Below are positions 1 through 64,000 of a DNA stretch of 64,000 nt, piece by piece. The notes under the pieces are model-generated. The model did no database searches. It was not told the DNA's origin and worked only from the letters and a program-made list of their open reading frames with translations. Position 1 is the first letter of the stretch, and each line of letters starts with the position of its first letter. Origin of the DNA: Desulfurispirillum indicum S5 (GTDB lineage: Bacteria > Chrysiogenota > Chrysiogenetes > Chrysiogenales > Chrysiogenaceae); contig NC_014836.1 in the NCBI RefSeq assembly GCF_000177635.2, positions 2,340,001 through 2,404,000 of the forward strand. The letters run 5' to 3'. The translations under genes and the position numbers were made by a program.

Positions 1-710
1 GCTTAGGGTCGCCGGGATCGGTTTTGCGCACCCTGGCGGGATCTGTCACCATCATGCGGGTTTTCTGCCACAGTTCATCACTGCCTTCACACAGATCTAT
101 CACGTTCCCGTATGACTTGCTCATTTTACGACCATCAGTACCTGGCAACTTGGGCACCTCAGTCAGCTTGGCCTGGGGCTCCTTGAACGTCTCGCCATAG
201 AGAAAGTTAAAGCGACGGGCAATTTCCCGGGTTATCTCCAGATGGGGCAGCTGATCCTCGCCAACGGGAACAAAGTCGGGGTCGTACATGAGAATATCTG
301 CAGCCTGCAGCACGGGATATCCGAGAAAGCCATAGTTGGCGGTCTTGCTTTCGCCCAGCTGCTCTTTTTGCTCTTTATAGGTGGGGCACCGCTCCAGCCA
401 GCCCACAGGCGTAATCATGGCCAGTATGGTAAAAAGCTCCGCGTGCTGCTTCACCAGTGACTGAACAAATATGGTGGATTTATCGGGATCAAGACCTGCG
501 GCAAGCCAGTCTTTCACCATAGCGATACTGTTTTCGCGAATACCTCCGGTCTCATCGTGTTTCGTGGTAATCGCGTGCCAGTCTGCGACAAAAAAGTGGC
601 AGTCATAGCCCTCGTTCTGCAACAGCACCCAATTCTGCAGGGCACCGAAATAGTTTCCCAGATGAAGTTTCCCGGTGGGTCTCATACCGCTGAGAATGGA
701 TTTTTTCATG
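1..710 (-). CDS. trpS: Tryptophanyl-tRNA synthetase, 3' end outside window
   Basis: Charges tRNA-Trp with tryptophan in the cytoplasm (class I aminoacyl-tRNA synthetase). Reading the minus strand from the ATG at 710-708 gives an uninterrupted frame of 236 codons that leaves the window at position 1. The start MKKSILSGMRPTGKLHLGNY contains the HIGH-type signature as HLGN, and the KMSKS loop appears as GRKMSKSYGN near residue 195. The family is usually about 330 residues, so roughly the last third is missing here. It is divergent from the secreted-protein gene at 809, with a 98-bp shared promoter region. Identity is secure from the two class I signatures. Confidence 0.96.
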
Positions 711-722
711 GTTTCCTCATTT

Positions 723-750
723 TTGTTTTTCCGTGGGAAATGAGTATAAT
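723..750 (+). promoter_or_regulatory. Likely sigma-70 promoter for the gene at 809
   Basis: A perfect -10 TATAAT lies at 745-750 with TTGTTT at 723-728 as a -35, spacer 16 nt. It sits in the divergent gap between trpS and the secreted-protein gene and points towards the latter, giving a leader of about 50 nt. Confidence 0.5.
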
Positions 751-808
751 GCCTGCGCATAGGAAAATCCAGTCACAGAATACCCGGGGAGAACCCAGAG
801 GAAAGATA

Positions 809-1612
809 ATGCGTTTTTTTCTCTTTGCGAGCATCCTGCTCTGCCTGATCAGTACTTCGACGGCCATGGGCGGCAGTCTGGAGATCCAGATTGCCATGGA
901 TACCGACTCGTTCCAGGAGTTGCCCCTGATCCAGGTTTTCAGCCACAGCGCTGAAGAAAGCGCGGAAGCCACACTTGCCTATGAACAGCGAGCCACCTAT
1001 GCACTTGTGGAAAATCTCGCCCCCGATTCACCACATATTGTTGTCATCACCTATATGCAGACCCGTATCTTCTCCTCACCGCTTCAGCTTCCGCCTGACG
1101 AGGTTATCTCCTACCGCATGAAGCTCGCCCCACCCATCATCGCGCCGCACACTCCAGCGATTACCCTCACCATCAGTCAGTGGGAGAACATGCTGCTGGC
1201 ATCCTATGTCATCAGCAACCCCAATCCCAGCCACCCGCTGCTTCTGCGCCCGGAGCTGCGTCTGCCCCTGCCATCAACTTTTCATATTGCCAGGCCTTTT
1301 GACGGGAGCATAGATCGTGGTATTCTGATCCTGAACTCGGTCGCACCGGGCGGAACAACCGTCACCCTGGCGCTTCCCTCCAAAAGCCGCGTCACCGTGC
1401 CACTTGTTCCGGGTATGGAGGTTCGCACCCTTGGACGCCCCGCCTATCGCATTGAGCAGAGCGACGGTGAGCTCATCCTGATCGCGGAACGCGGCTATAG
1501 TCAGTGGGTTGCCTGGGCTATCATCAGCATCATCGGCCTGTATTTCCTCAAGCTCACCTTCCCCCATTTTTTCCGGTCGCTTCTGCAGCGCCTCCCTTTT
1601 TTTCACGATTAA
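809..1612 (+). CDS. Secreted or membrane-anchored protein of unknown function
   Basis: I do not recognise this 267-residue protein. The ATG at 809 is chosen because GAGGAAAG lies just upstream and because the protein then begins with a clean signal peptide (MRFFLFASILLCLISTSTAM). The frame remains open further upstream to 557, but that part overlaps trpS and looks non-coding. The middle is rich in alternating hydrophobic residues and prolines, as in beta-sandwich domains. Near the C-terminus a hydrophobic run (WVAWAIISIIGLYFL) is a probable membrane anchor followed by a short basic tail. The topology suggests a periplasmic domain held by a C-terminal helix. It is followed after 18 bp by the dehydrogenase gene, so the two may be cotranscribed. 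Confidence 0.75.
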   Translation: MRFFLFASILLCLISTSTAMGGSLEIQIAMDTDSFQELPLIQVFSHSAEESAEATLAYEQRATYALVENLAPDSPHIVVITYMQTRIFSSPLQLPPDEVISYRMKLAPPIIAPHTPAITLTISQWENMLLASYVISNPNPSHPLLLRPELRLPLPSTFHIARPFDGSIDRGILILNSVAPGGTTVTLALPSKSRVTVPLVPGMEVRTLGRPAYRIEQSDGELILIAERGYSQWVAWAIISIIGLYFLKLTFPHFFRSLLQRLPFFHD

Positions 1613-1630
1613 CTTTTTCAGGAGTCTTGC

Positions 1631-2617
1631 ATGATCCAGTCCCAACTTCCCTTTACCCTCGGCATCACCTCCCCCCTGCTTGATGAAGCCATGGCTGTTC
1701 TGCAGCAGAAATTTAACGTACGTGACCTGAGCGGTTATCGCGATGCGGACGACTTGATAGAGAAGGCACGCGGTTGCGAAGCGATCATTTCCATGCTGTC
1801 CGACTCATTCGATGAAAAAGTGCTCAGCGCACTGGGGCGCCATGAACAGACACCCCTGAAGCTCCTGTGCAATTATGCCGTTGGAACCAATAACATCGAC
1901 ATTGAAGCAGCCAGCCGCTTTGGTGTCATGGTCACCAACACTCCGGGCGTCCTGACCGAGGCAACCGCTGATACCGCTTTTGCCCTGCTCATGGCAGCAG
2001 CGCGCCGGGTACGGGAAGGGGAGATTCTGGTTCGCAGTGGCGGCTTTACCAAAACAGGCTGGCAACCCACCATGCTGCTGGGACAGGAGCTCTGCGGCTC
2101 CACCATCGGTATTTTCGGCATGGGCCGCATTGGCAGCGCCGTTGCCAGACGCGCCGCCGCCTTTGGCATGCGCGTCATCTACCATAACCGCAACCCGCGC
2201 AATGACGGCCCCTATACGGCCGTGGACTTCGAGCACCTGCTCAGGGAAAGCGATATTATCGTCATCTGCGCTCCCGCAACACCCCAAACCCGTCACCGCT
2301 TCACCCTCAATGAGTTCCAGGCCATGAAATCATCCGCAATCCTGGTCAATGTCGGGCGGGGGGAAATCATCCGGGAAAAAGACCTTGCCCTCGCTTTGCA
2401 AAAAGGTTACATCTTCGCTGCGGGCCTGGATGTCTATGAACATGAACCTCTGATCGAACCGCTGCTCATGGATATGGACAATGTGGTGCTGTTGCCACAC
2501 CTGGGCAGCGCTACCCGCAAAACCCGCATGGACATGGCCATGCTGTGCATTGACGCCATAGAAAGCGTCTTCAGTAAGGGTACCATCCCAACCAACTGCC
2601 TCAATTACCGACCATAG
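1631..2617 (+). CDS. D-isomer-specific 2-hydroxyacid dehydrogenase (glyoxylate/hydroxypyruvate reductase-like)
   Basis: NAD(P)H-dependent reduction of a 2-oxoacid to the D-2-hydroxyacid. The 328-residue length fits the family. The Rossmann signature is GMGRIGSAVARRA near residue 160. The three catalytic positions can be seen: Arg in NVGRGEI, Glu in DVYEHEP, and His in LLPHLGSAT. An AGGAG site precedes the ATG. It starts 18 bp after the secreted-protein gene and ends 14 bp before purF, so it is probably transcribed with purF-ymdB-rnhB. The substrate (glyoxylate, hydroxypyruvate, or another 2-oxoacid) cannot be fixed from sequence. Confidence 0.9.
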   Translation: MIQSQLPFTLGITSPLLDEAMAVLQQKFNVRDLSGYRDADDLIEKARGCEAIISMLSDSFDEKVLSALGRHEQTPLKLLCNYAVGTNNIDIEAASRFGVMVTNTPGVLTEATADTAFALLMAAARRVREGEILVRSGGFTKTGWQPTMLLGQELCGSTIGIFGMGRIGSAVARRAAAFGMRVIYHNRNPRNDGPYTAVDFEHLLRESDIIVICAPATPQTRHRFTLNEFQAMKSSAILVNVGRGEIIREKDLALALQKGYIFAAGLDVYEHEPLIEPLLMDMDNVVLLPHLGSATRKTRMDMAMLCIDAIESVFSKGTIPTNCLNYRP

Positions 2618-2631
2618 ACAAAGGACAGCAC

Positions 2632-4020
2632 ATGCTCGATTGTTTTCACGATGAATGCGGCATTGCCGGGGTCTACGGCAATCCTGAAGCGGCCAACCAT
2701 GCTTACCTCTCCCTCTATGCCTTTCAGCACCGCGGTCAGGAATCCGCAGGCATAACCGCATGCTTCCCCGGGGGGAGCTTCTCCTCCCACAAGGGACGGG
2801 GACTGGTTTCCGAAGTCTTCGATCAGGAAAAACTCAATCAGCTCAAGGGCACCATTGCCATCGGACACAACCGTTACTCCACCAGTGGCAAGGCCATACT
2901 GGAAAATGCCCAGCCCTTTGATATCGAATACCACCGCGGCCGCCTGAGCCTTGCCCACAACGGAAACCTGGTCAACAGCCACCTGCTGCGCCGCGAACTG
3001 GAAGCCATGGGAGCTATCTTCCGCACCACCAACGACTCCGAAGTCCTGTTGCACCTGATTGCCCGCTCCCGCCATGAGGATTTCATTGAAACCCTGCGCA
3101 GCGTCTTTATGACCGTGCGGGGCGCCTACAGCATCGTGATGACCGATGGCGAGCGTCTGTACGGCATTCGCGACCCCCTGGGCATCCGCCCGCTTATCCT
3201 CGGCGAACTGGAAGAAGGCCTGGTACTGGTCTCAGAGTCCTGCGCCCTTGATCTCATGGGGGCAACCTTCATCCGTGAAGTCAATCCCGGTGAGCTGATT
3301 GTCATTGATGGCAAGGGTTTTCAATCCATACCGCTGCTGCCAGTTACCGAGCGCAGCGCCTTCTGTATCTTTGAGTTTGTTTACTTTGCCCGCCCCGACA
3401 GCTTCCAGTTCGGCAACTACGTGCACAATGTGCGCAAGGAATTCGGTCGTACGCTGGCACGCGAAGCCCCTGTCGATGCCGATGTGGTCATTCCCGTTCC
3501 CGACAGCGGCATTGTCCCCACCCTGGGATTCTCCCAGGAATCCGGCATTCCCTTTGAAATGGGGCTTATTCGCAACCATTATGTGGGCCGAACCTTCATT
3601 GAGCCCAAGCAGTCGATTCGCCACTTCGGCGTCAAGATCAAGCTCAACCCAGTGAAGAGCCTGCTGGAAGGAAAGCGAGTGGTGGTCATCGATGACTCCA
3701 TAGTCCGCGGAACCACTTCCCGCAAAATCGTCAAAATGATCAGGGATGCCGGCGCCAAAGAAGTTCACATGCGCATTGCCGCTCCACCGACCATCTGCCC
3801 CTGCTTCTATGGCGTGGACACCCCCACCCGTTCTGAACTGATCGCCAGTAACCACGACCTGGAACAGATCTGCACCTATATCACTGCCGACTCGCTGAGC
3901 TACCTCTCCCATGAAGGCATGTTCACGGCGGCAGGCGGTGACAGAAACACTTTCTGCAGTGCCTGCTTCGACGGAAACTACCCCATTCCCTTCGATTCAC
4001 CGGAAGCTGGAACCACATGA
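2632..4020 (+). CDS. purF: Amidophosphoribosyltransferase
   Basis: First committed step of purine synthesis: PRPP plus glutamine to 5-phosphoribosylamine. The protein is 462 residues. It starts with a short propeptide, then CGIAGVYG, where the Cys becomes the N-terminal nucleophile of the glutaminase (Ntn) domain after cleavage. Within that domain GHNRYSTSG and HNGNLVN are conserved. The C-terminal phosphoribosyltransferase domain has the PRPP loop VVVIDDSIVRGTTS. Cysteines near residue 380 and in the tail FCSACFDGNY fit the Fe-S type found in Bacillus-like enzymes. The stop codon overlaps the start of ymdB by 4 nt, showing translational coupling. Confidence 0.97.
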   Translation: MLDCFHDECGIAGVYGNPEAANHAYLSLYAFQHRGQESAGITACFPGGSFSSHKGRGLVSEVFDQEKLNQLKGTIAIGHNRYSTSGKAILENAQPFDIEYHRGRLSLAHNGNLVNSHLLRRELEAMGAIFRTTNDSEVLLHLIARSRHEDFIETLRSVFMTVRGAYSIVMTDGERLYGIRDPLGIRPLILGELEEGLVLVSESCALDLMGATFIREVNPGELIVIDGKGFQSIPLLPVTERSAFCIFEFVYFARPDSFQFGNYVHNVRKEFGRTLAREAPVDADVVIPVPDSGIVPTLGFSQESGIPFEMGLIRNHYVGRTFIEPKQSIRHFGVKIKLNPVKSLLEGKRVVVIDDSIVRGTTSRKIVKMIRDAGAKEVHMRIAAPPTICPCFYGVDTPTRSELIASNHDLEQICTYITADSLSYLSHEGMFTAAGGDRNTFCSACFDGNYPIPFDSPEAGTT

Positions 4021-4811
4021 AGATCCTCTTCCTGGGCGACATCATCGGCAAGGGTGGTCGCAAGGCCGTCAGTCGCTACCTGCCTGGCCTGCAGCAGCAC
4101 TTTCAGCCTGATTTCACTATTGCCAATGGTGAAAACAGCGCTGGCGGCTTCGGGCTGACGCGCAGTGTCTACAGCGAGATGAAGTTCCACCATATTGACA
4201 TCATCACCAGTGGAAACCATATCTGGGACAAAAAAGAGGTGATGGGCATGTTCCAGGATTTTCACGATATCCTGCGTCCGGCCAACTACCCTCCCGGTGT
4301 TCCCGGCAGTGGGTGCGGTATATTCACTTCCGAGCAGAGCACCCAGACCATTGCCGTCCTGAATCTGATCGGTCGAACATTCATGGGCGGTTCCTATGAC
4401 TGCCCCTTCCGGACAGCGGACGCGCTGCTTGAATCACTGCCCTCGGAAATCAAAACGATTTTTGTGGATTTCCACGCTGAAGCCACGTCTGAAAAGCTGG
4501 CAATGCTGCACTACCTGGCAGGGCGCGTCAGCGCCATCGTGGGAACCCATACCCATATCCAGACCGCCGACGAACGAATATTCAAAGGAACCGCCTACCT
4601 CACCGATGCCGGAATGTGCGGATCATTTCACAGCATCATCGGCATGAGCGAAGCTTCCATCATGCCCAGATTTCTGCAGGGCATGCCCACCAAACTGGAA
4701 GTGCAGACAAGCGACACCGCTCTGATGGGCGTGTTCATAGAAACTGACGAGCAAGGAAAAGCCATTCACATTGAGCGCATTGCCTCCATTGAGCAGCGAC
4801 ATCAGCCATGA
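4017..4811 (+). CDS. ymdB: YmdB-family metallophosphoesterase
   Basis: A 264-residue calcineurin-like phosphoesterase of the TIGR00282/YmdB family, in which the Bacillus member hydrolyses 2',3'-cyclic nucleotides. Dimetal ligands are visible in FLGDIIGKGGR at the N-terminus, NGENSAGG near residue 37, SGNHIWD near 64, and GTHTHIQTAD near 175. The length fits the family. It overlaps purF by 4 nt upstream and rnhB by 4 nt downstream, so the three genes form a tightly coupled set. The physiological substrate in this organism is unknown. Confidence 0.92.
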   Translation: MKILFLGDIIGKGGRKAVSRYLPGLQQHFQPDFTIANGENSAGGFGLTRSVYSEMKFHHIDIITSGNHIWDKKEVMGMFQDFHDILRPANYPPGVPGSGCGIFTSEQSTQTIAVLNLIGRTFMGGSYDCPFRTADALLESLPSEIKTIFVDFHAEATSEKLAMLHYLAGRVSAIVGTHTHIQTADERIFKGTAYLTDAGMCGSFHSIIGMSEASIMPRFLQGMPTKLEVQTSDTALMGVFIETDEQGKAIHIERIASIEQRHQP

Positions 4812-5413
4812 ATCTGCATGAATTTGACCAGCAGTGGCGTAATTGCCATACGCAGCATATTGCCGGCGTGGATGAAGTGGGGCGCGGCCCACTGGCCGGG
4901 CCCGTCTGTGCCGCAGCGGTCATTCTCCCCGCTGATTTTTCTGACAGTCGCATCCGCGACTCTAAAAAACTCAGTGCTTTACAGCGCCGAACCCTCTCCG
5001 ATCTTATCAGGCACAGCTGCCTTGCCTGGAGTGTTGCCACGGTAGATTGCGAAGTCATAGATACCATCAACATCCTGCACGCCACGCGCCTTGCCATGTG
5101 GCAAGCCCTCTCCCAGCTCCCTATGACACCCGAACTACTGCTGGTTGACGGCATGGACAACTCCTTTTTCCCTGCCGTACGCGGGGAAAAAGTCATTAAG
5201 GGCGACAACCTCTCCCTCAGTATCGCTGCCGCCTCAATCGTAGCCAAGGTCCATCGCGATGAACTCATGGAAGCGCTGGATCAACGCTATCCTCAATACG
5301 GGTTTGCGCGCCATAAAGGGTACGGAACCGCGCAGCACCGTCAGGCCATCCGGGAACATGGCCTGTGCCCCCAGCATCGCCGTTCATTCTGCACGCGTCT
5401 GCAAGAGGCCTGA
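4808..5413 (+). CDS. rnhB: Ribonuclease HII
   Basis: Cleaves the RNA strand of RNA-DNA hybrids and single ribonucleotides in DNA. The 201-residue protein has the signature IAGVDEVGRGPLAGPV with the first two acidic residues of the DEDD active site, then RDSKKLS, a third acidic residue in LLVDGMD, and a fourth in AKVHRDELM. The length is normal. The ATG overlaps the ymdB stop. A strong terminator hairpin lies about 70 bp after the stop codon. Confidence 0.96.
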   Translation: MNLHEFDQQWRNCHTQHIAGVDEVGRGPLAGPVCAAAVILPADFSDSRIRDSKKLSALQRRTLSDLIRHSCLAWSVATVDCEVIDTINILHATRLAMWQALSQLPMTPELLLVDGMDNSFFPAVRGEKVIKGDNLSLSIAAASIVAKVHRDELMEALDQRYPQYGFARHKGYGTAQHRQAIREHGLCPQHRRSFCTRLQEA

Positions 5414-5480
5414 ACACCTGCGCCAATCAGTCTGACTCGTCCCAACAGACAGAGCAGCCAGCAACACAGCAGAAAACAAA

Positions 5481-5515
5481 AAAGCCCCTGTCCGTTCAGA
5501 ACGGACAGGGGCTTT
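5481..5515. terminator. Bidirectional rho-independent terminator between rnhB and korB
   Basis: A 16-bp perfect stem (5481-5496 with 5500-5515) closes a 3-nt loop; it starts with A residues and ends with T residues on both strands. It lies between convergent rnhB (plus) and korB (minus) and can serve both. Confidence 0.92.
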
Positions 5516-5534
5516 TTCTGTGTGAAAAAACGGA

Positions 5535-6578
5535 TCAGTAGTTCTTGCAGCCAGTCGATGTGCAGATAGTCGCCGATACCGTCCAGGTGTTACCGGAGCT
5601 GAGCAGCTCGTCAAGGGTCTCGGGCTTTTTCTTCTTCACAGCTTCCATTTGCTCATGAACCATGGTCTCGTAGCTCTTCTTGTCAGGGTTGCAGTAGAGT
5701 ACGCCATAGGCCACAGGCAAGCCATCAGCCAGAGTCATTCCGGCCAGCTGGTACGCCAGCAGCTCGTTACGCTCATCATGCACGATGATCTCGCTTTCCT
5801 TCACGTCGGCTACTTTGGCAGCGCGAACATAGGAGCCATCGCGTACAATACACATATCCTTTTCTTTACCAAAAATCAGCTTTTCGCCATGACGGCAGAC
5901 TACAGTGTAATCCTCTTTTTCCTTACCAGAGACCTGCTCGTGGCAACCATCGTTGAAGATAACGCAGTTACTGAACATTTCCACCAGTGAGAATCCAGGG
6001 TGATTGGCACCACGTGTCAGCACTTCTTCGCCCAGCTTGATGTCCTTGTCAACACTGCGGGCAATGAAGGTAGCGCCAAGGCCCATGGCAACTTTCAGGG
6101 GCACCATAGGATAGTCAACAACACCATATGGAGTTGTCTTGGTGATCTGTCCCAGTTCGGATGTGGGAGAGTACTGACCCTTGGTCAGGCCATAGATTTT
6201 GTTGTTAATGAGGACATAGTTCAGGTTTACGTTGCGGCGGACAGCATGAATGAAGTGGTTGCCACCGATAGCAGTGGAGTCTCCGTCACCGGAAATAACC
6301 CACACGTCAAGGTCGGGGCTGCCGGTCTTCAGACCAGTAGCAATGGCCGCTGCGCGTCCGTGGATGGTATGAAAACCATAGGTTTCCATATAGTAAGGGA
6401 AACGGCTGGAGCAGCCAATACCGGAAACGATAGCAACTTCATCACGGGGCTTGCCGCGGTTGGCCATGGCACCACGCACGGAAGCCATGATACCGTAGTC
6501 ACCGCAACCTGGGCACCACTTTACTTCAGCAGCGGAGGCAAAATAATTCTTATCCATTTTGGCTTCATTTGTTGTCAT
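5535..6578 (-). CDS. korB: 2-oxoacid (2-oxoglutarate) ferredoxin oxidoreductase, beta subunit
   Basis: Thiamine-diphosphate and Fe-S subunit of a 2-oxoglutarate:ferredoxin oxidoreductase, which interconverts 2-oxoglutarate and succinyl-CoA with ferredoxin. The 347-residue protein has WCPGCGDYG near residue 21, the TPP motif SGDGDSTAIGGNHF near 96 with the following NNKIYGLTKGQ, and ends with a Cys pair, CTSTGCKNY. The ATG at 6578 follows GGTGAGTGATTT, which overlaps the end of korA, 3 nt away. The 2-oxoglutarate assignment over pyruvate or 2-oxoisovalerate is by resemblance and by the neighbouring TCA genes. Confidence 0.9.
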   Translation of the reverse strand: MTTNEAKMDKNYFASAAEVKWCPGCGDYGIMASVRGAMANRGKPRDEVAIVSGIGCSSRFPYYMETYGFHTIHGRAAAIATGLKTGSPDLDVWVISGDGDSTAIGGNHFIHAVRRNVNLNYVLINNKIYGLTKGQYSPTSELGQITKTTPYGVVDYPMVPLKVAMGLGATFIARSVDKDIKLGEEVLTRGANHPGFSLVEMFSNCVIFNDGCHEQVSGKEKEDYTVVCRHGEKLIFGKEKDMCIVRDGSYVRAAKVADVKESEIIVHDERNELLAYQLAGMTLADGLPVAYGVLYCNPDKKSYETMVHEQMEAVKKKKPETLDELLSSGNTWTVSATICTSTGCKNY

Positions 6579-6581
6579 AAA

Positions 6582-8408
6582 TCACTCACCCAGCAGTTCT
6601 TTTACTTTATCGATAACTTCGTACTCGCGGAAGGGGTCGCCCTTGACTTTGCCCAGGGAAACGGTATCCACCAGGTACCGGCTGCGAATCAGTACGCTCA
6701 GCTGACCAGTGTTGAGTTCAGGAATGAGCACTTTCTTGAAGCGAGAGATCACGGAGCCCAGGTTTTTCGGCATGGGGTTGATCCAGCGCAGGTTGATACT
6801 GGATACCGACTTGCCTTCAGAGATCAGACGGTCAACCGCGCCTTTTACCGCGCCGTAGGTTCCGCCCCAGCTGATAACGAGAACTTCACCGGAATCAGCG
6901 CCATTGATCTCACAGTCAGGAACCTCAATACCAGCGACTTTCGCCATACGGGTGTCGGTCATGATCTGGTGGTTGGCAGGTACGTGGCTGACCGCGCCAG
7001 TGAGGGCGTCTTTTTCCAGGGAGCCGATACGGTGCTGCAGGTCTTTTGTGCCGGGGATCGCCCAGTCGCGAGCCAGAGTTTTGGGGTCGCGACGGTACGG
7101 CTTGTACTCGCCTTCCGTAAAGAACTTGACAGGAATGTCAGGCAGTTCGCTTTCCTTGGGTACCTTCCAGGGGCAGGTTCCCTGTCCGATATAGCCATCA
7201 GTCAACAGCAGAACTGGTGTCATGTATTTCAGCGCTACCGCACAGGCTTCATAGGTGGCTGCGAAGCAGTCATCGGGAGTGGAAGCAGCAAGCACGGGAA
7301 TGGGGCTGTCGCCGTTGCGGCCATACATGGCCTGCAGCAGGTCGGACTGCTCGGTTTTGGTGGGCAGACCAGTGGAAGGGCCACCGCGCTGAACGTCAAT
7401 GATTACCAGAGGAATTTCCATGATAACCGCCAGGCCAAGGGCTTCTGACTTGAGGGCCAGACCGGGGCCAGAGGTGTTGGTCACGCCCAGCTTGCCCGCC
7501 AGCGAACCACCGATAGCAGCGCAGATGCCGCCGATTTCGTCTTCCATCTGGATGGTGACGACATTGTGGTTCTTGTACTTGGAAGCTTCGCTGAAGATAT
7601 CGGTTGCGGGAGTGATGGGGTATGAGCCCAGAACCACCTGCAGGCCGGATTTCTTGGCGGCTGCGGCGATGGCCAGCGCAGAGGCTTCGTTACCGGAAAT
7701 ATTGCGGTACAGGCCAGGCTGAATGCTGGCAGGCTGCAGGTTGTAGCGTTCCTGGAACATAACCATGGTTTCGCCATAGTTCATGCCGCCCTTGAACGCC
7801 AGGGTATTGGCCTGCTCAACCATGGGCAGCTTTTTGAACTTGGTGGTGATAAAGGAAAGTACTTCCTGGGGATCCTTGTTGAAGAGCCAGCACAGAACGC
7901 CGAGAACAAAGAAGTTCTTGCAGCGATCCTTGTCCTTCGGGGACATGTCCAGATCTTTCAGGGCTTCGCGGGTCAGGGTGGTGAAGGGGATGGCCTTCAC
8001 ATCATAACCGGCCAGGGTTCCGTCGTTGCGGGGGTCAGTCTTGAATCCAGCCTTCTCCAACGCCTTTTCGGTAAAGGTGTCGGAGTCGGTGATGATCATT
8101 CCGCCACGAACAACAAAGCCATAGCTGTGCTTTACCGCGGCAGGGTTCATGGCAACAAGAACATCGGGCGCATCACCAGCAGTGTGGATCTTTTTACTGC
8201 CCAGGCAGATCTGAAATCCGGAAATACCGGCCACTGTCCCCGCAGGGGCGCGAATTTCAGATGGATAGTCTGGCAGTGAGTTAACATCGTTGCCGCTGAG
8301 AGCCGAAAGGGCCGTGAGCTGGTTCCCAACAAGCTGCATGCCGTCCCCGGAGTCACCGGTAAACTTGATGACTACCTGTTCGACGTTCTTTTCCTTTACT
8401 TGTGGCAT
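6582..8408 (-). CDS. korA: 2-oxoacid (2-oxoglutarate) ferredoxin oxidoreductase, fused gamma-alpha subunit
   Basis: Partner of KorB. The 608 residues are a gamma domain (GDSGDGMQLVGNQL at the N-terminus) fused to an alpha domain starting near residue 225 with GSYPITPATDIFSE, the usual arrangement in the two-subunit KOR type. The ATG at 8408 is preceded by AGGAGACGTT. It heads a two-gene operon with its own promoter at 8503-8531. With sdhCAB, mdh and icd in the same orientation it supplies the 2-oxoglutarate to succinyl-CoA step. Ferredoxin dependence would allow either oxidative or reductive flux. Confidence 0.9.
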   Translation of the reverse strand: MPQVKEKNVEQVVIKFTGDSGDGMQLVGNQLTALSALSGNDVNSLPDYPSEIRAPAGTVAGISGFQICLGSKKIHTAGDAPDVLVAMNPAAVKHSYGFVVRGGMIITDSDTFTEKALEKAGFKTDPRNDGTLAGYDVKAIPFTTLTREALKDLDMSPKDKDRCKNFFVLGVLCWLFNKDPQEVLSFITTKFKKLPMVEQANTLAFKGGMNYGETMVMFQERYNLQPASIQPGLYRNISGNEASALAIAAAAKKSGLQVVLGSYPITPATDIFSEASKYKNHNVVTIQMEDEIGGICAAIGGSLAGKLGVTNTSGPGLALKSEALGLAVIMEIPLVIIDVQRGGPSTGLPTKTEQSDLLQAMYGRNGDSPIPVLAASTPDDCFAATYEACAVALKYMTPVLLLTDGYIGQGTCPWKVPKESELPDIPVKFFTEGEYKPYRRDPKTLARDWAIPGTKDLQHRIGSLEKDALTGAVSHVPANHQIMTDTRMAKVAGIEVPDCEINGADSGEVLVISWGGTYGAVKGAVDRLISEGKSVSSINLRWINPMPKNLGSVISRFKKVLIPELNTGQLSVLIRSRYLVDTVSLGKVKGDPFREYEVIDKVKELLGE

Positions 8409-8502
8409 AACGTCTCCTGTGAAAGTAATAAATGTATGTGTGTAAACACCGATAACACGAATAACACCGCTTGCATTAAAACAGTGTTTTCATTTCACGG
8501 AT

Positions 8503-8531
8503 TGTATACCATTCTCACCTGCGCTTCGCAA
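8503..8531 (-). promoter_or_regulatory. Promoter of korAB with palindrome in leader
   Basis: On the minus strand TTGCGA (8531-8526) and TATACA (8508-8503) are separated by 17 nt. The predicted leader of about 90 nt contains the 13-bp palindrome AAAACAGTGTTTT (8478-8490) and repeated GTGTTAT units (8440-8470). Confidence 0.65.
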
Positions 8532-8612
8532 GGCAAATCTGTAAAAAGATTCCCTTTTTTCGCAAATGCTTTACACACTTGCATGGGAAATTTTTCACCA
8601 CTCCTGACACAC

Positions 8613-8640
8613 AAAAAGCCCCCGGGAAACCCGGGGGCTT
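8613..8640 (-). terminator. Terminator after sdhB
   Basis: An 11-bp stem (8616-8626 with 8630-8640) with an AAA loop, followed on the minus strand by TTTTT (8617-8613, partly within the stem). It lies 20 bp after the sdhB stop and separates sdhCAB from the korAB promoter. Confidence 0.9.
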
Positions 8641-8659
8641 TGATGGAACAAATGGGCCC

Positions 8660-9399
8660 TTACTGAACGTAAGATTTCAGATATTCGCGGTTGAGCTTGG
8701 CGATAAAGCGTACGTTAACGCCCTTCGGACAAGCAGCCTCACACTCGTAGTGGTTGGTGCAGTTGCCAAATCCAAGCTCGCTCATCTTGGCCGTCATATT
8801 GCGTACACGCTGAGCGGCTTCGACCTTGCCCTGGGGCAGGTATGCCAGGTGAGCAACCTTGGCGCTGGTGAAAAGCATGGCGGAGCCGTTGGGGCAAGCC
8901 GCTACGCAGGCACCACAGCCGATGCACTCAGCAGCATCCATGGCATTGTCGGCATCAATTTTGGAGATGGGGATAGCGTTTGCATCAGGCACACCGCCAG
9001 TGGAGGCGGAAACATAGCCACCAGACTCGATGATGTTATCCAGAGCGGTACGATCCACAATCAGGTCGCGGATGATGGGGAATGCCTTGGCTCTCCAGGG
9101 CTCAATGTAGATGCTGTCGCCATCTTTAAAGCTGCGCATGTGCAGCTGACAGACGGTGGTCTTCTCTTCGGGGCCATGGGGAATACCATTGATAACCTGT
9201 GAGCACATGCCACAGATACCTTCACGGCAATCGTGGTCAAAGGCAATGGGATCAATGCCCTGCTTGACCAGGTCTTCATTCACCACGTCCAGCATTTCCA
9301 GGAAAGACATATCGGGACTGACGTGATCAGCTTTATACTGCTCCAGCTTGCCTGGAGAGTTCGCGTCCTTCTGACGCCATACAAATAATGTGAGTTTCA

Positions 9400-9400
<1 letters not shown>
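8660..9400 (-). CDS. sdhB: Succinate dehydrogenase/fumarate reductase iron-sulfur subunit
   Basis: Carries electrons between the flavoprotein and the membrane subunit. The 246-residue protein has the [2Fe-2S] ligands in CREGICGMC (Cys58, 63, 66) plus Cys84, then [14 protein letters not shown] and [10 protein letters not shown] for the [4Fe-4S] and [3Fe-4S] clusters. Its ATG overlaps the sdhA stop in a TAATG junction, so translation is coupled. The order sdhC-sdhA-sdhB and the protein style match the B-type enzymes known from Geobacter and Bacteroides, some of which work in both directions. Confidence 0.95.
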
Positions 9401-11313
<1,913 letters not shown>

Positions 11314-11322
11314 ATTTGCCTC

Positions 11323-11988
11323 CTACAAGCTCACTATACCGATAAGAATTGCCACGGGGGTGCTGATAAGCGCGATGAACAGCACAATTGCCACTGCCTT
11401 GCCGACCTTCTGGATCACAGGCAGCGCCTTGTCATTATTCAGACCCACAGACTGGAACATACTGCCGATGCCATGGCTCGTATGCAGAACCAGGGCGATC
11501 ATGGCGATCAGGTAGATCAGGGATACCACTACGCTGCTGAAGCCTTTCACTACCATGGTGAAGACATCAAAGCGTCCCAGTGAGTCGAATCCGTAGATTT
11601 CAGGATTGGTGACGCGGATAGTGAAGTGGAGCAGGTGGTAAACGGCAAAAGCCAGAATGACAAAACCCGTGTAGATCATGGTCTTGCTGGCGAAGGTAGC
11701 CCGCAGATCTTTTTTATACGTGTAGTTATCGGGGCGGGCCGCCATGTTTTCCATGGTCAGCTGAATGGCAAAGGCAATGTGAATCACAAAAATGGCACCA
11801 AGAGCGATGCGGAACAGCCATACGCCTGCACCAAGACTGTGAAGGAAATCGGCATACGCGTTGATGCCATCAGGGCCTGAGAACACGCCCAGGTTGCCCA
11901 GGGCGTGAATGAAGAGGAACAGCACCAGACACAGGCCGGTAACTGCCATAATGATCTTTCTGCCTACAGCACTTTGGATAAACTGCAT
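11323..11988 (-). CDS. sdhC: Succinate dehydrogenase/fumarate reductase cytochrome b subunit
   Basis: Membrane anchor and quinone site. The 221 residues show five hydrophobic helices. Likely haem b ligands are the histidines in FLFIHALGNLG, AIQ-flanking IHIAFAIQ, VYHLLHF and VLHTSHGIGS, consistent with a dihaem B-type anchor with no separate SdhD. The ATG is preceded by GGGAAGAAAAAGT, a modest ribosome site. It follows mdh by 184 bp, a gap that holds a strong hairpin, so it may be attenuated relative to mdh or have its own promoter. Confidence 0.92.
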   Translation of the reverse strand: MQFIQSAVGRKIIMAVTGLCLVLFLFIHALGNLGVFSGPDGINAYADFLHSLGAGVWLFRIALGAIFVIHIAFAIQLTMENMAARPDNYTYKKDLRATFASKTMIYTGFVILAFAVYHLLHFTIRVTNPEIYGFDSLGRFDVFTMVVKGFSSVVVSLIYLIAMIALVLHTSHGIGSMFQSVGLNNDKALPVIQKVGKAVAIVLFIALISTPVAILIGIVSL

Positions 11989-12033
11989 ACTTTTTCTTCC
12001 CTACATGTTTTTTTTGGGCAATACCAAACGGCA

Positions 12034-12067
12034 GACTACAGATCGCTCCTGAAAGCGATCTGTAGTC
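12034..12067. promoter_or_regulatory. Strong hairpin in the mdh-sdhC gap
   Basis: A perfect 14-bp inverted repeat, GACTACAGATCGCT with its complement, around a 6-nt loop. On the transcribed (minus) strand it is not followed by a U tract, so it is not a standard terminator. It could stabilise the mdh 3' end, mark a processing site, or act in the sdhC leader. Confidence 0.6.
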
Positions 12068-12172
12068 ACCAAGTCAGTATTTCACAACGCGATGTTGCAC
12101 CCTGGTAATATAAACGGGAAATACATATCCCAGTTCATACCTCACTGGAAAACAAGGATATTCCGTAAAACA

Positions 12173-15426
<3,254 letters not shown>

Positions 15427-15445
15427 TTAAAAGGTAAGTCTTCAC

Positions 15446-15461
15446 ATACAGTATACTGTAT
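15446..15461. promoter_or_regulatory. 16-bp perfect palindrome in the icd leader
   Basis: ATACAGTATACTGTAT reads the same on both strands. It lies 28 bp upstream of the icd start and about 30-45 nt downstream of the predicted transcription start, where a repressor would block elongation. No regulator gene is adjacent. Confidence 0.6.
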
Positions 15462-15496
15462 ACAATCCACTAAATAAAAAAACGTCTCAGGGAAAG

Positions 15497-15526
15497 TGTA
15501 TACCGTTTTGCAGGCGGAAGTGTCAA
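15497..15526 (-). promoter_or_regulatory. Promoter of icd
   Basis: On the minus strand TTGACA (15526-15521), an 18-nt spacer and TATACA (15502-15497). This would start a leader of about 70 nt before the icd ATG. The stretch between it and hemW (to 15745) shows no further gene. Confidence 0.7.
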
Positions 15527-15745
15527 GTAAAAAGATGTTTGTTTTTCATGGACATAGGGGAGAATACCCCTGAAAAAAAAGGAACTTCCGCCAGCAAATG
15601 ACCGCCTTTTACAAGGCCCGGCGAGTACCAGTGGCATCCCGAAACAAAGTTTCCATTTCACAGCCCACGCCACCACATCTCTTCCACCAGTCAGTGTCAT
15701 TTCTTGAGTGCGCAAAGGTTACCAGACACCTCCGGCATACACCGG

Positions 15746-16828
15746 TTACGGGAAAAAGTGCCCCATGACGTCGCCATAATTCAACCAGAAACGGGGAGCA
15801 ATACGCCAGCGTCCCTGCGCGCACGCTTCCAGGCAGGCAGCCCATGGGCCCGCCAGCTTCTGCCTCCACGCAGGATACAATTCCTCCAGCACAGCGCCCT
15901 CGACGCCATCTGCCGTTCGCATCCCAAGCATGATCCGCTCCCGCAGCAGCTCACTGGCACCGATATACTCCTCAATGCATACCGCAGGCAATCCGTCCTG
16001 CTCACAAAATACCCGCAGATCTTCGGGAACGCGATAGCGCACAGACCCGGAAAAGCCGACAGCGCCAGCACCAAGAGCCACATAGGGCAAGCCGCTCCAG
16101 TAAAGGCTGTTATGCTGAGAGCGCCGCCCAGGACGGGCAAAGTTGGCGATTTCATACCACTCAAAACCCCTGGCGACAAGGGCGTCGCGAGCGTGACTGA
16201 AGGAGTCATGCTGAAAATCACCATCCAGCTCTGCCGACAGGGGATGACCCGCTTCAAGACTCAACATGTAGACAGAGACATGATCCACAAACTCAAAGGA
16301 GGCGAGGTCCAGGAGTACCTGGTCCACAGGCGCACCAGGTACTCCGGCCATAAAGTCTACCGCTACCTCCAGTCCAAGCCGCTGCCCTGCGCGCAGAACC
16401 GCCGGAAAGTCCGACGCCATTCGATGCCGCCGCCCAAGCAACTCAAGAACGCGCGGCTCCATCGACTGCACGCCAACACTCACCCGCGTAACATGGGCTG
16501 CCCGCAGTTCCCTCAGACAGGCCACATCAACATCAGGATTGCACTCAACGGTCACCTCCATGGGCAGACAGCCAAGACGCTGCTTCAGAATATGTGTTAC
16601 GGAAGCAAAGAAGGATGGCGGCAGGAGCGAGGGGGTGCCACCACCGAAATAGAGGGTGTAAGGAGGGGAAAGGGCACCGAAATCAACCTGTGTCAGCTGA
16701 TGGATCAGCGCCCTGACATAGGACTCGCGGGTGCCGCCATCGGCCACCGCGGAATAGAAGGAACAGTAGGCGCACTTGCTGCTGCAAAAGGGCACATGCA
16801 GATAAACGCCAAACTTCGCCGTTGTCAT
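15746..16828 (-). CDS. hemW: HemW-like radical SAM protein (haem chaperone; formerly coproporphyrinogen oxidase-like)
   Basis: A 360-residue radical SAM protein. The cluster motif is PFCSSKCAYCSFYS near residue 14 (CxxxCxxC with Tyr before the third Cys), followed by YFGGGTPSLL. The family resembles HemN but HemW proteins act in haem delivery; true HemN has an extra Cys after the cluster motif (CxxxCxxCxC), which is absent here, where the motif continues with SF. Its ATG directly follows the stop of the upstream TPR lipoprotein gene (TAAATG). Haem trafficking would suit an organism with a cbb3 oxidase and cytochrome b subunit, but this is only contextual. Confidence 0.88.
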   Translation of the reverse strand: MTTAKFGVYLHVPFCSSKCAYCSFYSAVADGGTRESYVRALIHQLTQVDFGALSPPYTLYFGGGTPSLLPPSFFASVTHILKQRLGCLPMEVTVECNPDVDVACLRELRAAHVTRVSVGVQSMEPRVLELLGRRHRMASDFPAVLRAGQRLGLEVAVDFMAGVPGAPVDQVLLDLASFEFVDHVSVYMLSLEAGHPLSAELDGDFQHDSFSHARDALVARGFEWYEIANFARPGRRSQHNSLYWSGLPYVALGAGAVGFSGSVRYRVPEDLRVFCEQDGLPAVCIEEYIGASELLRERIMLGMRTADGVEGAVLEELYPAWRQKLAGPWAACLEACAQGRWRIAPRFWLNYGDVMGHFFP

Positions 16829-17710
16829 TTACTGGGTGAGCTGTCGGATCATCTGCTCAGCCAGTGGCAGTACGGGGTGATCGGGGAACATGTTTGCCGT
16901 GTAGTTCAGCACATCCAGTGCTTCGGCATACTTGCCCTGTCGCTCAAGAGCGAAGCCCTTTTTCAGATAGGCATCGGGGGTTTTACTGCCATCGGGATAC
17001 TGGCGCGTCACCCGGTCAAAGTATTCAAAGGCGCTCACATAATCATTCTGGGCGTAATAAATTTCGCCAATCCAGTAGAGGGAATTATCGGCCAGGTTGG
17101 AGGTGGGGAAGTTTTTAAATACCTGATCAAAAGCAATAAGCGCCTGGGGAAACTCGCCAATACGGTAGAAATTCATGGCCTGGTCATACAGGGGAGAGGG
17201 ATCAGAGCTGTAGTCCTCAAATTCAAACTCCACTACGGGGGCCACGGGACGGGTTTGCTGGGGCTTCGGCGCAGCAGGACCAGTGGACGGCTTCGCCTCC
17301 TTGGTTGACTTCTTTTCTTCCTCAGCCTTTTCCCTGGCTTCTTCAGCTGCGGCTTCAGCTTCAGCGGCTTTCCTCAACTGCTGCACCTGCTGACGCAGCT
17401 GGGCATTCTGGGTCTTTAACTCAGTCATATCCTGATTCGCCGTCGTAGCCATGGAGCGCAGATATTCAACATTCACTGTCAGATTGTTGAGCTGCTGACG
17501 AAGGGCCGCGTTTTCATGGGCCAGGTTCTGGTTCACACGGTGCAGATTGCCCACATCCATGCGCAACTGATCCACCTGCACCTGCAAAGGTACCGAATGG
17601 GAAGTCGCGGGCTCCTCTGCGCCGCCACGCAGTGCCGCGCAACCCGTCATGGCAGTAACCAGCAGACCTCCACCTATCAAAAAAGCCAGAAAACGCATTC
17701 TCTTCTCCAT
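16829..17710 (-). CDS. CpoB/YbgF-like tetratricopeptide lipoprotein
   Basis: Probable envelope protein of the YbgF/CpoB kind, which couples Tol-Pal and peptidoglycan synthesis. The start at 17710 (MEKRMRFLAFLIGG) follows GGGGAG by 7 nt and leads into a signal peptide ending in TAMTGC, a lipobox-like site. Residues 35-120 are heptad-rich and probably coiled coil, then an Ala/Glu/Lys linker, and a C-terminal TPR region with LYDQAMNFYRIGEFPQAL, SLYWIGEIYYAQNDY and PDAYLKKGFALERQGKY, matching the three-repeat YbgF pattern. No tol or pal gene is in view. 293 residues. Confidence 0.82.
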   Translation of the reverse strand: MEKRMRFLAFLIGGGLLVTAMTGCAALRGGAEEPATSHSVPLQVQVDQLRMDVGNLHRVNQNLAHENAALRQQLNNLTVNVEYLRSMATTANQDMTELKTQNAQLRQQVQQLRKAAEAEAAAEEAREKAEEEKKSTKEAKPSTGPAAPKPQQTRPVAPVVEFEFEDYSSDPSPLYDQAMNFYRIGEFPQALIAFDQVFKNFPTSNLADNSLYWIGEIYYAQNDYVSAFEYFDRVTRQYPDGSKTPDAYLKKGFALERQGKYAEALDVLNYTANMFPDHPVLPLAEQMIRQLTQ

Positions 17711-17889
17711 GGCATAACTCCCCGATATACTGAGTGCTGCAAAGACTTTATCAGATTCCATCACGCATTCAAACGATTTTCTCCTATGCGTATCGGCAGG
17801 CCAGGCCAAAATCTTCAGTTCCACCATGTTTTCACCCGTGGAAAATCCCCATCACGCGAAACTCTCGCCAGGCGACAATAGAGAACACT

Positions 17890-18780
17890 CAGGTTCCGCA
17901 TCTTACCGCCTTGAATTAAGACATCACTATAATAATATTTACCATGCAACAACAGTGTTAATCTTGCATACTTAGCTCATCTGATATTTCTCTTTTCGTT
18001 TCGTAACCATTCACGGCTACCCTGCGTTTTTTTCAGCAGGAGCGCCAGTATTCCGAGAGCGAGCCCGGATGGCGAGCGGCAGAGACGGAGGTCCTCGGAC
18101 GAAAGTGAGCGTCTCTGGGAGGAATGCTGGCGCGAGTACCAACACACACTTCGTTTCTAGATATTGTCCTTTTTGACCGCGCAAAAATGCGCCCCCCGAA
18201 CGCCCGTTTTTCCGGCTCGCCTGACCCCTGCCTCCCTGCAGCGCTGCCGGACCACTCACTTCCTGTGAGTGTCCTGTTCAGGTCTTGCCAGCCAGGCTTC
18301 ACACTCACCGGACGGGCTCAGGGGGGAACGGCCTGCTTCTGTCTTTCCCCCGTGGGCTGGCCCAGCCAGAACGCAAAGACTGGAACGCTATGGACCCGCA
18401 GGGTTGACGCCACGAGGGCGGCAACCGCAAACCAAAAGCCACGGAGGGCGGTTGTTTGCGGTCCACAGTTCCAGGCAAGCGGGCGGCTGATAAGGACAGC
18501 ACTGGGGGTCGCTTTTGCGCCACTTTTGGCGACCCAAAAGTGGCAAAAGAAACTCACAAACAAGATGAGGGCAAATGTCAAGCGACGCCGTCTGTGCAGA
18601 ACCATTTCGGCCATCCAACTATGGTATTCAGGTCGGCGCCGACAACCTGCCGCTTCGGGGGTGCGAAACTTCAGATGAAGGTAATGTCAAGAGACGCAGC
18701 CTGAGCAGAGCTATTTCCGCCATTCCAGCATGACATCAGTGTCGGCGCCGATAACCTGCCGTTTCGGGGTGCGAACGTTG
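17890..18780. repeat. L element copy L1
   Basis: Non-coding repeat about 0.8 kb, shared in parts with 20283-20505, 36445-36605, 44261-44790 and 56875-57770. Its right end at 18660-18672 is GGTGCGAAACTTC, the inverse of the left end seen at 56875. A 105-bp unit is present twice at the right (about 18574-18680 and 18682-18780). Internal hairpins include CACTCAC-TTCCT-GTGAGTG near 18253 and CCACTTTTGG with its complement near 18520. This copy lacks the M element that interrupts L4 and L5. Short open frames within it are not supported as genes. Confidence 0.8.
18033..18135. repeat. K repeat copy K1
   Basis: The stretch beginning GAGCGCCAGTATTC and ending GGCGCGAGT recurs at 42505-42580 with about 30 bp missing from the middle there. 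It sits inside the left part of L1. Confidence 0.6.
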
Positions 18781-18855
18781 AGATAGAACTTGAAATATCT
18801 GCATTATAAGAAAAAACAGAATCTCTAGTATTTCGCTTGAAATTATAGTTTCTCC

Positions 18856-18884
18856 TTGACATTTTCCGGAGCGCCCCCTATCCT
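18856..18884 (+). promoter_or_regulatory. Promoter of the metI riboswitch leader
   Basis: TTGACA (18856-18861), a 17-nt spacer and TATCCT (18879-18884). Transcription would begin near 18891, just before the 5' strand of the riboswitch P1 helix. Confidence 0.8.
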
Positions 18885-18898
18885 CTGCCCACTTGACG

Positions 18899-19032
18899 TC
18901 TTTATCAAGAGTGGCGGAGGGACAGGCCCGCAGATGCCACAGCAACCATCCTGGCACCGCCAGTGCAGGGGATCGGTGCTAATTCCTGGCCATAGGCACT
19001 ATGGCGAAGATGAGGACGGTGCCGGTTTTTTT
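18899..19032 (+). promoter_or_regulatory. SAM-I (S-box) riboswitch
   Basis: Conserved S-box core is readable: TTATCAAGAG, GGCGGAGGGAC, GGCCC, GCAACC and GGTGCTAATTCC. The P1 helix can form between 18899-18906 and 19009-19016 with G-U pairs. A stem pairing 18995-19000 with 19018-19023 is followed by TTTTTTT (19026-19032), a candidate terminator that overlaps the P1 3' strand. The family switches off methionine genes when S-adenosylmethionine is abundant. It stands ahead of metI and metC-like genes, as in Bacillus metIC. Confidence 0.92.
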
Positions 19033-19050
19033 GCCCAAAACCCCACCTAC

Positions 19051-19079
19051 TCATCCCCAAACCACCCAAAGGGGGATGA
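19051..19079 (+). promoter_or_regulatory. Hairpin covering the metI ribosome-binding site
   Basis: TCATCCCC (19051-19058) is complementary to GGGGATGA (19072-19079), an 8-bp stem around a 13-nt loop. The right arm contains the purine-rich GGGGGA that serves as the ribosome site for the ATG at 19084, so the hairpin could limit translation. Confidence 0.6.
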
Positions 19080-19083
19080 ATCC

Positions 19084-20229
19084 ATGACCACACAGCAGCT
19101 TTCCACCCAGACTATCCACATTGGCGTCGGTAAAGACAGCGCCACTGGTGCCATCAGCTACCCCATTTACCCCAGCGCCACCTACCGCCATCCCGCTGTC
19201 GGCCAGAGCACCGGCTTCGACTACACCCGCTCCGGCAACCCCACCCGCAACACCCTGGAAGCAGGACTGGCAAACCTGGAAGGCGGCGCCCGCGCCCTGA
19301 CCTTTGCCTCAGGCATGGCCGCCCTGACCACACTCTTTCTGCACTTCAAAAGCGGTGACCATGTCATCGCCTCCCAGGACATCTACGGCGGAACCTACCG
19401 CCTGCTGAGCATGGTCCTCAATAACCTGGGCATCAGCGCCACCTACGTGGACACCACCGATGCCAGCGCGGTCAGTGCCGCCATCACACCCGCCACCCGT
19501 GCCCTGCTGGTGGAAACTCCCGGCAATCCCCTCATGGGCATCAGCGACCTGGAAGCCCTGGGAAAAATCTGCCAGCAGCACCAGATTCTCTTTCTGGTGG
19601 ACAACACCTTTATGACCCCCCTGCTGCAAAAGCCCTTCGCCTTTGGCGCCGACGTGGTCATCCACAGCGGCACCAAGTACCTGGGCGGCCATAACGACCT
19701 GTGCTCTGGCGTATTGGTGGCACGCACCGCCGAAATGGGCGAACGACTCTACTTCCTGCAGAATTCCACCGGCGCCATCCTGCCCCCCCAGGACAGCTGG
19801 CTGCTGCTGCGCAGCCTGAAAACACTGCACCTGCGCATGGAGCGCCACTGCCACAACGCCCTGCAGGTTGCCCAGTGGCTGCAGCAGCACCCCAACGTCC
19901 AGACCGTCTACTATCCCGGCCTGGCAAGCCACCCCGGCCACACCCTTGCCAGACGCCAGGCCAGCGACTTCGGCGGCATGCTCTCCTTCCGCGTGAAGGA
20001 CAAAAACATTGCCCACAACACCCTCGCCCGCTTACAACTGATCAGCTTCGCCGAAAGCCTGGGCGGCGTGGAAAGCCTCATGACCCTCCCCGCCATCCAG
20101 ACCCACGGCGACATCCCCGAACCGGAGCGCCTGAGACTGGGCATTGACGAATGCCTGCTGCGCCTCTCCGTCGGGGTGGAGGATGTACGGGATATTATCG
20201 CCGACCTCAAGCAAGCATTAAACCAATAA
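19084..20229 (+). CDS. metI: MetI-like cystathionine gamma-synthase/O-acyl-homoserine sulfhydrylase
   Basis: PLP enzyme joining an activated homoserine with cysteine (or sulfide) on the route to methionine. I place the start at 19084 (MTTQQLSTQTIHIG); the open frame upstream runs through the riboswitch. The 381 residues match the Cys/Met-metabolism family: GFDYTRSGNPTRNTLE, FASGMAALTTL for phosphate binding, and HSGTKYLGG with the PLP Lys near residue 198. It resembles Bacillus MetI closely along its length as I recall it. Controlled by the SAM-I riboswitch upstream. Substrate preference between cysteine and sulfide is uncertain. Confidence 0.88.
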   Translation: MTTQQLSTQTIHIGVGKDSATGAISYPIYPSATYRHPAVGQSTGFDYTRSGNPTRNTLEAGLANLEGGARALTFASGMAALTTLFLHFKSGDHVIASQDIYGGTYRLLSMVLNNLGISATYVDTTDASAVSAAITPATRALLVETPGNPLMGISDLEALGKICQQHQILFLVDNTFMTPLLQKPFAFGADVVIHSGTKYLGGHNDLCSGVLVARTAEMGERLYFLQNSTGAILPPQDSWLLLRSLKTLHLRMERHCHNALQVAQWLQQHPNVQTVYYPGLASHPGHTLARRQASDFGGMLSFRVKDKNIAHNTLARLQLISFAESLGGVESLMTLPAIQTHGDIPEPERLRLGIDECLLRLSVGVEDVRDIIADLKQALNQ

Positions 20230-20282
20230 AAATGACCTCACACAAAGGCCACAGACACCAAGGAAAGACCGCGAGAAGCATG

Positions 20283-20505
20283 GCTATTTCCATGCTCTCC
20301 CCCTGAGCCCGTCCGGTGAGTGTGAAGTCTGGCTGGCAAGACCCGCACGGGACACCTGCAGGAAGCAGGTGGTCCGGCAGAGCTGCAGGGATGCAGCGTC
20401 TGCCGGATCTCCAGTCCAGGCGAGCAAACGAACCGGATAAACGGGCGTTGGGGGCGCGTTTTTGGATACTTTTTGCGCGGTCAAAAAGTATCATGCTCAA
20501 TGACA
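20283..20505. repeat. L element fragment L2 (inverted)
   Basis: The inverse complement of part of L1, covering the CCGGACGGGCTCAG segment through CGCGCCCCCAACGCCCG to TTTTTGACCGCGC. It holds the stretch CTGGAGATCCGGCAG without an M insertion, so it records the empty site for the M copies at 44455 and 57090. It separates metI from metC. Confidence 0.75.
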
Positions 20506-20581
20506 AATTCTAAAATTACTCATACTTTGCATCAACCTTGCATACACGAACAACCGAGACCCGCTCTCGACAGGAGGCCAT

Positions 20582-21745
20582 ATGCCAGCACCCCATCATC
20601 CCCATAAACCCGCCACCCTCCTCGTTCACCAGGCCGTCGACCGCGACCCCCACACCGGCGCCTCCGCCGTGCCTATCTATCAGGCGTCCACCTTCCACCA
20701 CCCCGGCGGTGAGTGCGGACAATACGAGTACAGCCGGGGCGCCAATCCCACCCGCGAGAACGTGGAGCAGACCATCGCCCTGCTGGAGGGCGGCATCCAG
20801 GGCTTTGCCACCAGCTCCGGCATGGCAGCCATCGGCGTTGCCCTGAGCCTTCTGCACAGTGGCGACCACCTTATCGTCCCCAGCGATCTCTACGGCGGCA
20901 CCTACCGCTACGTCACCAGCGTCCTGCCCCAGCAGGGCATCCAGTGTTCTTTTGTCAATACCGCGGATCTCGAAGCGCTGAAAGCGGCCCTGCAGCCCAA
21001 CACCAGAGGTATTCTGCTGGAAACGCCCTCCAACCCCCTCTTCACCATCGCCGATATCCGCGCTGTGGCAGAGCTGGCCAGAGAGAGAAATATTCTCACC
21101 TTTATCGACAACACCTTTATGACGCCCCTGTTGCAACGGCCCATTCCCCTGGGCATCGATGTGGTCATCCACAGCGCCACCAAGTTCCTGGGCGGCCACA
21201 GCGACCTGCTGGCCGGGCTGGTAACCACCGCCGACCCCGAGCTGGCCAAAGCCCTCAAGCGCTTCCATAATTCCTTCGGAGCTGTGCTCTCCCCCTTTGA
21301 CAGCTTCCTGCTGGCGCGGGGCATGAAGACCCTCAAAATCCGCCTGGAGACCGCCCAGAGCAATGCCGGCGACCTGGCTCTGCGTCTGCAGCAGCACCCC
21401 AGCGTGTCAAAAGTGTATTACCCCGGCCTCAGCGACTTTGCCCAGGCCGATACCCACTTCCGTCAGGCCAATGGCCCCGGTGCCGTACTCGCCTTTGAAC
21501 TCGCATCATCGGATCAGGTAAAGGCCCTTCTGCGCAAACTGCAGCTGCCCATCATCGCCCCCAGCCTCGGTGGCGTGGAAACCATCGTCACCCACTGTTG
21601 GAGCATGTCCCACGCCGCCATACCCGCCGAGGTCAAGAAGGAAATGGGCATTTCGCCCACCCTGATCCGCCTGTGTGCTGGCATTGAAGATGTGGATGAC
21701 CTGTGGCATGATCTGGAGCAGGCACTGCACACCCCAGGCAGCTGA
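20582..21745 (+). CDS. metC: MetC-like cystathionine beta-lyase
   Basis: PLP enzyme that would cleave cystathionine to homocysteine, following MetI. The ATG at 20582 has AGGAGG 5 nt upstream. The 387 residues contain YEYSRGANPTRENVE, ATSSGMAAIGVAL, and HSATKFLGGHSDLLAG with the PLP Lys near residue 200. Overall style matches Bacillus MetC. It is the partner of metI, 352 bp downstream and separated by an L fragment, so cotranscription from the riboswitch leader is possible but not assured. Cystathionine gamma-lyase activity is an alternative within this family. Confidence 0.85.
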   Translation: MPAPHHPHKPATLLVHQAVDRDPHTGASAVPIYQASTFHHPGGECGQYEYSRGANPTRENVEQTIALLEGGIQGFATSSGMAAIGVALSLLHSGDHLIVPSDLYGGTYRYVTSVLPQQGIQCSFVNTADLEALKAALQPNTRGILLETPSNPLFTIADIRAVAELARERNILTFIDNTFMTPLLQRPIPLGIDVVIHSATKFLGGHSDLLAGLVTTADPELAKALKRFHNSFGAVLSPFDSFLLARGMKTLKIRLETAQSNAGDLALRLQQHPSVSKVYYPGLSDFAQADTHFRQANGPGAVLAFELASSDQVKALLRKLQLPIIAPSLGGVETIVTHCWSMSHAAIPAEVKKEMGISPTLIRLCAGIEDVDDLWHDLEQALHTPGS

Positions 21746-21833
21746 AAAACGCCTCTGTGCCTGCTGGTCAATACAGCGTGAAGAGTTACAGCAGGCTTTC
21801 CTTTGCGCGAAAAATCCGTTACAAGTTCTTCCC

Positions 21834-23264
21834 ATGAAAACCCCGTTGCGCTTCATCATACTGCTGCTGAGCGTTGTCATGCTGAGCCAGCCTCAGCTGG
21901 CGCGGGCCTGCGCGCTCTGCTCCGCCTTTGACGGCGTGGTCTTCCCGCGCTTTCACCTGGAAATGGATGACGACGTTCTGCAGGCGATCCAGGTCACCTG
22001 GCGCTTTTCCCCCTCCTTCACCGAAGTCCTGCGCCACCTCAGCAGCGAAGCATCCGACGCCAACCAGGCACGGCAGAGGCTCCTGCACGCCTTTGAAGCC
22101 GACATCGTCCCCTACGAATACCTCACCCGCATTACCATCAACAGCCAGCCGTTTCCGGTGCGCGCCGTGGAAAATTCTCACTTCACCTTTGAGGGGGATG
22201 TTTCCGCATACCACTTTACGATCCCCATCCATATGCCCGTCAGCGGTGAACTCAGCCTGGAACTGGAATTCTTCGATCCCCGCCGCTTTCTGGGCTTTTT
22301 CTTCCGCCCCGAGGGACTCAGCCACACCATTCCCGAAAATTACGGCGTTGAGCACAACCTGAATTCCTACCCCCATACGCTGGTGTTGCGCATCGCCCCG
22401 GGCATTGCCAGCACAGAAACGGAAGTTGCCGTCACGCGCGACGACTCCCCGGCGGGCTGGTACGACCGGATGCTCGACTCCCTGCGCCAGACACTGCGCA
22501 TGGCCAGCGAAACCATTCAGTCCCATATGCGCGCCATCCGCGACGAAGGCAGCGTGGCGGCGGCTCTCTCCCTGATCATCTTCTCCTTTTTCTACGGCCT
22601 GCTCCACGCAGCCGGCCCTGGCCATGGCAAAAGTCTGGTGGCCTCCTATTTCCTCGCGGGACACCACAACTACGCCAAGGCGGCCTCCATGGCCCTGTTC
22701 ATCGGCATCGTCCACGTCTTTTCGGCGTTCATCTTCACCTTTTTCCTGCTGCACCTGCTGAACATGCTGCTGACCACGGCCCTCCACCAAACCACCAACC
22801 TGCTGACCCCCGTTTCCGGTGCCATCATCATACTGATCGCAGCACACCTGGCCTACACCCGCCTGCGAGCCCGCTGGAAAGTCCGGCAGCAAAACAGCTC
22901 CGGTTACCCTCAACCCCACCATGGCCTGCACCAGGGCCATGCCTGTGGCTGCTCCTCCTGCAGTGGTGGAGGACGCACTTCCGACGCCATGCTGGTGATT
23001 TCGGCAGGTATTGTGCCCTGTCCCGGCACCATCACCATTTTCCTCTTCGCCCTCTCCATGGGCCTGTACACCATTGGTTTCCTGGCCGCCGCCGCCATGA
23101 GCCTGGGCATGGGAATTATTATTTTCGCGGCGGCAGCCCTGAGCATCATTGCCAGAAATGTGCTCAGCCATGCCTTCCAGCCCCTGGCCACCTTCGTGGA
23201 ATATACCAGTATCATCTGCATAGCCCTGCTGGGAGTGCTGCTGATACTGAGCAGCATGGGCTGA
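21834..23264 (+). CDS. DUF1007-NicO fusion, predicted nickel/cobalt (or other metal) membrane transporter
   Basis: 476 residues. The ATG at 21834 starts a signal peptide (MKTPLRFIILLLSVVMLSQ); the frame is open upstream but without signal. Residues 25-225 form a periplasmic DUF1007-type domain. The C-terminal half is a NicO/RcnA-type transporter: FYGLLHAAGPGHGKSLVASYF with the His and Gly residues typical of the family, a His/Cys-rich loop (HHGLHQGHACGCSSCSGG) before a later helix, and SAGIVPCPGTITIFLF. Six helices are apparent. It begins 88 bp after metC. Whether it imports or exports cannot be told. Confidence 0.8.
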   Translation: MKTPLRFIILLLSVVMLSQPQLARACALCSAFDGVVFPRFHLEMDDDVLQAIQVTWRFSPSFTEVLRHLSSEASDANQARQRLLHAFEADIVPYEYLTRITINSQPFPVRAVENSHFTFEGDVSAYHFTIPIHMPVSGELSLELEFFDPRRFLGFFFRPEGLSHTIPENYGVEHNLNSYPHTLVLRIAPGIASTETEVAVTRDDSPAGWYDRMLDSLRQTLRMASETIQSHMRAIRDEGSVAAALSLIIFSFFYGLLHAAGPGHGKSLVASYFLAGHHNYAKAASMALFIGIVHVFSAFIFTFFLLHLLNMLLTTALHQTTNLLTPVSGAIIILIAAHLAYTRLRARWKVRQQNSSGYPQPHHGLHQGHACGCSSCSGGGRTSDAMLVISAGIVPCPGTITIFLFALSMGLYTIGFLAAAAMSLGMGIIIFAAAALSIIARNVLSHAFQPLATFVEYTSIICIALLGVLLILSSMG

Positions 23265-23393
23265 ATCTGTCACGACAGTCCACGGAATTAGTGGTGCGAA
23301 ACTTTACCACTTGCTCTATACTCACGCACAACGGTTCGCAAAATGAACCATGTTGCTTTTGCCACGGTCACTTACCTTATCTCAGGAGGCCTT

Positions 23394-24809
23394 ATGGACA
23401 AACCAGCCTATAATTACGACATTGTCCGCAGCTATACCCACTGGAGTATTCTGTGGGGGGTAGTCGCCATTCTGGTTGGCATACTGATTTCCTTCCAGTT
23501 CGTCTTGCCCCAGCTCAACTTCGCCCCATATTTCACCTACGGACGCCTGCGACCCATTCACACCAATGGCGCCCTGCTGGGCTGGACCCTGTGTGCCATC
23601 TTCGCCCTCTATTTTTATATGGTACAGCGCCTGTGCCGCGTCCCCATCTGGAGTGAAAAGCTGGCTCGCATCCAGCTGTGGCTCTTCAACAGCATTATCA
23701 TCCTGGGCGTCGTTACCCTGCTGCTTGGCTTCAACTCCACCAAGGAGTACCACGAGCTGGAGTGGCCCCTGGATATCCTTGTGGTCGTCATGTGGGTGAT
23801 GTTCGCCGTGAACATCTTTATGACCATTTTCAAGCGCAAAGAAGAGCAGATGTACGTGAGCCTGTGGTTCATGATGGCCTCCATCGTGGCCATCGCCATA
23901 CTCTATATCGTCAACGGCCTGGCCGTTCCCGCTTCCCTGTTCAAGTCCTACTCGGTCTTTGCGGGAACCAACGATGCCAATGTGCAGTGGTGGTATGGCC
24001 ATAACATGGTAGCCATGCTGCTGACAGCACCACCCCTGGCCGTCTTCTACTACTTTCTGCCAAAATCCACCGGTGTGCCCATCTACAGCCACCGCCTCTC
24101 CATTATCGCCTTCTGGAGCCTGATCTTCATGTACCTGTGGACCGGTGCCCACCACCTGCTGTGGACCCCCGTTCCCGACTGGGTACAGACGCTGGCCATC
24201 GCCTTCTCCATCATGCTCATCGCGCCTTCGTGGGCCTCGGTCATTAACGGTTATCTCTCCATGAATGGCCAGTGGCAGCAGATGCGCACCAACTACCTGG
24301 TGAAATTCTTTATCCTGGGCATCACCTTCTATGGCCTGCAGACCCTGCAGGGGCCCATGCAGGCCATCCGCTCCTTCTCGGGCTTCATCCACTATACCGA
24401 ATGGGTGCCTGGCCACGTCCATATGGGCGCCCTGGGCTGGGTCTCCCTGGTGATGTTCGGCGCCATCTACTATCTGGCCCCCAAGCTCTACGGTCGCGAA
24501 CTCTACAGCATTCCCCTGGCCAACGCCCACTTCTGGCTGGTGCTCGTCGGACAGCTCATCTACTCGGTCAGCCTGTGGATCGCCGGGCTGCAGCAGGCAT
24601 CCATGTGGCACAGCATCAACGCCGACGGCAGCCTGACCTACACCTTCTCGGAAACCGTGGCCGCCATGTACCCCTACTGGTGGGTACGCGCCGTCAGTGG
24701 CGTCATCTACCTGGCCGGCGTCATCCTCTTCGTCTACAACCTCGTCATGACCGCGCGGGGGCCGCGTGAGACGGTTCACGCCACCAACCTTGCCGGAAAG
24801 GAGGCCTGA
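23394..24809 (+). CDS. ccoN: Cytochrome c oxidase cbb3-type, subunit I
   Basis: Haem-copper catalytic subunit of the high-affinity cbb3 oxidase in the inner membrane. The ATG at 23394 has AGGAGG 5 nt upstream. In 471 residues about 12 helices are visible; ligands include His in RPIHTNGALLGW (low-spin haem b), WWYGHNMVAMLLT (Cu-B region with the crosslinking Tyr nearby), TGAHHLLWTP, and GHVHMGALGW (haem b3 and b). It heads ccoNOQP. A GGTGCGAAACTT sequence like the L element end lies at 23293, about 100 bp upstream. TATACT at 23317 could be a -10, but no good -35 was found. Confidence 0.96.
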   Translation: MDKPAYNYDIVRSYTHWSILWGVVAILVGILISFQFVLPQLNFAPYFTYGRLRPIHTNGALLGWTLCAIFALYFYMVQRLCRVPIWSEKLARIQLWLFNSIIILGVVTLLLGFNSTKEYHELEWPLDILVVVMWVMFAVNIFMTIFKRKEEQMYVSLWFMMASIVAIAILYIVNGLAVPASLFKSYSVFAGTNDANVQWWYGHNMVAMLLTAPPLAVFYYFLPKSTGVPIYSHRLSIIAFWSLIFMYLWTGAHHLLWTPVPDWVQTLAIAFSIMLIAPSWASVINGYLSMNGQWQQMRTNYLVKFFILGITFYGLQTLQGPMQAIRSFSGFIHYTEWVPGHVHMGALGWVSLVMFGAIYYLAPKLYGRELYSIPLANAHFWLVLVGQLIYSVSLWIAGLQQASMWHSINADGSLTYTFSETVAAMYPYWWVRAVSGVIYLAGVILFVYNLVMTARGPRETVHATNLAGKEA

Positions 24810-24810
24810 G

Positions 24811-25665
24811 ATGTGGGAAAAGAAACCACTGCTCTTCCTGATTCTGGCCACCATGACCATCCTGGTGGGTACCATCGTCACCATGGTGCTGCCTTTCTTC
24901 TGGGTAAACACCGAAGCCGACCGCATTGAAACCGTCACCCCCTACAGCCCGCTGGAGCAGGCCGGCAGGGACATCTATATCCGCGAAGGCTGCAACAACT
25001 GTCACACCCAGACTGTCCGTCCCCTGGTGGCCGAAGTGCTGCGCTACGGCGAATACTCAAAATCCGGTGAGTACATCTACGACCGTCCCCACCTGTGGGG
25101 CTCCCGCCGCACCGGGCCCGACCTGGCCCGGGTAGGTGGCAAGTATCCCGACGCCTGGCACTACCAGCACATGGCCGAACCCGCTTCCATGTTCCCCAGA
25201 ACCAATATGCCCGCCTACCCCTTCCTGAGTGACCGCACGCTGAACCCCCGCAGCGTGGAGCGCAACATGCGCGCCCTGGGCCTGCCCTACACGGACGCGG
25301 AAATCGCCGCCCTGGAAGGCAAAACAGAAATGGACGCCATGGTTGCCTACATGCAGAAGCTGGGCACCGGCATTCCCTGGCGCGAAGCCGCCCGCACCAC
25401 CTTCGTGGGCGAGTTGACCAACCCCTATAGCGGTGACGCCTCCGTCCTGCCAGAAGCCCGCCAGATCTACGCCCAGAACTGCGCCGCCTGCCATGGCGCC
25501 GAGCTGCAGGGAGGCATAGGCCCGGCCCTGCGCGGCGGTGGCAAAAGTGAAAGCCAGCTCTATGAAATCACCTACAACGGTATCATGGAAAAAGGCATGC
25601 CCGGCTACTCCCACCTGGGCTCCGACCGCGTCTGGAAGCTGATTACCCTGATGAAGGCCGAGTGA
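24811..25665 (+). CDS. ccoO: cbb3 oxidase subunit II with a second cytochrome c domain
   Basis: Membrane-anchored cytochrome c of the cbb3 oxidase. The ATG at 24811 immediately follows the ccoN stop. After one N-terminal helix the usual monohaem domain has CNNCH (residues 61-65) with the Met ligand in PRTNMPAYPFL. A second domain follows with CAACHG (residues 224-229) and GMPGYSHLG. The 284-residue length exceeds the usual 200-240, because of this extra C-terminal domain. CcoP in the same operon has one haem motif instead of two, so the total stays at three. The extra domain looks like the first domain of a standard CcoP. Confidence 0.92.
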   Translation: MWEKKPLLFLILATMTILVGTIVTMVLPFFWVNTEADRIETVTPYSPLEQAGRDIYIREGCNNCHTQTVRPLVAEVLRYGEYSKSGEYIYDRPHLWGSRRTGPDLARVGGKYPDAWHYQHMAEPASMFPRTNMPAYPFLSDRTLNPRSVERNMRALGLPYTDAEIAALEGKTEMDAMVAYMQKLGTGIPWREAARTTFVGELTNPYSGDASVLPEARQIYAQNCAACHGAELQGGIGPALRGGGKSESQLYEITYNGIMEKGMPGYSHLGSDRVWKLITLMKAE

Positions 25666-25817
25666 TGATCTGGGGCAGCATTTTCTACCTGGCCACCACC
25701 TTCATCCTCTTTGGCATCTTTGTGGCCATCGTGGTGTACACTTACAGCCGCAAGAACCGCAAACGACTGGAAGACCCCAAGTACCGCATGCTCGACGACG
25801 AAGACAAGCAGGAGTGA
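25665..25817 (+). CDS. ccoQ: cbb3 oxidase subunit CcoQ
   Basis: Small single-helix protein of 50 residues (MIWGSIFYLATTFILF then FGIFVAIVVYTYSRKNR). It is too short for many gene callers. Its ATG overlaps the ccoO stop in TGATG. The tail is acidic (DPKYRMLDDEDKQE) and resembles the C-terminus of CcoS encoded at 36686. In other species CcoQ stabilises the complex. Confidence 0.88.
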   Translation: MIWGSIFYLATTFILFGIFVAIVVYTYSRKNRKRLEDPKYRMLDDEDKQE

Positions 25818-25821
25818 AGAC

Positions 25822-26316
25822 ATGAGCGACAACCATGACAACCACGAAATAGACGGCATCCGCGAAGACCGTAAAAAGAACCCGCCCACCTACTACCTCA
25901 TTCTGCTGGCGGGCCTGGTGATCTGGGCCATCGGCTACATGGGCTACCACTTCATCAGCGGCTGGAATCAGGAAGACGCCTTTGCCCAGCGCTTGGAGGC
26001 CCATAAGGAACGCACCGCCCAGCAGCAGGGCAGCGAACCCCAGGCAGCTCCGGCCAGCAATGACCCTGCCAGCATCAAACGCGGCAAAGACCTCTACGAC
26101 AATCAGTGCGCCATGTGCCACGGCCAGGGTGGCGGTGGTGGCTTTGCCACCGACCTGACCATCAAGAGCCGTTACAAGTACGGCTTTGACCGTGACGCTG
26201 TCTTCCAGAGCATCCGCGAAGGACGCCCCGGCGGCATGCCCTCGTCGGCCAACCTGCTCTCCCAACGCCAGATAGACGACATTACCAACTACGTCATATC
26301 GGTTATCAGGGAATAG
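25822..26316 (+). CDS. ccoP: cbb3 oxidase subunit III, short monohaem form
   Basis: The 164-residue protein starts at 25822 after GAAGAC, with an N-terminal cytoplasmic segment, one helix (YYLILLAGLVIWAIG) and a single CAMCHG (residues 96-101). Usual CcoP is about 290-320 residues with two haem c domains. Here the second domain only is present; the Met ligand may be in GMPSSANLL. The operon ends at a good terminator. Together with the dihaem CcoO this suggests domain relocation. Confidence 0.9.
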   Translation: MSDNHDNHEIDGIREDRKKNPPTYYLILLAGLVIWAIGYMGYHFISGWNQEDAFAQRLEAHKERTAQQQGSEPQAAPASNDPASIKRGKDLYDNQCAMCHGQGGGGGFATDLTIKSRYKYGFDRDAVFQSIREGRPGGMPSSANLLSQRQIDDITNYVISVIRE

Positions 26317-26322
26317 ATACCC

Positions 26323-26360
26323 CGCCCCTGTGATGCTTTGGCAGCACAGGGGCGATTTTT
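26323..26360 (+). terminator. Terminator after ccoP
   Basis: CGCCCCTGTG (26323-26332) pairs with CACAGGGGCG (26345-26354) and is followed by ATTTTT (26355-26360). It separates ccoNOQP from ccoG, though the 68-bp gap could still allow read-through. Confidence 0.85.
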
Positions 26361-26384
26361 CAGCAGCCTGCACAAGGAAGCACC

Positions 26385-27635
26385 ATGCCCGCCACCCTGA
26401 CCCCCAAACGACGCGCCATCCAGTGGTTGCTGGTCATCACCGCCCTCACCATTCCCTTTATCGAAATATCCAGCGGCCCCCTGCTGCGCATGGACTTTGC
26501 CGCTGGCAGGCTGCACCTCTTCGGCATCACCATCGCCTCCCACCAGATACTCCTGCTGCTGCCCCTGACCCTGGCCCTCATCCTGCTCTTCGTACTGATC
26601 ACCATTATCCTGGGACGCGCCTGGTGCGGCTGGTTCTGCCCCCAGACCCTGCTGATGAATATAAGTGAATGCACCGCCCGTCGACTGGGACTTCAGGTCA
26701 AAGGGGGAAACGTCTCCGGCAGCGCTTGGCGTAAAACCCTCTTCCACCTGACAAACCTCATCCTCGCCCTCCTGGTCAGCGCCAACCTCGTCTGGTATTT
26801 TCTGGCACCAGCGACCTTTTTCCAGCGCCTGCTCTCATGGGAACTGGGAGCTGCCGCCACCATGGGCTGGCTTCTCAGCGCGACCACCATCTTCATAAGC
26901 CTCAGCCTGCTGCGACGCACCTTCTGCACCCAGATATGCCCCTATGGACGCTTCCAGACCACCCTGCTGACCCCCGCCACCCTGACCCTGCAGTACCACC
27001 CCGCCCACGCCCACCGCTGCATCCGCTGCAACGCCTGCGTGCGCGCCTGCCCCACCGGCATCGACATCCGGGAAGGCTACCAGATCGAATGCATCAACTG
27101 CGGCAATTGCCTGGACGCCTGTCGCCAGGTCATGGCCCGCAAGAACGAAAGCGGCATCATCCGCTACACCTTCGGCATTGACGACCAGCCATGGCCCAAG
27201 CTCTTCAGCACTCCCGTACTGCTCATCGGCAGCGTATTCCTCATCGCCACCACCGCCTTCGTCACCATAGCCACCAACCAATCGGACACCAGCCTCACCA
27301 TCCGCCGCTCCGCCACCATCGAAAGCCGCCTGCTCTCCGAAAACCGGCAGATCACCTTCTACACCGCCCGTATCGCCAACCGCAGCCAGCACGAGCGCAC
27401 CTATCAACTGCGCCTGGCCCCCGCCGATCAGGAACACTTCCACCTGCCCGGAATCCCTCCCACCATAATCATGAGTGCCGGCGAAAACCGGGAAATCACC
27501 ATCGCCCTGCAGACCGCAACACCCCCGCCAAAAGCAAACGCCACCCTGCAGCTGGTGCAGGATGGCGATGTGGTACATGAGATGACACTGCGGGTGGTGG
27601 AAGTTCAGGATCAGCCGCAGCCCCACATGGAGTAA
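26385..27635 (+). CDS. ccoG: cbb3 oxidase accessory protein CcoG (FixG/RdxA)
   Basis: Membrane ferredoxin-like protein of 416 residues involved in copper handling during cbb3 assembly. Start MPATLTPKRRAIQW; four to five helices; ligands in RAWCGWFCPQT, then two [4Fe-4S] motifs, CIRCNACVRACPTG and CINCGNCLDACR. The C-terminal part after about 290 is a periplasmic Ig-like domain. It is 68 bp after ccoP. Its last 25 bp overlap convergently with the lipoprotein gene on the opposite strand. In most genomes ccoG is followed by ccoH-ccoI-ccoS; here these come 6 kb later. Confidence 0.95.
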   Translation: MPATLTPKRRAIQWLLVITALTIPFIEISSGPLLRMDFAAGRLHLFGITIASHQILLLLPLTLALILLFVLITIILGRAWCGWFCPQTLLMNISECTARRLGLQVKGGNVSGSAWRKTLFHLTNLILALLVSANLVWYFLAPATFFQRLLSWELGAAATMGWLLSATTIFISLSLLRRTFCTQICPYGRFQTTLLTPATLTLQYHPAHAHRCIRCNACVRACPTGIDIREGYQIECINCGNCLDACRQVMARKNESGIIRYTFGIDDQPWPKLFSTPVLLIGSVFLIATTAFVTIATNQSDTSLTIRRSATIESRLLSENRQITFYTARIANRSQHERTYQLRLAPADQEHFHLPGIPPTIIMSAGENREITIALQTATPPPKANATLQLVQDGDVVHEMTLRVVEVQDQPQPHME

Positions 27636-28423
27636 AGGATTTCACTGATGTCGCGCTCTCCTATAATCGAAGTTCCGTCGTAGATGCGTAACAGAACCTC
27701 GTCAGCATAAAACTCGACTTCGAAATCCACATCAAATCCGGCTCCCGCAGTGGCCTGCAGGATACCGCTGGAAGGGCCACAAGTTCCATCATAGAGCGGT
27801 GCAACCGTCTGCCACTCCACGGTTCCGTACTGGGAATCCGTGTACGGACCCGTAACCTCCGTGGCATCCTGCCGATCCACTACCACCTCTTCCAGGCTGT
27901 ATGTGTTTGCTTCCCAGTCAGCATTCATATCAATGGTAAGCGTACCGCGCTCGTCAGCCAGAGGCTCAAGAAAAAGGGTGCCGTCATAGGCAACGCTGAA
28001 CTCGTCCCCATACGCCATGGTAATGCCATTCAGGGTCAGTTCAATCCAGGCTGGTTCATCAGCTTCGTTAAAGTCACTGGCCCGAAACTGAAGAGAGCCG
28101 CTGAGAGTCTGCTCTCCATCGGGAGAGAATTCCGTGAAGTTAATTATAGCATCTTCTTTGAGATCACCTGTCATCAAGCTCACACCATCAAGAGGTCCTT
28201 CAGACAGAGCCTCCACTACCCCCACAATTCCAGGAGCCATATTCTGGTACTCACTCACCAGCCACAGGAAATTGGTGGCCATCCACTCAGCCTCATCCAG
28301 GCCGGCCGACCCTTTTTTGTCACCGTCGCTGCTACTGCTGCCGCAGCCAATCACAAGGAGCGCTGCCATCAGCGCCACTGCTCCTGCCAACAAAATTCTG
28401 GTCAATGATTCTGTGCTCTTCAT
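27611..28423 (-). CDS. Lipoprotein of unknown function
   Basis: A 270-residue protein starting at the ATG at 28423, chosen because GGAGG lies 5 nt upstream. The signal peptide ends ALLVIGCGSSSSDG, a lipobox followed by a Ser/Gly/Asp linker. The rest has many beta-like stretches (LSGSLQFRASDFNEADEPAW) and a repeated GTLTID-type pattern, but no recognised domain. It overlaps the end of ccoG convergently. It is part of an accessory stretch with two other lipoproteins that share the same short Gly/Ser-rich tether after the lipid Cys. Confidence 0.7.
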   Translation of the reverse strand: MKSTESLTRILLAGAVALMAALLVIGCGSSSSDGDKKGSAGLDEAEWMATNFLWLVSEYQNMAPGIVGVVEALSEGPLDGVSLMTGDLKEDAIINFTEFSPDGEQTLSGSLQFRASDFNEADEPAWIELTLNGITMAYGDEFSVAYDGTLFLEPLADERGTLTIDMNADWEANTYSLEEVVVDRQDATEVTGPYTDSQYGTVEWQTVAPLYDGTCGPSSGILQATAGAGFDVDFEVEFYADEVLLRIYDGTSIIGERDISEILYSMWGCG

Positions 28424-28482
28424 GTGTACCTCCAAGATTTGCTATTCATAGTCAATAGACGCCTGGCATTCATCGCACGACG

Positions 28483-28743
28483 CTACGGCTCGGCCCTGAT
28501 CCAGCGCTCACTCAGAGCATCATAACGAGCGGAATACAGCCCCGAGGGAAGCCCAGAACTTACTTCAAGGTCGTGCCTCTGCCGCCAGAGCAGCACCGTG
28601 TTGCCCTCCTGGTCATGGCTGGCGCGAAACTCACCGCCGATGACTCCCCCTGGGTTTTCGCTCTCAATGGGCCTGACCTCACTTTCCCAGCCGGACGCGG
28701 AAGAGTGGTGCCAGGAAGCGATCTGCCATGGCACGGTTTAAAG
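28483..28743 (-). pseudogene. C-terminal fragment of the IS-interrupted lipoprotein gene
   Basis: On the minus strand the stretch just downstream of the IS encodes about 84 residues beginning with GTG-initiated VPWQIASWHHSSASGW. Tryptophan/tyrosine repeats such as LYSARYDALSERW resemble the repeat style of the truncated lipoprotein at 30045-31479 (YDGEEWSDPV, HYSDGEWSEAV). I infer it is the severed C-terminus of that gene, with about 565 residues in the original. An in-frame TAA at the junction means it is no longer linked. Confidence 0.65.
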
Positions 28744-28797
28744 TGGGCCCAGTTGTCCAGACATATTTCGAGGAAGTTTAAGTTTTCTTATTGCAGC

Positions 28798-29610
28798 CTA
28801 TGCCGCAAGCTTTTCCTCCTTTATTCTAAATACTGACATGTACATTTTGTCTGGTGTTCTGTAGTCAAGAGACTGATGAAACCTTCTGCTATTGTAGAAG
28901 GTGAAGTATCGCTTTACTCCTTCCTTGAGTTCGGTCATGTTCTCATAGCATTTGATATAGATGTTTTCGTATTTCACACTGCGCCAAAGGCGCTCTACGT
29001 AGACATTGTCAAGGGCTCTGCCTTTGCCGTCCATGCTGATTCTGATGCCGTGACTCTTGAGTCTTTGCGTAAATGCCTCTGAGCTATATTGGCTTCCCTG
29101 GTCGGTGTTGAATATCCCAGGGACTCCATAGCGTCTGATGGCTTCATCCAGTGCTTCGAGGCAAAAGCAGGTATCCATGGTGTTGGAGATGCGCCAGCTC
29201 AGTACTTTGCGGCTGAACAGATCTATGATAGCTGTCAGGTACACCGTCTTGGCGCCAAGCTTCAAGTACGTGATATCAGTGGCCCAAACCTGGTTGGGAA
29301 GCCAGATATTCAATCCTCGCAGCAAGTACGGATACTTCTTGTGCTGCTTGTTGGCCCGTGAAAGATTGGGTTTGGGGTAAATCGCACGCAGCCCATGCTT
29401 GTGCATAATGCGCCGCACCTGTTTGGAACTCACGGCCATATCATGTTCCTCATTGAGCTGTATGGCTATCTTGCGATAACCGAAGGTGGGAATGTCTTGC
29501 AGCACCCTGAGAACAACCTTCAGTATTTCAAGATCAGATTCCTCCAGCGCCGACGAACGTGACTGGTAATAGTAGGTCGAGTGGCTGATGCCAAGCAACT
29601 TGCACTGCAT
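28798..29610 (-). CDS. IS3-family transposase, OrfB (DDE integrase domain)
   Basis: 270 residues counted from the ATG at 29610. Catalytic acids appear in WATDITYLK, FNTDQGSQYSS and a Glu in NVYVERLWRSVKYE; the core is of the retroviral integrase kind. The frame is open upstream and continues into orfA by a -1 shift, passing through [15 protein letters not shown], a segment usual in OrfAB fusions. So the active transposase is likely an OrfAB fusion of about 380 residues, with OrfB alone as a possible minor product. Confidence 0.92.
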   Translation of the reverse strand: MQCKLLGISHSTYYYQSRSSALEESDLEILKVVLRVLQDIPTFGYRKIAIQLNEEHDMAVSSKQVRRIMHKHGLRAIYPKPNLSRANKQHKKYPYLLRGLNIWLPNQVWATDITYLKLGAKTVYLTAIIDLFSRKVLSWRISNTMDTCFCLEALDEAIRRYGVPGIFNTDQGSQYSSEAFTQRLKSHGIRISMDGKGRALDNVYVERLWRSVKYENIYIKCYENMTELKEGVKRYFTFYNSRRFHQSLDYRTPDKMYMSVFRIKEEKLAA

Positions 29611-29639
29611 CCGTATGCTCAGGTTTTTATGGCCTGGCT

Positions 29640-29957
29640 CTATGGCATTTTTGGCTCGTGACCGTAGAGTTGCACATACTTTTTTTTTAGGAAGTCCTTC
29701 TCAACCTGAAGCATGCCAATTTGCTTGTAAAGGGCGTCAACATTGCGATCCTCTTTGTCCTTGCCCTTCTTCTTGTTGGGACGATCGAATATATCAGGCA
29801 TGGCTTCCAGAGCACGCTTCTTCCACTCCTTGATCTGCTGGGGATGAACCTCATACTCCTGAGCCAGCTCCTGAACAGTCTTTTCTTCACGCAGCGCCTC
29901 AAGGGCTACCTTGGCTTTGAACTCATTGGTAAATGTCTTACGTTGCACTATAGTCAC
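29640..29957 (-). CDS. IS3-family transposase, OrfA (helix-turn-helix)
   Basis: 105 residues with the HTH_Tnp_1 pattern [18 protein letters not shown] and [18 protein letters not shown], then a basic/coiled-coil segment with leucine-like spacing. It binds the IS ends. The ATG at 29957 lies within 90 bp of the right end of the element. Near its end the codons for LKKK contain nine A residues, where the frameshift to orfB would happen. Confidence 0.92.
29679..29688 (-). promoter_or_regulatory. Programmed -1 frameshift site
   Basis: A run of nine A followed by G on the minus strand. OrfB lies in the -1 frame and is open from here to its ATG at 29610, so slippage gives an OrfAB fusion. Confidence 0.75.
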
Positions 29958-30044
29958 TCTCCAGGTGATGTTTGGATCAGGTCAATCTACGCCACTTCCG
30001 ATGACTTTGCCAAACTTAAACCCCTGTCCGATTTACTGGGCCCA

Positions 30045-31479
30045 TTATAGTTTGGGAACCAGAAGAACCAATCACCATCCAGTTCTCGTCTGATCGGGAA
30101 ACTATGTGCAGGGGGGTCAGAGGAGCCTCCTCTTCCACGGCCTCCGACCACTCACCGTCACTGTAGTGACTGCGCCAGAGCTTTCGGGGATCCTCTTCAA
30201 TAAATCGCCAGAAAACCACCTCTCCATCGCCTTCAAAGGTGAGAAAACTCCTGCCTGTCCAGCGCGCGTCCTGGGCAATCGCCACCGGATCAGACCACTC
30301 TTCGCCATCATAGTAGCTGGAGTAGAAGTGATAGTGATACTGTGAACCCTCATCCTCCTCAGACACACGTTGGACCCATACGTACATGGCATTCCCTGCG
30401 CCATCGCCTTCTATGAGCCGTGACCAAGGAGTAACATCATCTTCAATTATAGGATCTCCAAACTCTACCCAAGCTTGATCGTCCGGGTCATAGTAACTGG
30501 CTCTCCGGTCAACCCGCACCAGCCGGTCTTCTCCCTCCACTTGCATAATCGCGCTATAGTATGGGGAGGGGGAGGGCGTGCCCACTTCCTCCCAGCTGGG
30601 AGTGCCCTCACTGAACTGAAAGAGGGTACCACTGCCTAGTAGACCGTCTTGAGTTGGCAGAAACACCAGTCGTTCGCCAGTGGGAGTCAGCAGAAGCTTT
30701 GCGGAGCTAATACGATTATTTTCAGCATAAGTCTCTATTACTTCCGCGCCACTCCAGCTTCCAGCATCGCGCGCCGCTGCGCAGAGCTCTGGTGCGTACC
30801 CATCGTAACAGAGCCACATCGCCGCAGCGCTTCCATCCTGGTGGAGAACCGCCTGCGGACTATAAGGCCCATCGTTCCCCGTATCATCGCTGAGCAGATG
30901 TGCCGGACCCCACAAGCCATTATTGGCATCAAAATCTGCCGTGTACAGGCGCATAACCTCATTGAAATTTTCGTCCTGCTCCAGTTGCTGCCATATGGCG
31001 ATAGCGTTTCCGTTACCATCACCAGCCAGTTCAAAGTGGGTAACACGAATGGCATCGGGTGTGCTGATCGGCACCCCTCCACTCCAGGGCAGAACTTCCA
31101 TTTCCAGGTCCACCGGGTCGCTCAGCCGATTCCCAGCATCCCCAACCACCCGCACGCGGTAGACTCCCGTCTTGTCAGGAGTAAACGTCAGGGTGCCCGG
31201 ACCCCAGCCTCCAGGAATACTCACGTCACTCCCGTCGGGCTTCTCCAGCAACGTCCACTGAAATGCCGTGGAAAGAACATAACCCTCACCGCGCTTACTG
31301 TCCGCCCACAGGCAAATCTCGTTGCCCATGGCAAACTTCTGGCTTGCGTCGCAATAGCCAGCCAGTGTGACGGGACCCTTGGGACTGGAACCTCCCCCGC
31401 CACTGCTCCCACCACAGCCCGCCAGCACCAGTGCCAGCAGAGCACACAATACCCCATACATCGTTCGCTTCTGCCACAT
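30045..31479 (-). pseudogene. Lipoprotein gene truncated by the IS
   Basis: From the ATG at 31479 the frame encodes about 478 residues before entering the IS, where it stops at 30016. The signal peptide ends LALVLAGCGGSSGGGG, a lipobox and Gly/Ser tether. Residues 60-120 look like an Ig/PKD-type domain (TFTPDKTGVYRVRVVGDAG). After that come five to six repeats with GNAxAxW patterns such as GNGNAIAIWQQ, GSAAAMWLCY and GNAMYVWVQR, which suggest beta-propeller blades. The truncated protein may be expressed but lacks the last blade or so. No function is known. Confidence 0.7.
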
Positions 31480-31739
31480 ATCACCACCACCCCTTCCCGA
31501 TAAAACCAGGTGACATTCTCAATAATAAAACACCATTTCCGTTGAAATCACATATTGTTACAGGATCGCTGAAATTTCAAGCAATATAATTATTCTACAA
31601 AATACTATTACACCTTCCAATCAAGATACGCTTCTCGCTAAACTCTTGCTGGAAATTGCAATATCGTCAAACATAAAACAGACATGAGCGTACCATCACT
31701 CCAAGCACAATAGCCCGTCACATCCCATGAAAAAAGTCG
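31480..31739. other. AT-rich divergent intergenic region
   Basis: Between the truncated lipoprotein gene and the leucine-rich-repeat gene, the bases are clearly more AT-rich than the neighbouring genes, with several TTGCAA/TATAAT-like pieces. I see no gene. The low GC may mark horizontally acquired DNA. Confidence 0.5.
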
Positions 31740-31767
31740 TTGATTCTTTTCGCGACAAGGCTATCAT
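31740..31767 (+). promoter_or_regulatory. Possible promoter of the leucine-rich-repeat gene
   Basis: TTGATT (31740-31745), 16-nt spacer and TATCAT (31762-31767), about 100 bp before the start codon. Confidence 0.45.
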
Positions 31768-31865
31768 AGAGATTGAATCTCCTACCTCTAACGGCCCCTG
31801 AAACACTTTACAACAAGCAGGTACAGAAATTTCGCCTTTACATCCCCCCTCTACAGGAGGCCGCC

Positions 31866-33419
31866 ATGAGTACCCAGAGTACCGAGCCCGCTCCCGATGA
31901 CTCCCCTGCTCAATGCCTACTGCTCCGATTCCAACGGATTTCGCTTTTCCTCGCTGCAATCACCCTCCTGACGCTCATGAACGGCTGCGGCGGGGGCGGA
32001 GGAGGTGGCGGCGGAACGGCACCGGAAACACCGTGGAATGTCTCCGCCTCCCTGGTGGATGGTGGCGTGTCTGTCAGCTGGACGGGCGTGAACAACGCCA
32101 CCGCCTACCACGTATATTACTCCCGGACACCAGACAGCGGCACAACCGGCACCAGGTTCACTCCCACCCACCCCGAACTGCAGCCTCACACCATTGTCAC
32201 CGGCCTGGAAAACTACAAATCCTACTACTTTGTGGTAACCGCTTCGAACAAGCATGGAGAGAGCGCGCCAAGCAGTGAAGTCTCGGCTATTCCATCGGAG
32301 CGTATAACAGCAGAAACACTGCAGAATAAGTTTGACCCCAACTTGCAGGAATGCCTGACTGGGCACGACATGGGATTTTTCACCACGATATATGAACTGA
32401 CCTGCTCGGAAAAAAACATCACAAACCTGAGCGGCATGGAGAACTATCTACTTGGCCTGGAAACACTGTCCATAACCGAATCCGAGTCGACTCCATCCAC
32501 ACTGTCAGACCTGCCCCCCCTTGCCAGCCTTCCCTCCCTACGCAGCATTACCCTGAACCATCAGGACATCAGCGACCTCAGCCCACTTGGTGCGCTGCCT
32601 CACCTGCAGGGGTTGAATATCAGCTATAACAAGGTGAATTCGCTGCAGCCCATAACTGACCTGACTACCCTGACCGCACTGGAACTGCGCAATAACGAAA
32701 TATCCTCTATCCCTTCACTGGCAAACATGACAAGCCTGATGAGCGTGACACTGCCCCATAATCAGATGAGCGATATTTCAGGCGTGGTTGGCCTTACCGC
32801 TATAATCTATCTTGACCTGTCATACAACAATATCGCAGATATCTCTGCCCTGGCTGGGCTCAGCACATTGAAAGGCCTGGATCTGCCAGGAAATCTCATT
32901 GAAAGCGAGCAGCTGACACACCTGGCAAACCTGTCCCAATTGGAATTTCTCTATCTCGACAAAAACAGAATAGATGACTTTTCAGGCCTTGCCGCCATCA
33001 CCAGCCTGAAAATGCTCGACCTTGGTGACCAGGACGATGATTTCAAAATCACCGCCATTCCGGAGAATATCGGCAACCTCATTCACCTTGAGCAGCTTGG
33101 GCTTCGCTACAACAGCATCAGTGACCTCCAGAATTTGTCTGCCCTCAGCAACAGCCTGAGGGATCTTGTGCTGCGGGGAAATGCCATCAGTGACATCAGC
33201 CCCCTGGCTTCCCTGACAAACCTGGTCTGGCTTGAACTGGAGAGCAACCAGATTGACACTGGTGTCGGCTCACTGGTGGAGCTCACCAATATTCAAATGA
33301 TCAAACTGGACAACAATCCGGGCATGAGTTGCAGTGAGCTGGAAACCCTCATTGAGTTTTTTGGAGATAGAGTTTCCCCTTCACATGTAGATCCAGACAC
33401 TACCTGCACCAGCCCATAA
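31866..33419 (+). CDS. Lipoprotein with fibronectin type III and leucine-rich repeats
   Basis: 517 residues. The ATG at 31866 follows AGGAGG. The signal peptide ends LLTLMNGCGGGGGGG, with a nine-Gly tether after the lipid Cys. Residues 58-145 match a fibronectin type III domain (PWNVSASLVDGGVSVSW and YKSYYFVVTASNKHGES). From about residue 190 there are some twelve leucine-rich repeats of 21-23 residues with the LxxLxLxxNxIxDIxxL pattern of internalins, e.g. LDLSYNNIADISALAGL. The last repeat ends in a Cys motif. Surface-exposed protein-protein interaction is the inference. It belongs to the accessory stretch between ccoG and fixH. Confidence 0.82.
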   Translation: MSTQSTEPAPDDSPAQCLLLRFQRISLFLAAITLLTLMNGCGGGGGGGGGTAPETPWNVSASLVDGGVSVSWTGVNNATAYHVYYSRTPDSGTTGTRFTPTHPELQPHTIVTGLENYKSYYFVVTASNKHGESAPSSEVSAIPSERITAETLQNKFDPNLQECLTGHDMGFFTTIYELTCSEKNITNLSGMENYLLGLETLSITESESTPSTLSDLPPLASLPSLRSITLNHQDISDLSPLGALPHLQGLNISYNKVNSLQPITDLTTLTALELRNNEISSIPSLANMTSLMSVTLPHNQMSDISGVVGLTAIIYLDLSYNNIADISALAGLSTLKGLDLPGNLIESEQLTHLANLSQLEFLYLDKNRIDDFSGLAAITSLKMLDLGDQDDDFKITAIPENIGNLIHLEQLGLRYNSISDLQNLSALSNSLRDLVLRGNAISDISPLASLTNLVWLELESNQIDTGVGSLVELTNIQMIKLDNNPGMSCSELETLIEFFGDRVSPSHVDPDTTCTSP

Positions 33420-33428
33420 CTTCACCCA

Positions 33429-33456
33429 ACCCACCCCTCCCTGCGGAGGGGTGGGT
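33429..33456. terminator. Hairpin after the leucine-rich-repeat gene
   Basis: A 12-bp stem, ACCCACCCCTCC with GGAGGGGTGGGT, around CTGC. No U run follows on either strand, so termination strength is uncertain. Confidence 0.55.
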
Positions 33457-33576
33457 CTCATACTGCACCATCTCCTTCACTCCCCCTCTTTCCCTGTACA
33501 GGCACGCAAAAATCTGGCATGAATACGGGCAAGCTGCTGCAAAACAGACACAGAACGCTTCCGCCGAGGAGAGAAT

Positions 33577-34029
33577 ATGCTTTTCCCGAAATCCGCCCCC
33601 TGGCTGGGCATTGCCATACTGTTCGCGGCCTTCTTCCTCTTCAGCGCGTCGGCTATTCACCGCGCTTTCACGGGGGTCAGCGCGGTCACCGACCCCCTTT
33701 ACTACCAGCACGGCCTGAAATACTACGAGAGTGTGGCGGAAAAGCGCATGGCGGCAACGCTTGGCTGGGTAGCGACGGCAGAGCTGGCGGGTCGCCAGCT
33801 GTCCATAACGTTGCGGGACGGCACAGGAGCTGCCCTGGAGGGCGGCACCGCCCGTCTGGAGCTCGCCACCGCCCAGGGGGCAATGGAACTGGCCCTTGAA
33901 GCTCATCCCCAGGGTGCATACGAGGCCGCACTGCCCGCCGACCTGTCGGGGGAAGTGCACCTGACCTTCAGTTTCGCCAGGGATGAAAGCCGCATCAGCC
34001 GCAATTTCCTGGTGCATCTCGGTGAGTAA
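33577..34029 (+). CDS. ccoH: FixH/CcoH-like cbb3 assembly protein
   Basis: 150-residue protein with one N-terminal helix (WLGIAILFAAFFLFSASAI) then a periplasmic beta domain. FixH hallmarks visible are DPLYYQHGLKYYES soon after the helix and a C-terminal LTFSFARDESRISR. Start at 33577 follows GAGGAG. It overlaps ccoI by 8 nt. FixH proteins act with the copper ATPase in Cu-B insertion. Order fixH-ccoI-ccoS is standard, except that ccoG is separated. Confidence 0.85.
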   Translation: MLFPKSAPWLGIAILFAAFFLFSASAIHRAFTGVSAVTDPLYYQHGLKYYESVAEKRMAATLGWVATAELAGRQLSITLRDGTGAALEGGTARLELATAQGAMELALEAHPQGAYEAALPADLSGEVHLTFSFARDESRISRNFLVHLGE

Positions 34030-36436
34030 TTCCCGCTGCTACCACTGTGGCGACCCCAACCCCGCCGGTGCCCCCATCTGCCACGAGGAAAACGGCCAGC
34101 GCTTCCTCTTCTGCTGCCACGGTTGCCGCAGCGCTTTTCTTTTGATTCGCGGCGCGGGGCTGGAGCAGTTCTACCAGCAGCGCCAGTGGGACGATGAGGG
34201 TCTGCCCGCAGGGGCTTTCGATGAGTGCTACAGCGCCGAATACCTGGAGCGCCACACAACTGCGGAACCGGACGGCCAGCGCAGCATCAGTATTTTTGTG
34301 GAGGGCATTCGCTGCGCCACCTGCGTGTGGCTGGTGGAGCGCATGCTGCTGAAAATTCCCGGCGTCACCCAGGCCCGCCTCAACTACGGCACCCACCGGG
34401 CCAGGGTGGCCTTTGATCCCGAACGCACCAGCGCCCAGACGATTTTCCAGACCCTGACCCGTCTGGGCTACCTGCCCCGCCCCTACGAGCAGAACCATGT
34501 GGAGGAGGCGCGTCGCAGGGAACAGCGCTCCCTCGTCATCCGCTTTGTTACGGCGGCCTTCCTCTCCATGCAGCTCATGGGCTACTCCCTGGCCCTCTAC
34601 GCCGGATACTTCCAGGGCATGAGCGCCGAAGCGCGCGCCCTCATGCAGGTGCTCAGCGCCATCGTCACCACTCCGGTGGTCTTCTATGCCGGCTGGCCCT
34701 TCCTGGTGGGAGGCTGGAACAGCCTGCGCAACCGCTCGCCCAATATGGACACCCTTATCTGCATTGGCGTGCTGGCCGCCTACTTTGCCAGCCTGCACGC
34801 CATGGTCAGTGATGGGGAAGTGTATTTTGACACCGCCGCCATGATCGTCACCCTGATTCTGGCGGGACGGCTCTTCGAAAATATGGCCCGTAACCGGGCG
34901 CTGCAGGGGGTGGAGCGCCTGCTGCGCGTTGCCCCGGCCACAGCCTGCCGCCTGCGGGACGGGCAGACCGAAACGGTGGATACGGCCTCTCTGGCAGTGG
35001 GCGATATAGTGCTGGTGCGCCCCGGTGAGCGCTTCAGCGTGGATGGAATGGTGCTAGAAGGGCAGACGGAGGTGGATGAATCCATCATCAGCGGTGAACC
35101 CCTGCCCGTGCTGCGCGGTGCCGGCGAGCGGGTACTGGCCGGCGCCATGAACCTGAGCGCCTCGGTGCAGGTGCGCGTAACCACCAGCGCCGCCGAATCC
35201 TTTATCGCCCGTATCGCGCGGGTGGTGGAAGAGGCCCAGTCCCGCAAGGCCCCTATCGAACAGCTGGTCAACCGTATCTCCCGTGTTTTCGTGCCCATTG
35301 TGGTGCTGGTCAGCGCCGGCTCCTTCACCTACTGGAGCGCCTTCCCCGCAGAGCACACCACCCCCCTGCTGGCGGCGGTGGCCGTACTCATCATCGCCTG
35401 CCCCTGCGCCCTGGGCCTGGCCACACCCATGGCAGTACTGGTGGGCACCGCCAGCGCAGCACGGCACGGCATGCTCTTCCGTGGCGGCGACATTGTGGAG
35501 ATGACCGCCCGCATCGACACCATCGCCTTTGACAAAACCGGCACCCTCACCGAAGGGCGTCCCCGGGTCATTCACGTGGAGCCATTTCCCTCCAGCGCTG
35601 CGGATGAACTGCTGCGCCTGGCCGCCATGGCCGAACAGGGCAGCGTCCATCCCATCGCCAGGGGCATTCTGGAAGAAGCGCGCCGGCGGGAGATCCCCCT
35701 GCCCAGCGAGCCACACAGCAGCACCGCCATTGCCGGCAAGGGCGTAATCTGCCCCACCCGCCACGGCACCATCCGCGTGGGCACTCCCACCCTGCTGGAC
35801 GAAGGCGGCGTCCTGGTGCCAGGCTCCCCCATAGCGCACCACGAAGGCAGCACCACTGTCCACGTGGCCCTGGAACAGCAGTACCACGGCGTTATCCTGC
35901 TGGAGGACACCCCCCGCCAGGACAGCGCCACCACCATCGCACACCTGCACACCATGGGAATACGCACCGCCCTGCTGACCGGGGATACCCGGACCGCCGG
36001 GCACTCCCTCGCCAAGGGGCTGGGCATTGACGAAGTGCACGCAGAGCAGCTGCCCGCCGAGAAAGCCCAGTGGATCAGCCAGCGCATGGCCAGCGGAAAT
36101 CACGTCATGATGGTGGGCGACGGCATCAACGATGCCCCCGCCCTCAGCACCGCCCACATCGGCTGCGCCATGGCCGGTGGCACCGACGTCGCCCTGGAAG
36201 TCTCCGACATCGTCCTGACCCGCCCCCAGCCCCTGCGCATCGTGGACGCTCTGACCATCGCCCGCCGCATCCGGCGCGGCATCCGCCAGAACCTCTTCTG
36301 GGCCTTCATCTACAACGTCAGCGCCATCCCCCTGGCCGCCCTTGGCCTCCTGGCACCCATCCACGCCGCCGCCGCCATGACCATCAGCTCCCTGTGCGTG
36401 GTGGGGAATTCGTTGCGACTGCGCAGGCTGAGCTAG
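34022..36436 (+). CDS. ccoI: Copper-translocating P-type ATPase CcoI (FixI)
   Basis: Heavy-metal P1B ATPase that exports copper to the periplasm for cbb3 assembly. The GTG at 34022 (VSNSRCYHC) overlaps fixH; ATG at 33983 is an alternative. About 804 residues: an N-terminal Cys-rich segment (CYHCGDP and CCHGC), an HMA domain with IRCATCVWLVE, eight helices, CPC in IIACPCALGLATP, phosphorylation site DKTGTLTEG, HP in GSVHPIARGI, TGDTR, and GDGINDAPAL. These support a Cu(I) specificity. It is followed after a L fragment by ccoS. Confidence 0.94.
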   Translation: MSNSRCYHCGDPNPAGAPICHEENGQRFLFCCHGCRSAFLLIRGAGLEQFYQQRQWDDEGLPAGAFDECYSAEYLERHTTAEPDGQRSISIFVEGIRCATCVWLVERMLLKIPGVTQARLNYGTHRARVAFDPERTSAQTIFQTLTRLGYLPRPYEQNHVEEARRREQRSLVIRFVTAAFLSMQLMGYSLALYAGYFQGMSAEARALMQVLSAIVTTPVVFYAGWPFLVGGWNSLRNRSPNMDTLICIGVLAAYFASLHAMVSDGEVYFDTAAMIVTLILAGRLFENMARNRALQGVERLLRVAPATACRLRDGQTETVDTASLAVGDIVLVRPGERFSVDGMVLEGQTEVDESIISGEPLPVLRGAGERVLAGAMNLSASVQVRVTTSAAESFIARIARVVEEAQSRKAPIEQLVNRISRVFVPIVVLVSAGSFTYWSAFPAEHTTPLLAAVAVLIIACPCALGLATPMAVLVGTASAARHGMLFRGGDIVEMTARIDTIAFDKTGTLTEGRPRVIHVEPFPSSAADELLRLAAMAEQGSVHPIARGILEEARRREIPLPSEPHSSTAIAGKGVICPTRHGTIRVGTPTLLDEGGVLVPGSPIAHHEGSTTVHVALEQQYHGVILLEDTPRQDSATTIAHLHTMGIRTALLTGDTRTAGHSLAKGLGIDEVHAEQLPAEKAQWISQRMASGNHVMMVGDGINDAPALSTAHIGCAMAGGTDVALEVSDIVLTRPQPLRIVDALTIARRIRRGIRQNLFWAFIYNVSAIPLAALGLLAPIHAAAAMTISSLCVVGNSLRLRRLS

Positions 36437-36444
36437 TTGCTGAC

Positions 36445-36605
36445 GCTTTGTTGCCACTTTTGACTCGCCAAAAGTGGCAAAAGAAACTCACAAACAAGAT
36501 GAGGGCAATGTCAAGCGACGCCGTCTGTGCAGAACCATTTTGGCCATCCAACTATGGTATCCAGGTCGGCGCCGACAACCTGCCGCTTCGGGGGTGCGAA
36601 ACTTC
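36445..36605. repeat. L element right-end fragment L3
   Basis: A 161-bp segment nearly identical to L1 18520-18672, starting with the CCACTTTTG hairpin and ending at the inverted terminus GGTGCGAAACTTC (36593-36605). It lies between ccoI and ccoS and just 80 bp before the ccoS start. Confidence 0.85.
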
Positions 36606-36685
36606 ATCTACTTTTTCTCTTTGTTTTTCTTGCTCCTTCGCGTCCATTTGCGTTCATTTGCGGTTTCATCTGGTATACTCCCCCC

Positions 36686-36844
36686 ATGCCCTACACCTAT
36701 ATCATCCTCATCATCCTCAGCCTCTGTCTTGCCACCGGTGCCTGGCTCATCTTCATCTGGGCTCTGAAACGGGACCAGTTCGACGACATGGAAGGGCCGA
36801 AATATCGCATGCTCGATGATGATGACGACAAAAAACAGTCTTGA
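36686..36844 (+). CDS. ccoS: cbb3 oxidase maturation protein CcoS
   Basis: 52 residues with one helix (YIILIILSLCLATGAWLIF) and an acidic tail, QFDDMEGPKYRMLDDDDDKK. The FDDMEGP stretch is typical of CcoS, needed for haem and copper insertion. Small size and 248-bp separation from ccoI by the L fragment make it easily missed. The tail resembles that of CcoQ. Confidence 0.88.
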   Translation: MPYTYIILIILSLCLATGAWLIFIWALKRDQFDDMEGPKYRMLDDDDDKKQS

Positions 36845-36896
36845 CTTTTACTGTCTCCTGCAATACCAATAGGAAAACTTTCATGCAGGAGCATTT

Positions 36897-38948
36897 ATGG
36901 ATTTGCGCGTTCTCGCACTGACCTGCTGCCTTGTGGCATCCGGATGCTCACGCGCTCTGGACCTGCCATCACACGCTCCCCCGGAGCAGGGCGATCACCG
37001 GCAAATCAGCTACCGCATCAGCAAACTCCACCTGCCCCGGCAAGCCCTTGCCGAGCCACCACCCACAACACTGCCAGCGGTCTCCGGCAACCTGCGCAGC
37101 GCCTCTCTGTCCAGCCTGATTCATCTTCTGCTCCAGGACAGTCATATAAACTACATCCTTGAAGATATTCCTGAACAGGATATTGCCTTCACCTTTCCGC
37201 GTCCGATGGCGCTCCCGGAGGCGCTGTATGCCGTAGCCACCGCAGCGGGCCTGCAGATAACCAGCCGTGACGGCACCCTGGTCATCAGCAGCAATGATTT
37301 CCGTACCTTCACCCTCGACTACCTGGCCCAGGGCGCCGTTCTGCCCGGACAATCCTTCAGCCCGCTCAACAGTGCCCCGGTCTATCTCACGGATTCCGCT
37401 CACGCTTCGGAGCGGCAGCGCATATGGAATGTCATTCGCGAAAACCTCAGCAGCCTGGCTTCCGAGGACGGGCGCGTGATCATCAATGACCTGACGGGCA
37501 CCATCCTGGTAAGCGATAATGCTTCGGCCATGCGCCGCATCGAAGCGTACCTTGACATGGTGCGGCGCCTGTACGACCAGCAGGTGGAGATATCGGTCCG
37601 AATCCTGCAGATATCCCTCTCCGACTCCCTCACCATGGGAGTGGACTACTCGGCCCTCTTCCGGGTCAGCGGCAGCGATACCCCCATCGCCTTCAACCTC
37701 CACGGCACTGAGGGCCAGGCGGGAGCCAGTCTGGACGGAACCGCAGGCGAACGGGGCGTTCTGGACTACACCGTGGGGGTCCTGAATCCGGGCAAGTTCG
37801 CGGGCTTTCTGCAGTTTCTCAGCCTCCACGGCACCGTGCATACCCTTTCCAACCCCACCATCACCACCCTGAACAATGTAACGGGCAATGTGTACTCCAT
37901 CCGCACCTATCCCTACCAGGTGACAACCACCGAGAGCAGCGCCAATGTCCGCGAGGCTCGAACCTATTTTGAAGATGTGAAGATCGGCGTCAGTCTGACG
38001 GTGACACCCAACATTGTGAACAATGGGGATATTCTGCTGGAGGTATTGCCCGTGGTGGGGGAGATTTACGAGGAGAACTTCAACCCCGCTTCCGGTGAAC
38101 GGGAAAAGCCACAGACCGTGGAACAGGCGATCCGCACCATACTGCGCACCCGCAATAATCACTCCTACTTCATCGGCGGCCTGATCTACGAAAAAAACGT
38201 GGAGAGCACCAGCGGCATTCCCGTACTCAGCAGGATTCCCGTGCTCGGGAGGCTCTTCCGCTCCGACCGCAGGGTGCAGAGCCGTCAGGAGCTGGTCATC
38301 GTCCTGACGCCAAAAATCATTCCAAGCCTTGACTCCCACAGCGCTGGCCCCGTTGACTATCACAGCACTCCCCTGCATTACGGCCTGCTGGAATACCAGG
38401 CTGGCGCAAGAGCTCCCCTCGCCCTGGACGACCATGCCCCGCCACTGACCAACGACGATCTGGCATATTTCTTTCTCCAGCGTGGCCTGGACGCTCTGGG
38501 TGCTGGCGAAAACCTCCAGGCGCTCAGCATGCTGCAGTCGGCGCTGGGGTTTTCACCCACCTGCCCGTTCAGCCGCTTCTACCTGGCCCTGGCTCACTGG
38601 AACCTGCGTGATTTCAACGAGGCCATCGGCCAGCTGACGATCCACCTCCACCACGCACCCACTGACCAGCTCGCCATCCACAACCTGGGGCTGATGCACT
38701 TTCACCAGGGGAACTTCCAGCAGGCGCTGCGACATATGCAGCGCCTGCCCCTGGATCATCCGGCTGTGCAGAACAATCTGGCCATAGTGCATGCCAGCCT
38801 GGGTCATCACGACCGGGCACGCGTGCTGTGGAAAGCTGCCGGAAACTGCGACGCACGCCACAATCTGACCCTTTCCCGGCAAGACGATGATCTGCTGCGG
38901 CAGGAGTACCTGGAGCACTGTGTTCCCGAACAGTCTGCCTCCCGTTGA
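36897..38948 (+). CDS. Secretin lipoprotein with C-terminal TPR region (MshL-like)
   Basis: 683-residue outer-membrane channel of the secretin family. Start at 36897 follows CAGGAG. The signal peptide ends LVASGCSRA, a lipobox. Residues 60-230 hold N-domains like those of MSHA/type IV pilus secretins (NLRSASLSSLIHLL, FTFPRPMALPEALYAVATAAGLQ). The secretin core contains VEISVRILQISLSD, LSNPTITTLNNVTGN, VSLTVTPNI and IPVLSRIPVLGRLF. After about residue 510 there is a TPR-like region (LAYFFLQRGLDALGAGENLQA, NLGLMHFHQGNFQQALRHMQ). No other pilus or secretion genes are in the window, so its partner system is not seen. Confidence 0.87.
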   Translation: MDLRVLALTCCLVASGCSRALDLPSHAPPEQGDHRQISYRISKLHLPRQALAEPPPTTLPAVSGNLRSASLSSLIHLLLQDSHINYILEDIPEQDIAFTFPRPMALPEALYAVATAAGLQITSRDGTLVISSNDFRTFTLDYLAQGAVLPGQSFSPLNSAPVYLTDSAHASERQRIWNVIRENLSSLASEDGRVIINDLTGTILVSDNASAMRRIEAYLDMVRRLYDQQVEISVRILQISLSDSLTMGVDYSALFRVSGSDTPIAFNLHGTEGQAGASLDGTAGERGVLDYTVGVLNPGKFAGFLQFLSLHGTVHTLSNPTITTLNNVTGNVYSIRTYPYQVTTTESSANVREARTYFEDVKIGVSLTVTPNIVNNGDILLEVLPVVGEIYEENFNPASGEREKPQTVEQAIRTILRTRNNHSYFIGGLIYEKNVESTSGIPVLSRIPVLGRLFRSDRRVQSRQELVIVLTPKIIPSLDSHSAGPVDYHSTPLHYGLLEYQAGARAPLALDDHAPPLTNDDLAYFFLQRGLDALGAGENLQALSMLQSALGFSPTCPFSRFYLALAHWNLRDFNEAIGQLTIHLHHAPTDQLAIHNLGLMHFHQGNFQQALRHMQRLPLDHPAVQNNLAIVHASLGHHDRARVLWKAAGNCDARHNLTLSRQDDDLLRQEYLEHCVPEQSASR

Positions 38949-39070
38949 ACGCCGGTGAAGCCGTATTTTCCGCCGACAGTCCGCGACATGATTGGCACTT
39001 TCTCTTCCATGGGGTAGAAACAGAAAGTCCCGCCACCGGACGGGAATATGCTGAAGGGTTGGGAGACGCT

Positions 39071-39874
39071 ATGGGACTGGAAATTCTCGTGATGTATGTG
39101 GCGGTGGGACTGATTGCCGGACTCCTGGCAGGGCTGCTTGGTATCGGCGGCGGGGTGGTGATCGTCCCCCTGCTGGTATGGTGTTTTCTGCGGCAGGGTA
39201 TTCAGCCCGACCATATCATGCATCTGGCCCTGGGCACCTCCCTGGCCAGCATCATCTTCACATCCATCTCCAGCTTTCTGTCGCACCATCGCCGTGGTGC
39301 CGTTGACTGGACCATCGTGCGCCGGATAGTGCCGGGAATTCTGGTGGGAACCTTCCTGGGCACCATGGTGGCCTCGCAGCTTTCCAGCAACTTCCTCAAG
39401 GGTTTTTTCTGCCTCTTCCTGTACACCATCGCCACCCAGATCATCCTCAATAAAAAACCGAAGGCGTCACGTCAGCTGCCTGGCAATGCCGGAATGTTCG
39501 CCACCGGCTCGACCATCGGGGCCGTATCCAGCTTTGTCGGCATCGGCGGAGGCTCACTCTCGGTACCGTTCATGCTGTGGTGCAATGTCACCGCCCACCG
39601 CGCCATCGGCACATCGGCGGCTATCGGCCTGCCCATCGCCGTTGCCGGAGCCATCGGCTACATCGTCAACAATCTCCAGGTCACCGGCCTGCCCGCCTAC
39701 AGCATCGGCTACGTCTATCTGCCAGCTCTGGCGGGCATTGTCTGCGCCAGTGTGCTGACCGCCCCCCTGGGCGCGCGCCTGGCCCACTCCCTGCCCGTCG
39801 ATCGCCTCAAACGCTTTTTCGCCATCTTCCTCTATGTGGTTGCCACCAGGATGGCCTGGGAGCTGGTCGCCTGA
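39071..39874 (+). CDS. TauE/SafE-family sulfite exporter-like permease
   Basis: 267 residues, eight or so helices. Start at 39071 (MGLEILVMYVAVGL) follows GGGAG. The two halves are homologous, each with a Gly-rich motif: GLLGIGGGVVIVPLLV and SFVGIGGGSLSVPFML. The family moves sulfite, sulfonates or other organic anions. The gene ends 15 bp before the converging NlpC/P60 gene; substrate unknown. Confidence 0.88.
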   Translation: MGLEILVMYVAVGLIAGLLAGLLGIGGGVVIVPLLVWCFLRQGIQPDHIMHLALGTSLASIIFTSISSFLSHHRRGAVDWTIVRRIVPGILVGTFLGTMVASQLSSNFLKGFFCLFLYTIATQIILNKKPKASRQLPGNAGMFATGSTIGAVSSFVGIGGGSLSVPFMLWCNVTAHRAIGTSAAIGLPIAVAGAIGYIVNNLQVTGLPAYSIGYVYLPALAGIVCASVLTAPLGARLAHSLPVDRLKRFFAIFLYVVATRMAWELVA

Positions 39875-39889
39875 TTCCCTGCGGTGCAA

Positions 39890-41221
39890 TCAGGGGAGCA
39901 CACGCATTCCCTGGATGCGGCTGATCAGAAGAGCATCGGAGCGGACACTGGAGAGCTCGCGTCCCGGACGCAGCGTGGTGATCACCACGCCTCCCATGAT
40001 GGCCCGGCCTTCCCGACCCCAGGAGCGGGTGCGCACACCCCAGGCATCGTGTACCGCCATGGGCTGCCCCTCGTGCTCACCGATATAGAGCATGACGTGG
40101 CCACGCATCCACAGCAGCGTCATGAAGGGCACCGCGTTTTCCCGAATAAAGCGTTCTCGCTCGGCGGGCTTCATGGCGCTCAGGTCAATGAGATTCTCCT
40201 CCACGAAGTGCGCCTGCTGATAGGAGTTGCGGGGCAACCACACCCCGAAGCTGGTAAAAATATCCCGCAGGAAAGCTGAGCAATCGCGGTTGCCATACAT
40301 CCCCCCCCAGCCATACTTCTCTGCGGCCATGGCATCGGCCACGCGGGCGATATTCTGCGCTGTCAGCGGCAGCGGAAAGGGAGCCATATCCACCGCCGGC
40401 ACGGAAGCCTTCTCAAGGTGCGCCTGACCGTGAACATCCCGCAGGGCCACCAGCAGAGCGCCATCGCCAGCCACAGGGTACAGCCCGCCCACGCGACCAT
40501 GGATCATATAGCTCCCAGCCTCATCGTACAGCGGCACCTGGTCGCGAACCATCACCATAAACGGCCCCTGCCGCAGAATCCGACGCTGATGTTCATCCAC
40601 CAGGGCCACATCCTGAGCCCGCACCCAGCCCCGCACATAGGGTGCCTGCACAAAGAGCCAGTCGCCGGTACGGCTCATGTGCTCAATGCGCACCGGGGTA
40701 TTGGCAAAAAGCAGGGAGTCCTGCCAGTAATCGAAGGGATACCCCTCTCCCGCACGGGAAAAATCATAAAAGCGCGGCTTGTGGGTGGGGAAGACCCGCA
40801 CATGGGTTTCGCGCACCGTGATGGCCGCAGCCGAGCGGGAGGGGTAGTGCATGACGTCCATCTCGGCAATCAGGTGCTCTATCCAGGCCGGATCGTTTGG
40901 CAAGCGGTTTTCGCCGTAGCCGGGATTCTTCAGGGCAATCTCTATGCCCCAGAAGGGACTCACCAGCTCACCCTCCTCATTGTATTCAGCGTGCGGGCCA
41001 CCGTCCTCCCAGGGAGCGAAATAGAAATCCAGGTACTCGGAAGCGAAGCGCTGCTGTTCGACAGACCCTGCCAGCCGCGCTTCAGAGCCCGCGCCCAGAT
41101 ACGCCTGAACATATTGGGGGTAGCGTTCCAGATCGGCGATAACCACAGGCTGGCGGCCGGCACAGCCCCAGGTGGTGAAGAGCAGAAGAAGTATCAGAAG
41201 AAGCGCGCGCGTCAAAAACAT
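39890..41221 (-). CDS. NlpC/P60 peptidase-like lipoprotein with SH3-type domain
   Basis: Probably cuts cell-wall peptides. 443 residues; signal peptide ending LFTTWGCAGR (lipobox). The middle region has SH3-like features, ADMVHP-type segment TVRETHVRVFPTHKP and LLFANTPVRIEHMSRTGDWLFVQAPYVRGWV. The C-terminal C40 domain has the catalytic Cys in YGNRDCSAFLRDIF and the His in MRGHVMLYIG. Length and order match the SH3-NlpC/P60 proteins of other Gram-negative bacteria. It is divergent from trpD. Confidence 0.86.
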   Translation of the reverse strand: MFLTRALLLILLLLFTTWGCAGRQPVVIADLERYPQYVQAYLGAGSEARLAGSVEQQRFASEYLDFYFAPWEDGGPHAEYNEEGELVSPFWGIEIALKNPGYGENRLPNDPAWIEHLIAEMDVMHYPSRSAAAITVRETHVRVFPTHKPRFYDFSRAGEGYPFDYWQDSLLFANTPVRIEHMSRTGDWLFVQAPYVRGWVRAQDVALVDEHQRRILRQGPFMVMVRDQVPLYDEAGSYMIHGRVGGLYPVAGDGALLVALRDVHGQAHLEKASVPAVDMAPFPLPLTAQNIARVADAMAAEKYGWGGMYGNRDCSAFLRDIFTSFGVWLPRNSYQQAHFVEENLIDLSAMKPAERERFIRENAVPFMTLLWMRGHVMLYIGEHEGQPMAVHDAWGVRTRSWGREGRAIMGGVVITTLRPGRELSSVRSDALLISRIQGMRVLP

Positions 41222-41298
41222 AAGGGCCCCCGCATGGTGATTCGGTCAGTGCCGGGAGGATACCCGAAAACAAAGCCAAGGTGAAGAGCAGAGAGGTT

Positions 41299-41327
41299 TT
41301 GCAATCGGTGAAGGCATGCGATATTAT
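41299..41327 (+). promoter_or_regulatory. Promoter of trpD
   Basis: TTGCAA (41299-41304), 17-nt spacer and TATTAT (41322-41327), about 25 nt before the trpD start. The leader is too short for a peptide attenuator. Confidence 0.65.
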
Positions 41328-41357
41328 TCCGGCAACCTGACAAGTACCGGAGTTCCC

Positions 41358-42386
41358 ATGCTGCGACCATCCATCGAAAAAGTTCTGGCCGGAAAGGATC
41401 TGAGCCGCCAGGAGGCCAGCGAGGTCTTCAACGCCATCATGGATGGCCAGTGCTCGGAAATCCAGATGGCCGCCTTCCTCACCGGCCTGCGCATGAAGGG
41501 CGAAAGCCGCGATGAAATCGTCGCCGCCACCACCGCCATGCGTTCACGCTCCATCCACGTCCCCATCGACCACCGCCGGAACCGTGTGCTGGACACCTGC
41601 GGCACCGGCGGCGACGGCACCAATACCTTCAACATTTCCACCACCGTGGCCCTGCTGCTCAGCGCCCATGGCGGCATAAAGGTGGCCAAACACGGCAACG
41701 TCTCCAACTCCAGCAAGAGTGGCAGCGCCGACCTCATCCGCGCCCTCGGCGTCCATATGGACGCCACGCCTCAGCATATTGCCACCTCGCTGGAGCAGTG
41801 CAACCTGGGCTTTATCTTTGCCGCCAACCACCACCCCGCCATGAAATACGCCGCCCCTGTGCGACGCGGGCTGGGCATCCGCACCATCTTCAATATCCTC
41901 GGCCCCCTCACCAACCCCGCGGGCGCGCCCTACCAGCTCATGGGCGTCTTCGATCCCCAGATCCTGGAAACCCTGGCCGAAGTCCTGCTGGAACTTGGCT
42001 CCAGACGGGTGGTGCTGGTCAGCGGCATGGATGGCATGGATGAAGTGACCCTGTGCGCCGACACCAAGGTGGTCATCGGCACGGCAGGCGACATCCGCAC
42101 CATGGAGTTCAACCCCGAGACCATCGGCTTCCACAAGGTGGTCCCCGATGAGATTCGGGGAGACACCCCCGAAGTGAACCGGGACATCGCCCTGGGTATC
42201 CTGAAGGGCAGCATCAGCGGCGCGCGCCGGGATATCGTCATCCTCAACGCCGCCTTCGCCCTCTACGCCGCCGAAATCACCGATGACATCCGCGAAGGTG
42301 TGGAAATCGCCCGGGGACTGCTGGACAGCGGTAAGGCCTGGGAAGCCTGCCAGCGCTTTGTGGAGTTTAACCGCAGCAGTGAATAA
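41358..42386 (+). CDS. trpD: Anthranilate phosphoribosyltransferase
   Basis: Second step of tryptophan synthesis, 342 residues. The start at 41358 (MLRPSIEKVLAGKDLS) follows GGAG. The PRPP-binding DTCGTGGDGTNTFN and KHGNVSNSSKSGSADL are conserved, with IFAANHHPAMKYAAPVRR. It is followed after 498 bp by trpC, a gap filled by K and M repeats. trpE, trpG, trpB and trpA are not in the window. Confidence 0.96.
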   Translation: MLRPSIEKVLAGKDLSRQEASEVFNAIMDGQCSEIQMAAFLTGLRMKGESRDEIVAATTAMRSRSIHVPIDHRRNRVLDTCGTGGDGTNTFNISTTVALLLSAHGGIKVAKHGNVSNSSKSGSADLIRALGVHMDATPQHIATSLEQCNLGFIFAANHHPAMKYAAPVRRGLGIRTIFNILGPLTNPAGAPYQLMGVFDPQILETLAEVLLELGSRRVVLVSGMDGMDEVTLCADTKVVIGTAGDIRTMEFNPETIGFHKVVPDEIRGDTPEVNRDIALGILKGSISGARRDIVILNAAFALYAAEITDDIREGVEIARGLLDSGKAWEACQRFVEFNRSSE

Positions 42387-42486
42387 AAGGTTTCACACAA
42401 GGCCCGGGAAAAGAGAGGAATTGACCGCAAATAAACGCGAATGAACGCTTATCCAGAAGAATGAAACAGGTCTCTCGCCCGTTCGT

Positions 42487-42672
42487 TACGCCCATTGGGG
42501 ACACGAGGAGCGCCAGTATTCTGAGAGCGAGCCACGGACGAAAGCGAGTATCTCCGTGAGGAATGCGGGCGCGAGTGCAGCTACACCGTGAACAGTTACC
42601 AGGAAATTGATTTGGCTGACAGTCTCCCTGGCGTTCTCTGCGGCTTTGCGAGAGGAAATTGTCTTTTCGGTA
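42487..42672. repeat. K repeat copy K2
   Basis: GAGCGCCAGTATTCTGAG to GCGCGAGT repeats K1 at 18033, and GATTTGGCTG through GCGAGAGGAAATTGTCTTTTC (42608-42670) repeats K3 at about 62612. So K is a composite of at least two shared blocks. Confidence 0.6.
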
Positions 42673-42703
42673 TCCGCAAGTCCTGAATGATTCATTCCAG
42701 GTT

Positions 42704-42860
42704 TAACAGGCTGCTGAAAAACCCTCATCTGCGGCGTTGCTCGCAGTCGCGCGTCACTGCAACGTACGGGGAGTACGCTTCATTCCTCGCTCCGCGAGCG
42801 CCTTGCACCTGAGCATTTTTCAATTGCCTGCGTATTTTGAGGTATTTCAGCAAGCTGTTA
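42704..42860. repeat. M element copy M1 (full length, 157 bp)
   Basis: Begins TAACAGGCTGCTGAAAAAC and ends with the inverse of TAACAGCTTGCTGAAATAC. Inside are CGTAC-GGGGA-GTACG and a GCGTTGC with GCAACG pair. This copy keeps the outer arms (42822-42860) that M2, M5 and M6 lack. It ends 24 bp before the trpC start. Confidence 0.85.
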
Positions 42861-42883
42861 ATCATATACTTTTCGAGGGAACC

Positions 42884-43645
42884 ATGCTCACCACCATCCT
42901 CCAGCACAAACAACAGGAAATCGCCGACCGCATTCACCAGCTCGATACCTGGAAGGCTCAGGCTGCCGACCGCAGCGACTTCCGCTCCCTGGTCACGGCC
43001 ATGCACAGCGGAGATATCGCCATTCTGGCCGAGGTGAAAAAGGCCAGCCCCTCCAAGGGGCTTATCTGCGCTGACTTCGATCCCGTCGCCATTGCCCGCG
43101 CTTACGAGCAGGGCGGTGCCGCCGCCATCAGTGTCTTGACCGACGAGCGCTTCTTCCAGGGCAGCAGCCCGTATCTCAGCGCCGTGCGCCAGGCCGTCAG
43201 CCTGCCCGTCCTGCGCAAGGATTTCATCATCCACCCCTCCCAGGTCTATGAAGCAGCTGCCATCGGAGCCGATGCCATTCTGCTCATCGGCGAAGCCCTG
43301 GAAGCCCCCCAGGCCCAGGAACTCTACGACCTGGCAAGCGAAATCGGCCTGGATGTGCTCTTTGAAGTCCACCACCAGGACCAGCTGGTCAAACTGCCCA
43401 CCAACTTCGGCGGCCTGCTGGGCGTCAATAACCGCGACCTCTCCACCTTCCATGTGGACTTGCAGACCTCCGTCACCATCGCCCACGCTACGGGCCGGGC
43501 CGTGGTCTGTGAAAGCGGCATCGGCGGACGAGACGATATTGAATCCATGACCCGTCAGGGCATCCGCATGTTCCTCATCGGCGAATACCTCGTCAAGCAG
43601 CCGGACCGCGCCGCCGCCCTGCGTCAGCTCATGGGACAGAGCTGA
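42884..43645 (+). CDS. trpC: Indole-3-glycerol phosphate synthase
   Basis: 253 residues. Start at 42884 (MLTTILQHKQQEIADR) follows GAGGGA. Conserved (beta/alpha)8 barrel residues: ILAEVKKASPSKG (catalytic Glu and Lys), VLRKDFIIHPSQVYEA, GVNNRDLSTF, and CESGIGGRDDI. The open frame runs upstream into M1 but with no ribosome site. It ends one base before trpF. Position within a trp operon is expected except for the 498-bp repeat-filled gap. Confidence 0.95.
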   Translation: MLTTILQHKQQEIADRIHQLDTWKAQAADRSDFRSLVTAMHSGDIAILAEVKKASPSKGLICADFDPVAIARAYEQGGAAAISVLTDERFFQGSSPYLSAVRQAVSLPVLRKDFIIHPSQVYEAAAIGADAILLIGEALEAPQAQELYDLASEIGLDVLFEVHHQDQLVKLPTNFGGLLGVNNRDLSTFHVDLQTSVTIAHATGRAVVCESGIGGRDDIESMTRQGIRMFLIGEYLVKQPDRAAALRQLMGQS

Positions 43646-43646
43646 C

Positions 43647-44258
43647 ATGACACGGGTCAAAATCTGCGGCATCCGCGACACGCAAACCGCCCAGCACTGC
43701 GTCCGGCTGGGCGTCAACGCCCTCGGATTTGTCCACTACCCCGACTCACCCCGCTTTATCAGCCCCGCCCACACCGCTGCCATCGTCAAGGCGCTGCCCC
43801 CCTTTGTGGAAACTGTCAGCCTCGTGGTGAAACAGGCTCCTCGGGAAGCCGCCGCCATGGCCCGCGAGGCCGGCACCAGCATTATCCAGTACTATGGTAC
43901 CATTGCCCAATACCTGGAGCTGCGCCAGCTCTTTGCCCGCACCATCTTCACCACCGCCGACGCCACCATCGCCCATGAACTCATGAACACGCACCCTGAA
44001 AGCTGGCTGCTCTTCGACGGCCAGACCCCCCACTATGGCGGCGCCGGCGTGCAGGCCGACTGGAGCGAAGCCGCACGGCTGGCCCGCCGCACATCCCTGA
44101 TACTGGCCGGTGGCCTGACCCCGGAGAACGTGGCCCAGGCCATCGACACCGTGAAACCGTATGCCGTAGACGTCAGCTCAGGCGTAGAGCGTGAAAAAGG
44201 CGTGAAGTGCCCGCAGCGGATTGAGGACTTTGTAAAGACCGTTTACCGAAAACGATAA
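43647..44258 (+). CDS. trpF: Phosphoribosylanthranilate isomerase
   Basis: 203 residues; step between TrpD and TrpC. VKICGIRDTQTAQHC with the catalytic Cys near residue 7, GFVHYPDSPRFI, and LAGGLTPENVAQAI with DVSSGVE near the end are conserved. It starts 1 bp after the trpC stop, so translation is coupled. An L element starts 2 bp after its stop codon. Confidence 0.95.
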   Translation: MTRVKICGIRDTQTAQHCVRLGVNALGFVHYPDSPRFISPAHTAAIVKALPPFVETVSLVVKQAPREAAAMAREAGTSIIQYYGTIAQYLELRQLFARTIFTTADATIAHELMNTHPESWLLFDGQTPHYGGAGVQADWSEAARLARRTSLILAGGLTPENVAQAIDTVKPYAVDVSSGVEREKGVKCPQRIEDFVKTVYRKR

Positions 44259-44454
44259 CTGAAGTTTCGTGTCTTGCCGTCTCGGGAGATGGTATTATTT
44301 TCCTAATGTTTACTACGCGGAAGCAGTATTGATTCTGCATACTTGACTCATCTGGATATTGTCCTTTTTGACCGCGCAAAAAGGACACAAAAACGCGCCC
44401 CCCGAACTCCCGTTTTTCCGGATCGCCTGCTCGCCTGCTCTGGAGATCCGGCAG

Positions 44455-44578
44455 CAGGCTGCTCAAAGAGGCCCATCTGCTGCGTTGTCGGGCATCGCTC
44501 GTCACTGCGACGTACAGGGAGTACGCCTCGCTCCTCGCTTTGCCCGCGCCTTGCACCTGGGCCTCTTTGCGTTGCCTG
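44455..44578. repeat. M element copy M2 (124-bp core inside L4)
   Basis: Bounded by CAGGCTGCTCAAAGAGG and its inverse GCCTCTTTGCGTTGCCTG. The same site in L2 is empty. Arms are complementary to each other even though their sequence differs from M1. Confidence 0.85.
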
Positions 44579-44723
44579 ACCCCTGCCTCCCTGCAGTGCT
44601 GCCGGACCACTCACTTCCTGTGAGTGCCCCTTCGGGTCTTGCCAGCCAGGCGTCGCACTCACCGGACGGGCTCAGGGGGGGAACGGCTTGTTTCTGCCTC
44701 TCCCCATGGGCTGGACCAGCCAT

Positions 44724-44781
44724 CAGGCTGCTGAAAAGCCCCATCTGCGGCGATGCTCACAAGTGCTCGTTGCAGATGAGG
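44724..44781. repeat. M element fragment M3
   Basis: Begins CAGGCTGCTGAAAAGCCCC then breaks off after about 58 bp, near the terminator of the helicase gene. Confidence 0.65.
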
Positions 44782-44815
44782 GGCAGTGGGTAACACCGCA
44801 GGGGTAGCCTGCTAA

Positions 44816-44854
44816 AGAAAAACCCCCTCCTGCGATGCAGAGAGGGGGTTTTGG
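44816..44854 (-). terminator. Terminator of the DEAD-box helicase gene
   Basis: AACCCCCTC (44821-44829) pairs with GAGGGGGTT (44842-44850). On the minus strand TTTTTCTTT follows. On the plus strand it is followed by TTGG, so it may act weakly in that direction. Confidence 0.88.
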
Positions 44855-44871
44855 TTATGTAACCTTCCAGT

Positions 44872-46245
44872 TTACTGGGAACGAAAATCAAATACCCTGG
44901 GCTTGCCATCACGGGAAGCACCCTGGAATTTGACCTGCTTGCCGGCAGAGGCTCCCTGACGGGCGGGTCGGCTGCCCGCGCTTTTCGGACGAGCGCCTGT
45001 GGAGGTTGAGGGGAACGCGCGGGCGCTTTTCGCGGGCTGCGCTCCACTGCGTGCCCGTCCCTGCCCCTGACGGTTATTGCGACCATTCTGGATGGGCTCA
45101 GCCGGGATAGAGGGGTCGGGTTCAAAACCCTTGATATGCTCCTGGGGAATGTCACGCTTCAGCAGGCCTTCAATTCCTTTCAGCAGCTGTTTTTCATCAA
45201 CGCACACCAGGGAGCAGGCCTTGCCGCAGTTGCCAGCGCGGCCGGTGCGGCCGATGCGGTGCACGTAGTCTTCGGGCACATTTGGCAGTTCAAAGTTGAC
45301 CACGTGGGGCAACTCGTCAATATCCAGTCCACGGGCGGCAATATCGGTGGCCACCAGTACCCTGACCTGACCTTTTTTGAAGTCGGCCAGCGCCTTGGTG
45401 CGAGCACTCTGGCTCTTGTTGCCGTGGATGGCAGCGGAGTGAATGCCGTCTTTTTCCAGCTGCTGGGCCAGGCGGTTGGCGCCATGCTTGGTGCGGGTGA
45501 AGACCAGCACCTGCTGCCATTTTCCCTCGCTGATAAGCTTGGAAAGCAGCTCGCGCTTGCGCTCGCGGTCGACCAGGTGAACCACCTGGTCAACGGTTTC
45601 AGCAGCCGTGTTGCGACGGGCCACTTCCACCTGCACCGGATCCTTCATGAAGCTGCTGGCCAGCTCGGTGATTTCGCGGGAGAAGGTGGCAGAGAAGAGC
45701 AGGTTCTGGCGCTCTTTGGGCAGCAGGGCCAAAACCTTGCGGATGTCGTGGATAAAGCCCATGTCCAGCATGCGGTCGGCCTCATCGAGTACGAGGAATT
45801 CCACTTTGGACAGGTCAATACTCTTTTGCTGAACGTGGTCCAGCAAGCGTCCGGGAGTGGCAACCACAATGTCCACGCCACGGCGCAGATTGGCGAGCTG
45901 GGGACCCATGGCAACCCCACCGAAGATCACGGCGGATTTCAGGGAGAGGTGCTTGCCATAGGTGCGCACACTTTCCTCTACCTGGGCTGCCAGTTCGCGG
46001 GTGGGCGTCAGGATGAGGGCGCGCACATGGCGACGGCCACGAATGGCCTGGCGCTCCAGAATTTCCAGCATGGGCAGGGTGAAGCCGGCAGTTTTGCCAG
46101 TGCCGGTCTGGGCACCCGCCTGAATGTCTCTGCCTTGCAGAATGGCGGGAATAGCCTGTTGTTGGACAGGAGTTGGCTGCGTGTAGCCTTCAGCGGCAAC
46201 GGCACGCAGAATCGGGGCCGAAAGGCCAAGATCGGAAAATAACAT
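44872..46245 (-). CDS. rhlE: DEAD-box ATP-dependent RNA helicase (RhlE-like)
   Basis: 457 residues. Motifs in order: Q motif [14 protein letters not shown], Walker [22 protein letters not shown] in [16 protein letters not shown] in FSATFS, and [12 protein letters not shown]-terminal basic tail (about residues 385-457, rich in Arg, Ser, Gly and Pro) is typical of RhlE-type proteins acting on rRNA or mRNA. TATAAT lies about 23 bp upstream of its start (46263-46268 on the minus strand). It is followed by a strong terminator. Confidence 0.93.
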
Positions 46246-46502
46246 ATGGAAGAGTCTTTCTGATTATACGCCTACCCAGAAGAGGGTCGGTCTAGGCAAA
46301 AATCGGTAAATTACATTCGTTGAACACGAAAGGATCAGGTCGCAGACCGAAATGCGGCAGGAATGCAGAGCTTGTACCACACTTGACCAGGTAATGCAAA
46401 TGAAAGGCTGCAGAACACTTCATTTCCGCGCAGATTCTTCGTATACTTCTTTTTCCGCAACCTGCTTATCCACCCAGCGACCCGCACGATAAGGAGCCAG
46501 AC

Positions 46503-46952
46503 ATGCCAACCTATACCGTCACCGCACCCAGCGGCCGCCTCAATGCCGAGCAGAAACAGAACCTCGCCACCGCCATCACCCGTGCCCACCACGACATCAC
46601 CGGAGCTCCCACCTACTTCGCCCAGGTTATTTTCGTGGAGGTGCAGCCCGGTAATTACTTTGTGGGCGGCGCCCCCCTGGCCCACGACCAGATCTTCATC
46701 CACGGACAGATCCGCGCTGGCAGAAGCGAGGAAGACAAACGCAAACTGATTGAAAAGATTCTGCTGGTATGCAGCCCCGCCGCTGCTGCTCCCGCCAGTG
46801 CCCTGTGGGTCTATCTGGTGGATTTACCCGCTGCCCAGATGGCCGAATTCGGACACATCCTGCCAGAACCGGGCCAGGAGGCCCAGTGGTCAGCCAGTCT
46901 GCCCGCTGCCGATCGCCAGCGCATGGAGGCTGTGGGGAAGACTGCTCAGTGA
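46503..46952 (+). CDS. Tautomerase superfamily protein (cis-CaaD-like)
   Basis: 149 residues with the catalytic N-terminal proline (MPTYTVTAPSGRL) exposed on Met removal. His residues near 30 (ARAHHDIT) and the Arg pair in IHGQIRAGRSEEDKR align with the cis-3-chloroacrylic acid dehalogenase type, in which His28, Arg70 and Arg73 matter. Length matches that group. AAGGAG precedes the ATG. The real substrate may differ and no dehalogenation gene is nearby. TATACT at 46442 is a possible -10. Confidence 0.75.
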   Translation: MPTYTVTAPSGRLNAEQKQNLATAITRAHHDITGAPTYFAQVIFVEVQPGNYFVGGAPLAHDQIFIHGQIRAGRSEEDKRKLIEKILLVCSPAAAAPASALWVYLVDLPAAQMAEFGHILPEPGQEAQWSASLPAADRQRMEAVGKTAQ

Positions 46953-47003
46953 AATGGATGAAGCAAAAGCTGCACGATGCACCAGTGGCACCCGTATACA
47001 TCC

Positions 47004-47081
47004 GGTATCTCATTTAAAATACCAAAGGTATTGACAGCACAACAACCGGCGCACATACTTTCGGTATCTTTAAAACATACC
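47004..47081 (+). promoter_or_regulatory. Promoter with paired GGTAT/ATACC operators before the ATPase gene
   Basis: TTGACA (47031-47036), 17-nt spacer and CATACT (47054-47059). Two related inverted repeats flank it: GGTATCTCATTTAAAATACC (47004-47023) and GGTATCTTTAAAACATACC (47063-47081). ATACCAAAGGTAT (47019-47031) is a third overlapping palindrome that ends in the -35. The layout suggests a dimeric regulator binding upstream and downstream of the promoter. Confidence 0.7.
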
Positions 47082-47094
47082 ACTGGAGATCGCC

Positions 47095-48189
47095 ATGCAG
47101 TCGCCCTTTGCCCACGATCGCCTGCCACGCGTCGAAGAGTTTTACGGACGCTCCCGTGAGCTCTCCCGCATCAACCAGGCAATCCACCACAGCACCAACC
47201 TTCTGATTCACTCCAAGCGCCGCATGGGCAAAAGCGCGTTGATTCGCCATGCGCTTGCGCAACAGGCAAATGACACTCTGTGCCTCTACGCGGACATTTT
47301 TCACATAACCTCCAAAGAAGGCTTTGCCCAGGCACTGCTTGATGCCCTGGCATCTGCCCACAAAGGCGATCTCAAATCCACCATCAAAAAGTTGACATCA
47401 CTCCTGAAGCGAGTGCGGGTTGAACCAGCCATAGATCCCCACACGCTGGAGTACACCATTCGGCCTGTTGTCGCGACGCTCAGCTTCGAGGAAATGCTGG
47501 CCGACTTTATGGCGGGCATTGAAACCATTGCCCAACAACAGCGTATCGCCGTAGCCATTGACGAATTCCAGCAGATCGCCACCATAGGCGACGTCCGGCT
47601 CGATGCACTGCTGCGCTCTCACATACAGCAGCACCATAACATTACCTGGATATTCCTTGGCTCCAAGCGCCACCTCCTGACTTCACTCTTTGAGTACAGC
47701 GCTCCACTCTACGAAATGGCCACCCACGTTGAGCTCCCCCCGCTCTGCCTGGACGAAATTGAAGCCTACGCAACCCGGCATCTGAACATCGAGCGGGCAC
47801 AGATCGAACACGTGTATACCCTGGCCGACGGTGAAACCAAACTGTTACAGAATATTCTCCACCTGCTCTACCTGGAAAGGGAACACCCTGTCACACCTGA
47901 GAGTATTGACCGGGCCCTGGATGAGATTATTGCTTCCAAAGACACCAGCTACCGCATGCTCTTCGACACCCTCAGCCAGAATCAGAAAACGGCCCTCAAG
48001 ATTGTCGGAAAACAGAAGCGGGCTGTCTATAACGCCTCAATCCTGCAGGAACACCACATCAAGAAGCAAACCCTGCAATCTGCCATAGACGCACTGCTGG
48101 GCAGAGAAATACTCGACCGTGACGGTGACCGCTACTTTCTGCCCGATCGCACCCTGGAGCTCTGGGTGGAAAGGCTCTCACCTGTATAG
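47095..48189 (+). CDS. Archaeal-type AAA/STAND-like ATPase
   Basis: 364 residues. Walker A is SKRRMGKSALI near residue 40 and Walker B is AVAIDEFQQIA near 155. WIFLGSKRHLL may be sensor 1, as in the archaeal ATPase family (PF01637). The C-terminal part (about residue 285 on) looks like a winged helix: NQKTALKIVGKQKRAVYNASILQ and LLGREILDRDGDRYFLPDRTLELWVE. These proteins often act with an unknown partner; some are plasmid or defence linked. It lies alone between the tautomerase and convergent ABC genes, with operator-like sequence at its own promoter. Function not established. Confidence 0.8.
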   Translation: MQSPFAHDRLPRVEEFYGRSRELSRINQAIHHSTNLLIHSKRRMGKSALIRHALAQQANDTLCLYADIFHITSKEGFAQALLDALASAHKGDLKSTIKKLTSLLKRVRVEPAIDPHTLEYTIRPVVATLSFEEMLADFMAGIETIAQQQRIAVAIDEFQQIATIGDVRLDALLRSHIQQHHNITWIFLGSKRHLLTSLFEYSAPLYEMATHVELPPLCLDEIEAYATRHLNIERAQIEHVYTLADGETKLLQNILHLLYLEREHPVTPESIDRALDEIIASKDTSYRMLFDTLSQNQKTALKIVGKQKRAVYNASILQEHHIKKQTLQSAIDALLGREILDRDGDRYFLPDRTLELWVERLSPV

Positions 48190-48202
48190 CCAGGAAACAA
48201 AC

Positions 48203-49870
48203 TCAGGCAACACAATATTTCGGACTGCTGGTTTTTTGTCTCATCATCCGCCTGCCAAGCCAATTCAGTACCTGCAGCATACCCAGCACGGCCAGAATGA
48301 CTACTACCAGCAGTACACTCATGGCAGCAGCGCTCTGGGTGCGTCCTTCATTGAGCAGCTGCAGGATGGAGACGCTGGCCAGACGCACGTGTGGCGATAC
48401 CAGAAAAATAACGGCACTGATGGTCACCATACTCTGAATAAACAGGTAACTGATGGCGGCCAGAAAACTCTGCCAGTTCAGTGGGAAAATAACCCAGGCG
48501 ATGGTGCGGGTTACTCCCGCCCCCAGGCTTCGCGCGGCTTCACTTACCGAGGCGTCCAGTTGACGCAGGTTGGCAAGGTGTACCAGAACCGCAAAGGTCA
48601 AGAAATGCACCATATTGGCAACCACCAGGATACTCGCTGTACCCGTCAGCTGCAGAGGAGCCGTATTAAAGGCGAAAATGTATCCGATTCCCAGAACCAG
48701 TCCGGGTATGGCGGCGGGCAGAAAAATGGCGAAACTCAGCAGGCGGGCGAAAATCCCCCGCACAATCAGAAAAGCTACCAGGAAAGTAATGGTCGCTCCC
48801 GTCAGGGCGCTGATCACAGCCACTTTCAGGCTGGTCCAGATCGGGCTGAGGCCACCCACCGTGGGGAACTGATAGTGCTGCAGGGAAAAGCGATATTCAT
48901 AGCCCCAGGCGTGCACCAGTGAGGCGGCAACCAGAGTACCATAAATAAGTACGATAGCGGCGCTGATAGCAATTACAAATGAAGTGAAGAGCGCCTGGGA
49001 GGACCAGCGCAGGCGGCCACTGTAGGGGCGTGCCCTGCCACTGATGCTGCCAAAAGTCTGCCGGGAAAAGTACCGGTCCATGACAAAAGCCAGCAAAGCG
49101 GGAATCAGGAGCACCATACTGACCGCTGACGCCATGGGGAAGTCGGAAAGGCCGATGAACTGACGGTATATCTCTGTCGCCAGCACCTGGTAGTCGCCAC
49201 CGATGGCTGCGGGGTTGCCGAAGTCGGTGATCACCAGGCTGAACACCAGAAATGCAGCGGCGGCTATGCCGTAACGGGCGCCGGGCAAGGTCACATGCCA
49301 GAAAGTGGTCCAGGGACTGTGTCCCAGACTCTGGGCAGCCTCTTCCAGACTGGCATCACCAGCCCGCAGAGTGGCATAAAGGAGCAGAAAAGCCTGGGGG
49401 AAAACGTAGAAGACTTCCGAGCAGATAATTCCCGTCGCGCCGAAGATCCCGTCCCAGCGAAGCCCCAGCAGCTCCCGGGTGATAAATCCGTTGCGACCGA
49501 AGAGAAAGATAAAGGCCAGGGCCTGGACAAACGACGGGGCAATCAGGGGCAGCAGAGCGATGGTGAACCAGAGGGGACGCAAGGGCACCCGTGTGCGACT
49601 CAGGGCATAGGCGTAGAGAAACGCCAAGGTCACCGCAATCAGCGTACTCATCACCGAGACGTACAGACTGCGCCACAGCGCTCGCAGGGTGCGCGGTTCC
49701 TGAAAAAAGCTGCGATAGTGCTCAAAGCTCAGGGAACCCTGACTTCCCTGCAGGCTGCGCCAGAATATTTCTACCACCGGCCACAGAATAAAGATGCACA
49801 TGGCCGCCAGGCAGAAGGCTCCGGTGCCATAGAGGAGCAGGCGATCAAAACGCGATTCACCATGGCTCAT
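48203..49870 (-). CDS. ABC transporter permease, fused two-domain (iron/2-aminoethylphosphonate type)
   Basis: 555 residues with about 12 helices made of two homologous permease halves, each with a EAA loop: SLEEAAQSLGHSPWTTFWHVTLPGA in the first and VSEAARSLGAGVTRTIAWV in the second. The start at 49870 (MSHGESRFDRLLLY) overlaps the ATPase stop in TAATG. Fused permeases of this shape occur in ferric iron (FbpB-like) and putative 2-aminoethylphosphonate systems. Being directly next to phosphonate genes slightly favours the latter. Confidence 0.85.
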   Translation of the reverse strand: MSHGESRFDRLLLYGTGAFCLAAMCIFILWPVVEIFWRSLQGSQGSLSFEHYRSFFQEPRTLRALWRSLYVSVMSTLIAVTLAFLYAYALSRTRVPLRPLWFTIALLPLIAPSFVQALAFIFLFGRNGFITRELLGLRWDGIFGATGIICSEVFYVFPQAFLLLYATLRAGDASLEEAAQSLGHSPWTTFWHVTLPGARYGIAAAAFLVFSLVITDFGNPAAIGGDYQVLATEIYRQFIGLSDFPMASAVSMVLLIPALLAFVMDRYFSRQTFGSISGRARPYSGRLRWSSQALFTSFVIAISAAIVLIYGTLVAASLVHAWGYEYRFSLQHYQFPTVGGLSPIWTSLKVAVISALTGATITFLVAFLIVRGIFARLLSFAIFLPAAIPGLVLGIGYIFAFNTAPLQLTGTASILVVANMVHFLTFAVLVHLANLRQLDASVSEAARSLGAGVTRTIAWVIFPLNWQSFLAAISYLFIQSMVTISAVIFLVSPHVRLASVSILQLLNEGRTQSAAAMSVLLVVVILAVLGMLQVLNWLGRRMMRQKTSSPKYCVA

Positions 49871-50967
49871 TACGCCTGGCCTTTCCGGGGATAGACCCGT
49901 ATGGCTTCCTTCGGCAACCGCAAGACAACTTGTTGCCCTTCGCCAAACGCCAGTATCCGTGCCTGGGCCTGGGGAATCTCCACGTGCAGCTGGCTGGCGC
50001 TGCTGCTGTTTCCGGCGTCCACGGTAAGGCGCACCACCGACCCCAGGGCGCACACCTCCCGGACGCTGGCTTTCACCCTGTTCTCAATTGATCCGGCATA
50101 TTCCGGTGGCAACAGTTCAATCTCTGAGGGGCGAATCCCCGCCAGGATCTCCCGGTTATTTACTGGAATGTTGTCAGCGCGCAGCATGTAGCCACTCCAG
50201 TGGATTTTCTCCTCTTCCACAGTGGCATGGAAAAAATTCATCTGCCCCACAAAACCCGCCACAAAAGGTGTTGCCGGGAAACGGTAAATATCCATGGGCC
50301 GCCCCAACTGCTCTATACGCCCTCTATTCATGACCACCACCCGATCGGAGAGTTCCATGGCTTCTTCCTGGTCGTGGGTGACATAGATCATGGTGATTCC
50401 CAAAGCGCGCTGCCACTGGCGTATCTGCTGGCGCAAATGTACTCGTATTCTGGCATCCAAAGCCGAGAGGGGTTCATCCAGCAGGAGGACGCGCGGCCCT
50501 GGCGCCAGGGCGCGCACCAGGGCTACCCGCTGCTGCTGGCCACCTGAGAGCTGGGAAGGGTACTTGGAGGCATGGGCCTGCAGGTCAGCCAGCTCGAGCA
50601 TCTCGGCAACCCGCTGATGGATGGCCTGCCGGCTCCAGCGCCGTGAGCGCAGTCCGAAAGCAATATTCTCCCGCACCGTCATATGGGGAAACAGGGCGTA
50701 ATTCTGGAAAACGATCCCGAACGGTCGCTTCTGGGGTGGCTGGTGATGGATATTCTGCCCTTCCAGGCGGATGGCCCCACTGCAGAGCCCCTCAAAACCG
50801 GTTATCATGCGCAGCAGGGTTGTCTTGCCGCAACCGGAAGGTCCGAGGAGAGTCAGTAGCTCCCCCCGGACCACCTGCAGGTCGATGTTGTCGACGGCGT
50901 TTACCGCGCCATAGGCACGCCTGACGCCATCAAGCTGGAGAAATGGTGGACTGCTTTGTGTCGACAT
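49870..50967 (-). CDS. ABC transporter ATPase (Fbp/Pot or 2-aminoethylphosphonate type)
   Basis: 365 residues from the ATG at 50967. Walker A GPSGCGKTTLLRM, signature LSGGQQQRVALVRAL, Walker B VLLLDEPLSALD, and the switch His in YVTHDQEEAM. The C-terminal TOBE-like domain is about 120 residues. Starts 7 bp after the binding-protein gene. It belongs to the same operon as the permease and binding protein. Confidence 0.9.
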   Translation of the reverse strand: MSTQSSPPFLQLDGVRRAYGAVNAVDNIDLQVVRGELLTLLGPSGCGKTTLLRMITGFEGLCSGAIRLEGQNIHHQPPQKRPFGIVFQNYALFPHMTVRENIAFGLRSRRWSRQAIHQRVAEMLELADLQAHASKYPSQLSGGQQQRVALVRALAPGPRVLLLDEPLSALDARIRVHLRQQIRQWQRALGITMIYVTHDQEEAMELSDRVVVMNRGRIEQLGRPMDIYRFPATPFVAGFVGQMNFFHATVEEEKIHWSGYMLRADNIPVNNREILAGIRPSEIELLPPEYAGSIENRVKASVREVCALGSVVRLTVDAGNSSSASQLHVEIPQAQARILAFGEGQQVVLRLPKEAIRVYPRKGQA

Positions 50968-50974
50968 GCTGTAC

Positions 50975-51964
50975 TTATCTGGCAAAGCGCTTGGTCCATT
51001 CGCGCACCACCGCGTCCTTGGTCTCTCCTACCTTATTGAAATCCATGGAGATGAGAGGAATATCCCCAAGCTGAGGCAGCTTCTCAGAAGTGGCAATGCC
51101 TTCCATGGTGACACCGGCTTTCATGACGGCATAGGACTTCATGGCATTCTCACTGATGGCCCAGTCAAGAAATCGCTTGGCTGCTGCCGGATTGGGGCCA
51201 CCCTTGACCAGGGCGTTTGCTTCCAGTTCATAACCAACGCCCTCTTTCGGGAAGATCAGCTGCACGGGAAAGCCCTGATTGGCCTGAGACTGGATGCTGA
51301 GCACCAGGGAGAGACCGACGACAGCCTCACCAGAACCGGCCAGACGAGCAGGAGCAGAACCGCTGGAGGTGTATTGACGGACATTGCTGTTCAGCTGCTC
51401 CATGTACTCCCAACCTTCCTTTTCGCCGAAAATGCTGAGCCAGGAGTTCACGTGGACGAAACCTGTCCCCGATTCTGCAGGATTGGGCATGACCACAAGT
51501 CCGCGATAGCGCGGGTCGGTCAGATCTTTCCAGGATGTGGGCAGAGGAAGCTTCAGATCATGTAATTCACGGGTGTTGATCGCAACACCACCAATATACA
51601 TGGTCATGCCATACCAGAAATCCTGATCGCTTTTGAAACGTGCCGGAATGCGACGGGCATCGCGGGGGCGATAGGGCTCCAGAATGCCTTCTTTGGCCAG
51701 CGGATCAAGGGCGGTTGCCGCCGTTCCCCAGATAAGGTCGGCCTGGGGCGAACGGGATTCCGCTTTCACCCTGGCCGCCAGCGCACCTGTTGAAATACGC
51801 AGTACCTGAATGTCCAGATCCGGCAGGGCCGCACGGGCTGCTCGCATATACGCTTCAATTTCCTCGTTTTCCAGGGCAGAGTAGACCACAACACGGTTAC
51901 TGGCTTGGGCTGATACTGCCAGAAAAACTCCCAGGACAAGAACCCCAAATAATTGACGCAACAT
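50975..51964 (-). CDS. ABC transporter periplasmic binding protein (iron/2-aminoethylphosphonate type)
   Basis: 329 residues. Signal peptide MLRQLFGVLVLGVFLAVSAQA; start preceded by AAAGGAG. The mature part begins NRVVVYSALENEEI, and IEAYMRAARAALPD and GGVAINTRELHDLKLP are typical of the extracellular family-1 Fbp/AfuA-like binding proteins. LIWGTAATALDPLAKEG and VGLSLVLSIQSQAN suggest ligand loops. Fe(III) ligands such as paired Tyr are not obvious in the C-half, which makes an organic phosphorus ligand possible. Evidence for the substrate is contextual only. Confidence 0.8.
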   Translation of the reverse strand: MLRQLFGVLVLGVFLAVSAQASNRVVVYSALENEEIEAYMRAARAALPDLDIQVLRISTGALAARVKAESRSPQADLIWGTAATALDPLAKEGILEPYRPRDARRIPARFKSDQDFWYGMTMYIGGVAINTRELHDLKLPLPTSWKDLTDPRYRGLVVMPNPAESGTGFVHVNSWLSIFGEKEGWEYMEQLNSNVRQYTSSGSAPARLAGSGEAVVGLSLVLSIQSQANQGFPVQLIFPKEGVGYELEANALVKGGPNPAAAKRFLDWAISENAMKSYAVMKAGVTMEGIATSEKLPQLGDIPLISMDFNKVGETKDAVVREWTKRFAR

Positions 51965-52010
51965 AAGCTCTCCTTTTACTGCTGATATTTATAATTGCAG
52001 TACATGTTTC

Positions 52011-52823
52011 TCAGATAATCGCGTGGCGTACGCGGGCCGAAACCCATTCGCTGGCCAGTACGGTGACGAAGATGGCAATGAAAATCACGGAAACCTGGGA
52101 CCAGGCCAGGGAGTTGACCGAAGCCATGAGCTGCAGGCCGATGCCGCCAGCTCCCACCAGTCCAAGCACGGTGGATTCGCGGATGTTGATATCCCAACGG
52201 TAGACGGAGATACCGGCAAAGGCGGGCATTACCTGGGGCACGATGCCATAGGCCATGACCTGCATCCCATTGGCGCCGGTGGCGGCAATGGCTTCCACCT
52301 GGCTGGTGTCAATCTCTTCGATGGCTTCGTAGAGGAGCTTGCCAATGAAGCCGATGGAGCGCAGGGCGATGGCGATTATGCCTGCCAGCACCCCGGGGCC
52401 GACGATGGTCACCAGCAGCATGGCCCAGATGAGGGAGTTGATGGAGCGCGAGGACACGATGACCATCAGGGCCGCTGTGCGCACCATGGTGTGGGGAGTG
52501 GTGTTGCGGGCCGCCATGAAGGCCGTGGGCACGGCCACCACGATGCCCAGCAGAGTGCCCAGGGTGGCAATATTAATGGTATCCCAGAGGGGCTTCCACA
52601 GCCTTTCCATGTAGGTCCAGCGGGGCGGAATCATGCGACTGAGCAGGTCGGCCCCCTGCTGGGGCGCGTCCAGGGCGAAGAACCAGATGGTCTTGTCGGA
52701 AATGATCTGCCAGCACCAGAGAAAGAGGAAGACCCCGAAGAACCAGCAGGCCCACTGGGTCAGCTGCTGGCGACGATTACGGTGTTTCCAGATTCTGCCA
52801 TCGGCAGTGGTAATTACGGGCAT
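52011..52823 (-). CDS. phnE: Phosphonate-type ABC permease, second copy
   Basis: 270 residues. Family marks are SRSINSLIWAMLLVTIVGPG and LLYEAIEEIDTSQVEAI, and VLGLVGAGGIGLQL near the end. Its ATG overlaps the stop of the preceding phnE (TAATG). Two unequal phnE genes in tandem occur in phosphite/phosphonate transporters; they may form a heterodimer channel. Confidence 0.9.
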   Translation of the reverse strand: MPVITTADGRIWKHRNRRQQLTQWACWFFGVFLFLWCWQIISDKTIWFFALDAPQQGADLLSRMIPPRWTYMERLWKPLWDTINIATLGTLLGIVVAVPTAFMAARNTTPHTMVRTAALMVIVSSRSINSLIWAMLLVTIVGPGVLAGIIAIALRSIGFIGKLLYEAIEEIDTSQVEAIAATGANGMQVMAYGIVPQVMPAFAGISVYRWDINIRESTVLGLVGAGGIGLQLMASVNSLAWSQVSVIFIAIFVTVLASEWVSARVRHAII

Positions 52824-53614
52824 TACTGCAACCTCTTGCGCACGAAGCTGGAAAAGTATTCGGTCATCAGAACGATGCCGATGATAATCAGCAGAATGGC
52901 GGCGGCGGTATCGTACTCGTAGCGGTCAAAAGCCGTGTTCAGGGTAGCACCGATGCCACCGGCACCCACGATGCCGATGACGGCCGCTTCGCGGAAGTTG
53001 ATATCCAGGCGGTAGACCGACAGGCCAATCAGACGCGGCATGACCTGGGGCGCAATACCGTAGCAGACCATCTGCAGCCAGCTGCCGCCGGTGGCGCGAA
53101 TGGCCTCCACCTGGGAACGGTCGATATCCTCGATGTCCTCGGCCATGAGCTTGGCCATGAAGCCGATGGTGGCAAAGGCCAGGGTGATGACACCCGCCAG
53201 GGGGCCGAAGCCGAACATGGCCACGAAGAGGATGGCGATGATGATTTCCTGGAAAGTGCGCGAGATGGAGATAATGCCGCGACAGGCGATGTAGATGGGC
53301 AAGGGAGCCACATTGCGGGCTGCCCCCAGAGCGATGGGAACGGAGAGAGCCACGCCGATCACCGTGGAGGTGAAGGTCATGGTCAGGCTTTCGATCATGC
53401 CGTCCACAATGTCACCCCAGCGACTGCTGAAGTCGGGACGGGCAAAGGAAGCCACAAAGGCCAGTCCGCGTTCCAACCCTTCGTAGACTCGTATCCAGTT
53501 GATATCCACACTGGCAGTTGCCAGCAGCAGGTAGAGGAGAATACCCCCATAGAGCCCATAGCGCTGCCAGGGATTGGCGATAAAAGGCTTTGGTTGCCAG
53601 GTGCGATTGCTCAT
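52823..53614 (-). CDS. phnE: Phosphonate-type ABC permease, first copy
   Basis: 263 residues from the ATG at 53614, preceded by a weak GGGGAA site 12 nt upstream. It carries ISRTFQEIIIAILFV, LMAEDIEDIDRSQVEAI and VIGIVGAGGIGATL. The open frame extends upstream into the M4 element, which is not coding. The M insertion lies between phnC and this gene and may change spacing or polarity. Confidence 0.9.
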   Translation of the reverse strand: MSNRTWQPKPFIANPWQRYGLYGGILLYLLLATASVDINWIRVYEGLERGLAFVASFARPDFSSRWGDIVDGMIESLTMTFTSTVIGVALSVPIALGAARNVAPLPIYIACRGIISISRTFQEIIIAILFVAMFGFGPLAGVITLAFATIGFMAKLMAEDIEDIDRSQVEAIRATGGSWLQMVCYGIAPQVMPRLIGLSVYRLDINFREAAVIGIVGAGGIGATLNTAFDRYEYDTAAAILLIIIGIVLMTEYFSSFVRKRLQ

Positions 53615-53629
53615 CAGTTCATGTTCCCC

Positions 53630-53786
53630 TAACAGGCTGCTGAAAAAACCCCATCTGCGGCGTTGCCCGCTGTCGCTCGTCGCTGCAACGTACAGGGAGT
53701 ACGCTTCACTCCTTGCTTTGCGGGCGCCTTGCACCTGTAGGTTTTTCAATTGCCTGCTTATTCTGAGATATTCCAACAAGCTGCTA
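53630..53786. repeat. M element copy M4, between phnC and phnE
   Basis: 157 bp from TAACAGGCTGCTGAAAA to the end at 53786, with CGTAC-AGGGA-GTACG inside. The last bases CTA at 53784-53786 are the stop codon of phnC on the minus strand. It interrupts the operon. Confidence 0.85.
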
Positions 53787-54614
53787 AAAGGCCAGGCTCT
53801 GCTGGGGCAGGAAGCTGGCCTTGCTGGGAACCGGATCATCCTCTTCGTCATCCAGACACTGGATGGAGGCGTTCCAGTCCTCTTCACCGTAGATGCGGGT
53901 CAGGGCATCGGCGGTCAGCTCCGCCGGAGAGCCGTCAAAGACAATTTCTCCCTGGCGCAGCCCCACGATGCGGGCGGCGAACATCTGGGCCAGGGCCACG
54001 TCGTGAATATTGATGACCGCTGCCAGACCCTTCTCGCTGCACAGTTCACAGATCAGGCGCATGATCTGGCGCGAGGTTTTGGGGTCCAGGCTGGCGGTGG
54101 GCTCGTCCACCAGCAGAATATCGGGATCCTGAATCAGAGCGCGGGCGATGCCTACCCGCTGCCGCTGCCCCCCGGAGAGGGCGTCGGCACGCTTGTCGGC
54201 GAAGTGGTCCAGGCCCACCCGCTCCAGCAGGCCAAAGGCGGCGTCGATATCCGCCTGGGGATAGCGGCGCAGGAAACTGCGCCAGAAACCCACATAGCCA
54301 AGGCGTCCTGAAAGGACATTTTCCATTACACTCAGGCGCTCCACCAGGGCGTACTCCTGGAAGATCATACCCATGCGACGGCGCTGCTGACGCAGAGCTG
54401 CCGAGCCAAGGGCGGTCAGCTCCGCATTCCCCAGGGTTATTCGGCCATCGGTCGGCTCCACCAGTCGGTTCACGCAGCGGATCAGAGTACTTTTGCCCGC
54501 TCCCGACGGCCCGATCAGGGCCATGACCTGCCCACGGGGAACGGCGAGCTTGACCCCTTTCAGGGCCAGATCGCCGGTGGGATAGCGTTTGACGAGACCT
54601 TCAATGTACAGCAT
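53784..54614 (-). CDS. phnC: Phosphonate-type ABC transporter ATPase
   Basis: 276 residues. Start at 54614 lies 5 bp after the phnD stop; Walker [15 protein letters not shown], signature [15 protein letters not shown], Walker [13 protein letters not shown]. The C-terminal end ([14 protein letters not shown]) finishes with the TAG formed by the M4 terminus, so the last residues may not be those of the ancestral gene. Length is slightly above the usual 250-260. Confidence 0.92.
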
Positions 54615-54619
54615 GGCGT

Positions 54620-55588
54620 TTACCGGCAATCGTAGGTGACACCCATGGCCTGATCTATGGTGCGGATCACGGCCCAGTGCTCTTTATAGGTGATGGGCAG
54701 GAACTGGCCCTCGTTGGCAAATTCTTCCTGCAGAGCGGAACCTTCCCAGTCGAAGGTGAAGAAGGCTTCCTTGACCTTGGCCGCCAGATCGGGGTGCAGG
54801 TTGTACACGTGGCCGTACCCAGTGGTGGGGAAGGTCTGGGAGCGATAGATCGTCTTGATGCGGCTCTGATCCACAGCGCCGCGATCCAGCATGCGCCCCA
54901 GAACGGAGTTGGCAATGGCAGCGGCATCGTAGTCGCGGTTAGCTACGCCCAGGATGGAGTTGTCGTGGCGACCGGAAAAGGCCGTCTTGAAGTCCTTATC
55001 GGCCTGCAGGCCAAATTCTGCTTCCAGCAGGGCTGAAGGAGCCTTAAAGCCGGAGTTGGAGGTGGGAGAGGTAAAGGCCAGGGTGCGGCCGCGCAGGTCT
55101 TCAATGCGCTCAATACCACTGCCGGGATAGGTGATAATTTCCATCTCATACCCGTAGGAACCATCCTTCGCCGACATGATGGCAAAGGGCACAAAACCGG
55201 CACAATTGACGGCAATGGGGTTGCCGCCAGTGTTGACACCAGCCACGTGCAGGCGTCCAGCCCGCATGGCTTCATACTGGGCCGCGTTTGACTGAACGGG
55301 GAAGAACTGGACGCGCTTGCCGGTCACCTTCTCCATGTGCTTGATAAAGCCATCCCACACGCGGGCGTACACCGAGGGATCCTCAACGGGGGTGTAGGCG
55401 AAAATCAGGGTGGAGGGATTGACCCACTCGCGGGGATTGTCGGGCAGGTCAGCCACCAGGTCGCCATTGCGGTCACAGAAGCGCTCGCTGAGCTGGCCCC
55501 GTGGGCAGTCCTGGGCCAGGGCACTCAGTGTTGCTAAAACAGAAAACACCAGGAACAGCATGCTGCGGAAAACATATTTCAATTTCAT
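54620..55588 (-). CDS. phnD: PhnD-like phosphonate/phosphite-type binding protein
   Basis: 322 residues. Start at 55588 follows GAGG. Signal peptide ends LSALAQ. A conserved segment with [13 protein letters not shown] follows [11 protein letters not shown]. Family hallmarks are [31 protein letters not shown], and [17 protein letters not shown] with ligand-binding Ser/Thr residues. It is about 70 percent identical by eye to the next gene upstream. Confidence 0.9.
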
Positions 55589-55624
55589 CGGAAACACCTC
55601 ATTCTTTATTCATTTTTATGGCCG

Positions 55625-56602
55625 TCAGCGACACTCGTATTTCACGCCCATGGCCTCGTCAATGGCACGTACCACTGACCAGTGCTCTTTGTAGGTGATG
55701 GGGATAAAGCGTTCCTGCTGGAAGGGAGCAAACTCCTGCTGCATGAGTGTGCCTTCCCAGTTGAAGGTGAGAAAGGCTTCCCTGACCTTGGCGGCCAGGT
55801 CGGGATGCAGGTTGTACACGTGACCGTACCCGGTGGTGGGGAAAGGCTCTGACTCGTAGATGACCCGGATGTCGTCCATGTTGATCACACCGCGGGCCGC
55901 CATGCGCACCATGATCTCGTCGGCGATGGCAGCGGCGTCATAGTCCCGGTTGACCACGCCCAGGATGGAGTTATCGTGCTTGCCCGAATAGGCGGTTTTG
56001 AAATCCTTGTCGGCCACCATGCCGTACTCCTTTTCCAGCAGGGCCGATGGAGCCTTGAAACCGGAGTTGGAGGTGGGGGAAACAAAGGCCATGGTCTTGC
56101 CGCGCAGGTCATCCAGGGTGCCTATGCCACTGTCGCGGTGGGTGATAAAGGCCATGCGATAACCGTAATTTCCGTCCTTGGCGGCCATGATGGTGAAGGG
56201 AACAAAGCCGGAGCAGTTCACAGCCACGGGCACGCCACCCGTGTTGACACCAGCCACGTGCAGGCGTCCGGCCCGCATGGCTTCATACTGAGCCGCATAG
56301 GACTGCACCGGGAAAAACTGGACGCGCTTGCCGGTCACCTGTTCCATGTGCTTGATAAAGCCGTCCCACACGCGGGCATAGACGGAAGGGTCCTCGACAG
56401 GGGTGTAGGAGAAGATCAGGGTGGAGGGGTTGATCCAGTCTTTGGAATCAGCGGGCACATCGGCCACCATATCGCCATTGCGATCACAGAAACGTTCACT
56501 GAGCTGACCACGGAAGCAGTCCTTGGCACTGGCACCACCCACAAGGCTGAAAACAATCAGGAAAAGTGTGACCATGGTGCGGCCTCGCATAAATAGGTTC
56601 AT
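55625..56602 (-). CDS. phnD: PhnD-like phosphonate/phosphite-type binding protein, paralogue
   Basis: 325 residues; first gene of the eight-gene minus-strand run. AGGTG lies 5 nt before the ATG at 56602. The pattern is as for the neighbour: [50 protein letters not shown]. Differences concentrate in the C-terminal half. A recent tandem duplication with possible ligand change is likely. No C-P lyase, phosphonatase or phosphite dehydrogenase is seen in the window. Confidence 0.9.
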   Translation of the reverse strand: MNLFMRGRTMVTLFLIVFSLVGGASAKDCFRGQLSERFCDRNGDMVADVPADSKDWINPSTLIFSYTPVEDPSVYARVWDGFIKHMEQVTGKRVQFFPVQSYAAQYEAMRAGRLHVAGVNTGGVPVAVNCSGFVPFTIMAAKDGNYGYRMAFITHRDSGIGTLDDLRGKTMAFVSPTSNSGFKAPSALLEKEYGMVADKDFKTAYSGKHDNSILGVVNRDYDAAAIADEIMVRMAARGVINMDDIRVIYESEPFPTTGYGHVYNLHPDLAAKVREAFLTFNWEGTLMQQEFAPFQQERFIPITYKEHWSVVRAIDEAMGVKYECR

Positions 56603-56872
56603 AGTTCACCTGCGCAGAAAAAATACGCGCCGAATGCGGGGCCGACACCCGATGAATCCATACCCGCGCAAGGCAGATTGCTGTTGTGCGTAGGTGGACC
56701 CGACAGGGCTTGACCCTTTGTCGGAAACGTTCCGGAATCGGCAACTCCCTGCCGTCCTCAGTGAGCGACTATGCAGAAACCAGCAGCGGGAAGCATTAAG
56801 GGAATGTGCGGAAAACGTAAAAGAGTGTGCCGCCAGGGTGGAGAGGAAAAAAACTTCCGGAAAAAGGATTTA
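56603..56872 (-). promoter_or_regulatory. Leader of the phosphonate operon with hairpins
   Basis: On the minus strand two hairpins are seen: one pairing CCGACA at the one side with TGTCGG (plus coordinates about 56700-56724), and GGCA-GGGAGT-TGCC just before it. I find no clear promoter and no PhoB-like CTGTCA pair. No gene is seen in this stretch. Confidence 0.45.
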
Positions 56873-57089
56873 TTGAAGTTTCGCACCTTGTCGCCTTAAT
56901 TTAAGACATTCTTGTCCTGATGTTTACCACGCGGAAACCGTATTGATTTTTCATGCTTGACTCATCTGGTGTTCCACTTTTCGACTCTGGATATTGTCCT
57001 TTTTGACCGCGCAAAAAGGACTCAAAAACGCGCCCCCCGAACGCCCGTTTTTCCGGATCGCCTGCTCGCCTGTTCTGGAGATCCGGCAG

Positions 57090-57213
57090 CAGGCTGCTCA
57101 AAGATGCCCATCTGCGGCGTTGCCGGGCATCGCTCGTCACTGCGACGTACAGGGAGTACGCCTCCTTTCTCGCTTTGCCCGCGCCTTGCACCTGGGCCTC
57201 TTTGCGTTGCCTG
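57090..57213. repeat. M element copy M5 (inside L5)
   Basis: Core bounded by CAGGCTGCTCAAAGATG and the inverse GCCTCTTTGCGTTGCCTG. Same insertion point as M2 in L4, so the two L copies may descend from one already carrying M, or share a target. Confidence 0.82.
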
Positions 57214-57373
57214 ACCCCTGCATCCCTGCAGTGCTGCCGGACCACTCACTTCCTGTGAGTGTCCCTTCGGGTCTTGCCAGCCAGGCGTCGCACTCACCGG
57301 ACGGGCTCAGGGGGGAGACGGTCTGCATCTGCCTTTCCCCCGTGGGCTGGCCCAGCCAGAACGCGCCGACTGT

Positions 57374-57497
57374 CAGGCTGCTGAAAAGCCCTCATCTGCT
57401 GCGTTGCCGGGCATCGCTCGTCACTGCGACGTACAGGGAGTACGCCTCGCTCCTCGCTTTGCCCGCGCCTTGCACCTGAGAACTTTTCAATTGCCTG
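57374..57497. repeat. M element copy M6 (inside L5, second site)
   Basis: Bounded by CAGGCTGCTGAAAAGCCC and AACTTTTCAATTGCCTG. L1 has the corresponding empty site near 18365-18390. Confidence 0.82.
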
Positions 57498-57888
57498 TAT
57501 AACACGGTAGACCCGCAGGGTTGACGCCACGAGGGCGGCAACCGCAAACCAAAAGCCACGGAGGGCGGTTGTTTGCGGTCCCCAGTTCCAGGCAAGCGGA
57601 CGGCTGAAAAGGACAGCACTGGGGGCCGCTTTTGCGCCACTTTTGGCGAGTCAAAAGTGGCAAAAGAAACTCACAAACAAGCTGAGGGCAATGTCAAGAA
57701 ACGCAGTCTGTACAGAACCATTTCAGCATGGCATCAGGGTCGGCGCAACAGCCTGCCGTTTCGGAGGGAGGGGAGAGAAATTTGATGATTTACTCCTCTT
57801 TTACACTTCCCCGACACCTTTCGGCGCTCCCCTGTTACCCTGCAGGGAAATGTTACTCACTTGTGCGTCACTGAGGAGGCGTCCCTCT

Positions 57889-60018
57889 ATGTCACCAACG
57901 GGAAAAAGGGAAGATCGCGCCCGGCTCAGGCAGATCGCCAGCGGAGCCATTGTCTTTATCATACTGTGCCTGAGCTCCAGTGTCGCCGCCATGGAGCACT
58001 CCCAGGCGGGTTGCCCCTTCATCAGCTTCCACCACGCCCTTGAGAAACCACCCACCATAGCCTTGCAGCGTACCCTGCTGGACGCGCGCTCCCTGCTGGA
58101 CACCACCTTCGGCTGCGACACTGCCCACAGGATTTCGGGAGCCATGGCGGTGGAGATTCACCTGGAGTATGCGCCATCGGATGAGCCGGGCTTCCGGGTG
58201 AGCGGCAGCACCTGGCAGGACATTCGGCGCATCACCATCAGCGCAGGCGAACCGGGGGAAATGAGCAGCGGCATCTACGCCCTGCTGCAGGAAAAGCTGG
58301 GCATCCAGTTTCTCCATCCGCGCCAGACGGTTTTCCCCGCATACCGGCAGTGGCCTCTGCCAGAGCACTTTGACCTCCGGGCTCGCCCACGCTTTGCCGT
58401 GCGGGGCTTTCACCTGCACACCCAGCACCCCACGGAGCTGGAAATGGCACTTCACCAGCCTGGCAGCGAGTCGCTGCAGATGGTGCGGGAATATATCGAC
58501 TGGCTGGCCCGCAACGGCCAGAACCACTTTCAGTTTTACCTGCTGCGCACCGTGGATCGTCACCACTGGCCAGAACACGCTCGCGCCATTGTGGACTACG
58601 CCCACCAGCGGGATATGGGGGTGGGAGTCATGGTTTCCGCCTCCATGCTGCAGCAGCACGCCTTCCAGCTGGTCAAACTCCTGCGGCCCGAACGCTACAG
58701 CACCCAGGCGCGCCGCAACCTGGAATGGCTCATGGCCATACCCTGGGACGCGGTGATCCTGGAGCCCACCACCGGGGAGTACCTGCCCGATATGCGTCGT
58801 CTCTTCCCCGGCGTGCTGGAGGCCATCGAGCGCATGACCATGGACGAATTCCAGACACCGCTGTTTTACGCCACCCACGTCATCCATCCCCGCGACCGCA
58901 TCGGCGGCGGCACCAACGACATTCACTGTGAACACCCGGTGGACCCCCGCTCCGGCATCCTCATTCATACCGTCATGTGTTACGACCTGCAGGAGCCCCT
59001 GCCCGGTGTCTATGGCAACCGCGACTTCCACTGGATGCGCGAACGGGCCCGTTGCGAAGTACAGCGCCGCCAGACCTGGTACTGGCCCGAATCCTCCTAC
59101 TGGGTGGCCTTCGACAATTCCGTGCCCCTGTTGCTACTCCCCTATCTGGACAGTCGCCTGCGGGATATCCTGCTCACCGCTAACATGGGCCTTGACGGCC
59201 ACGTGACCTTCAGTTCCGGCTGGGAGTGGGGTTACTGGCTCTTTGACTGGAGTATCGCCCACTGGAGCTGGCAGTGGTGGCACGAAGGCCAGGAACGCCA
59301 GCCCCTTCCCGCCGGACGCCTGCACCATCTGGCTGCGGACGGGGAGCTGGCCAGGTTGATGGAGCGCTCCCTGGACCTCCAGAATCACTTCCTGAAGGAT
59401 CACGAACTGCTGCGCTATCTGCCCGCCTTCGAACCCTTTGCCGAAGCGCCACCGCCCTTTGACTTCATATTTCAGCCCCGCCCCGAACGGCGGCCCGCCC
59501 ACCTCATGAAGCGCGCCTCGGCCACCGAAGCCCAGGCGGTGCTGGATGGCCCCGTCCGCCAGCTGGAAGCCTTTGCTCACCAGAGCCTGGCCCTGATCGC
59601 GACACACCAGCCCCGCAATGGCCTGGAGCGGGAGCTGTTGGATGGGCTGCATATCACCGCCCTGCGCGCCCTGCACCGCAGTGCCACCCTGCAGGCCACC
59701 ATCGCCCGCCGTGAAAAGCCGCGCCTGTGGCACCAGCCCACCCCTTCAGCACAGCAGCACCTGGAGCAGGCCGAACGCATCCGAAGCGAAGCCCTGTCCA
59801 TCGTGCGCCAGCGCGAAGCCGCCTACCGTTATCCCGTCAGCGACATTGCCAGCAGACGCCAGAGCTTCACCGCCTACGACTTTGGCTACCTCTACCCCGT
59901 CCATGAACTGTATTTCTGGCAGCGCGAAGAGGAGCAGGTTGCCACCGGGCGTTTTGACATGTTCTATCGCACCATCTGGAACTATTGGCGGGTACTGGGA
60001 CTTTCCGGTTTGTGGTGA
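57889..60018 (+). CDS. Secreted glycoside-hydrolase-like protein of unknown substrate
   Basis: 709 residues. The start at 57889 (MSPTGKREDRARLRQ) follows GAGGAGG and leads to a signal peptide ending SSSVAA. Residues 50-150 resemble the N-terminal domain that precedes glucuronidase/hexosaminidase barrels: EMSSGIYALLQEKLGIQFLHP. The centre has barrel-like features, RFAVRGFHLHTQHP, NGQNHFQFYLLR, and EPTTGEYLP with acidic candidates. The rest is helical, with Trp-rich WYWPESSYWVAFDN. I do not recognise a specific family. It has no transport or sugar genes near it. Confidence 0.7.
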   Translation: MSPTGKREDRARLRQIASGAIVFIILCLSSSVAAMEHSQAGCPFISFHHALEKPPTIALQRTLLDARSLLDTTFGCDTAHRISGAMAVEIHLEYAPSDEPGFRVSGSTWQDIRRITISAGEPGEMSSGIYALLQEKLGIQFLHPRQTVFPAYRQWPLPEHFDLRARPRFAVRGFHLHTQHPTELEMALHQPGSESLQMVREYIDWLARNGQNHFQFYLLRTVDRHHWPEHARAIVDYAHQRDMGVGVMVSASMLQQHAFQLVKLLRPERYSTQARRNLEWLMAIPWDAVILEPTTGEYLPDMRRLFPGVLEAIERMTMDEFQTPLFYATHVIHPRDRIGGGTNDIHCEHPVDPRSGILIHTVMCYDLQEPLPGVYGNRDFHWMRERARCEVQRRQTWYWPESSYWVAFDNSVPLLLLPYLDSRLRDILLTANMGLDGHVTFSSGWEWGYWLFDWSIAHWSWQWWHEGQERQPLPAGRLHHLAADGELARLMERSLDLQNHFLKDHELLRYLPAFEPFAEAPPPFDFIFQPRPERRPAHLMKRASATEAQAVLDGPVRQLEAFAHQSLALIATHQPRNGLERELLDGLHITALRALHRSATLQATIARREKPRLWHQPTPSAQQHLEQAERIRSEALSIVRQREAAYRYPVSDIASRRQSFTAYDFGYLYPVHELYFWQREEEQVATGRFDMFYRTIWNYWRVLGLSGLW

Positions 60019-60161
60019 GACATGCGAAGCGCATGCAAGAAGTTTGGCATGATGTCCTTCTGCCTGTATTGTGAGGAGCATATGGCAGAAGGTTGCTCAT
60101 TCCATGTCCCTCATGCGATGGTAGACTGCAATCAATAACGCAGAATACAGGAGCATTCAGC

Positions 60162-60662
60162 ATGCAGAACTTCACCGCCATCGACTTTGAGACCGCCAAT
60201 GAACAACGCACGAGCGCCTGTGCCATCGGGGTTGTGGTAGTGGAGAATCGGCAGATCGTGCGACAGTATGCGCGCCTGATTCGCCCGGAACCCATGCGCT
60301 TTGCGTCCTTCAACACGGCTGTTCACGGCCTGACTGCTGCGGATGTGGCTGGTGCACCGGTATTTGGTGAGCTGTGGCCAGAGATTGCCGCGGATATTGT
60401 TTCTGCTCCATTGTTGGTGGCCCACAACACTTCCTTTGACATGAGCGTCCTGCAGCACTGCCTGCGTTCCAGTGGCATTGCCGCCAATATCCCCGACGCT
60501 GTCTGCTCATGCCGTATGGCGAAAAAGCTACTCCCCCAGCTGGTCAACCACAAACTCAACACGCTTTGTAAGCACTTCGGCATACCATTAAACCACCACG
60601 ACGCCCTCAGCGATGCCCAAGCGGCGGCGCGCATTATTCTGGAGTTATACCAGGAGAGGTAG
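60162..60662 (+). CDS. DnaQ-like 3'-5' exonuclease
   Basis: 166 residues. Start at 60162 follows CAGGAG by 8 nt. The DEDDh-type exonuclease motifs are IDFETANE (Exo I), LVAHNTSFDMSVL (Exo II) and HHDALSDAQAAA (Exo III). Length suggests a stand-alone exonuclease domain such as the epsilon-like proteins, not a full Pol III subunit. Substrate and role are not clear from context. Confidence 0.87.
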   Translation: MQNFTAIDFETANEQRTSACAIGVVVVENRQIVRQYARLIRPEPMRFASFNTAVHGLTAADVAGAPVFGELWPEIAADIVSAPLLVAHNTSFDMSVLQHCLRSSGIAANIPDAVCSCRMAKKLLPQLVNHKLNTLCKHFGIPLNHHDALSDAQAAARIILELYQER

Positions 60663-60776
60663 ACCATGGCGGGAAAAAGCCAGCTATCACGCCCTTCAGC
60701 GCAGGAAAACCTGGTATCTGATGGCCTCTGATGAGTCGGCCTGCAACCTGCGCATCTTTGCCTGAGCCGCATACAG

Positions 60777-60806
60777 GGCTGCCAGATTCGGCATTCGCTG
60801 GCAGCC
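60777..60806. terminator. Hairpin between the exonuclease gene and selO
   Basis: GGCTGCCAG (60777-60785) pairs with CTGGCAGCC (60798-60806), 9 bp, loop 12 nt, no T run afterwards. Confidence 0.5.
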
Positions 60807-60886
60807 TGAACGGGGTAAGGGTATGATGCTCCAAAAAGCTGTTATTTTTCCTCACCACACTCACCCCCCCGAAAGGTCTTCTGCCC

Positions 60887-62329
60887 ATGCAACTCTCACA
60901 AAGCTACGCGCAATTACCGGGGATGTTTTACCAGAGCCTTGCACCGACTCCCGTGACCAGCCCTGAGCTTTTGTTATGGAATGACGAGCTTGCACAGGCC
61001 TTGAATATGGATTTTACCGGGCTTGATGCTTTGCAGAAAGCGCAGTTTTTCAGTGGCAACCGGCTTTTACCGGGAAGTCAGCCGCTGTCCCAGGCCTATA
61101 GTGGTCATCAATTTGGTCACTTCACCCATCTGGGTGATGGTCGCGCTCATCTTCTGGGTGAGTATGAGGATATGCAGGGGCGGCGGTGGGATATTCAGCT
61201 GAAGGGTTCGGGGCGGACCCGCTATTCCCGTAATGGTGATGGGCGGGCCGCGCTTGGGCCTGTGCTCAGGGAGTATATTATCAGCGAAGCCATGGCGGCG
61301 CTTGGGGTACCTACGACGCGCGGTTTGGCAGTGGTGGCATCGGGTGAGCCGGTGTATCGGGAAGAGGTGTTGCCGGGGGCGATTCTGACCCGTGTTGCCA
61401 GGTGCCATATTCGCGTGGGTACGTTTCAGTTTGCCCTGGCCCAGGGAGATATTGAGGGTCTCAGGGCCTTGTTTGACTACAGTGTGCAGCGCCTGGCGCC
61501 CCAGTGTGCCGAGTCCGAGTGCCCTCCACTGGCCTTTTTGCAGTGGGTCCAGGATCAGCAGGCTGCGCTGGTTGCCCGCTGGTTGTTGCTGGGCTTTATC
61601 CATGGGGTGATGAATACGGACAATATGGCCATCAGCGGCGAGACCATCGATTATGGTCCCTGCGCCTTTCTGGATATTTACCAGCCCGATACGGTTTTCA
61701 GCTCCATCGATCGGCAGGGACGCTATCGCTACTCCCATCAGGGCACCATTGCCCACTGGAACCTTACCCGTTTCGCGGAAACGCTATTACCCCTGATTGA
61801 TGCCGATGGCGACAGGGCGGCAGAAATGGCGATGCAGACGCTGGCCGGTTTTCCCGGCAAGCTCCATGAGCAGTGGCTGGGGGGAATGTGCCGCAAACTG
61901 GGCTGGGAGACTCCCGAAAGTGACGACGCCCAGCTGATTGGCCAGTGGCTGCAGCTGTTGGAAAAACATGAACAGGATTTTACCAACAGCTTTTTTGCCC
62001 TGGGGAACGAGGAAGAGCGGGATAGGGAATTTTTTCAAGCGCAGGCGGTGCAGCAGTGGCTGGGCAGGCGAGAGCAGAGGATTGAAAGGGCCGGACTGAA
62101 GCGCGGGGAGAGCGCCCACATTCTGTCCCTGAGCAACCCTGCGGTCATTCCCCGCAACCACCGGGTGGAGCAGGCCTTGAAGCTGGCTGAGGCGGAAGGG
62201 GATATGAGCCTGGTGCATCGGCTGCTTGCCGTGGTGAAGTCACCCTACTCTGTGGCCGATCAGGACCGGGAGTATCAACAGCTGCCCAGCCCGCAGGAAA
62301 GGGTGTATCGGACTTTTTGCGGCACTTAA
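60887..62329 (+). CDS. selO: SelO-family protein AMPylase (YdiU)
   Basis: 480 residues. Pseudokinase fold that transfers AMP to proteins in characterised members. N-terminal QPLSQAYSGHQFGHFTHLGDGRA, IQLKGSGRTRYSRNGDGRAALG, and later MNTDNMAISGETIDYGPCAFLD are strongly conserved, with the Asp of the DFG-like motif in the last. The C-terminal FCGT places a Cys where some SelO proteins have selenocysteine. The stop codon TAA is the first bases of the M7 element. Confidence 0.95.
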   Translation: MQLSQSYAQLPGMFYQSLAPTPVTSPELLLWNDELAQALNMDFTGLDALQKAQFFSGNRLLPGSQPLSQAYSGHQFGHFTHLGDGRAHLLGEYEDMQGRRWDIQLKGSGRTRYSRNGDGRAALGPVLREYIISEAMAALGVPTTRGLAVVASGEPVYREEVLPGAILTRVARCHIRVGTFQFALAQGDIEGLRALFDYSVQRLAPQCAESECPPLAFLQWVQDQQAALVARWLLLGFIHGVMNTDNMAISGETIDYGPCAFLDIYQPDTVFSSIDRQGRYRYSHQGTIAHWNLTRFAETLLPLIDADGDRAAEMAMQTLAGFPGKLHEQWLGGMCRKLGWETPESDDAQLIGQWLQLLEKHEQDFTNSFFALGNEEERDREFFQAQAVQQWLGRREQRIERAGLKRGESAHILSLSNPAVIPRNHRVEQALKLAEAEGDMSLVHRLLAVVKSPYSVADQDREYQQLPSPQERVYRTFCGT

Positions 62330-62440
62330 CAGCTTGCTGAAATACTTCAAAATGCGCAGGCAATTGAAAAATGCTCAGGTGCAAGGCGCTCGCGGAGCGC
62401 GGAATGAAGCGTACTCCCCGTACGTTGCAGCAACGCGCGA
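62327..62440. repeat. M element copy M7 (inverted, truncated)
   Basis: Begins TAACAGCTTGCTGAAATAC at the selO stop codon and runs through CAGGCAATTGAAAAATGC and CGTACTCCCCGTACG. The opposite end is lost. Confidence 0.8.
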
Positions 62441-62559
62441 AGGCTCAAATACGAAGAGATTCTCACACAAAGTCCGCAAAGGCGCAAAGAAAGGCAAAAG
62501 CAGTTCACCGCGAATGAACACGAATAAACGCGAATGAAAAGGCAGGATCTCACGCCCGT

Positions 62560-62675
62560 TCGCTGCGCTCACTCAAGTCGCGAAGACGTAGAGAAAAATA
62601 CAAGGTTAACTGATTTGGCTGCCCATCTTCTCCGCGTTCTCAGCGGCTTTGCGAGAGGAGATTGTCTTTTCTGGA
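62560..62675. repeat. K repeat copy K3
   Basis: Contains GATTTGGCTG and CGGCTTTGCGAGAGGA in the order seen in K2, with small differences between. Confidence 0.5.
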
Positions 62676-62702
62676 AAGAGAATTTTAAAGAAAGTGTCTT
62701 TC

Positions 62703-62788
62703 AATACCTCAAAATACGCAGGCAATTGAAAAATGCTCAGGTGCAAGGCGGGCAACACCGCAGATGAGGGTTTTTCAGCAGCCTGTTG
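62703..62788. repeat. M element copy M8 (internally deleted)
   Basis: 86 bp: outer arm AATACCTCAAAATACGC, CAGGCAATTGAAAAATGCTCAGGTGCAAGG, then directly to CCGCAGATGAGGGTTTTTC and the end GCAGCCTGTTG. The central GTAC hairpin is missing. Confidence 0.8.
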
Positions 62789-63497
62789 ATATTCTGCGGG
62801 AAACCCTGATTTGCCGTGTTCCTGGTATTTTCTTCCGAAAGGCTCTGTGAGCCCCTTGAAGAGAGCGCCACAACCGCTGATGAAAAAATGGCTTGATATT
62901 TCAAAAAACCGTTTTTATATTTACGACTGTACGACCACGGAAGGGGTCCTCTCGACGCAGGGAAGTTTCTTTTCTTTCATGTCCATTCCGGACGGCTTTG
63001 ACAACGATTTCTGTGCTTTCCAACGAGTGGAAATTCATGGCACAGGCGCAATACAAGGAGGTAACACCACAGGCATGCGCGTTTTGTAATTTCTCACTAT
63101 TCCATGGATTGGAATTGCGTGCCGGTGGCACGCCATCACGGAGGATACCATGTCGCAGAATTCCTGTTTTTTTTGGAGCAGTGGCTGCAGGGCCACAGGG
63201 AAAGCTCCGCAAACACGGCTGACGGCTTCTGCTGAGGTTCGGCTGACAGGAAAAGATGATTGCGGGATATCCTCCATGGCGTGGCAGATCTCCCCCTCTC
63301 TTTTCTCCTGAACTCCGTTTCTCCATAGGCAGCCCGTTGAAATTATCCGATGACCGCTGTGCACGCACATGTCCCGGCGCAAGGCGTCTGCAAGGCCAGG
63401 AGCTGACAGCTCCCTGCGCTCTGGGTTGCCGCGCCGCGATTGCCACGGCAACCGGATTTTTTCGCAAGGTGTCAGCGCAGCTATCATGGAGGATTTC
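62789..63497 (+). other. Long leader region of the flagellin gene
   Basis: About 710 bp without a convincing gene. It contains the hairpin GCGTGCC-GGT-GGCACGC (63117-63133) and, at 63137-63152, CACGGAGGATACCATGTC, which resembles the flagellin ribosome site GGAGGATTTCATGTC at 63488. A short frame of 53 codons follows that ATG (63150-63311) and is doubtful. No firm sigma-28 or sigma-54 promoter was found. Confidence 0.45.
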
Positions 63498-64000
63498 ATG
63501 TCCAGCTACATCAACACCAATATTCCATCGCTGAATTCGCAGAACCATCTGCGTTTTCACTCCCAGCAGCTCTCTTCGACCATTGAAAAACTGGCTTCGG
63601 GAATGCGCATCAATCGAGGCTCCGATGACGCTTCAGGCCTGGCCATTTCCGAGAAGATGCGCGGCCAGATCCGGGGCGTGGATCGCGCCATGGCCAATGC
63701 CCAGGACGGCATGTCCCTGGTTCAGACGGCTGATGGCGCGCTCAATGAGACCGCGGGCATTCTGCAGCGCATGCGCGAGCTGGCGGTGCAGGCGGCCAAT
63801 GACACCTACACGCCCAGTGACCGCTTGCATGTGCAGCGGGAGATCGACCAGCTGCGCCAGGAGATCGACCGGGTGGCCAGTTCCACTGAGTTCAATACGA
63901 AAAAGCTCCTCAGTGGTGACGCGGCGGCCCGCTGGTCGGTCTCTGACCCCGGCAGCCTGGAAGCTATCATCCGCGACCGGGTGCAGTCGGGCACCTACCA
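63498..64000 (+). CDS. fliC: Flagellin, C-terminus outside window
   Basis: Filament subunit. The ATG at 63498 follows GGAGG by 6 nt. The visible 167 residues are the conserved D0/D1 N-terminal region: MSSYINTNIPSLNSQNHLR, EKLASGMRINRGSDDASGLAISE, MRGQIRGVDRAMANAQDGMS, and AILQ-type RMRELAVQAANDT. The remainder runs past the window. It is the only motility gene here. Confidence 0.95.
   Translation, partial: MSSYINTNIPSLNSQNHLRFHSQQLSSTIEKLASGMRINRGSDDASGLAISEKMRGQIRGVDRAMANAQDGMSLVQTADGALNETAGILQRMRELAVQAANDTYTPSDRLHVQREIDQLRQEIDRVASSTEFNTKKLLSGDAAARWSVSDPGSLEAIIRDRVQSGTY

Follow-up and report, generated by a model that had tools for sequence, protein, structure and literature searches.

The cbb3 oxidases are bacterial enzymes for respiration at low oxygen. 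In the canonical ones, such as those of Pseudomonas stutzeri (3mk7) and Rhodobacter capsulatus (6xkw), CcoO has one haem c and CcoP has two. Electrons in the R. capsulatus enzyme pass through cp2, cp1, co, b and b3-CuB in that order (PMC7876108). The stability of cbb3 oxidases requires interactions between CcoQ and CcoP, according to the title of a work cited in PMC13186404. Natural structural variation of CcoP has been reported in Neisseria, where it concerns CcoP only (PMC2924362).

The nearest description of the CcoO considered here is a family model. NCBIfam NF011054/PRK14486 carries the name 'putative bifunctional cbb3-type cytochrome c oxidase subunit II/cytochrome c'. It spans a FixO core and a C-terminal cytochrome c domain over its full length, and it is silent on CcoP. 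We found no description of such a fused CcoO, or of the CcoP stumps discussed below, in the open-access literature. An older article on how cbb3 oxidases evolved, Ducluzeau et al. 2008, may mention one or the other.

We examined a cbb3 operon in a stretch of 64,000 nucleotides (the window) from Desulfurispirillum indicum S5. The best explanation, to which we give a probability of roughly 0.74, is that it belongs to a cbb3 clade in which CcoO has a haem-bearing addition and the haem of CcoP is optional, and that the operon in the window was gained laterally.

The cbb3 operon of Desulfurispirillum indicum

Five genes lie on the + strand of the window in the order ccoN, ccoO, ccoQ, ccoP, ccoG. 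The catalytic subunit, CcoN (488 aa, 23343..24809), matches PF00115 (E 2.4e-105, 353 bits), scores 552 bits over its full length with TIGR00780 (equivalog cut-off 583) and is 65-75% identical to CcoN of Desulfobacterota. The gene that follows, ccoO (24811..25665), encodes a di-haem protein of 284 aa in which a C-terminal cytochrome c domain (Cytochrome_CBB3) is fused to FixO. Its core scores 250 bits with PF02433 and 216 with TIGR00781, where the cut-off is 201, and it has a haem c site. CcoQ (51 aa, 25662..25817) matches PF05545 FixQ with an E-value of 2e-9. CcoP (25822..26316) has 164 aa and one haem (PF13442, E 1e-13; FixP_N, E 5e-4). The accessory ferredoxin ccoG/fixG/rdxA (416 aa, 26385..27635) reaches 245 bits with TIGR02745, whose cut-off is 317. 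CcoN, the haem-bearing FixO core and the ccoNO(Q)P order with ccoG close by are those of a cbb3-type (C-family) oxidase. CcoN, the CcoO core, CcoQ, the CcoP anchor and CcoG are all in common with the canonical enzymes, and in a fold search the CcoO is 46% identical to those of both 3mk7 and 6xkw.

A single contig of 2,928,377 bases makes up the genome. COX1 and FixO each match once in it, and a whole-genome search gave no second ccoN, ccoO or ccoP in the rest of it. The sequence-only reading of this DNA had named a two-haem ccoP elsewhere as one thing that would make its idea of a haem domain moved from CcoP less likely, and none was found. D. indicum S5T is recorded as an obligate anaerobe, and its genome is published (PMC3368425).

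Several other genes deserve mention. Directly upstream of ccoN (21735-23264) is a nickel/cobalt transporter of the NicO family that bears DUF1007 at its N terminus; it could supply metal to the oxidase. About 1.2 kb downstream of ccoG are two ORFs on the - strand (28798-29610 and 29640-29957), an integrase-like ORF and a short HTH ORF, which when read by eye resemble an IS3-type transposase. Outside the window, at 2910260-2910796 of the contig, is a cytochrome b ORF of 241 aa, with multi-haem cytochromes c and a Rieske-like ORF beside it. These genes may encode a donor complex and are a plausible electron source for the oxidase.

A second haem domain in CcoO

The translation of 24811-25665 has two CxxCH motifs, at residues 61-65 (GCNNCH) and 224-228 (NCAACH). 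Pfam recognises two parts: FixO covers residues 2-167 (E 2e-74), and a distinct cytochrome c domain occupies residues 215-279 (PF13442, E 3e-14). The core haem c site is at 24991..25005, and C61, C64 and H65 are invariant in 44 homologues. The additional domain comprises residues 210-284 (25438..25662). In the same 44 homologues its haem c site (25480..25494) has invariant C224, C227 and H228, and M263-P264 is invariant too, so Met263 (25597..25599) is the presumed axial ligand of the second haem. An AlphaFold model gives residues 210-284 a pLDDT of about 83-96, with an overall pTM of 0.73. In a fold search the nearest solved structures are canonical cbb3 CcoO chains (e.g. 3mk7_B), with about 195 columns aligned. 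Since the ligands are invariant and the predicted fold is confident, we regard the C-terminal region as a genuine haem domain. One can imagine the second CxxCH being a chance motif, but the Pfam domain, the invariant ligands and the fold rule this out. The count of two motifs in CcoO and one in a 164-residue CcoP, first made from the letters alone, agrees with both translation and Pfam. The layout is thus two haems c in CcoO and one in CcoP, unlike the canonical mono-haem CcoO with its two-haem CcoP.

This form of CcoO is not new. PRK14486 profile positions 4-288 match residues 1-282 of the window protein with 422.2 bits (E 1.2e-126), and the model matches all 44 members of the fused-CcoO clade that were compared with it, so the layout was already recognised by annotators. 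The window protein falls 25 bits under the equivalog cut-off of 447, and for this reason we do not claim the NCBI equivalog name for it.

A scan of 84,980 species found 248 loci encoding relatives, and the best 80 were kept. Every readable CcoO among the best 80 of 248 is the fused form, although, with loci gathered by similarity to the fused protein, the clade may contain more unfused members than this sample shows (one case turned up, G038/G040). Within those 80 the fused form occurs in Desulfobacterota (Desulfuromonadales, Geobacterales, Desulfobulbales and Deferrisomatales) and Nitrospirota. Many of the sampled loci are from metagenome-assembled genomes. Most CcoO-bearing genomes of the window's own phylum also have the fused form, mostly just 40-51% identical to that of the window. 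The suspicion that the arrangement of two haems in CcoO and one in CcoP is lineage-specific is borne out. A 276-aa CcoO-like protein with a second CxxCH domain (L129, G082) stands further from the fused clade, and a small cytochrome c adjoins it.

Where the additional domain came from

The sequence-only reading proposed that a haem domain had moved from CcoP to CcoO. In this scenario the first (or second) domain of a two-haem CcoP was relocated to the end of CcoO, and the same step shortened CcoP. The count of two plus one haems in the window and in Desulfuromonadales and Geobacterales speaks for such a move. It was checked whether the CcoO domain branches with the first domain of CcoP. Our careful domain tree has 101 domains, 50 of them ordinary CcoP domains, and 84 columns. 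The CcoO C-terminal domains fall outside all ordinary CcoP haem domains, with a split supported at 100/97. The window domain also scores low against canonical proteobacterial CcoP, with 25 bits for domain 1 and 20 bits for domain 2. AU tests on these few columns reject no alternative for its origin (p 0.21-0.56), and they tolerate joining the CcoO domain to CcoP domain 1 (p 0.36) or domain 2 (p 0.35). Furthermore, a one-haem CcoP also occurs beside a one-haem CcoO, which removes the need for an ancestor with two haems. Relocation is therefore without support, and we think it quite improbable.

A second scenario adds a haem instead of moving one: the CcoO domain was copied from the single CcoP haem domain of its own lineage. 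CcoO C-terminal domains score 41-61 bits against the one-haem CcoP of the same clade, above the canonical domains. For the window domain the figures are 41 bits against the clade's own one-haem CcoP and 54 bits against that of the oxidases with fused CcoN-CcoO, and 113 bits against a profile of CcoO C-terminal domains from Desulfobacterota, the window sequence among them. In Nitrospirota, the CcoO and CcoP domains of L111 and L113 are about 50% and about 44% identical (40/78 and 36/82), and they group with 99/84 support. This likeness suggests exchange of domains between the two subunits. However, the constrained alternative is slightly better for these Nitrospirota rows. Elsewhere, the CcoO and CcoP domains of Desulfobacterota do not form one clade, and forcing them together lowers lnL by 15.6 (AU p 0.21). 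We consider duplication rather unlikely. We also considered the reverse transfer, from the CcoO domain to CcoP in L111 and L113, and did not uphold it: the free tree has the 99/84 group, yet the tree with these rows inside CcoP is slightly likelier.

The third scenario is that a periplasmic cytochrome c unrelated to CcoP, of the c551/c553 kind, was joined to the end of CcoO. The separation of the CcoO domains from CcoP domains in the tree is consistent with this, as are matches to models and structures of cytochromes c551, c550, cL and Bacillus c-553. No particular outside family is clearly nearer, though, and the outgroup sample is small. We give outside acquisition a somewhat less than even chance, slightly above that of duplication.

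CcoP with one haem and with none

CcoP of the window has one CxxCH and one cytochrome c domain, and its FixP_N anchor is weak but placed. The anchor part (25822..26010) consists of FixP_N and a transmembrane helix at residues 23-46. The single haem c site, at residues 96-100 (26107..26121), is invariant in 24 homologues. A score of 61 bits with TIGR00782, against a cut-off of 180, sets the protein apart from the canonical di-haem CcoP. Which canonical domain it corresponds to depends on the method: phmmer aligns the anchor and domain 1, while TIGR00782 aligns domain 2, and AU tests give p 0.48-0.50 for either. A fold search with the CcoP model returned generic cytochromes c only.

It must be noted that two haems in CcoP are not the universal norm that had been assumed. 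A one-haem CcoP like that of the window is also found in oxidases with fused CcoN-CcoO (L117-L120 and L175, one of them from Hymenobacter, Bacteroidota), although there CcoO is mono-haem and joined to CcoN, unlike in the window. Thus a one-haem CcoP need not be the product of loss.

CcoP homologues after ccoO were sought with a profile of the CcoP N-terminal anchor. One was found, with or without haem, after every fused CcoO that has enough contig beyond it; in the exceptions, L063 and L074, the contig stops within a few bases of ccoO. The CcoP behind a fused CcoO is either a one-haem protein of 160-190 aa or an anchor of 60-95 aa without haem. The anchor form occurs in about 40% of the sampled relatives, for example in L037, L038, L066, L068, L176-L180 and L184-L187. 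These stump-type oxidases come from the window's own phylum, Desulfobulbaceae and some Nitrospirota. Their CcoO belongs to the same fused clade, and their stumps can be aligned to the anchor part of CcoP in the window, the sole region that they keep.

One could suspect a sequencing or frameshift artefact. Locus L172, from Halomonas, was excluded because its short CcoP may reflect a frameshift. For the stumps as a whole this suspicion is ruled out. The short ORF is closed in about 30 genomes, each of the 21 stumps in the alignment is recognised by FixP_N, and the dN/dS ratios are small. Their median is 0.235 over 55 pairs with dS<2, a value which indicates that the stumps evolve under purifying selection. 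Nor is a complete CcoP encoded elsewhere: there was no match over the cut-off in 16 genomes behind fused loci, nor in same-phylum genomes.

The number of haems is not constant. In a thinned set of 103 loci, 45 have two haems in CcoO and one in CcoP (O2P1), 30 are O2P0, 2 are O3P0, 21 are O1P2 and 5 are O1P1. Both O3P0 loci, L084 (4001-5158) and L181 (G092), have three CxxCH in CcoO and a haem-less CcoP. The two C-terminal CcoO domains are sisters in each (83/90 and 99/85 support), so by the tree the third haem is a tandem duplication within CcoO. Two further loci beyond the 103 are O1P0 (L188 and L189; G038 and G040). They are from 1.3 Mb genomes of the same phylum and encode a mono-haem CcoO of 228 aa and a CcoP stump, with a single haem c site in the operon. 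The earlier idea that a total of three haems is kept does not survive this comparison, as totals within the clade are three (O2P1, O3P0), two (O2P0) and one (O1P0).

History of the operon

A tree of the CcoO core was built without the extra C-terminal domain. All fused CcoO lie on one side of a branch supported at 100/99.4, and a quick tree agrees. This clade spans Desulfobacterota, Nitrospirota and the Deferribacterota/Chrysiogenota group, with the mono-haem pair G038/G040 nested within it. Because the fused proteins are monophyletic on a core that excludes the fused part, the fusion most likely arose once, in the ancestral CcoO of these groups. On this tree the haem number of CcoO changes 4 times and that of CcoP 10 times. 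In the simplest account the CcoO domain was gained once and the CcoP haem was lost repeatedly, while CcoO underwent two tandem duplications and a single secondary loss. Because the tree has no root, we infer the direction of these gains and losses.

The operon in the window does not follow its own family. Its CcoO groups with Desulfobacterota (L039, L043 and L044; 99/94 support). Identity to the nearest Desulfobacterota is 70-75% for CcoN and 66-69% for CcoO, but only about 58% and about 44% to a same-family genome. CcoG shows the same pattern, at 39-48% against 29%. The gene order N-O-Q-P-G is also that of Desulfobacterota, whereas the own-phylum loci that were read have N-O-stump-Q-G. Tree placement, identities and gene order all favour Desulfobacterota, so the operon was probably acquired laterally from a Desulfobacterota-like donor.

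A proposed path for electrons

No structural or kinetic study of a fused-CcoO enzyme was found, and the electron path, haem attachment and oxidase activity are deduced here from sequence. The window enzyme is a C-type oxygen reductase whose CcoO bears an additional C-terminal class-I cytochrome c domain. Electrons from a quinol-cytochrome c system would arrive through periplasmic cytochromes at the CcoP haem and pass to the C-terminal haem of CcoO. From there they would go to the CcoO core haem, haem b and finally haem b3-CuB.

We argue that the CcoO C-terminal haem would be the fixed link in this chain and that the haem of CcoP would serve as an outer relay which can be dispensed with, given that the CcoP haem domain was lost repeatedly among relatives and the anchor was kept. 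If the stump-type enzymes are active, their CcoO C-terminal haem would take electrons directly from periplasmic cytochromes and feed the core haem, since only the two CcoO haems are left there. On the tree, forms with two plus one haems are interspersed with forms with two plus zero, so the window enzyme most likely relies on this fixed link as well. Retention of the anchor in stumps suggests a structural, haem-independent role for the CcoP helix.

What the clade means for cbb3 oxidases

Haem-less CcoP anchors would explain reports of 'partial' cbb3 operons. In a Deferribacter study (2026) cbb3 was described as 'partially encoded': CcoO was given one haem, and evidence of ccoP and ccoQ was lacking (PMC13186404). 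The same-phylum genomes in our sample encode a CcoP stump beside a di-haem CcoO and, in the loci that were read, CcoQ. On that analogy the Deferribacter description is probably an annotation gap: the enzyme would be complete, its haem carried by CcoO and its very small CcoP overlooked by annotation, though the strains may differ from the genomes used here.

We consider it reasonably probable that this is a multi-phylum cbb3 clade in which CcoO gained a haem c and CcoP could then do without its haem part. CcoP would have been reduced to a conserved transmembrane stump on several separate occasions, and the complete enzymes that resulted would have two or even one haem c and operons misread as incomplete. 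What may be new is the graded way in which the clade lost the CcoP haem. The repeated loss is a natural experiment on which haem must serve as the entry point in cbb3 oxidases, and on what the CcoP anchor does in its own right.

Follow-up and report, generated by a model that had tools for sequence, protein, structure and literature searches.

The closest described systems are the glycoside hydrolases of families GH20, GH67, GH84, GH89, GH115 and GH138 and the DUF4838 proteins. In GH20 enzymes the Glu of the GGDE motif is the proton donor and the Asp preceding it orients the acetamide. A catalytic pair at strands 4 and 7 of the barrel is a common arrangement, and enzymes of GH20, GH67 and GH115 commonly trim external glycans. 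The DUF4838 proteins are named GH163 in passages of a published source (PMC9870897).

Here we describe a gene of Desulfurispirillum indicum S5, P0001, from a window of 64,000 nt (the whole stretch of DNA that was analysed, genome positions 2340001-2404000; positions below are those of the window). We consider its product, with a probability of roughly 0.6, to be an exported glycoside hydrolase of an unnamed family in the GH20/GH67/GH84/GH89/GH115/GH138/DUF4838-GH163 group, most likely trimming terminal single sugars off an envelope glycan of the cell itself. The family, mostly exported and probably made up of active glycosidases, occurs inside and outside one phylum and was unmatched in the copies of Pfam and NCBIfam that we searched.

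The gene and its product

The reading frame of P0001 starts with ATG at 57889 and ends with TGA at 60016-60018. Upstream of this ATG the frame stays open as far as TTG 57643, but despite the longer open frame we take the ATG as the start because GAGGAGG sits 9 nt upstream. The gene is real and not a chance frame, as homologues align over almost its entire length.

57889-60018, + strand: gene P0001, 709 aa, stop codon included (open frame, homologues)
57873-57879, + strand: ribosome-binding site GAGGAGG, 9 nt 5′ of the ATG (sequence)
57889-57990, + strand: signal peptide region, residues 1-34 (by eye; helix 6-39 in the model)

The N-terminus, IASGAIVFIILCLSSSVAA (within residues 1-34), looks by eye like a signal peptide, in agreement with an earlier note on this DNA that had described a secreted protein. 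By eye, the other sequences of the family alignment also have signal-peptide- or lipobox-like N-termini, except L013 and L014. The D. indicum S5 genome consists of one contig of 2,928,377 bp, in which the gene is single-copy (search with E up to 1). Searches of the same genome for GH20 and NAGLU (E up to 1e-10) and for DUF4838 and GH67 (1e-15) found nothing.

Distribution of the family

P0001 had no match in Pfam and NCBIfam at E up to 10, and a single-sequence search of PDB gave no match either. Its homologues share 37-41 % identity (families f2 and f5) or 28-29 % identity (f9) with it in near full-length alignments. The first search among relatives recovered the gene in 12 of 59 genomes, and a search with a 12-row profile in 12 of the 50 genomes of the phylum, each carrier having one family member. 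In a wider sample of 384 genomes, 30 gave matches: the 12 of the phylum, nine outside it with clear relatives (best E at most 1.5e-68), and nine more in which the family profile matched the N-domain only (best E between 1e-6 and 5e-3). DUF4838 proteins are encoded in all nine genomes of the last group, and for eight of these genomes the profile matched within the open frame of the DUF4838 protein itself. One genome outside the phylum, G316, has three diverged copies (loci L093, L097 and L098), one beside a gene of the L,D-transpeptidase type and one beside a gene of the metallophosphoesterase type.

We built an alignment of 21 sequences, omitting L003 (near L002), L096 (near L095) and the partial match that G176 and G312 each have as their second. 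In the resulting tree, which came with warnings on long branches and composition, a fully supported branch separates the phylum members from all other sequences. The D. indicum sequence stands on this common branch beside the other phylum members, with its place among them unresolved. We considered a horizontal gain in D. indicum, as the family gene is absent from the other two genomes of its own family (f1), but the placement in the tree is equally compatible with loss. A plasmid search for relatives of P0001 found no match, and of 28 pattern matches in viral contigs none was a relative; in a viral fold library one row fell under 1e-3, a partial match to the barrel. We found no description of the family in the literature titles and abstract openings listed on GH20/67/84/115, DUF4838/GH163, GH138/GH115, Deferribacter or GH20 hypothetical proteins. 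By the Pfam and NCBIfam copies searched the family probably counts as unnamed, and it may have a recent GH number in CAZy.

Predicted structure

We modelled P0001 with AlphaFold twice, using 12 sequences (mean pLDDT 73.6, pTM 0.80) and 21 sequences (mean pLDDT 86.4, pTM 0.89). In the model a small alpha/beta domain, which takes up residues 44-148 in the version from 21 sequences, is followed by a complete barrel of eight strands and a tail of helices:

58015-58365, + strand: N-terminal alpha/beta domain, residues ~43-159, of GH67N/NAGLU_N/DUF4838-N/GH20b type (hhalign, GH67 PDB profile match)
58387-59241, + strand: eight-stranded barrel, residues ~167-451 (AlphaFold, Foldseek, VIA-align, hhalign against GH20)
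59242-60015, + strand: C-terminal domain, mostly helical, residues ~452-709 (model, alignment)

Strands 1 to 8 of the modelled barrel span residues 171-176, 213-217, 244-250, 288-292, 325-330, 356-361, 396-401 and 437-442. In the C-terminal domain E582, R593, Y663, Y667 and R679 are invariant in the 21-row alignment.

Nearly all of the best 50 Foldseek matches were structures of GH20, GH138, GH115, GH67, GH89 and GH84, with E from 4e-13 to 3e-8 for the first model and from 1e-12 to 3e-9 for the second. GH20 stood at the top with the first model; with the second, GH138, GH20 and GH115 came ahead of GH89, GH67 and GH84. VIA-align matches reached Z 19.4 at 8-14 % identity: the GH20 enzyme GcnA (2epk) gave Z 19.4 over 482 residues (rmsd 5.6), tied with GH115 (4c91; Z 18.6, 506 residues, rmsd 4.3), and GH67 (1k9e) gave Z 18.1 over 467 residues (rmsd 4.4). 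Whole-length TM-scores against known structures were just 0.34-0.53, so the placement of the domains differs from that in the known structures. The glycosidase fold that had been anticipated from the sequence is thus recovered in the prediction, which has the layout of GH20, GH67, GH84, GH89, GH115 and GH138 enzymes.

Profile kinship of the domains

We compared the family by hhalign with GH20, NAGLU, DUF4838 and GH67 proteins gathered from other genomes. The sets comprised 12 of 20 GH20 loci, 14 of 15 DUF4838, seven of eight GH67 and the single NAGLU locus; the loci left out were partial or weak matches or had a frame on the opposite strand picked. As these are one-against-one comparisons, the reversed controls weigh more than the absolute percentages. 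The whole family scored 97.8 % against DUF4838, 95.4 % against GH20, 88.9 % against NAGLU (one protein) and 43.9 % against GH67, with reversed targets at 0.1-0.6 % (0.1 % for both GH20 and DUF4838) and a control alignment of the PHP-like/GT4 protein described below at 0.2 %.

When the domains were taken separately, the N-domain scored 98.0 % against DUF4838, 86.1 % against NAGLU, 81.1 % against GH67 and 20.6 % against GH20 (reversed controls 0.2 % or less). The barrel scored 87.5 % against GH20 (reversed 0.1 %), in an alignment covering only strands 1-4 and the beginning of strand 5, and stayed at noise level against GH67, NAGLU and DUF4838 (0.2-1.9 %); for NAGLU the reversed control (1.0 %) even exceeded the real score (0.2 %). 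The helical tail matched none of the four sets (0.1-0.4 %). These sequence comparisons indicate that the N-domain is akin to DUF4838, NAGLU and GH67 and the barrel to GH20, a homology that goes beyond fold.

Searches of PDB and Pfam gave fainter traces. The best PDB match of the 21-row profile covered only the N-terminus of a GH67 alpha-glucuronidase (E 0.0048), nearly tied with a coiled-coil match to the helical tail (E 0.0051). Matches to Inclusion membrane protein A (best E about 0.005, on a par with the GH67 match) concerned the tail only and were set down to coiled-coil likeness, and both a GNAT match (2q0y, E 0.6) and a PHP match from Pfam in one member (E 0.19) were taken as chance. NAGLU_N was matched by two of 12 members (best E 3.1e-4) and Glyco_hydro_67N by three of 21 (best E 0.014). 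No member of the 21 matched any glycosidase barrel model at E up to 1, apart from one with DUF4838 (PF16126; E 0.0075, location within the protein not given); P0001 itself had no match to that model.

The earlier note had read a glucuronidase-like N-terminal domain and an unknown barrel in this protein, and both descriptions hold: the first through the GH67, NAGLU_N and Glyco_hydro_67N matches, the second through the nearly complete silence of the barrel models. The comparison of families it proposed was run with profiles (GH20, GH67, NAGLU and DUF4838) and with folds (also GH84, GH115 and GH138), and put the N-domain nearest to DUF4838 while the barrel matched GH20.

Candidate active-site residues

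In the barrel, H177, H180, N212, Q256, E297, H330, Y375, D409, R423, D426 and E446 are conserved in all 21 sequences. Three codons concern us most:

58777-58779, + strand: E297, after strand 4, candidate general acid or acid/base (21/21 sequences, hhalign)
59089-59091, + strand: E401, final residue of strand 7, possible nucleophile or base (19/21)
59224-59226, + strand: E446, after strand 8, invariant (21/21)

The GGDE motif of GH20 has its catalytic Glu opposite E297 in the hhalign alignment, and position 296, the site of the GH20 Asp, is Gly, Ser or Thr in every sequence. Acidic residues, looked for as a pair in the barrel pocket, do appear at the C-terminal ends of the modelled strands: E297, E446 and D409 (after strand 7) in 21/21 and E401 in 19/21. 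Judged from their strand positions in the model, E297, D409, E401 and E446 may line one pocket.

The two exceptions at position 401 are L013 (G048) and L014 (G029), the two f9 rows. Both have Thr there and Arg at position 360 and are without a signal peptide, while E297 and E446 are kept. Export and the strand 4/strand 7 pair are therefore features of most members, not of all. Judging by sequence, these two proteins are possibly cytoplasmic and their chemistry may be changed or lost.

Surroundings in D. indicum

In the part of the window whose open reading frames were listed (14 kb, 50000-64000), Pfam named an exonuclease, SelO and two binding proteins of the phosphonate type; we recognised additional ABC transporter genes by eye. 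The remark that sugar transport and metabolism are missing nearby is accurate for these 14 kb, by Pfam and by eye. The genes for phosphonate-type periplasmic binding proteins lie in tandem on the minus strand (54620-55597 and 55625-56602), their DNA stretches being 74-80 % identical, and are a duplication; by eye, two putative permease genes and an ATPase gene adjoin them.

The gene was also said to lie between repeats, and it does:

53633-53756, 57090-57213 and 57374-57497: copies of a ~124-nt dispersed repeat, upstream of the gene
62326-62440: related inverted copy, downstream of the gene

The repeat resembles REP- or MITE-type elements and is an ordinary one, spread genome-wide: its 25-nt core has 48 copies in the genome (up to 2 mismatches) vs none for the reversed pattern. 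A mobile element around P0001, marked by flanking repeats, is unsupported given this dispersal.

Proposed function and alternatives

From sequence and model, P0001 is likely an active glycosidase. In the mechanism that we propose, E297 would be the proton donor and E401 the nucleophile or base. As the Asp of GH20 is missing, the acetamide-assisted mechanism of GH20 and GH84 is probably unused, and therefore the cleaved sugar need not be an N-acetylhexosamine. More weakly, the action could be of the exo type, by analogy with most relatives, and the target could be an envelope glycan or glycolipid of the organism's own making.

D. indicum respires nitrate, arsenate and selenate. Passages of PMC3368425 record pyruvate, lactate and acetate as its carbon sources. 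Growth on sugars is not on record there, and in such a respirer the family points to a surface glycan of the bacterium's own that would merit a search. The envelope target is plausible and a reasonable guess, because the protein is exported, the recorded carbon sources are simple acids, and in other genomes the gene neighbours include a PHP-like/GT4 fusion gene (below) and a diacylglycerol kinase gene. The latter, of the prokaryotic type, lies 3′ on the same strand in three of 12 loci (L015, L017 and L019; by clustering, with Pfam on one). In two of them it is directly next, and in L017 a Band_7 gene stands between.

An enzyme of the same class could instead be a scavenger that trims outside glycans or glycoconjugates, such as dead biomass or extracellular polymers. 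The protein is exported and many relatives outside the phylum are lipoprotein-like by eye, a position in which they would meet substrates from outside, and L090 has a sulfatase-family gene two genes away. Against this, no gene of sugar uptake or catabolism was found in the 14 kb here or among the 20 neighbour proteins scanned (a subset), the recorded carbon sources are those acids, and each of the 12 phylum genomes has a single member. We regard scavenging as rather unlikely.

A sharper form of the preferred reading, the trimming of an envelope glycan, and one that does not exclude it, holds that the PHP-like/GT4 fusion makes the substrate, possibly a glycosylated aminolipid. The fusion protein has ~800 aa (e.g. 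L059:11925-14381, G000:C1:2416120-2418237; loci L059-L069), and we found no paper on it in the literature search. Its GT4 part is clear; the PHP part is read from a DLHLHS-type motif, recognised by eye, and from sub-threshold Pfam matches in L021 (E 5e-4) and L059 (PHP_C, 2e-4), with no such match in L023 or L064. In four of the 12 phylum carriers (G012, G041, G029 and G048, which belong to two families other than that of D. indicum) the P0001 homologue adjoins the fusion gene and is divergent from it. Within the phylum the fusion was found in 21 of 50 genomes (E up to 1e-30): 12 have both genes, nine the fusion alone and 29 neither. All 12 carriers of the family thus have the fusion, with a nominal Fisher p of 2.4e-6 uncorrected for kinship, which inflates the tally, as 12 of the 21 fusion carriers are one family, f2. 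D. indicum has a diverged fusion homologue (31 % identity) ~16 kb downstream of P0001, not adjacent to it.

The neighbours of the fusion hint at what it might make. By clustering, a radical SAM-type gene lies near it in 8 of the 11 loci read, and a pair of acyltransferases, GNAT (PF13444) and PlsC-type (PF01553), lies beside it in 7 of the 11, two of the 11 loci read being short; Pfam names were verified in L064 (radical SAM-type gene and pair) and L060 (pair). This 'OlsB-like' pair recalls ornithine-lipid synthesis and by that analogy suggests a glycolipid, and the fusion loci possibly encode an uncharacterised glyco-aminolipid pathway. Several observations stand against this substrate. The fusion was found in none of the nine outside-phylum genomes with strong family matches vs 3 of 45 others sampled (one partial), which rules it out as an obligate partner and makes it a local one at most. 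Nine of the 21 fusion carriers are without the gene, two family members are apparently cytoplasmic, and the D. indicum fusion has no acyltransferase pair next to it. A fusion-derived substrate is in our view unlikely.

A glycosidase fold may also host other chemistry, either a metal-dependent hydrolase acting through H175, H177, H330 and H360 (strands 1, 5 and 6) or a transglycosylase or lyase. The metal site of amidohydrolases consists of HxH on strand 1, His on strands 5 and 6, and an Asp, and the histidines of the family recall this pattern by analogy. All 21 sequences have H177, H180 and H330, 20 have H175 and 19 have H360, and all four histidines of the putative site are present in P0001 and in 18 of the 21 rows. 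However, H175 is replaced by Gln in L094 and H360 by Arg in L013 and L014, and profile comparison aligns the barrel with GH20 and places the GH20 catalytic Glu at E297. None of the best 50 Foldseek or VIA-align rows had an amidohydrolase-type title, a result that does not exclude this kind of enzyme. We consider such chemistry quite unlikely. A non-catalytic relative that only binds glycans, as the loss of E401, H360 and the signal peptide in L013 and L014 might suggest, is very unlikely, as E297, D409, E446 and many polar barrel residues are invariant among members down to 23 % identity to P0001, as in active enzymes.

We return to the exported glycosidase acting on the cell's own envelope as the preferred reading. 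The family supplies candidate catalytic residues to examine. A bolder version would make it a new GH family whose GH20-type barrel has a histidine-rich site and works through Glu residues of strands 4 and 7. The family would edit a glycolipid or surface glycan assembled with the help of the fusion in D. indicum and the co-carriers of its phylum, hence an unrecognised pathway of envelope glycan remodelling; taken as a whole, this is speculative and doubtful.

Comparison with known glycoside hydrolase families

We assign the P0001 family to none of the established GH families, since it fails the Pfam tests and has only half of the GH20 pair. GH20 (PF00728; GcnA 2epk, GH20C 5a6k) has the three-part layout, the profile kinship of the barrel and the position of the catalytic Glu in common with it, and gave the top VIA-align Z (19.4, tied with GH115) at ~10 % identity to P0001. 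However, of the catalytic Asp-Glu pair after strand 4 the family keeps the Glu without the Asp, and PF00728 was matched by none of the 21 members at E up to 1 and by P0001 not even at E up to 10.

The other families resemble P0001 in part. DUF4838 (PF16126) shares the N-terminal domain, whereas its barrel does not match (1.9 %). GH67 (PF07488, PF03648; 1k9d, 1k9e) is alike in N-domain and fold and unlike in barrel sequence (hhalign 0.5 %), and PF07488 had no match in the 21 members. GH89 NAGLU (PF05089, PF12971) has a similar N-domain (two NAGLU_N matches), but the barrel scored 0.2 % against the single NAGLU protein and no member of the 21 matched PF05089. The two-Glu site of GH89 (E483 and E601, in the title of 4a4a) was considered as an analogue of E297/E401. 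GH115 (4c91; fold match over residues 40-687, Z 18.6) and GH138 (6hzf, 6hzg; top Foldseek row, Z 16.4 with the first model) are likened by fold only, each at ~10 % identity; P0001 has no Pfam match to either of them or to GH84, which also matched in fold. With a barrel of GH20 kinship joined to a first domain of DUF4838/GH67 kinship, P0001 and its relatives help to view these families as one group.
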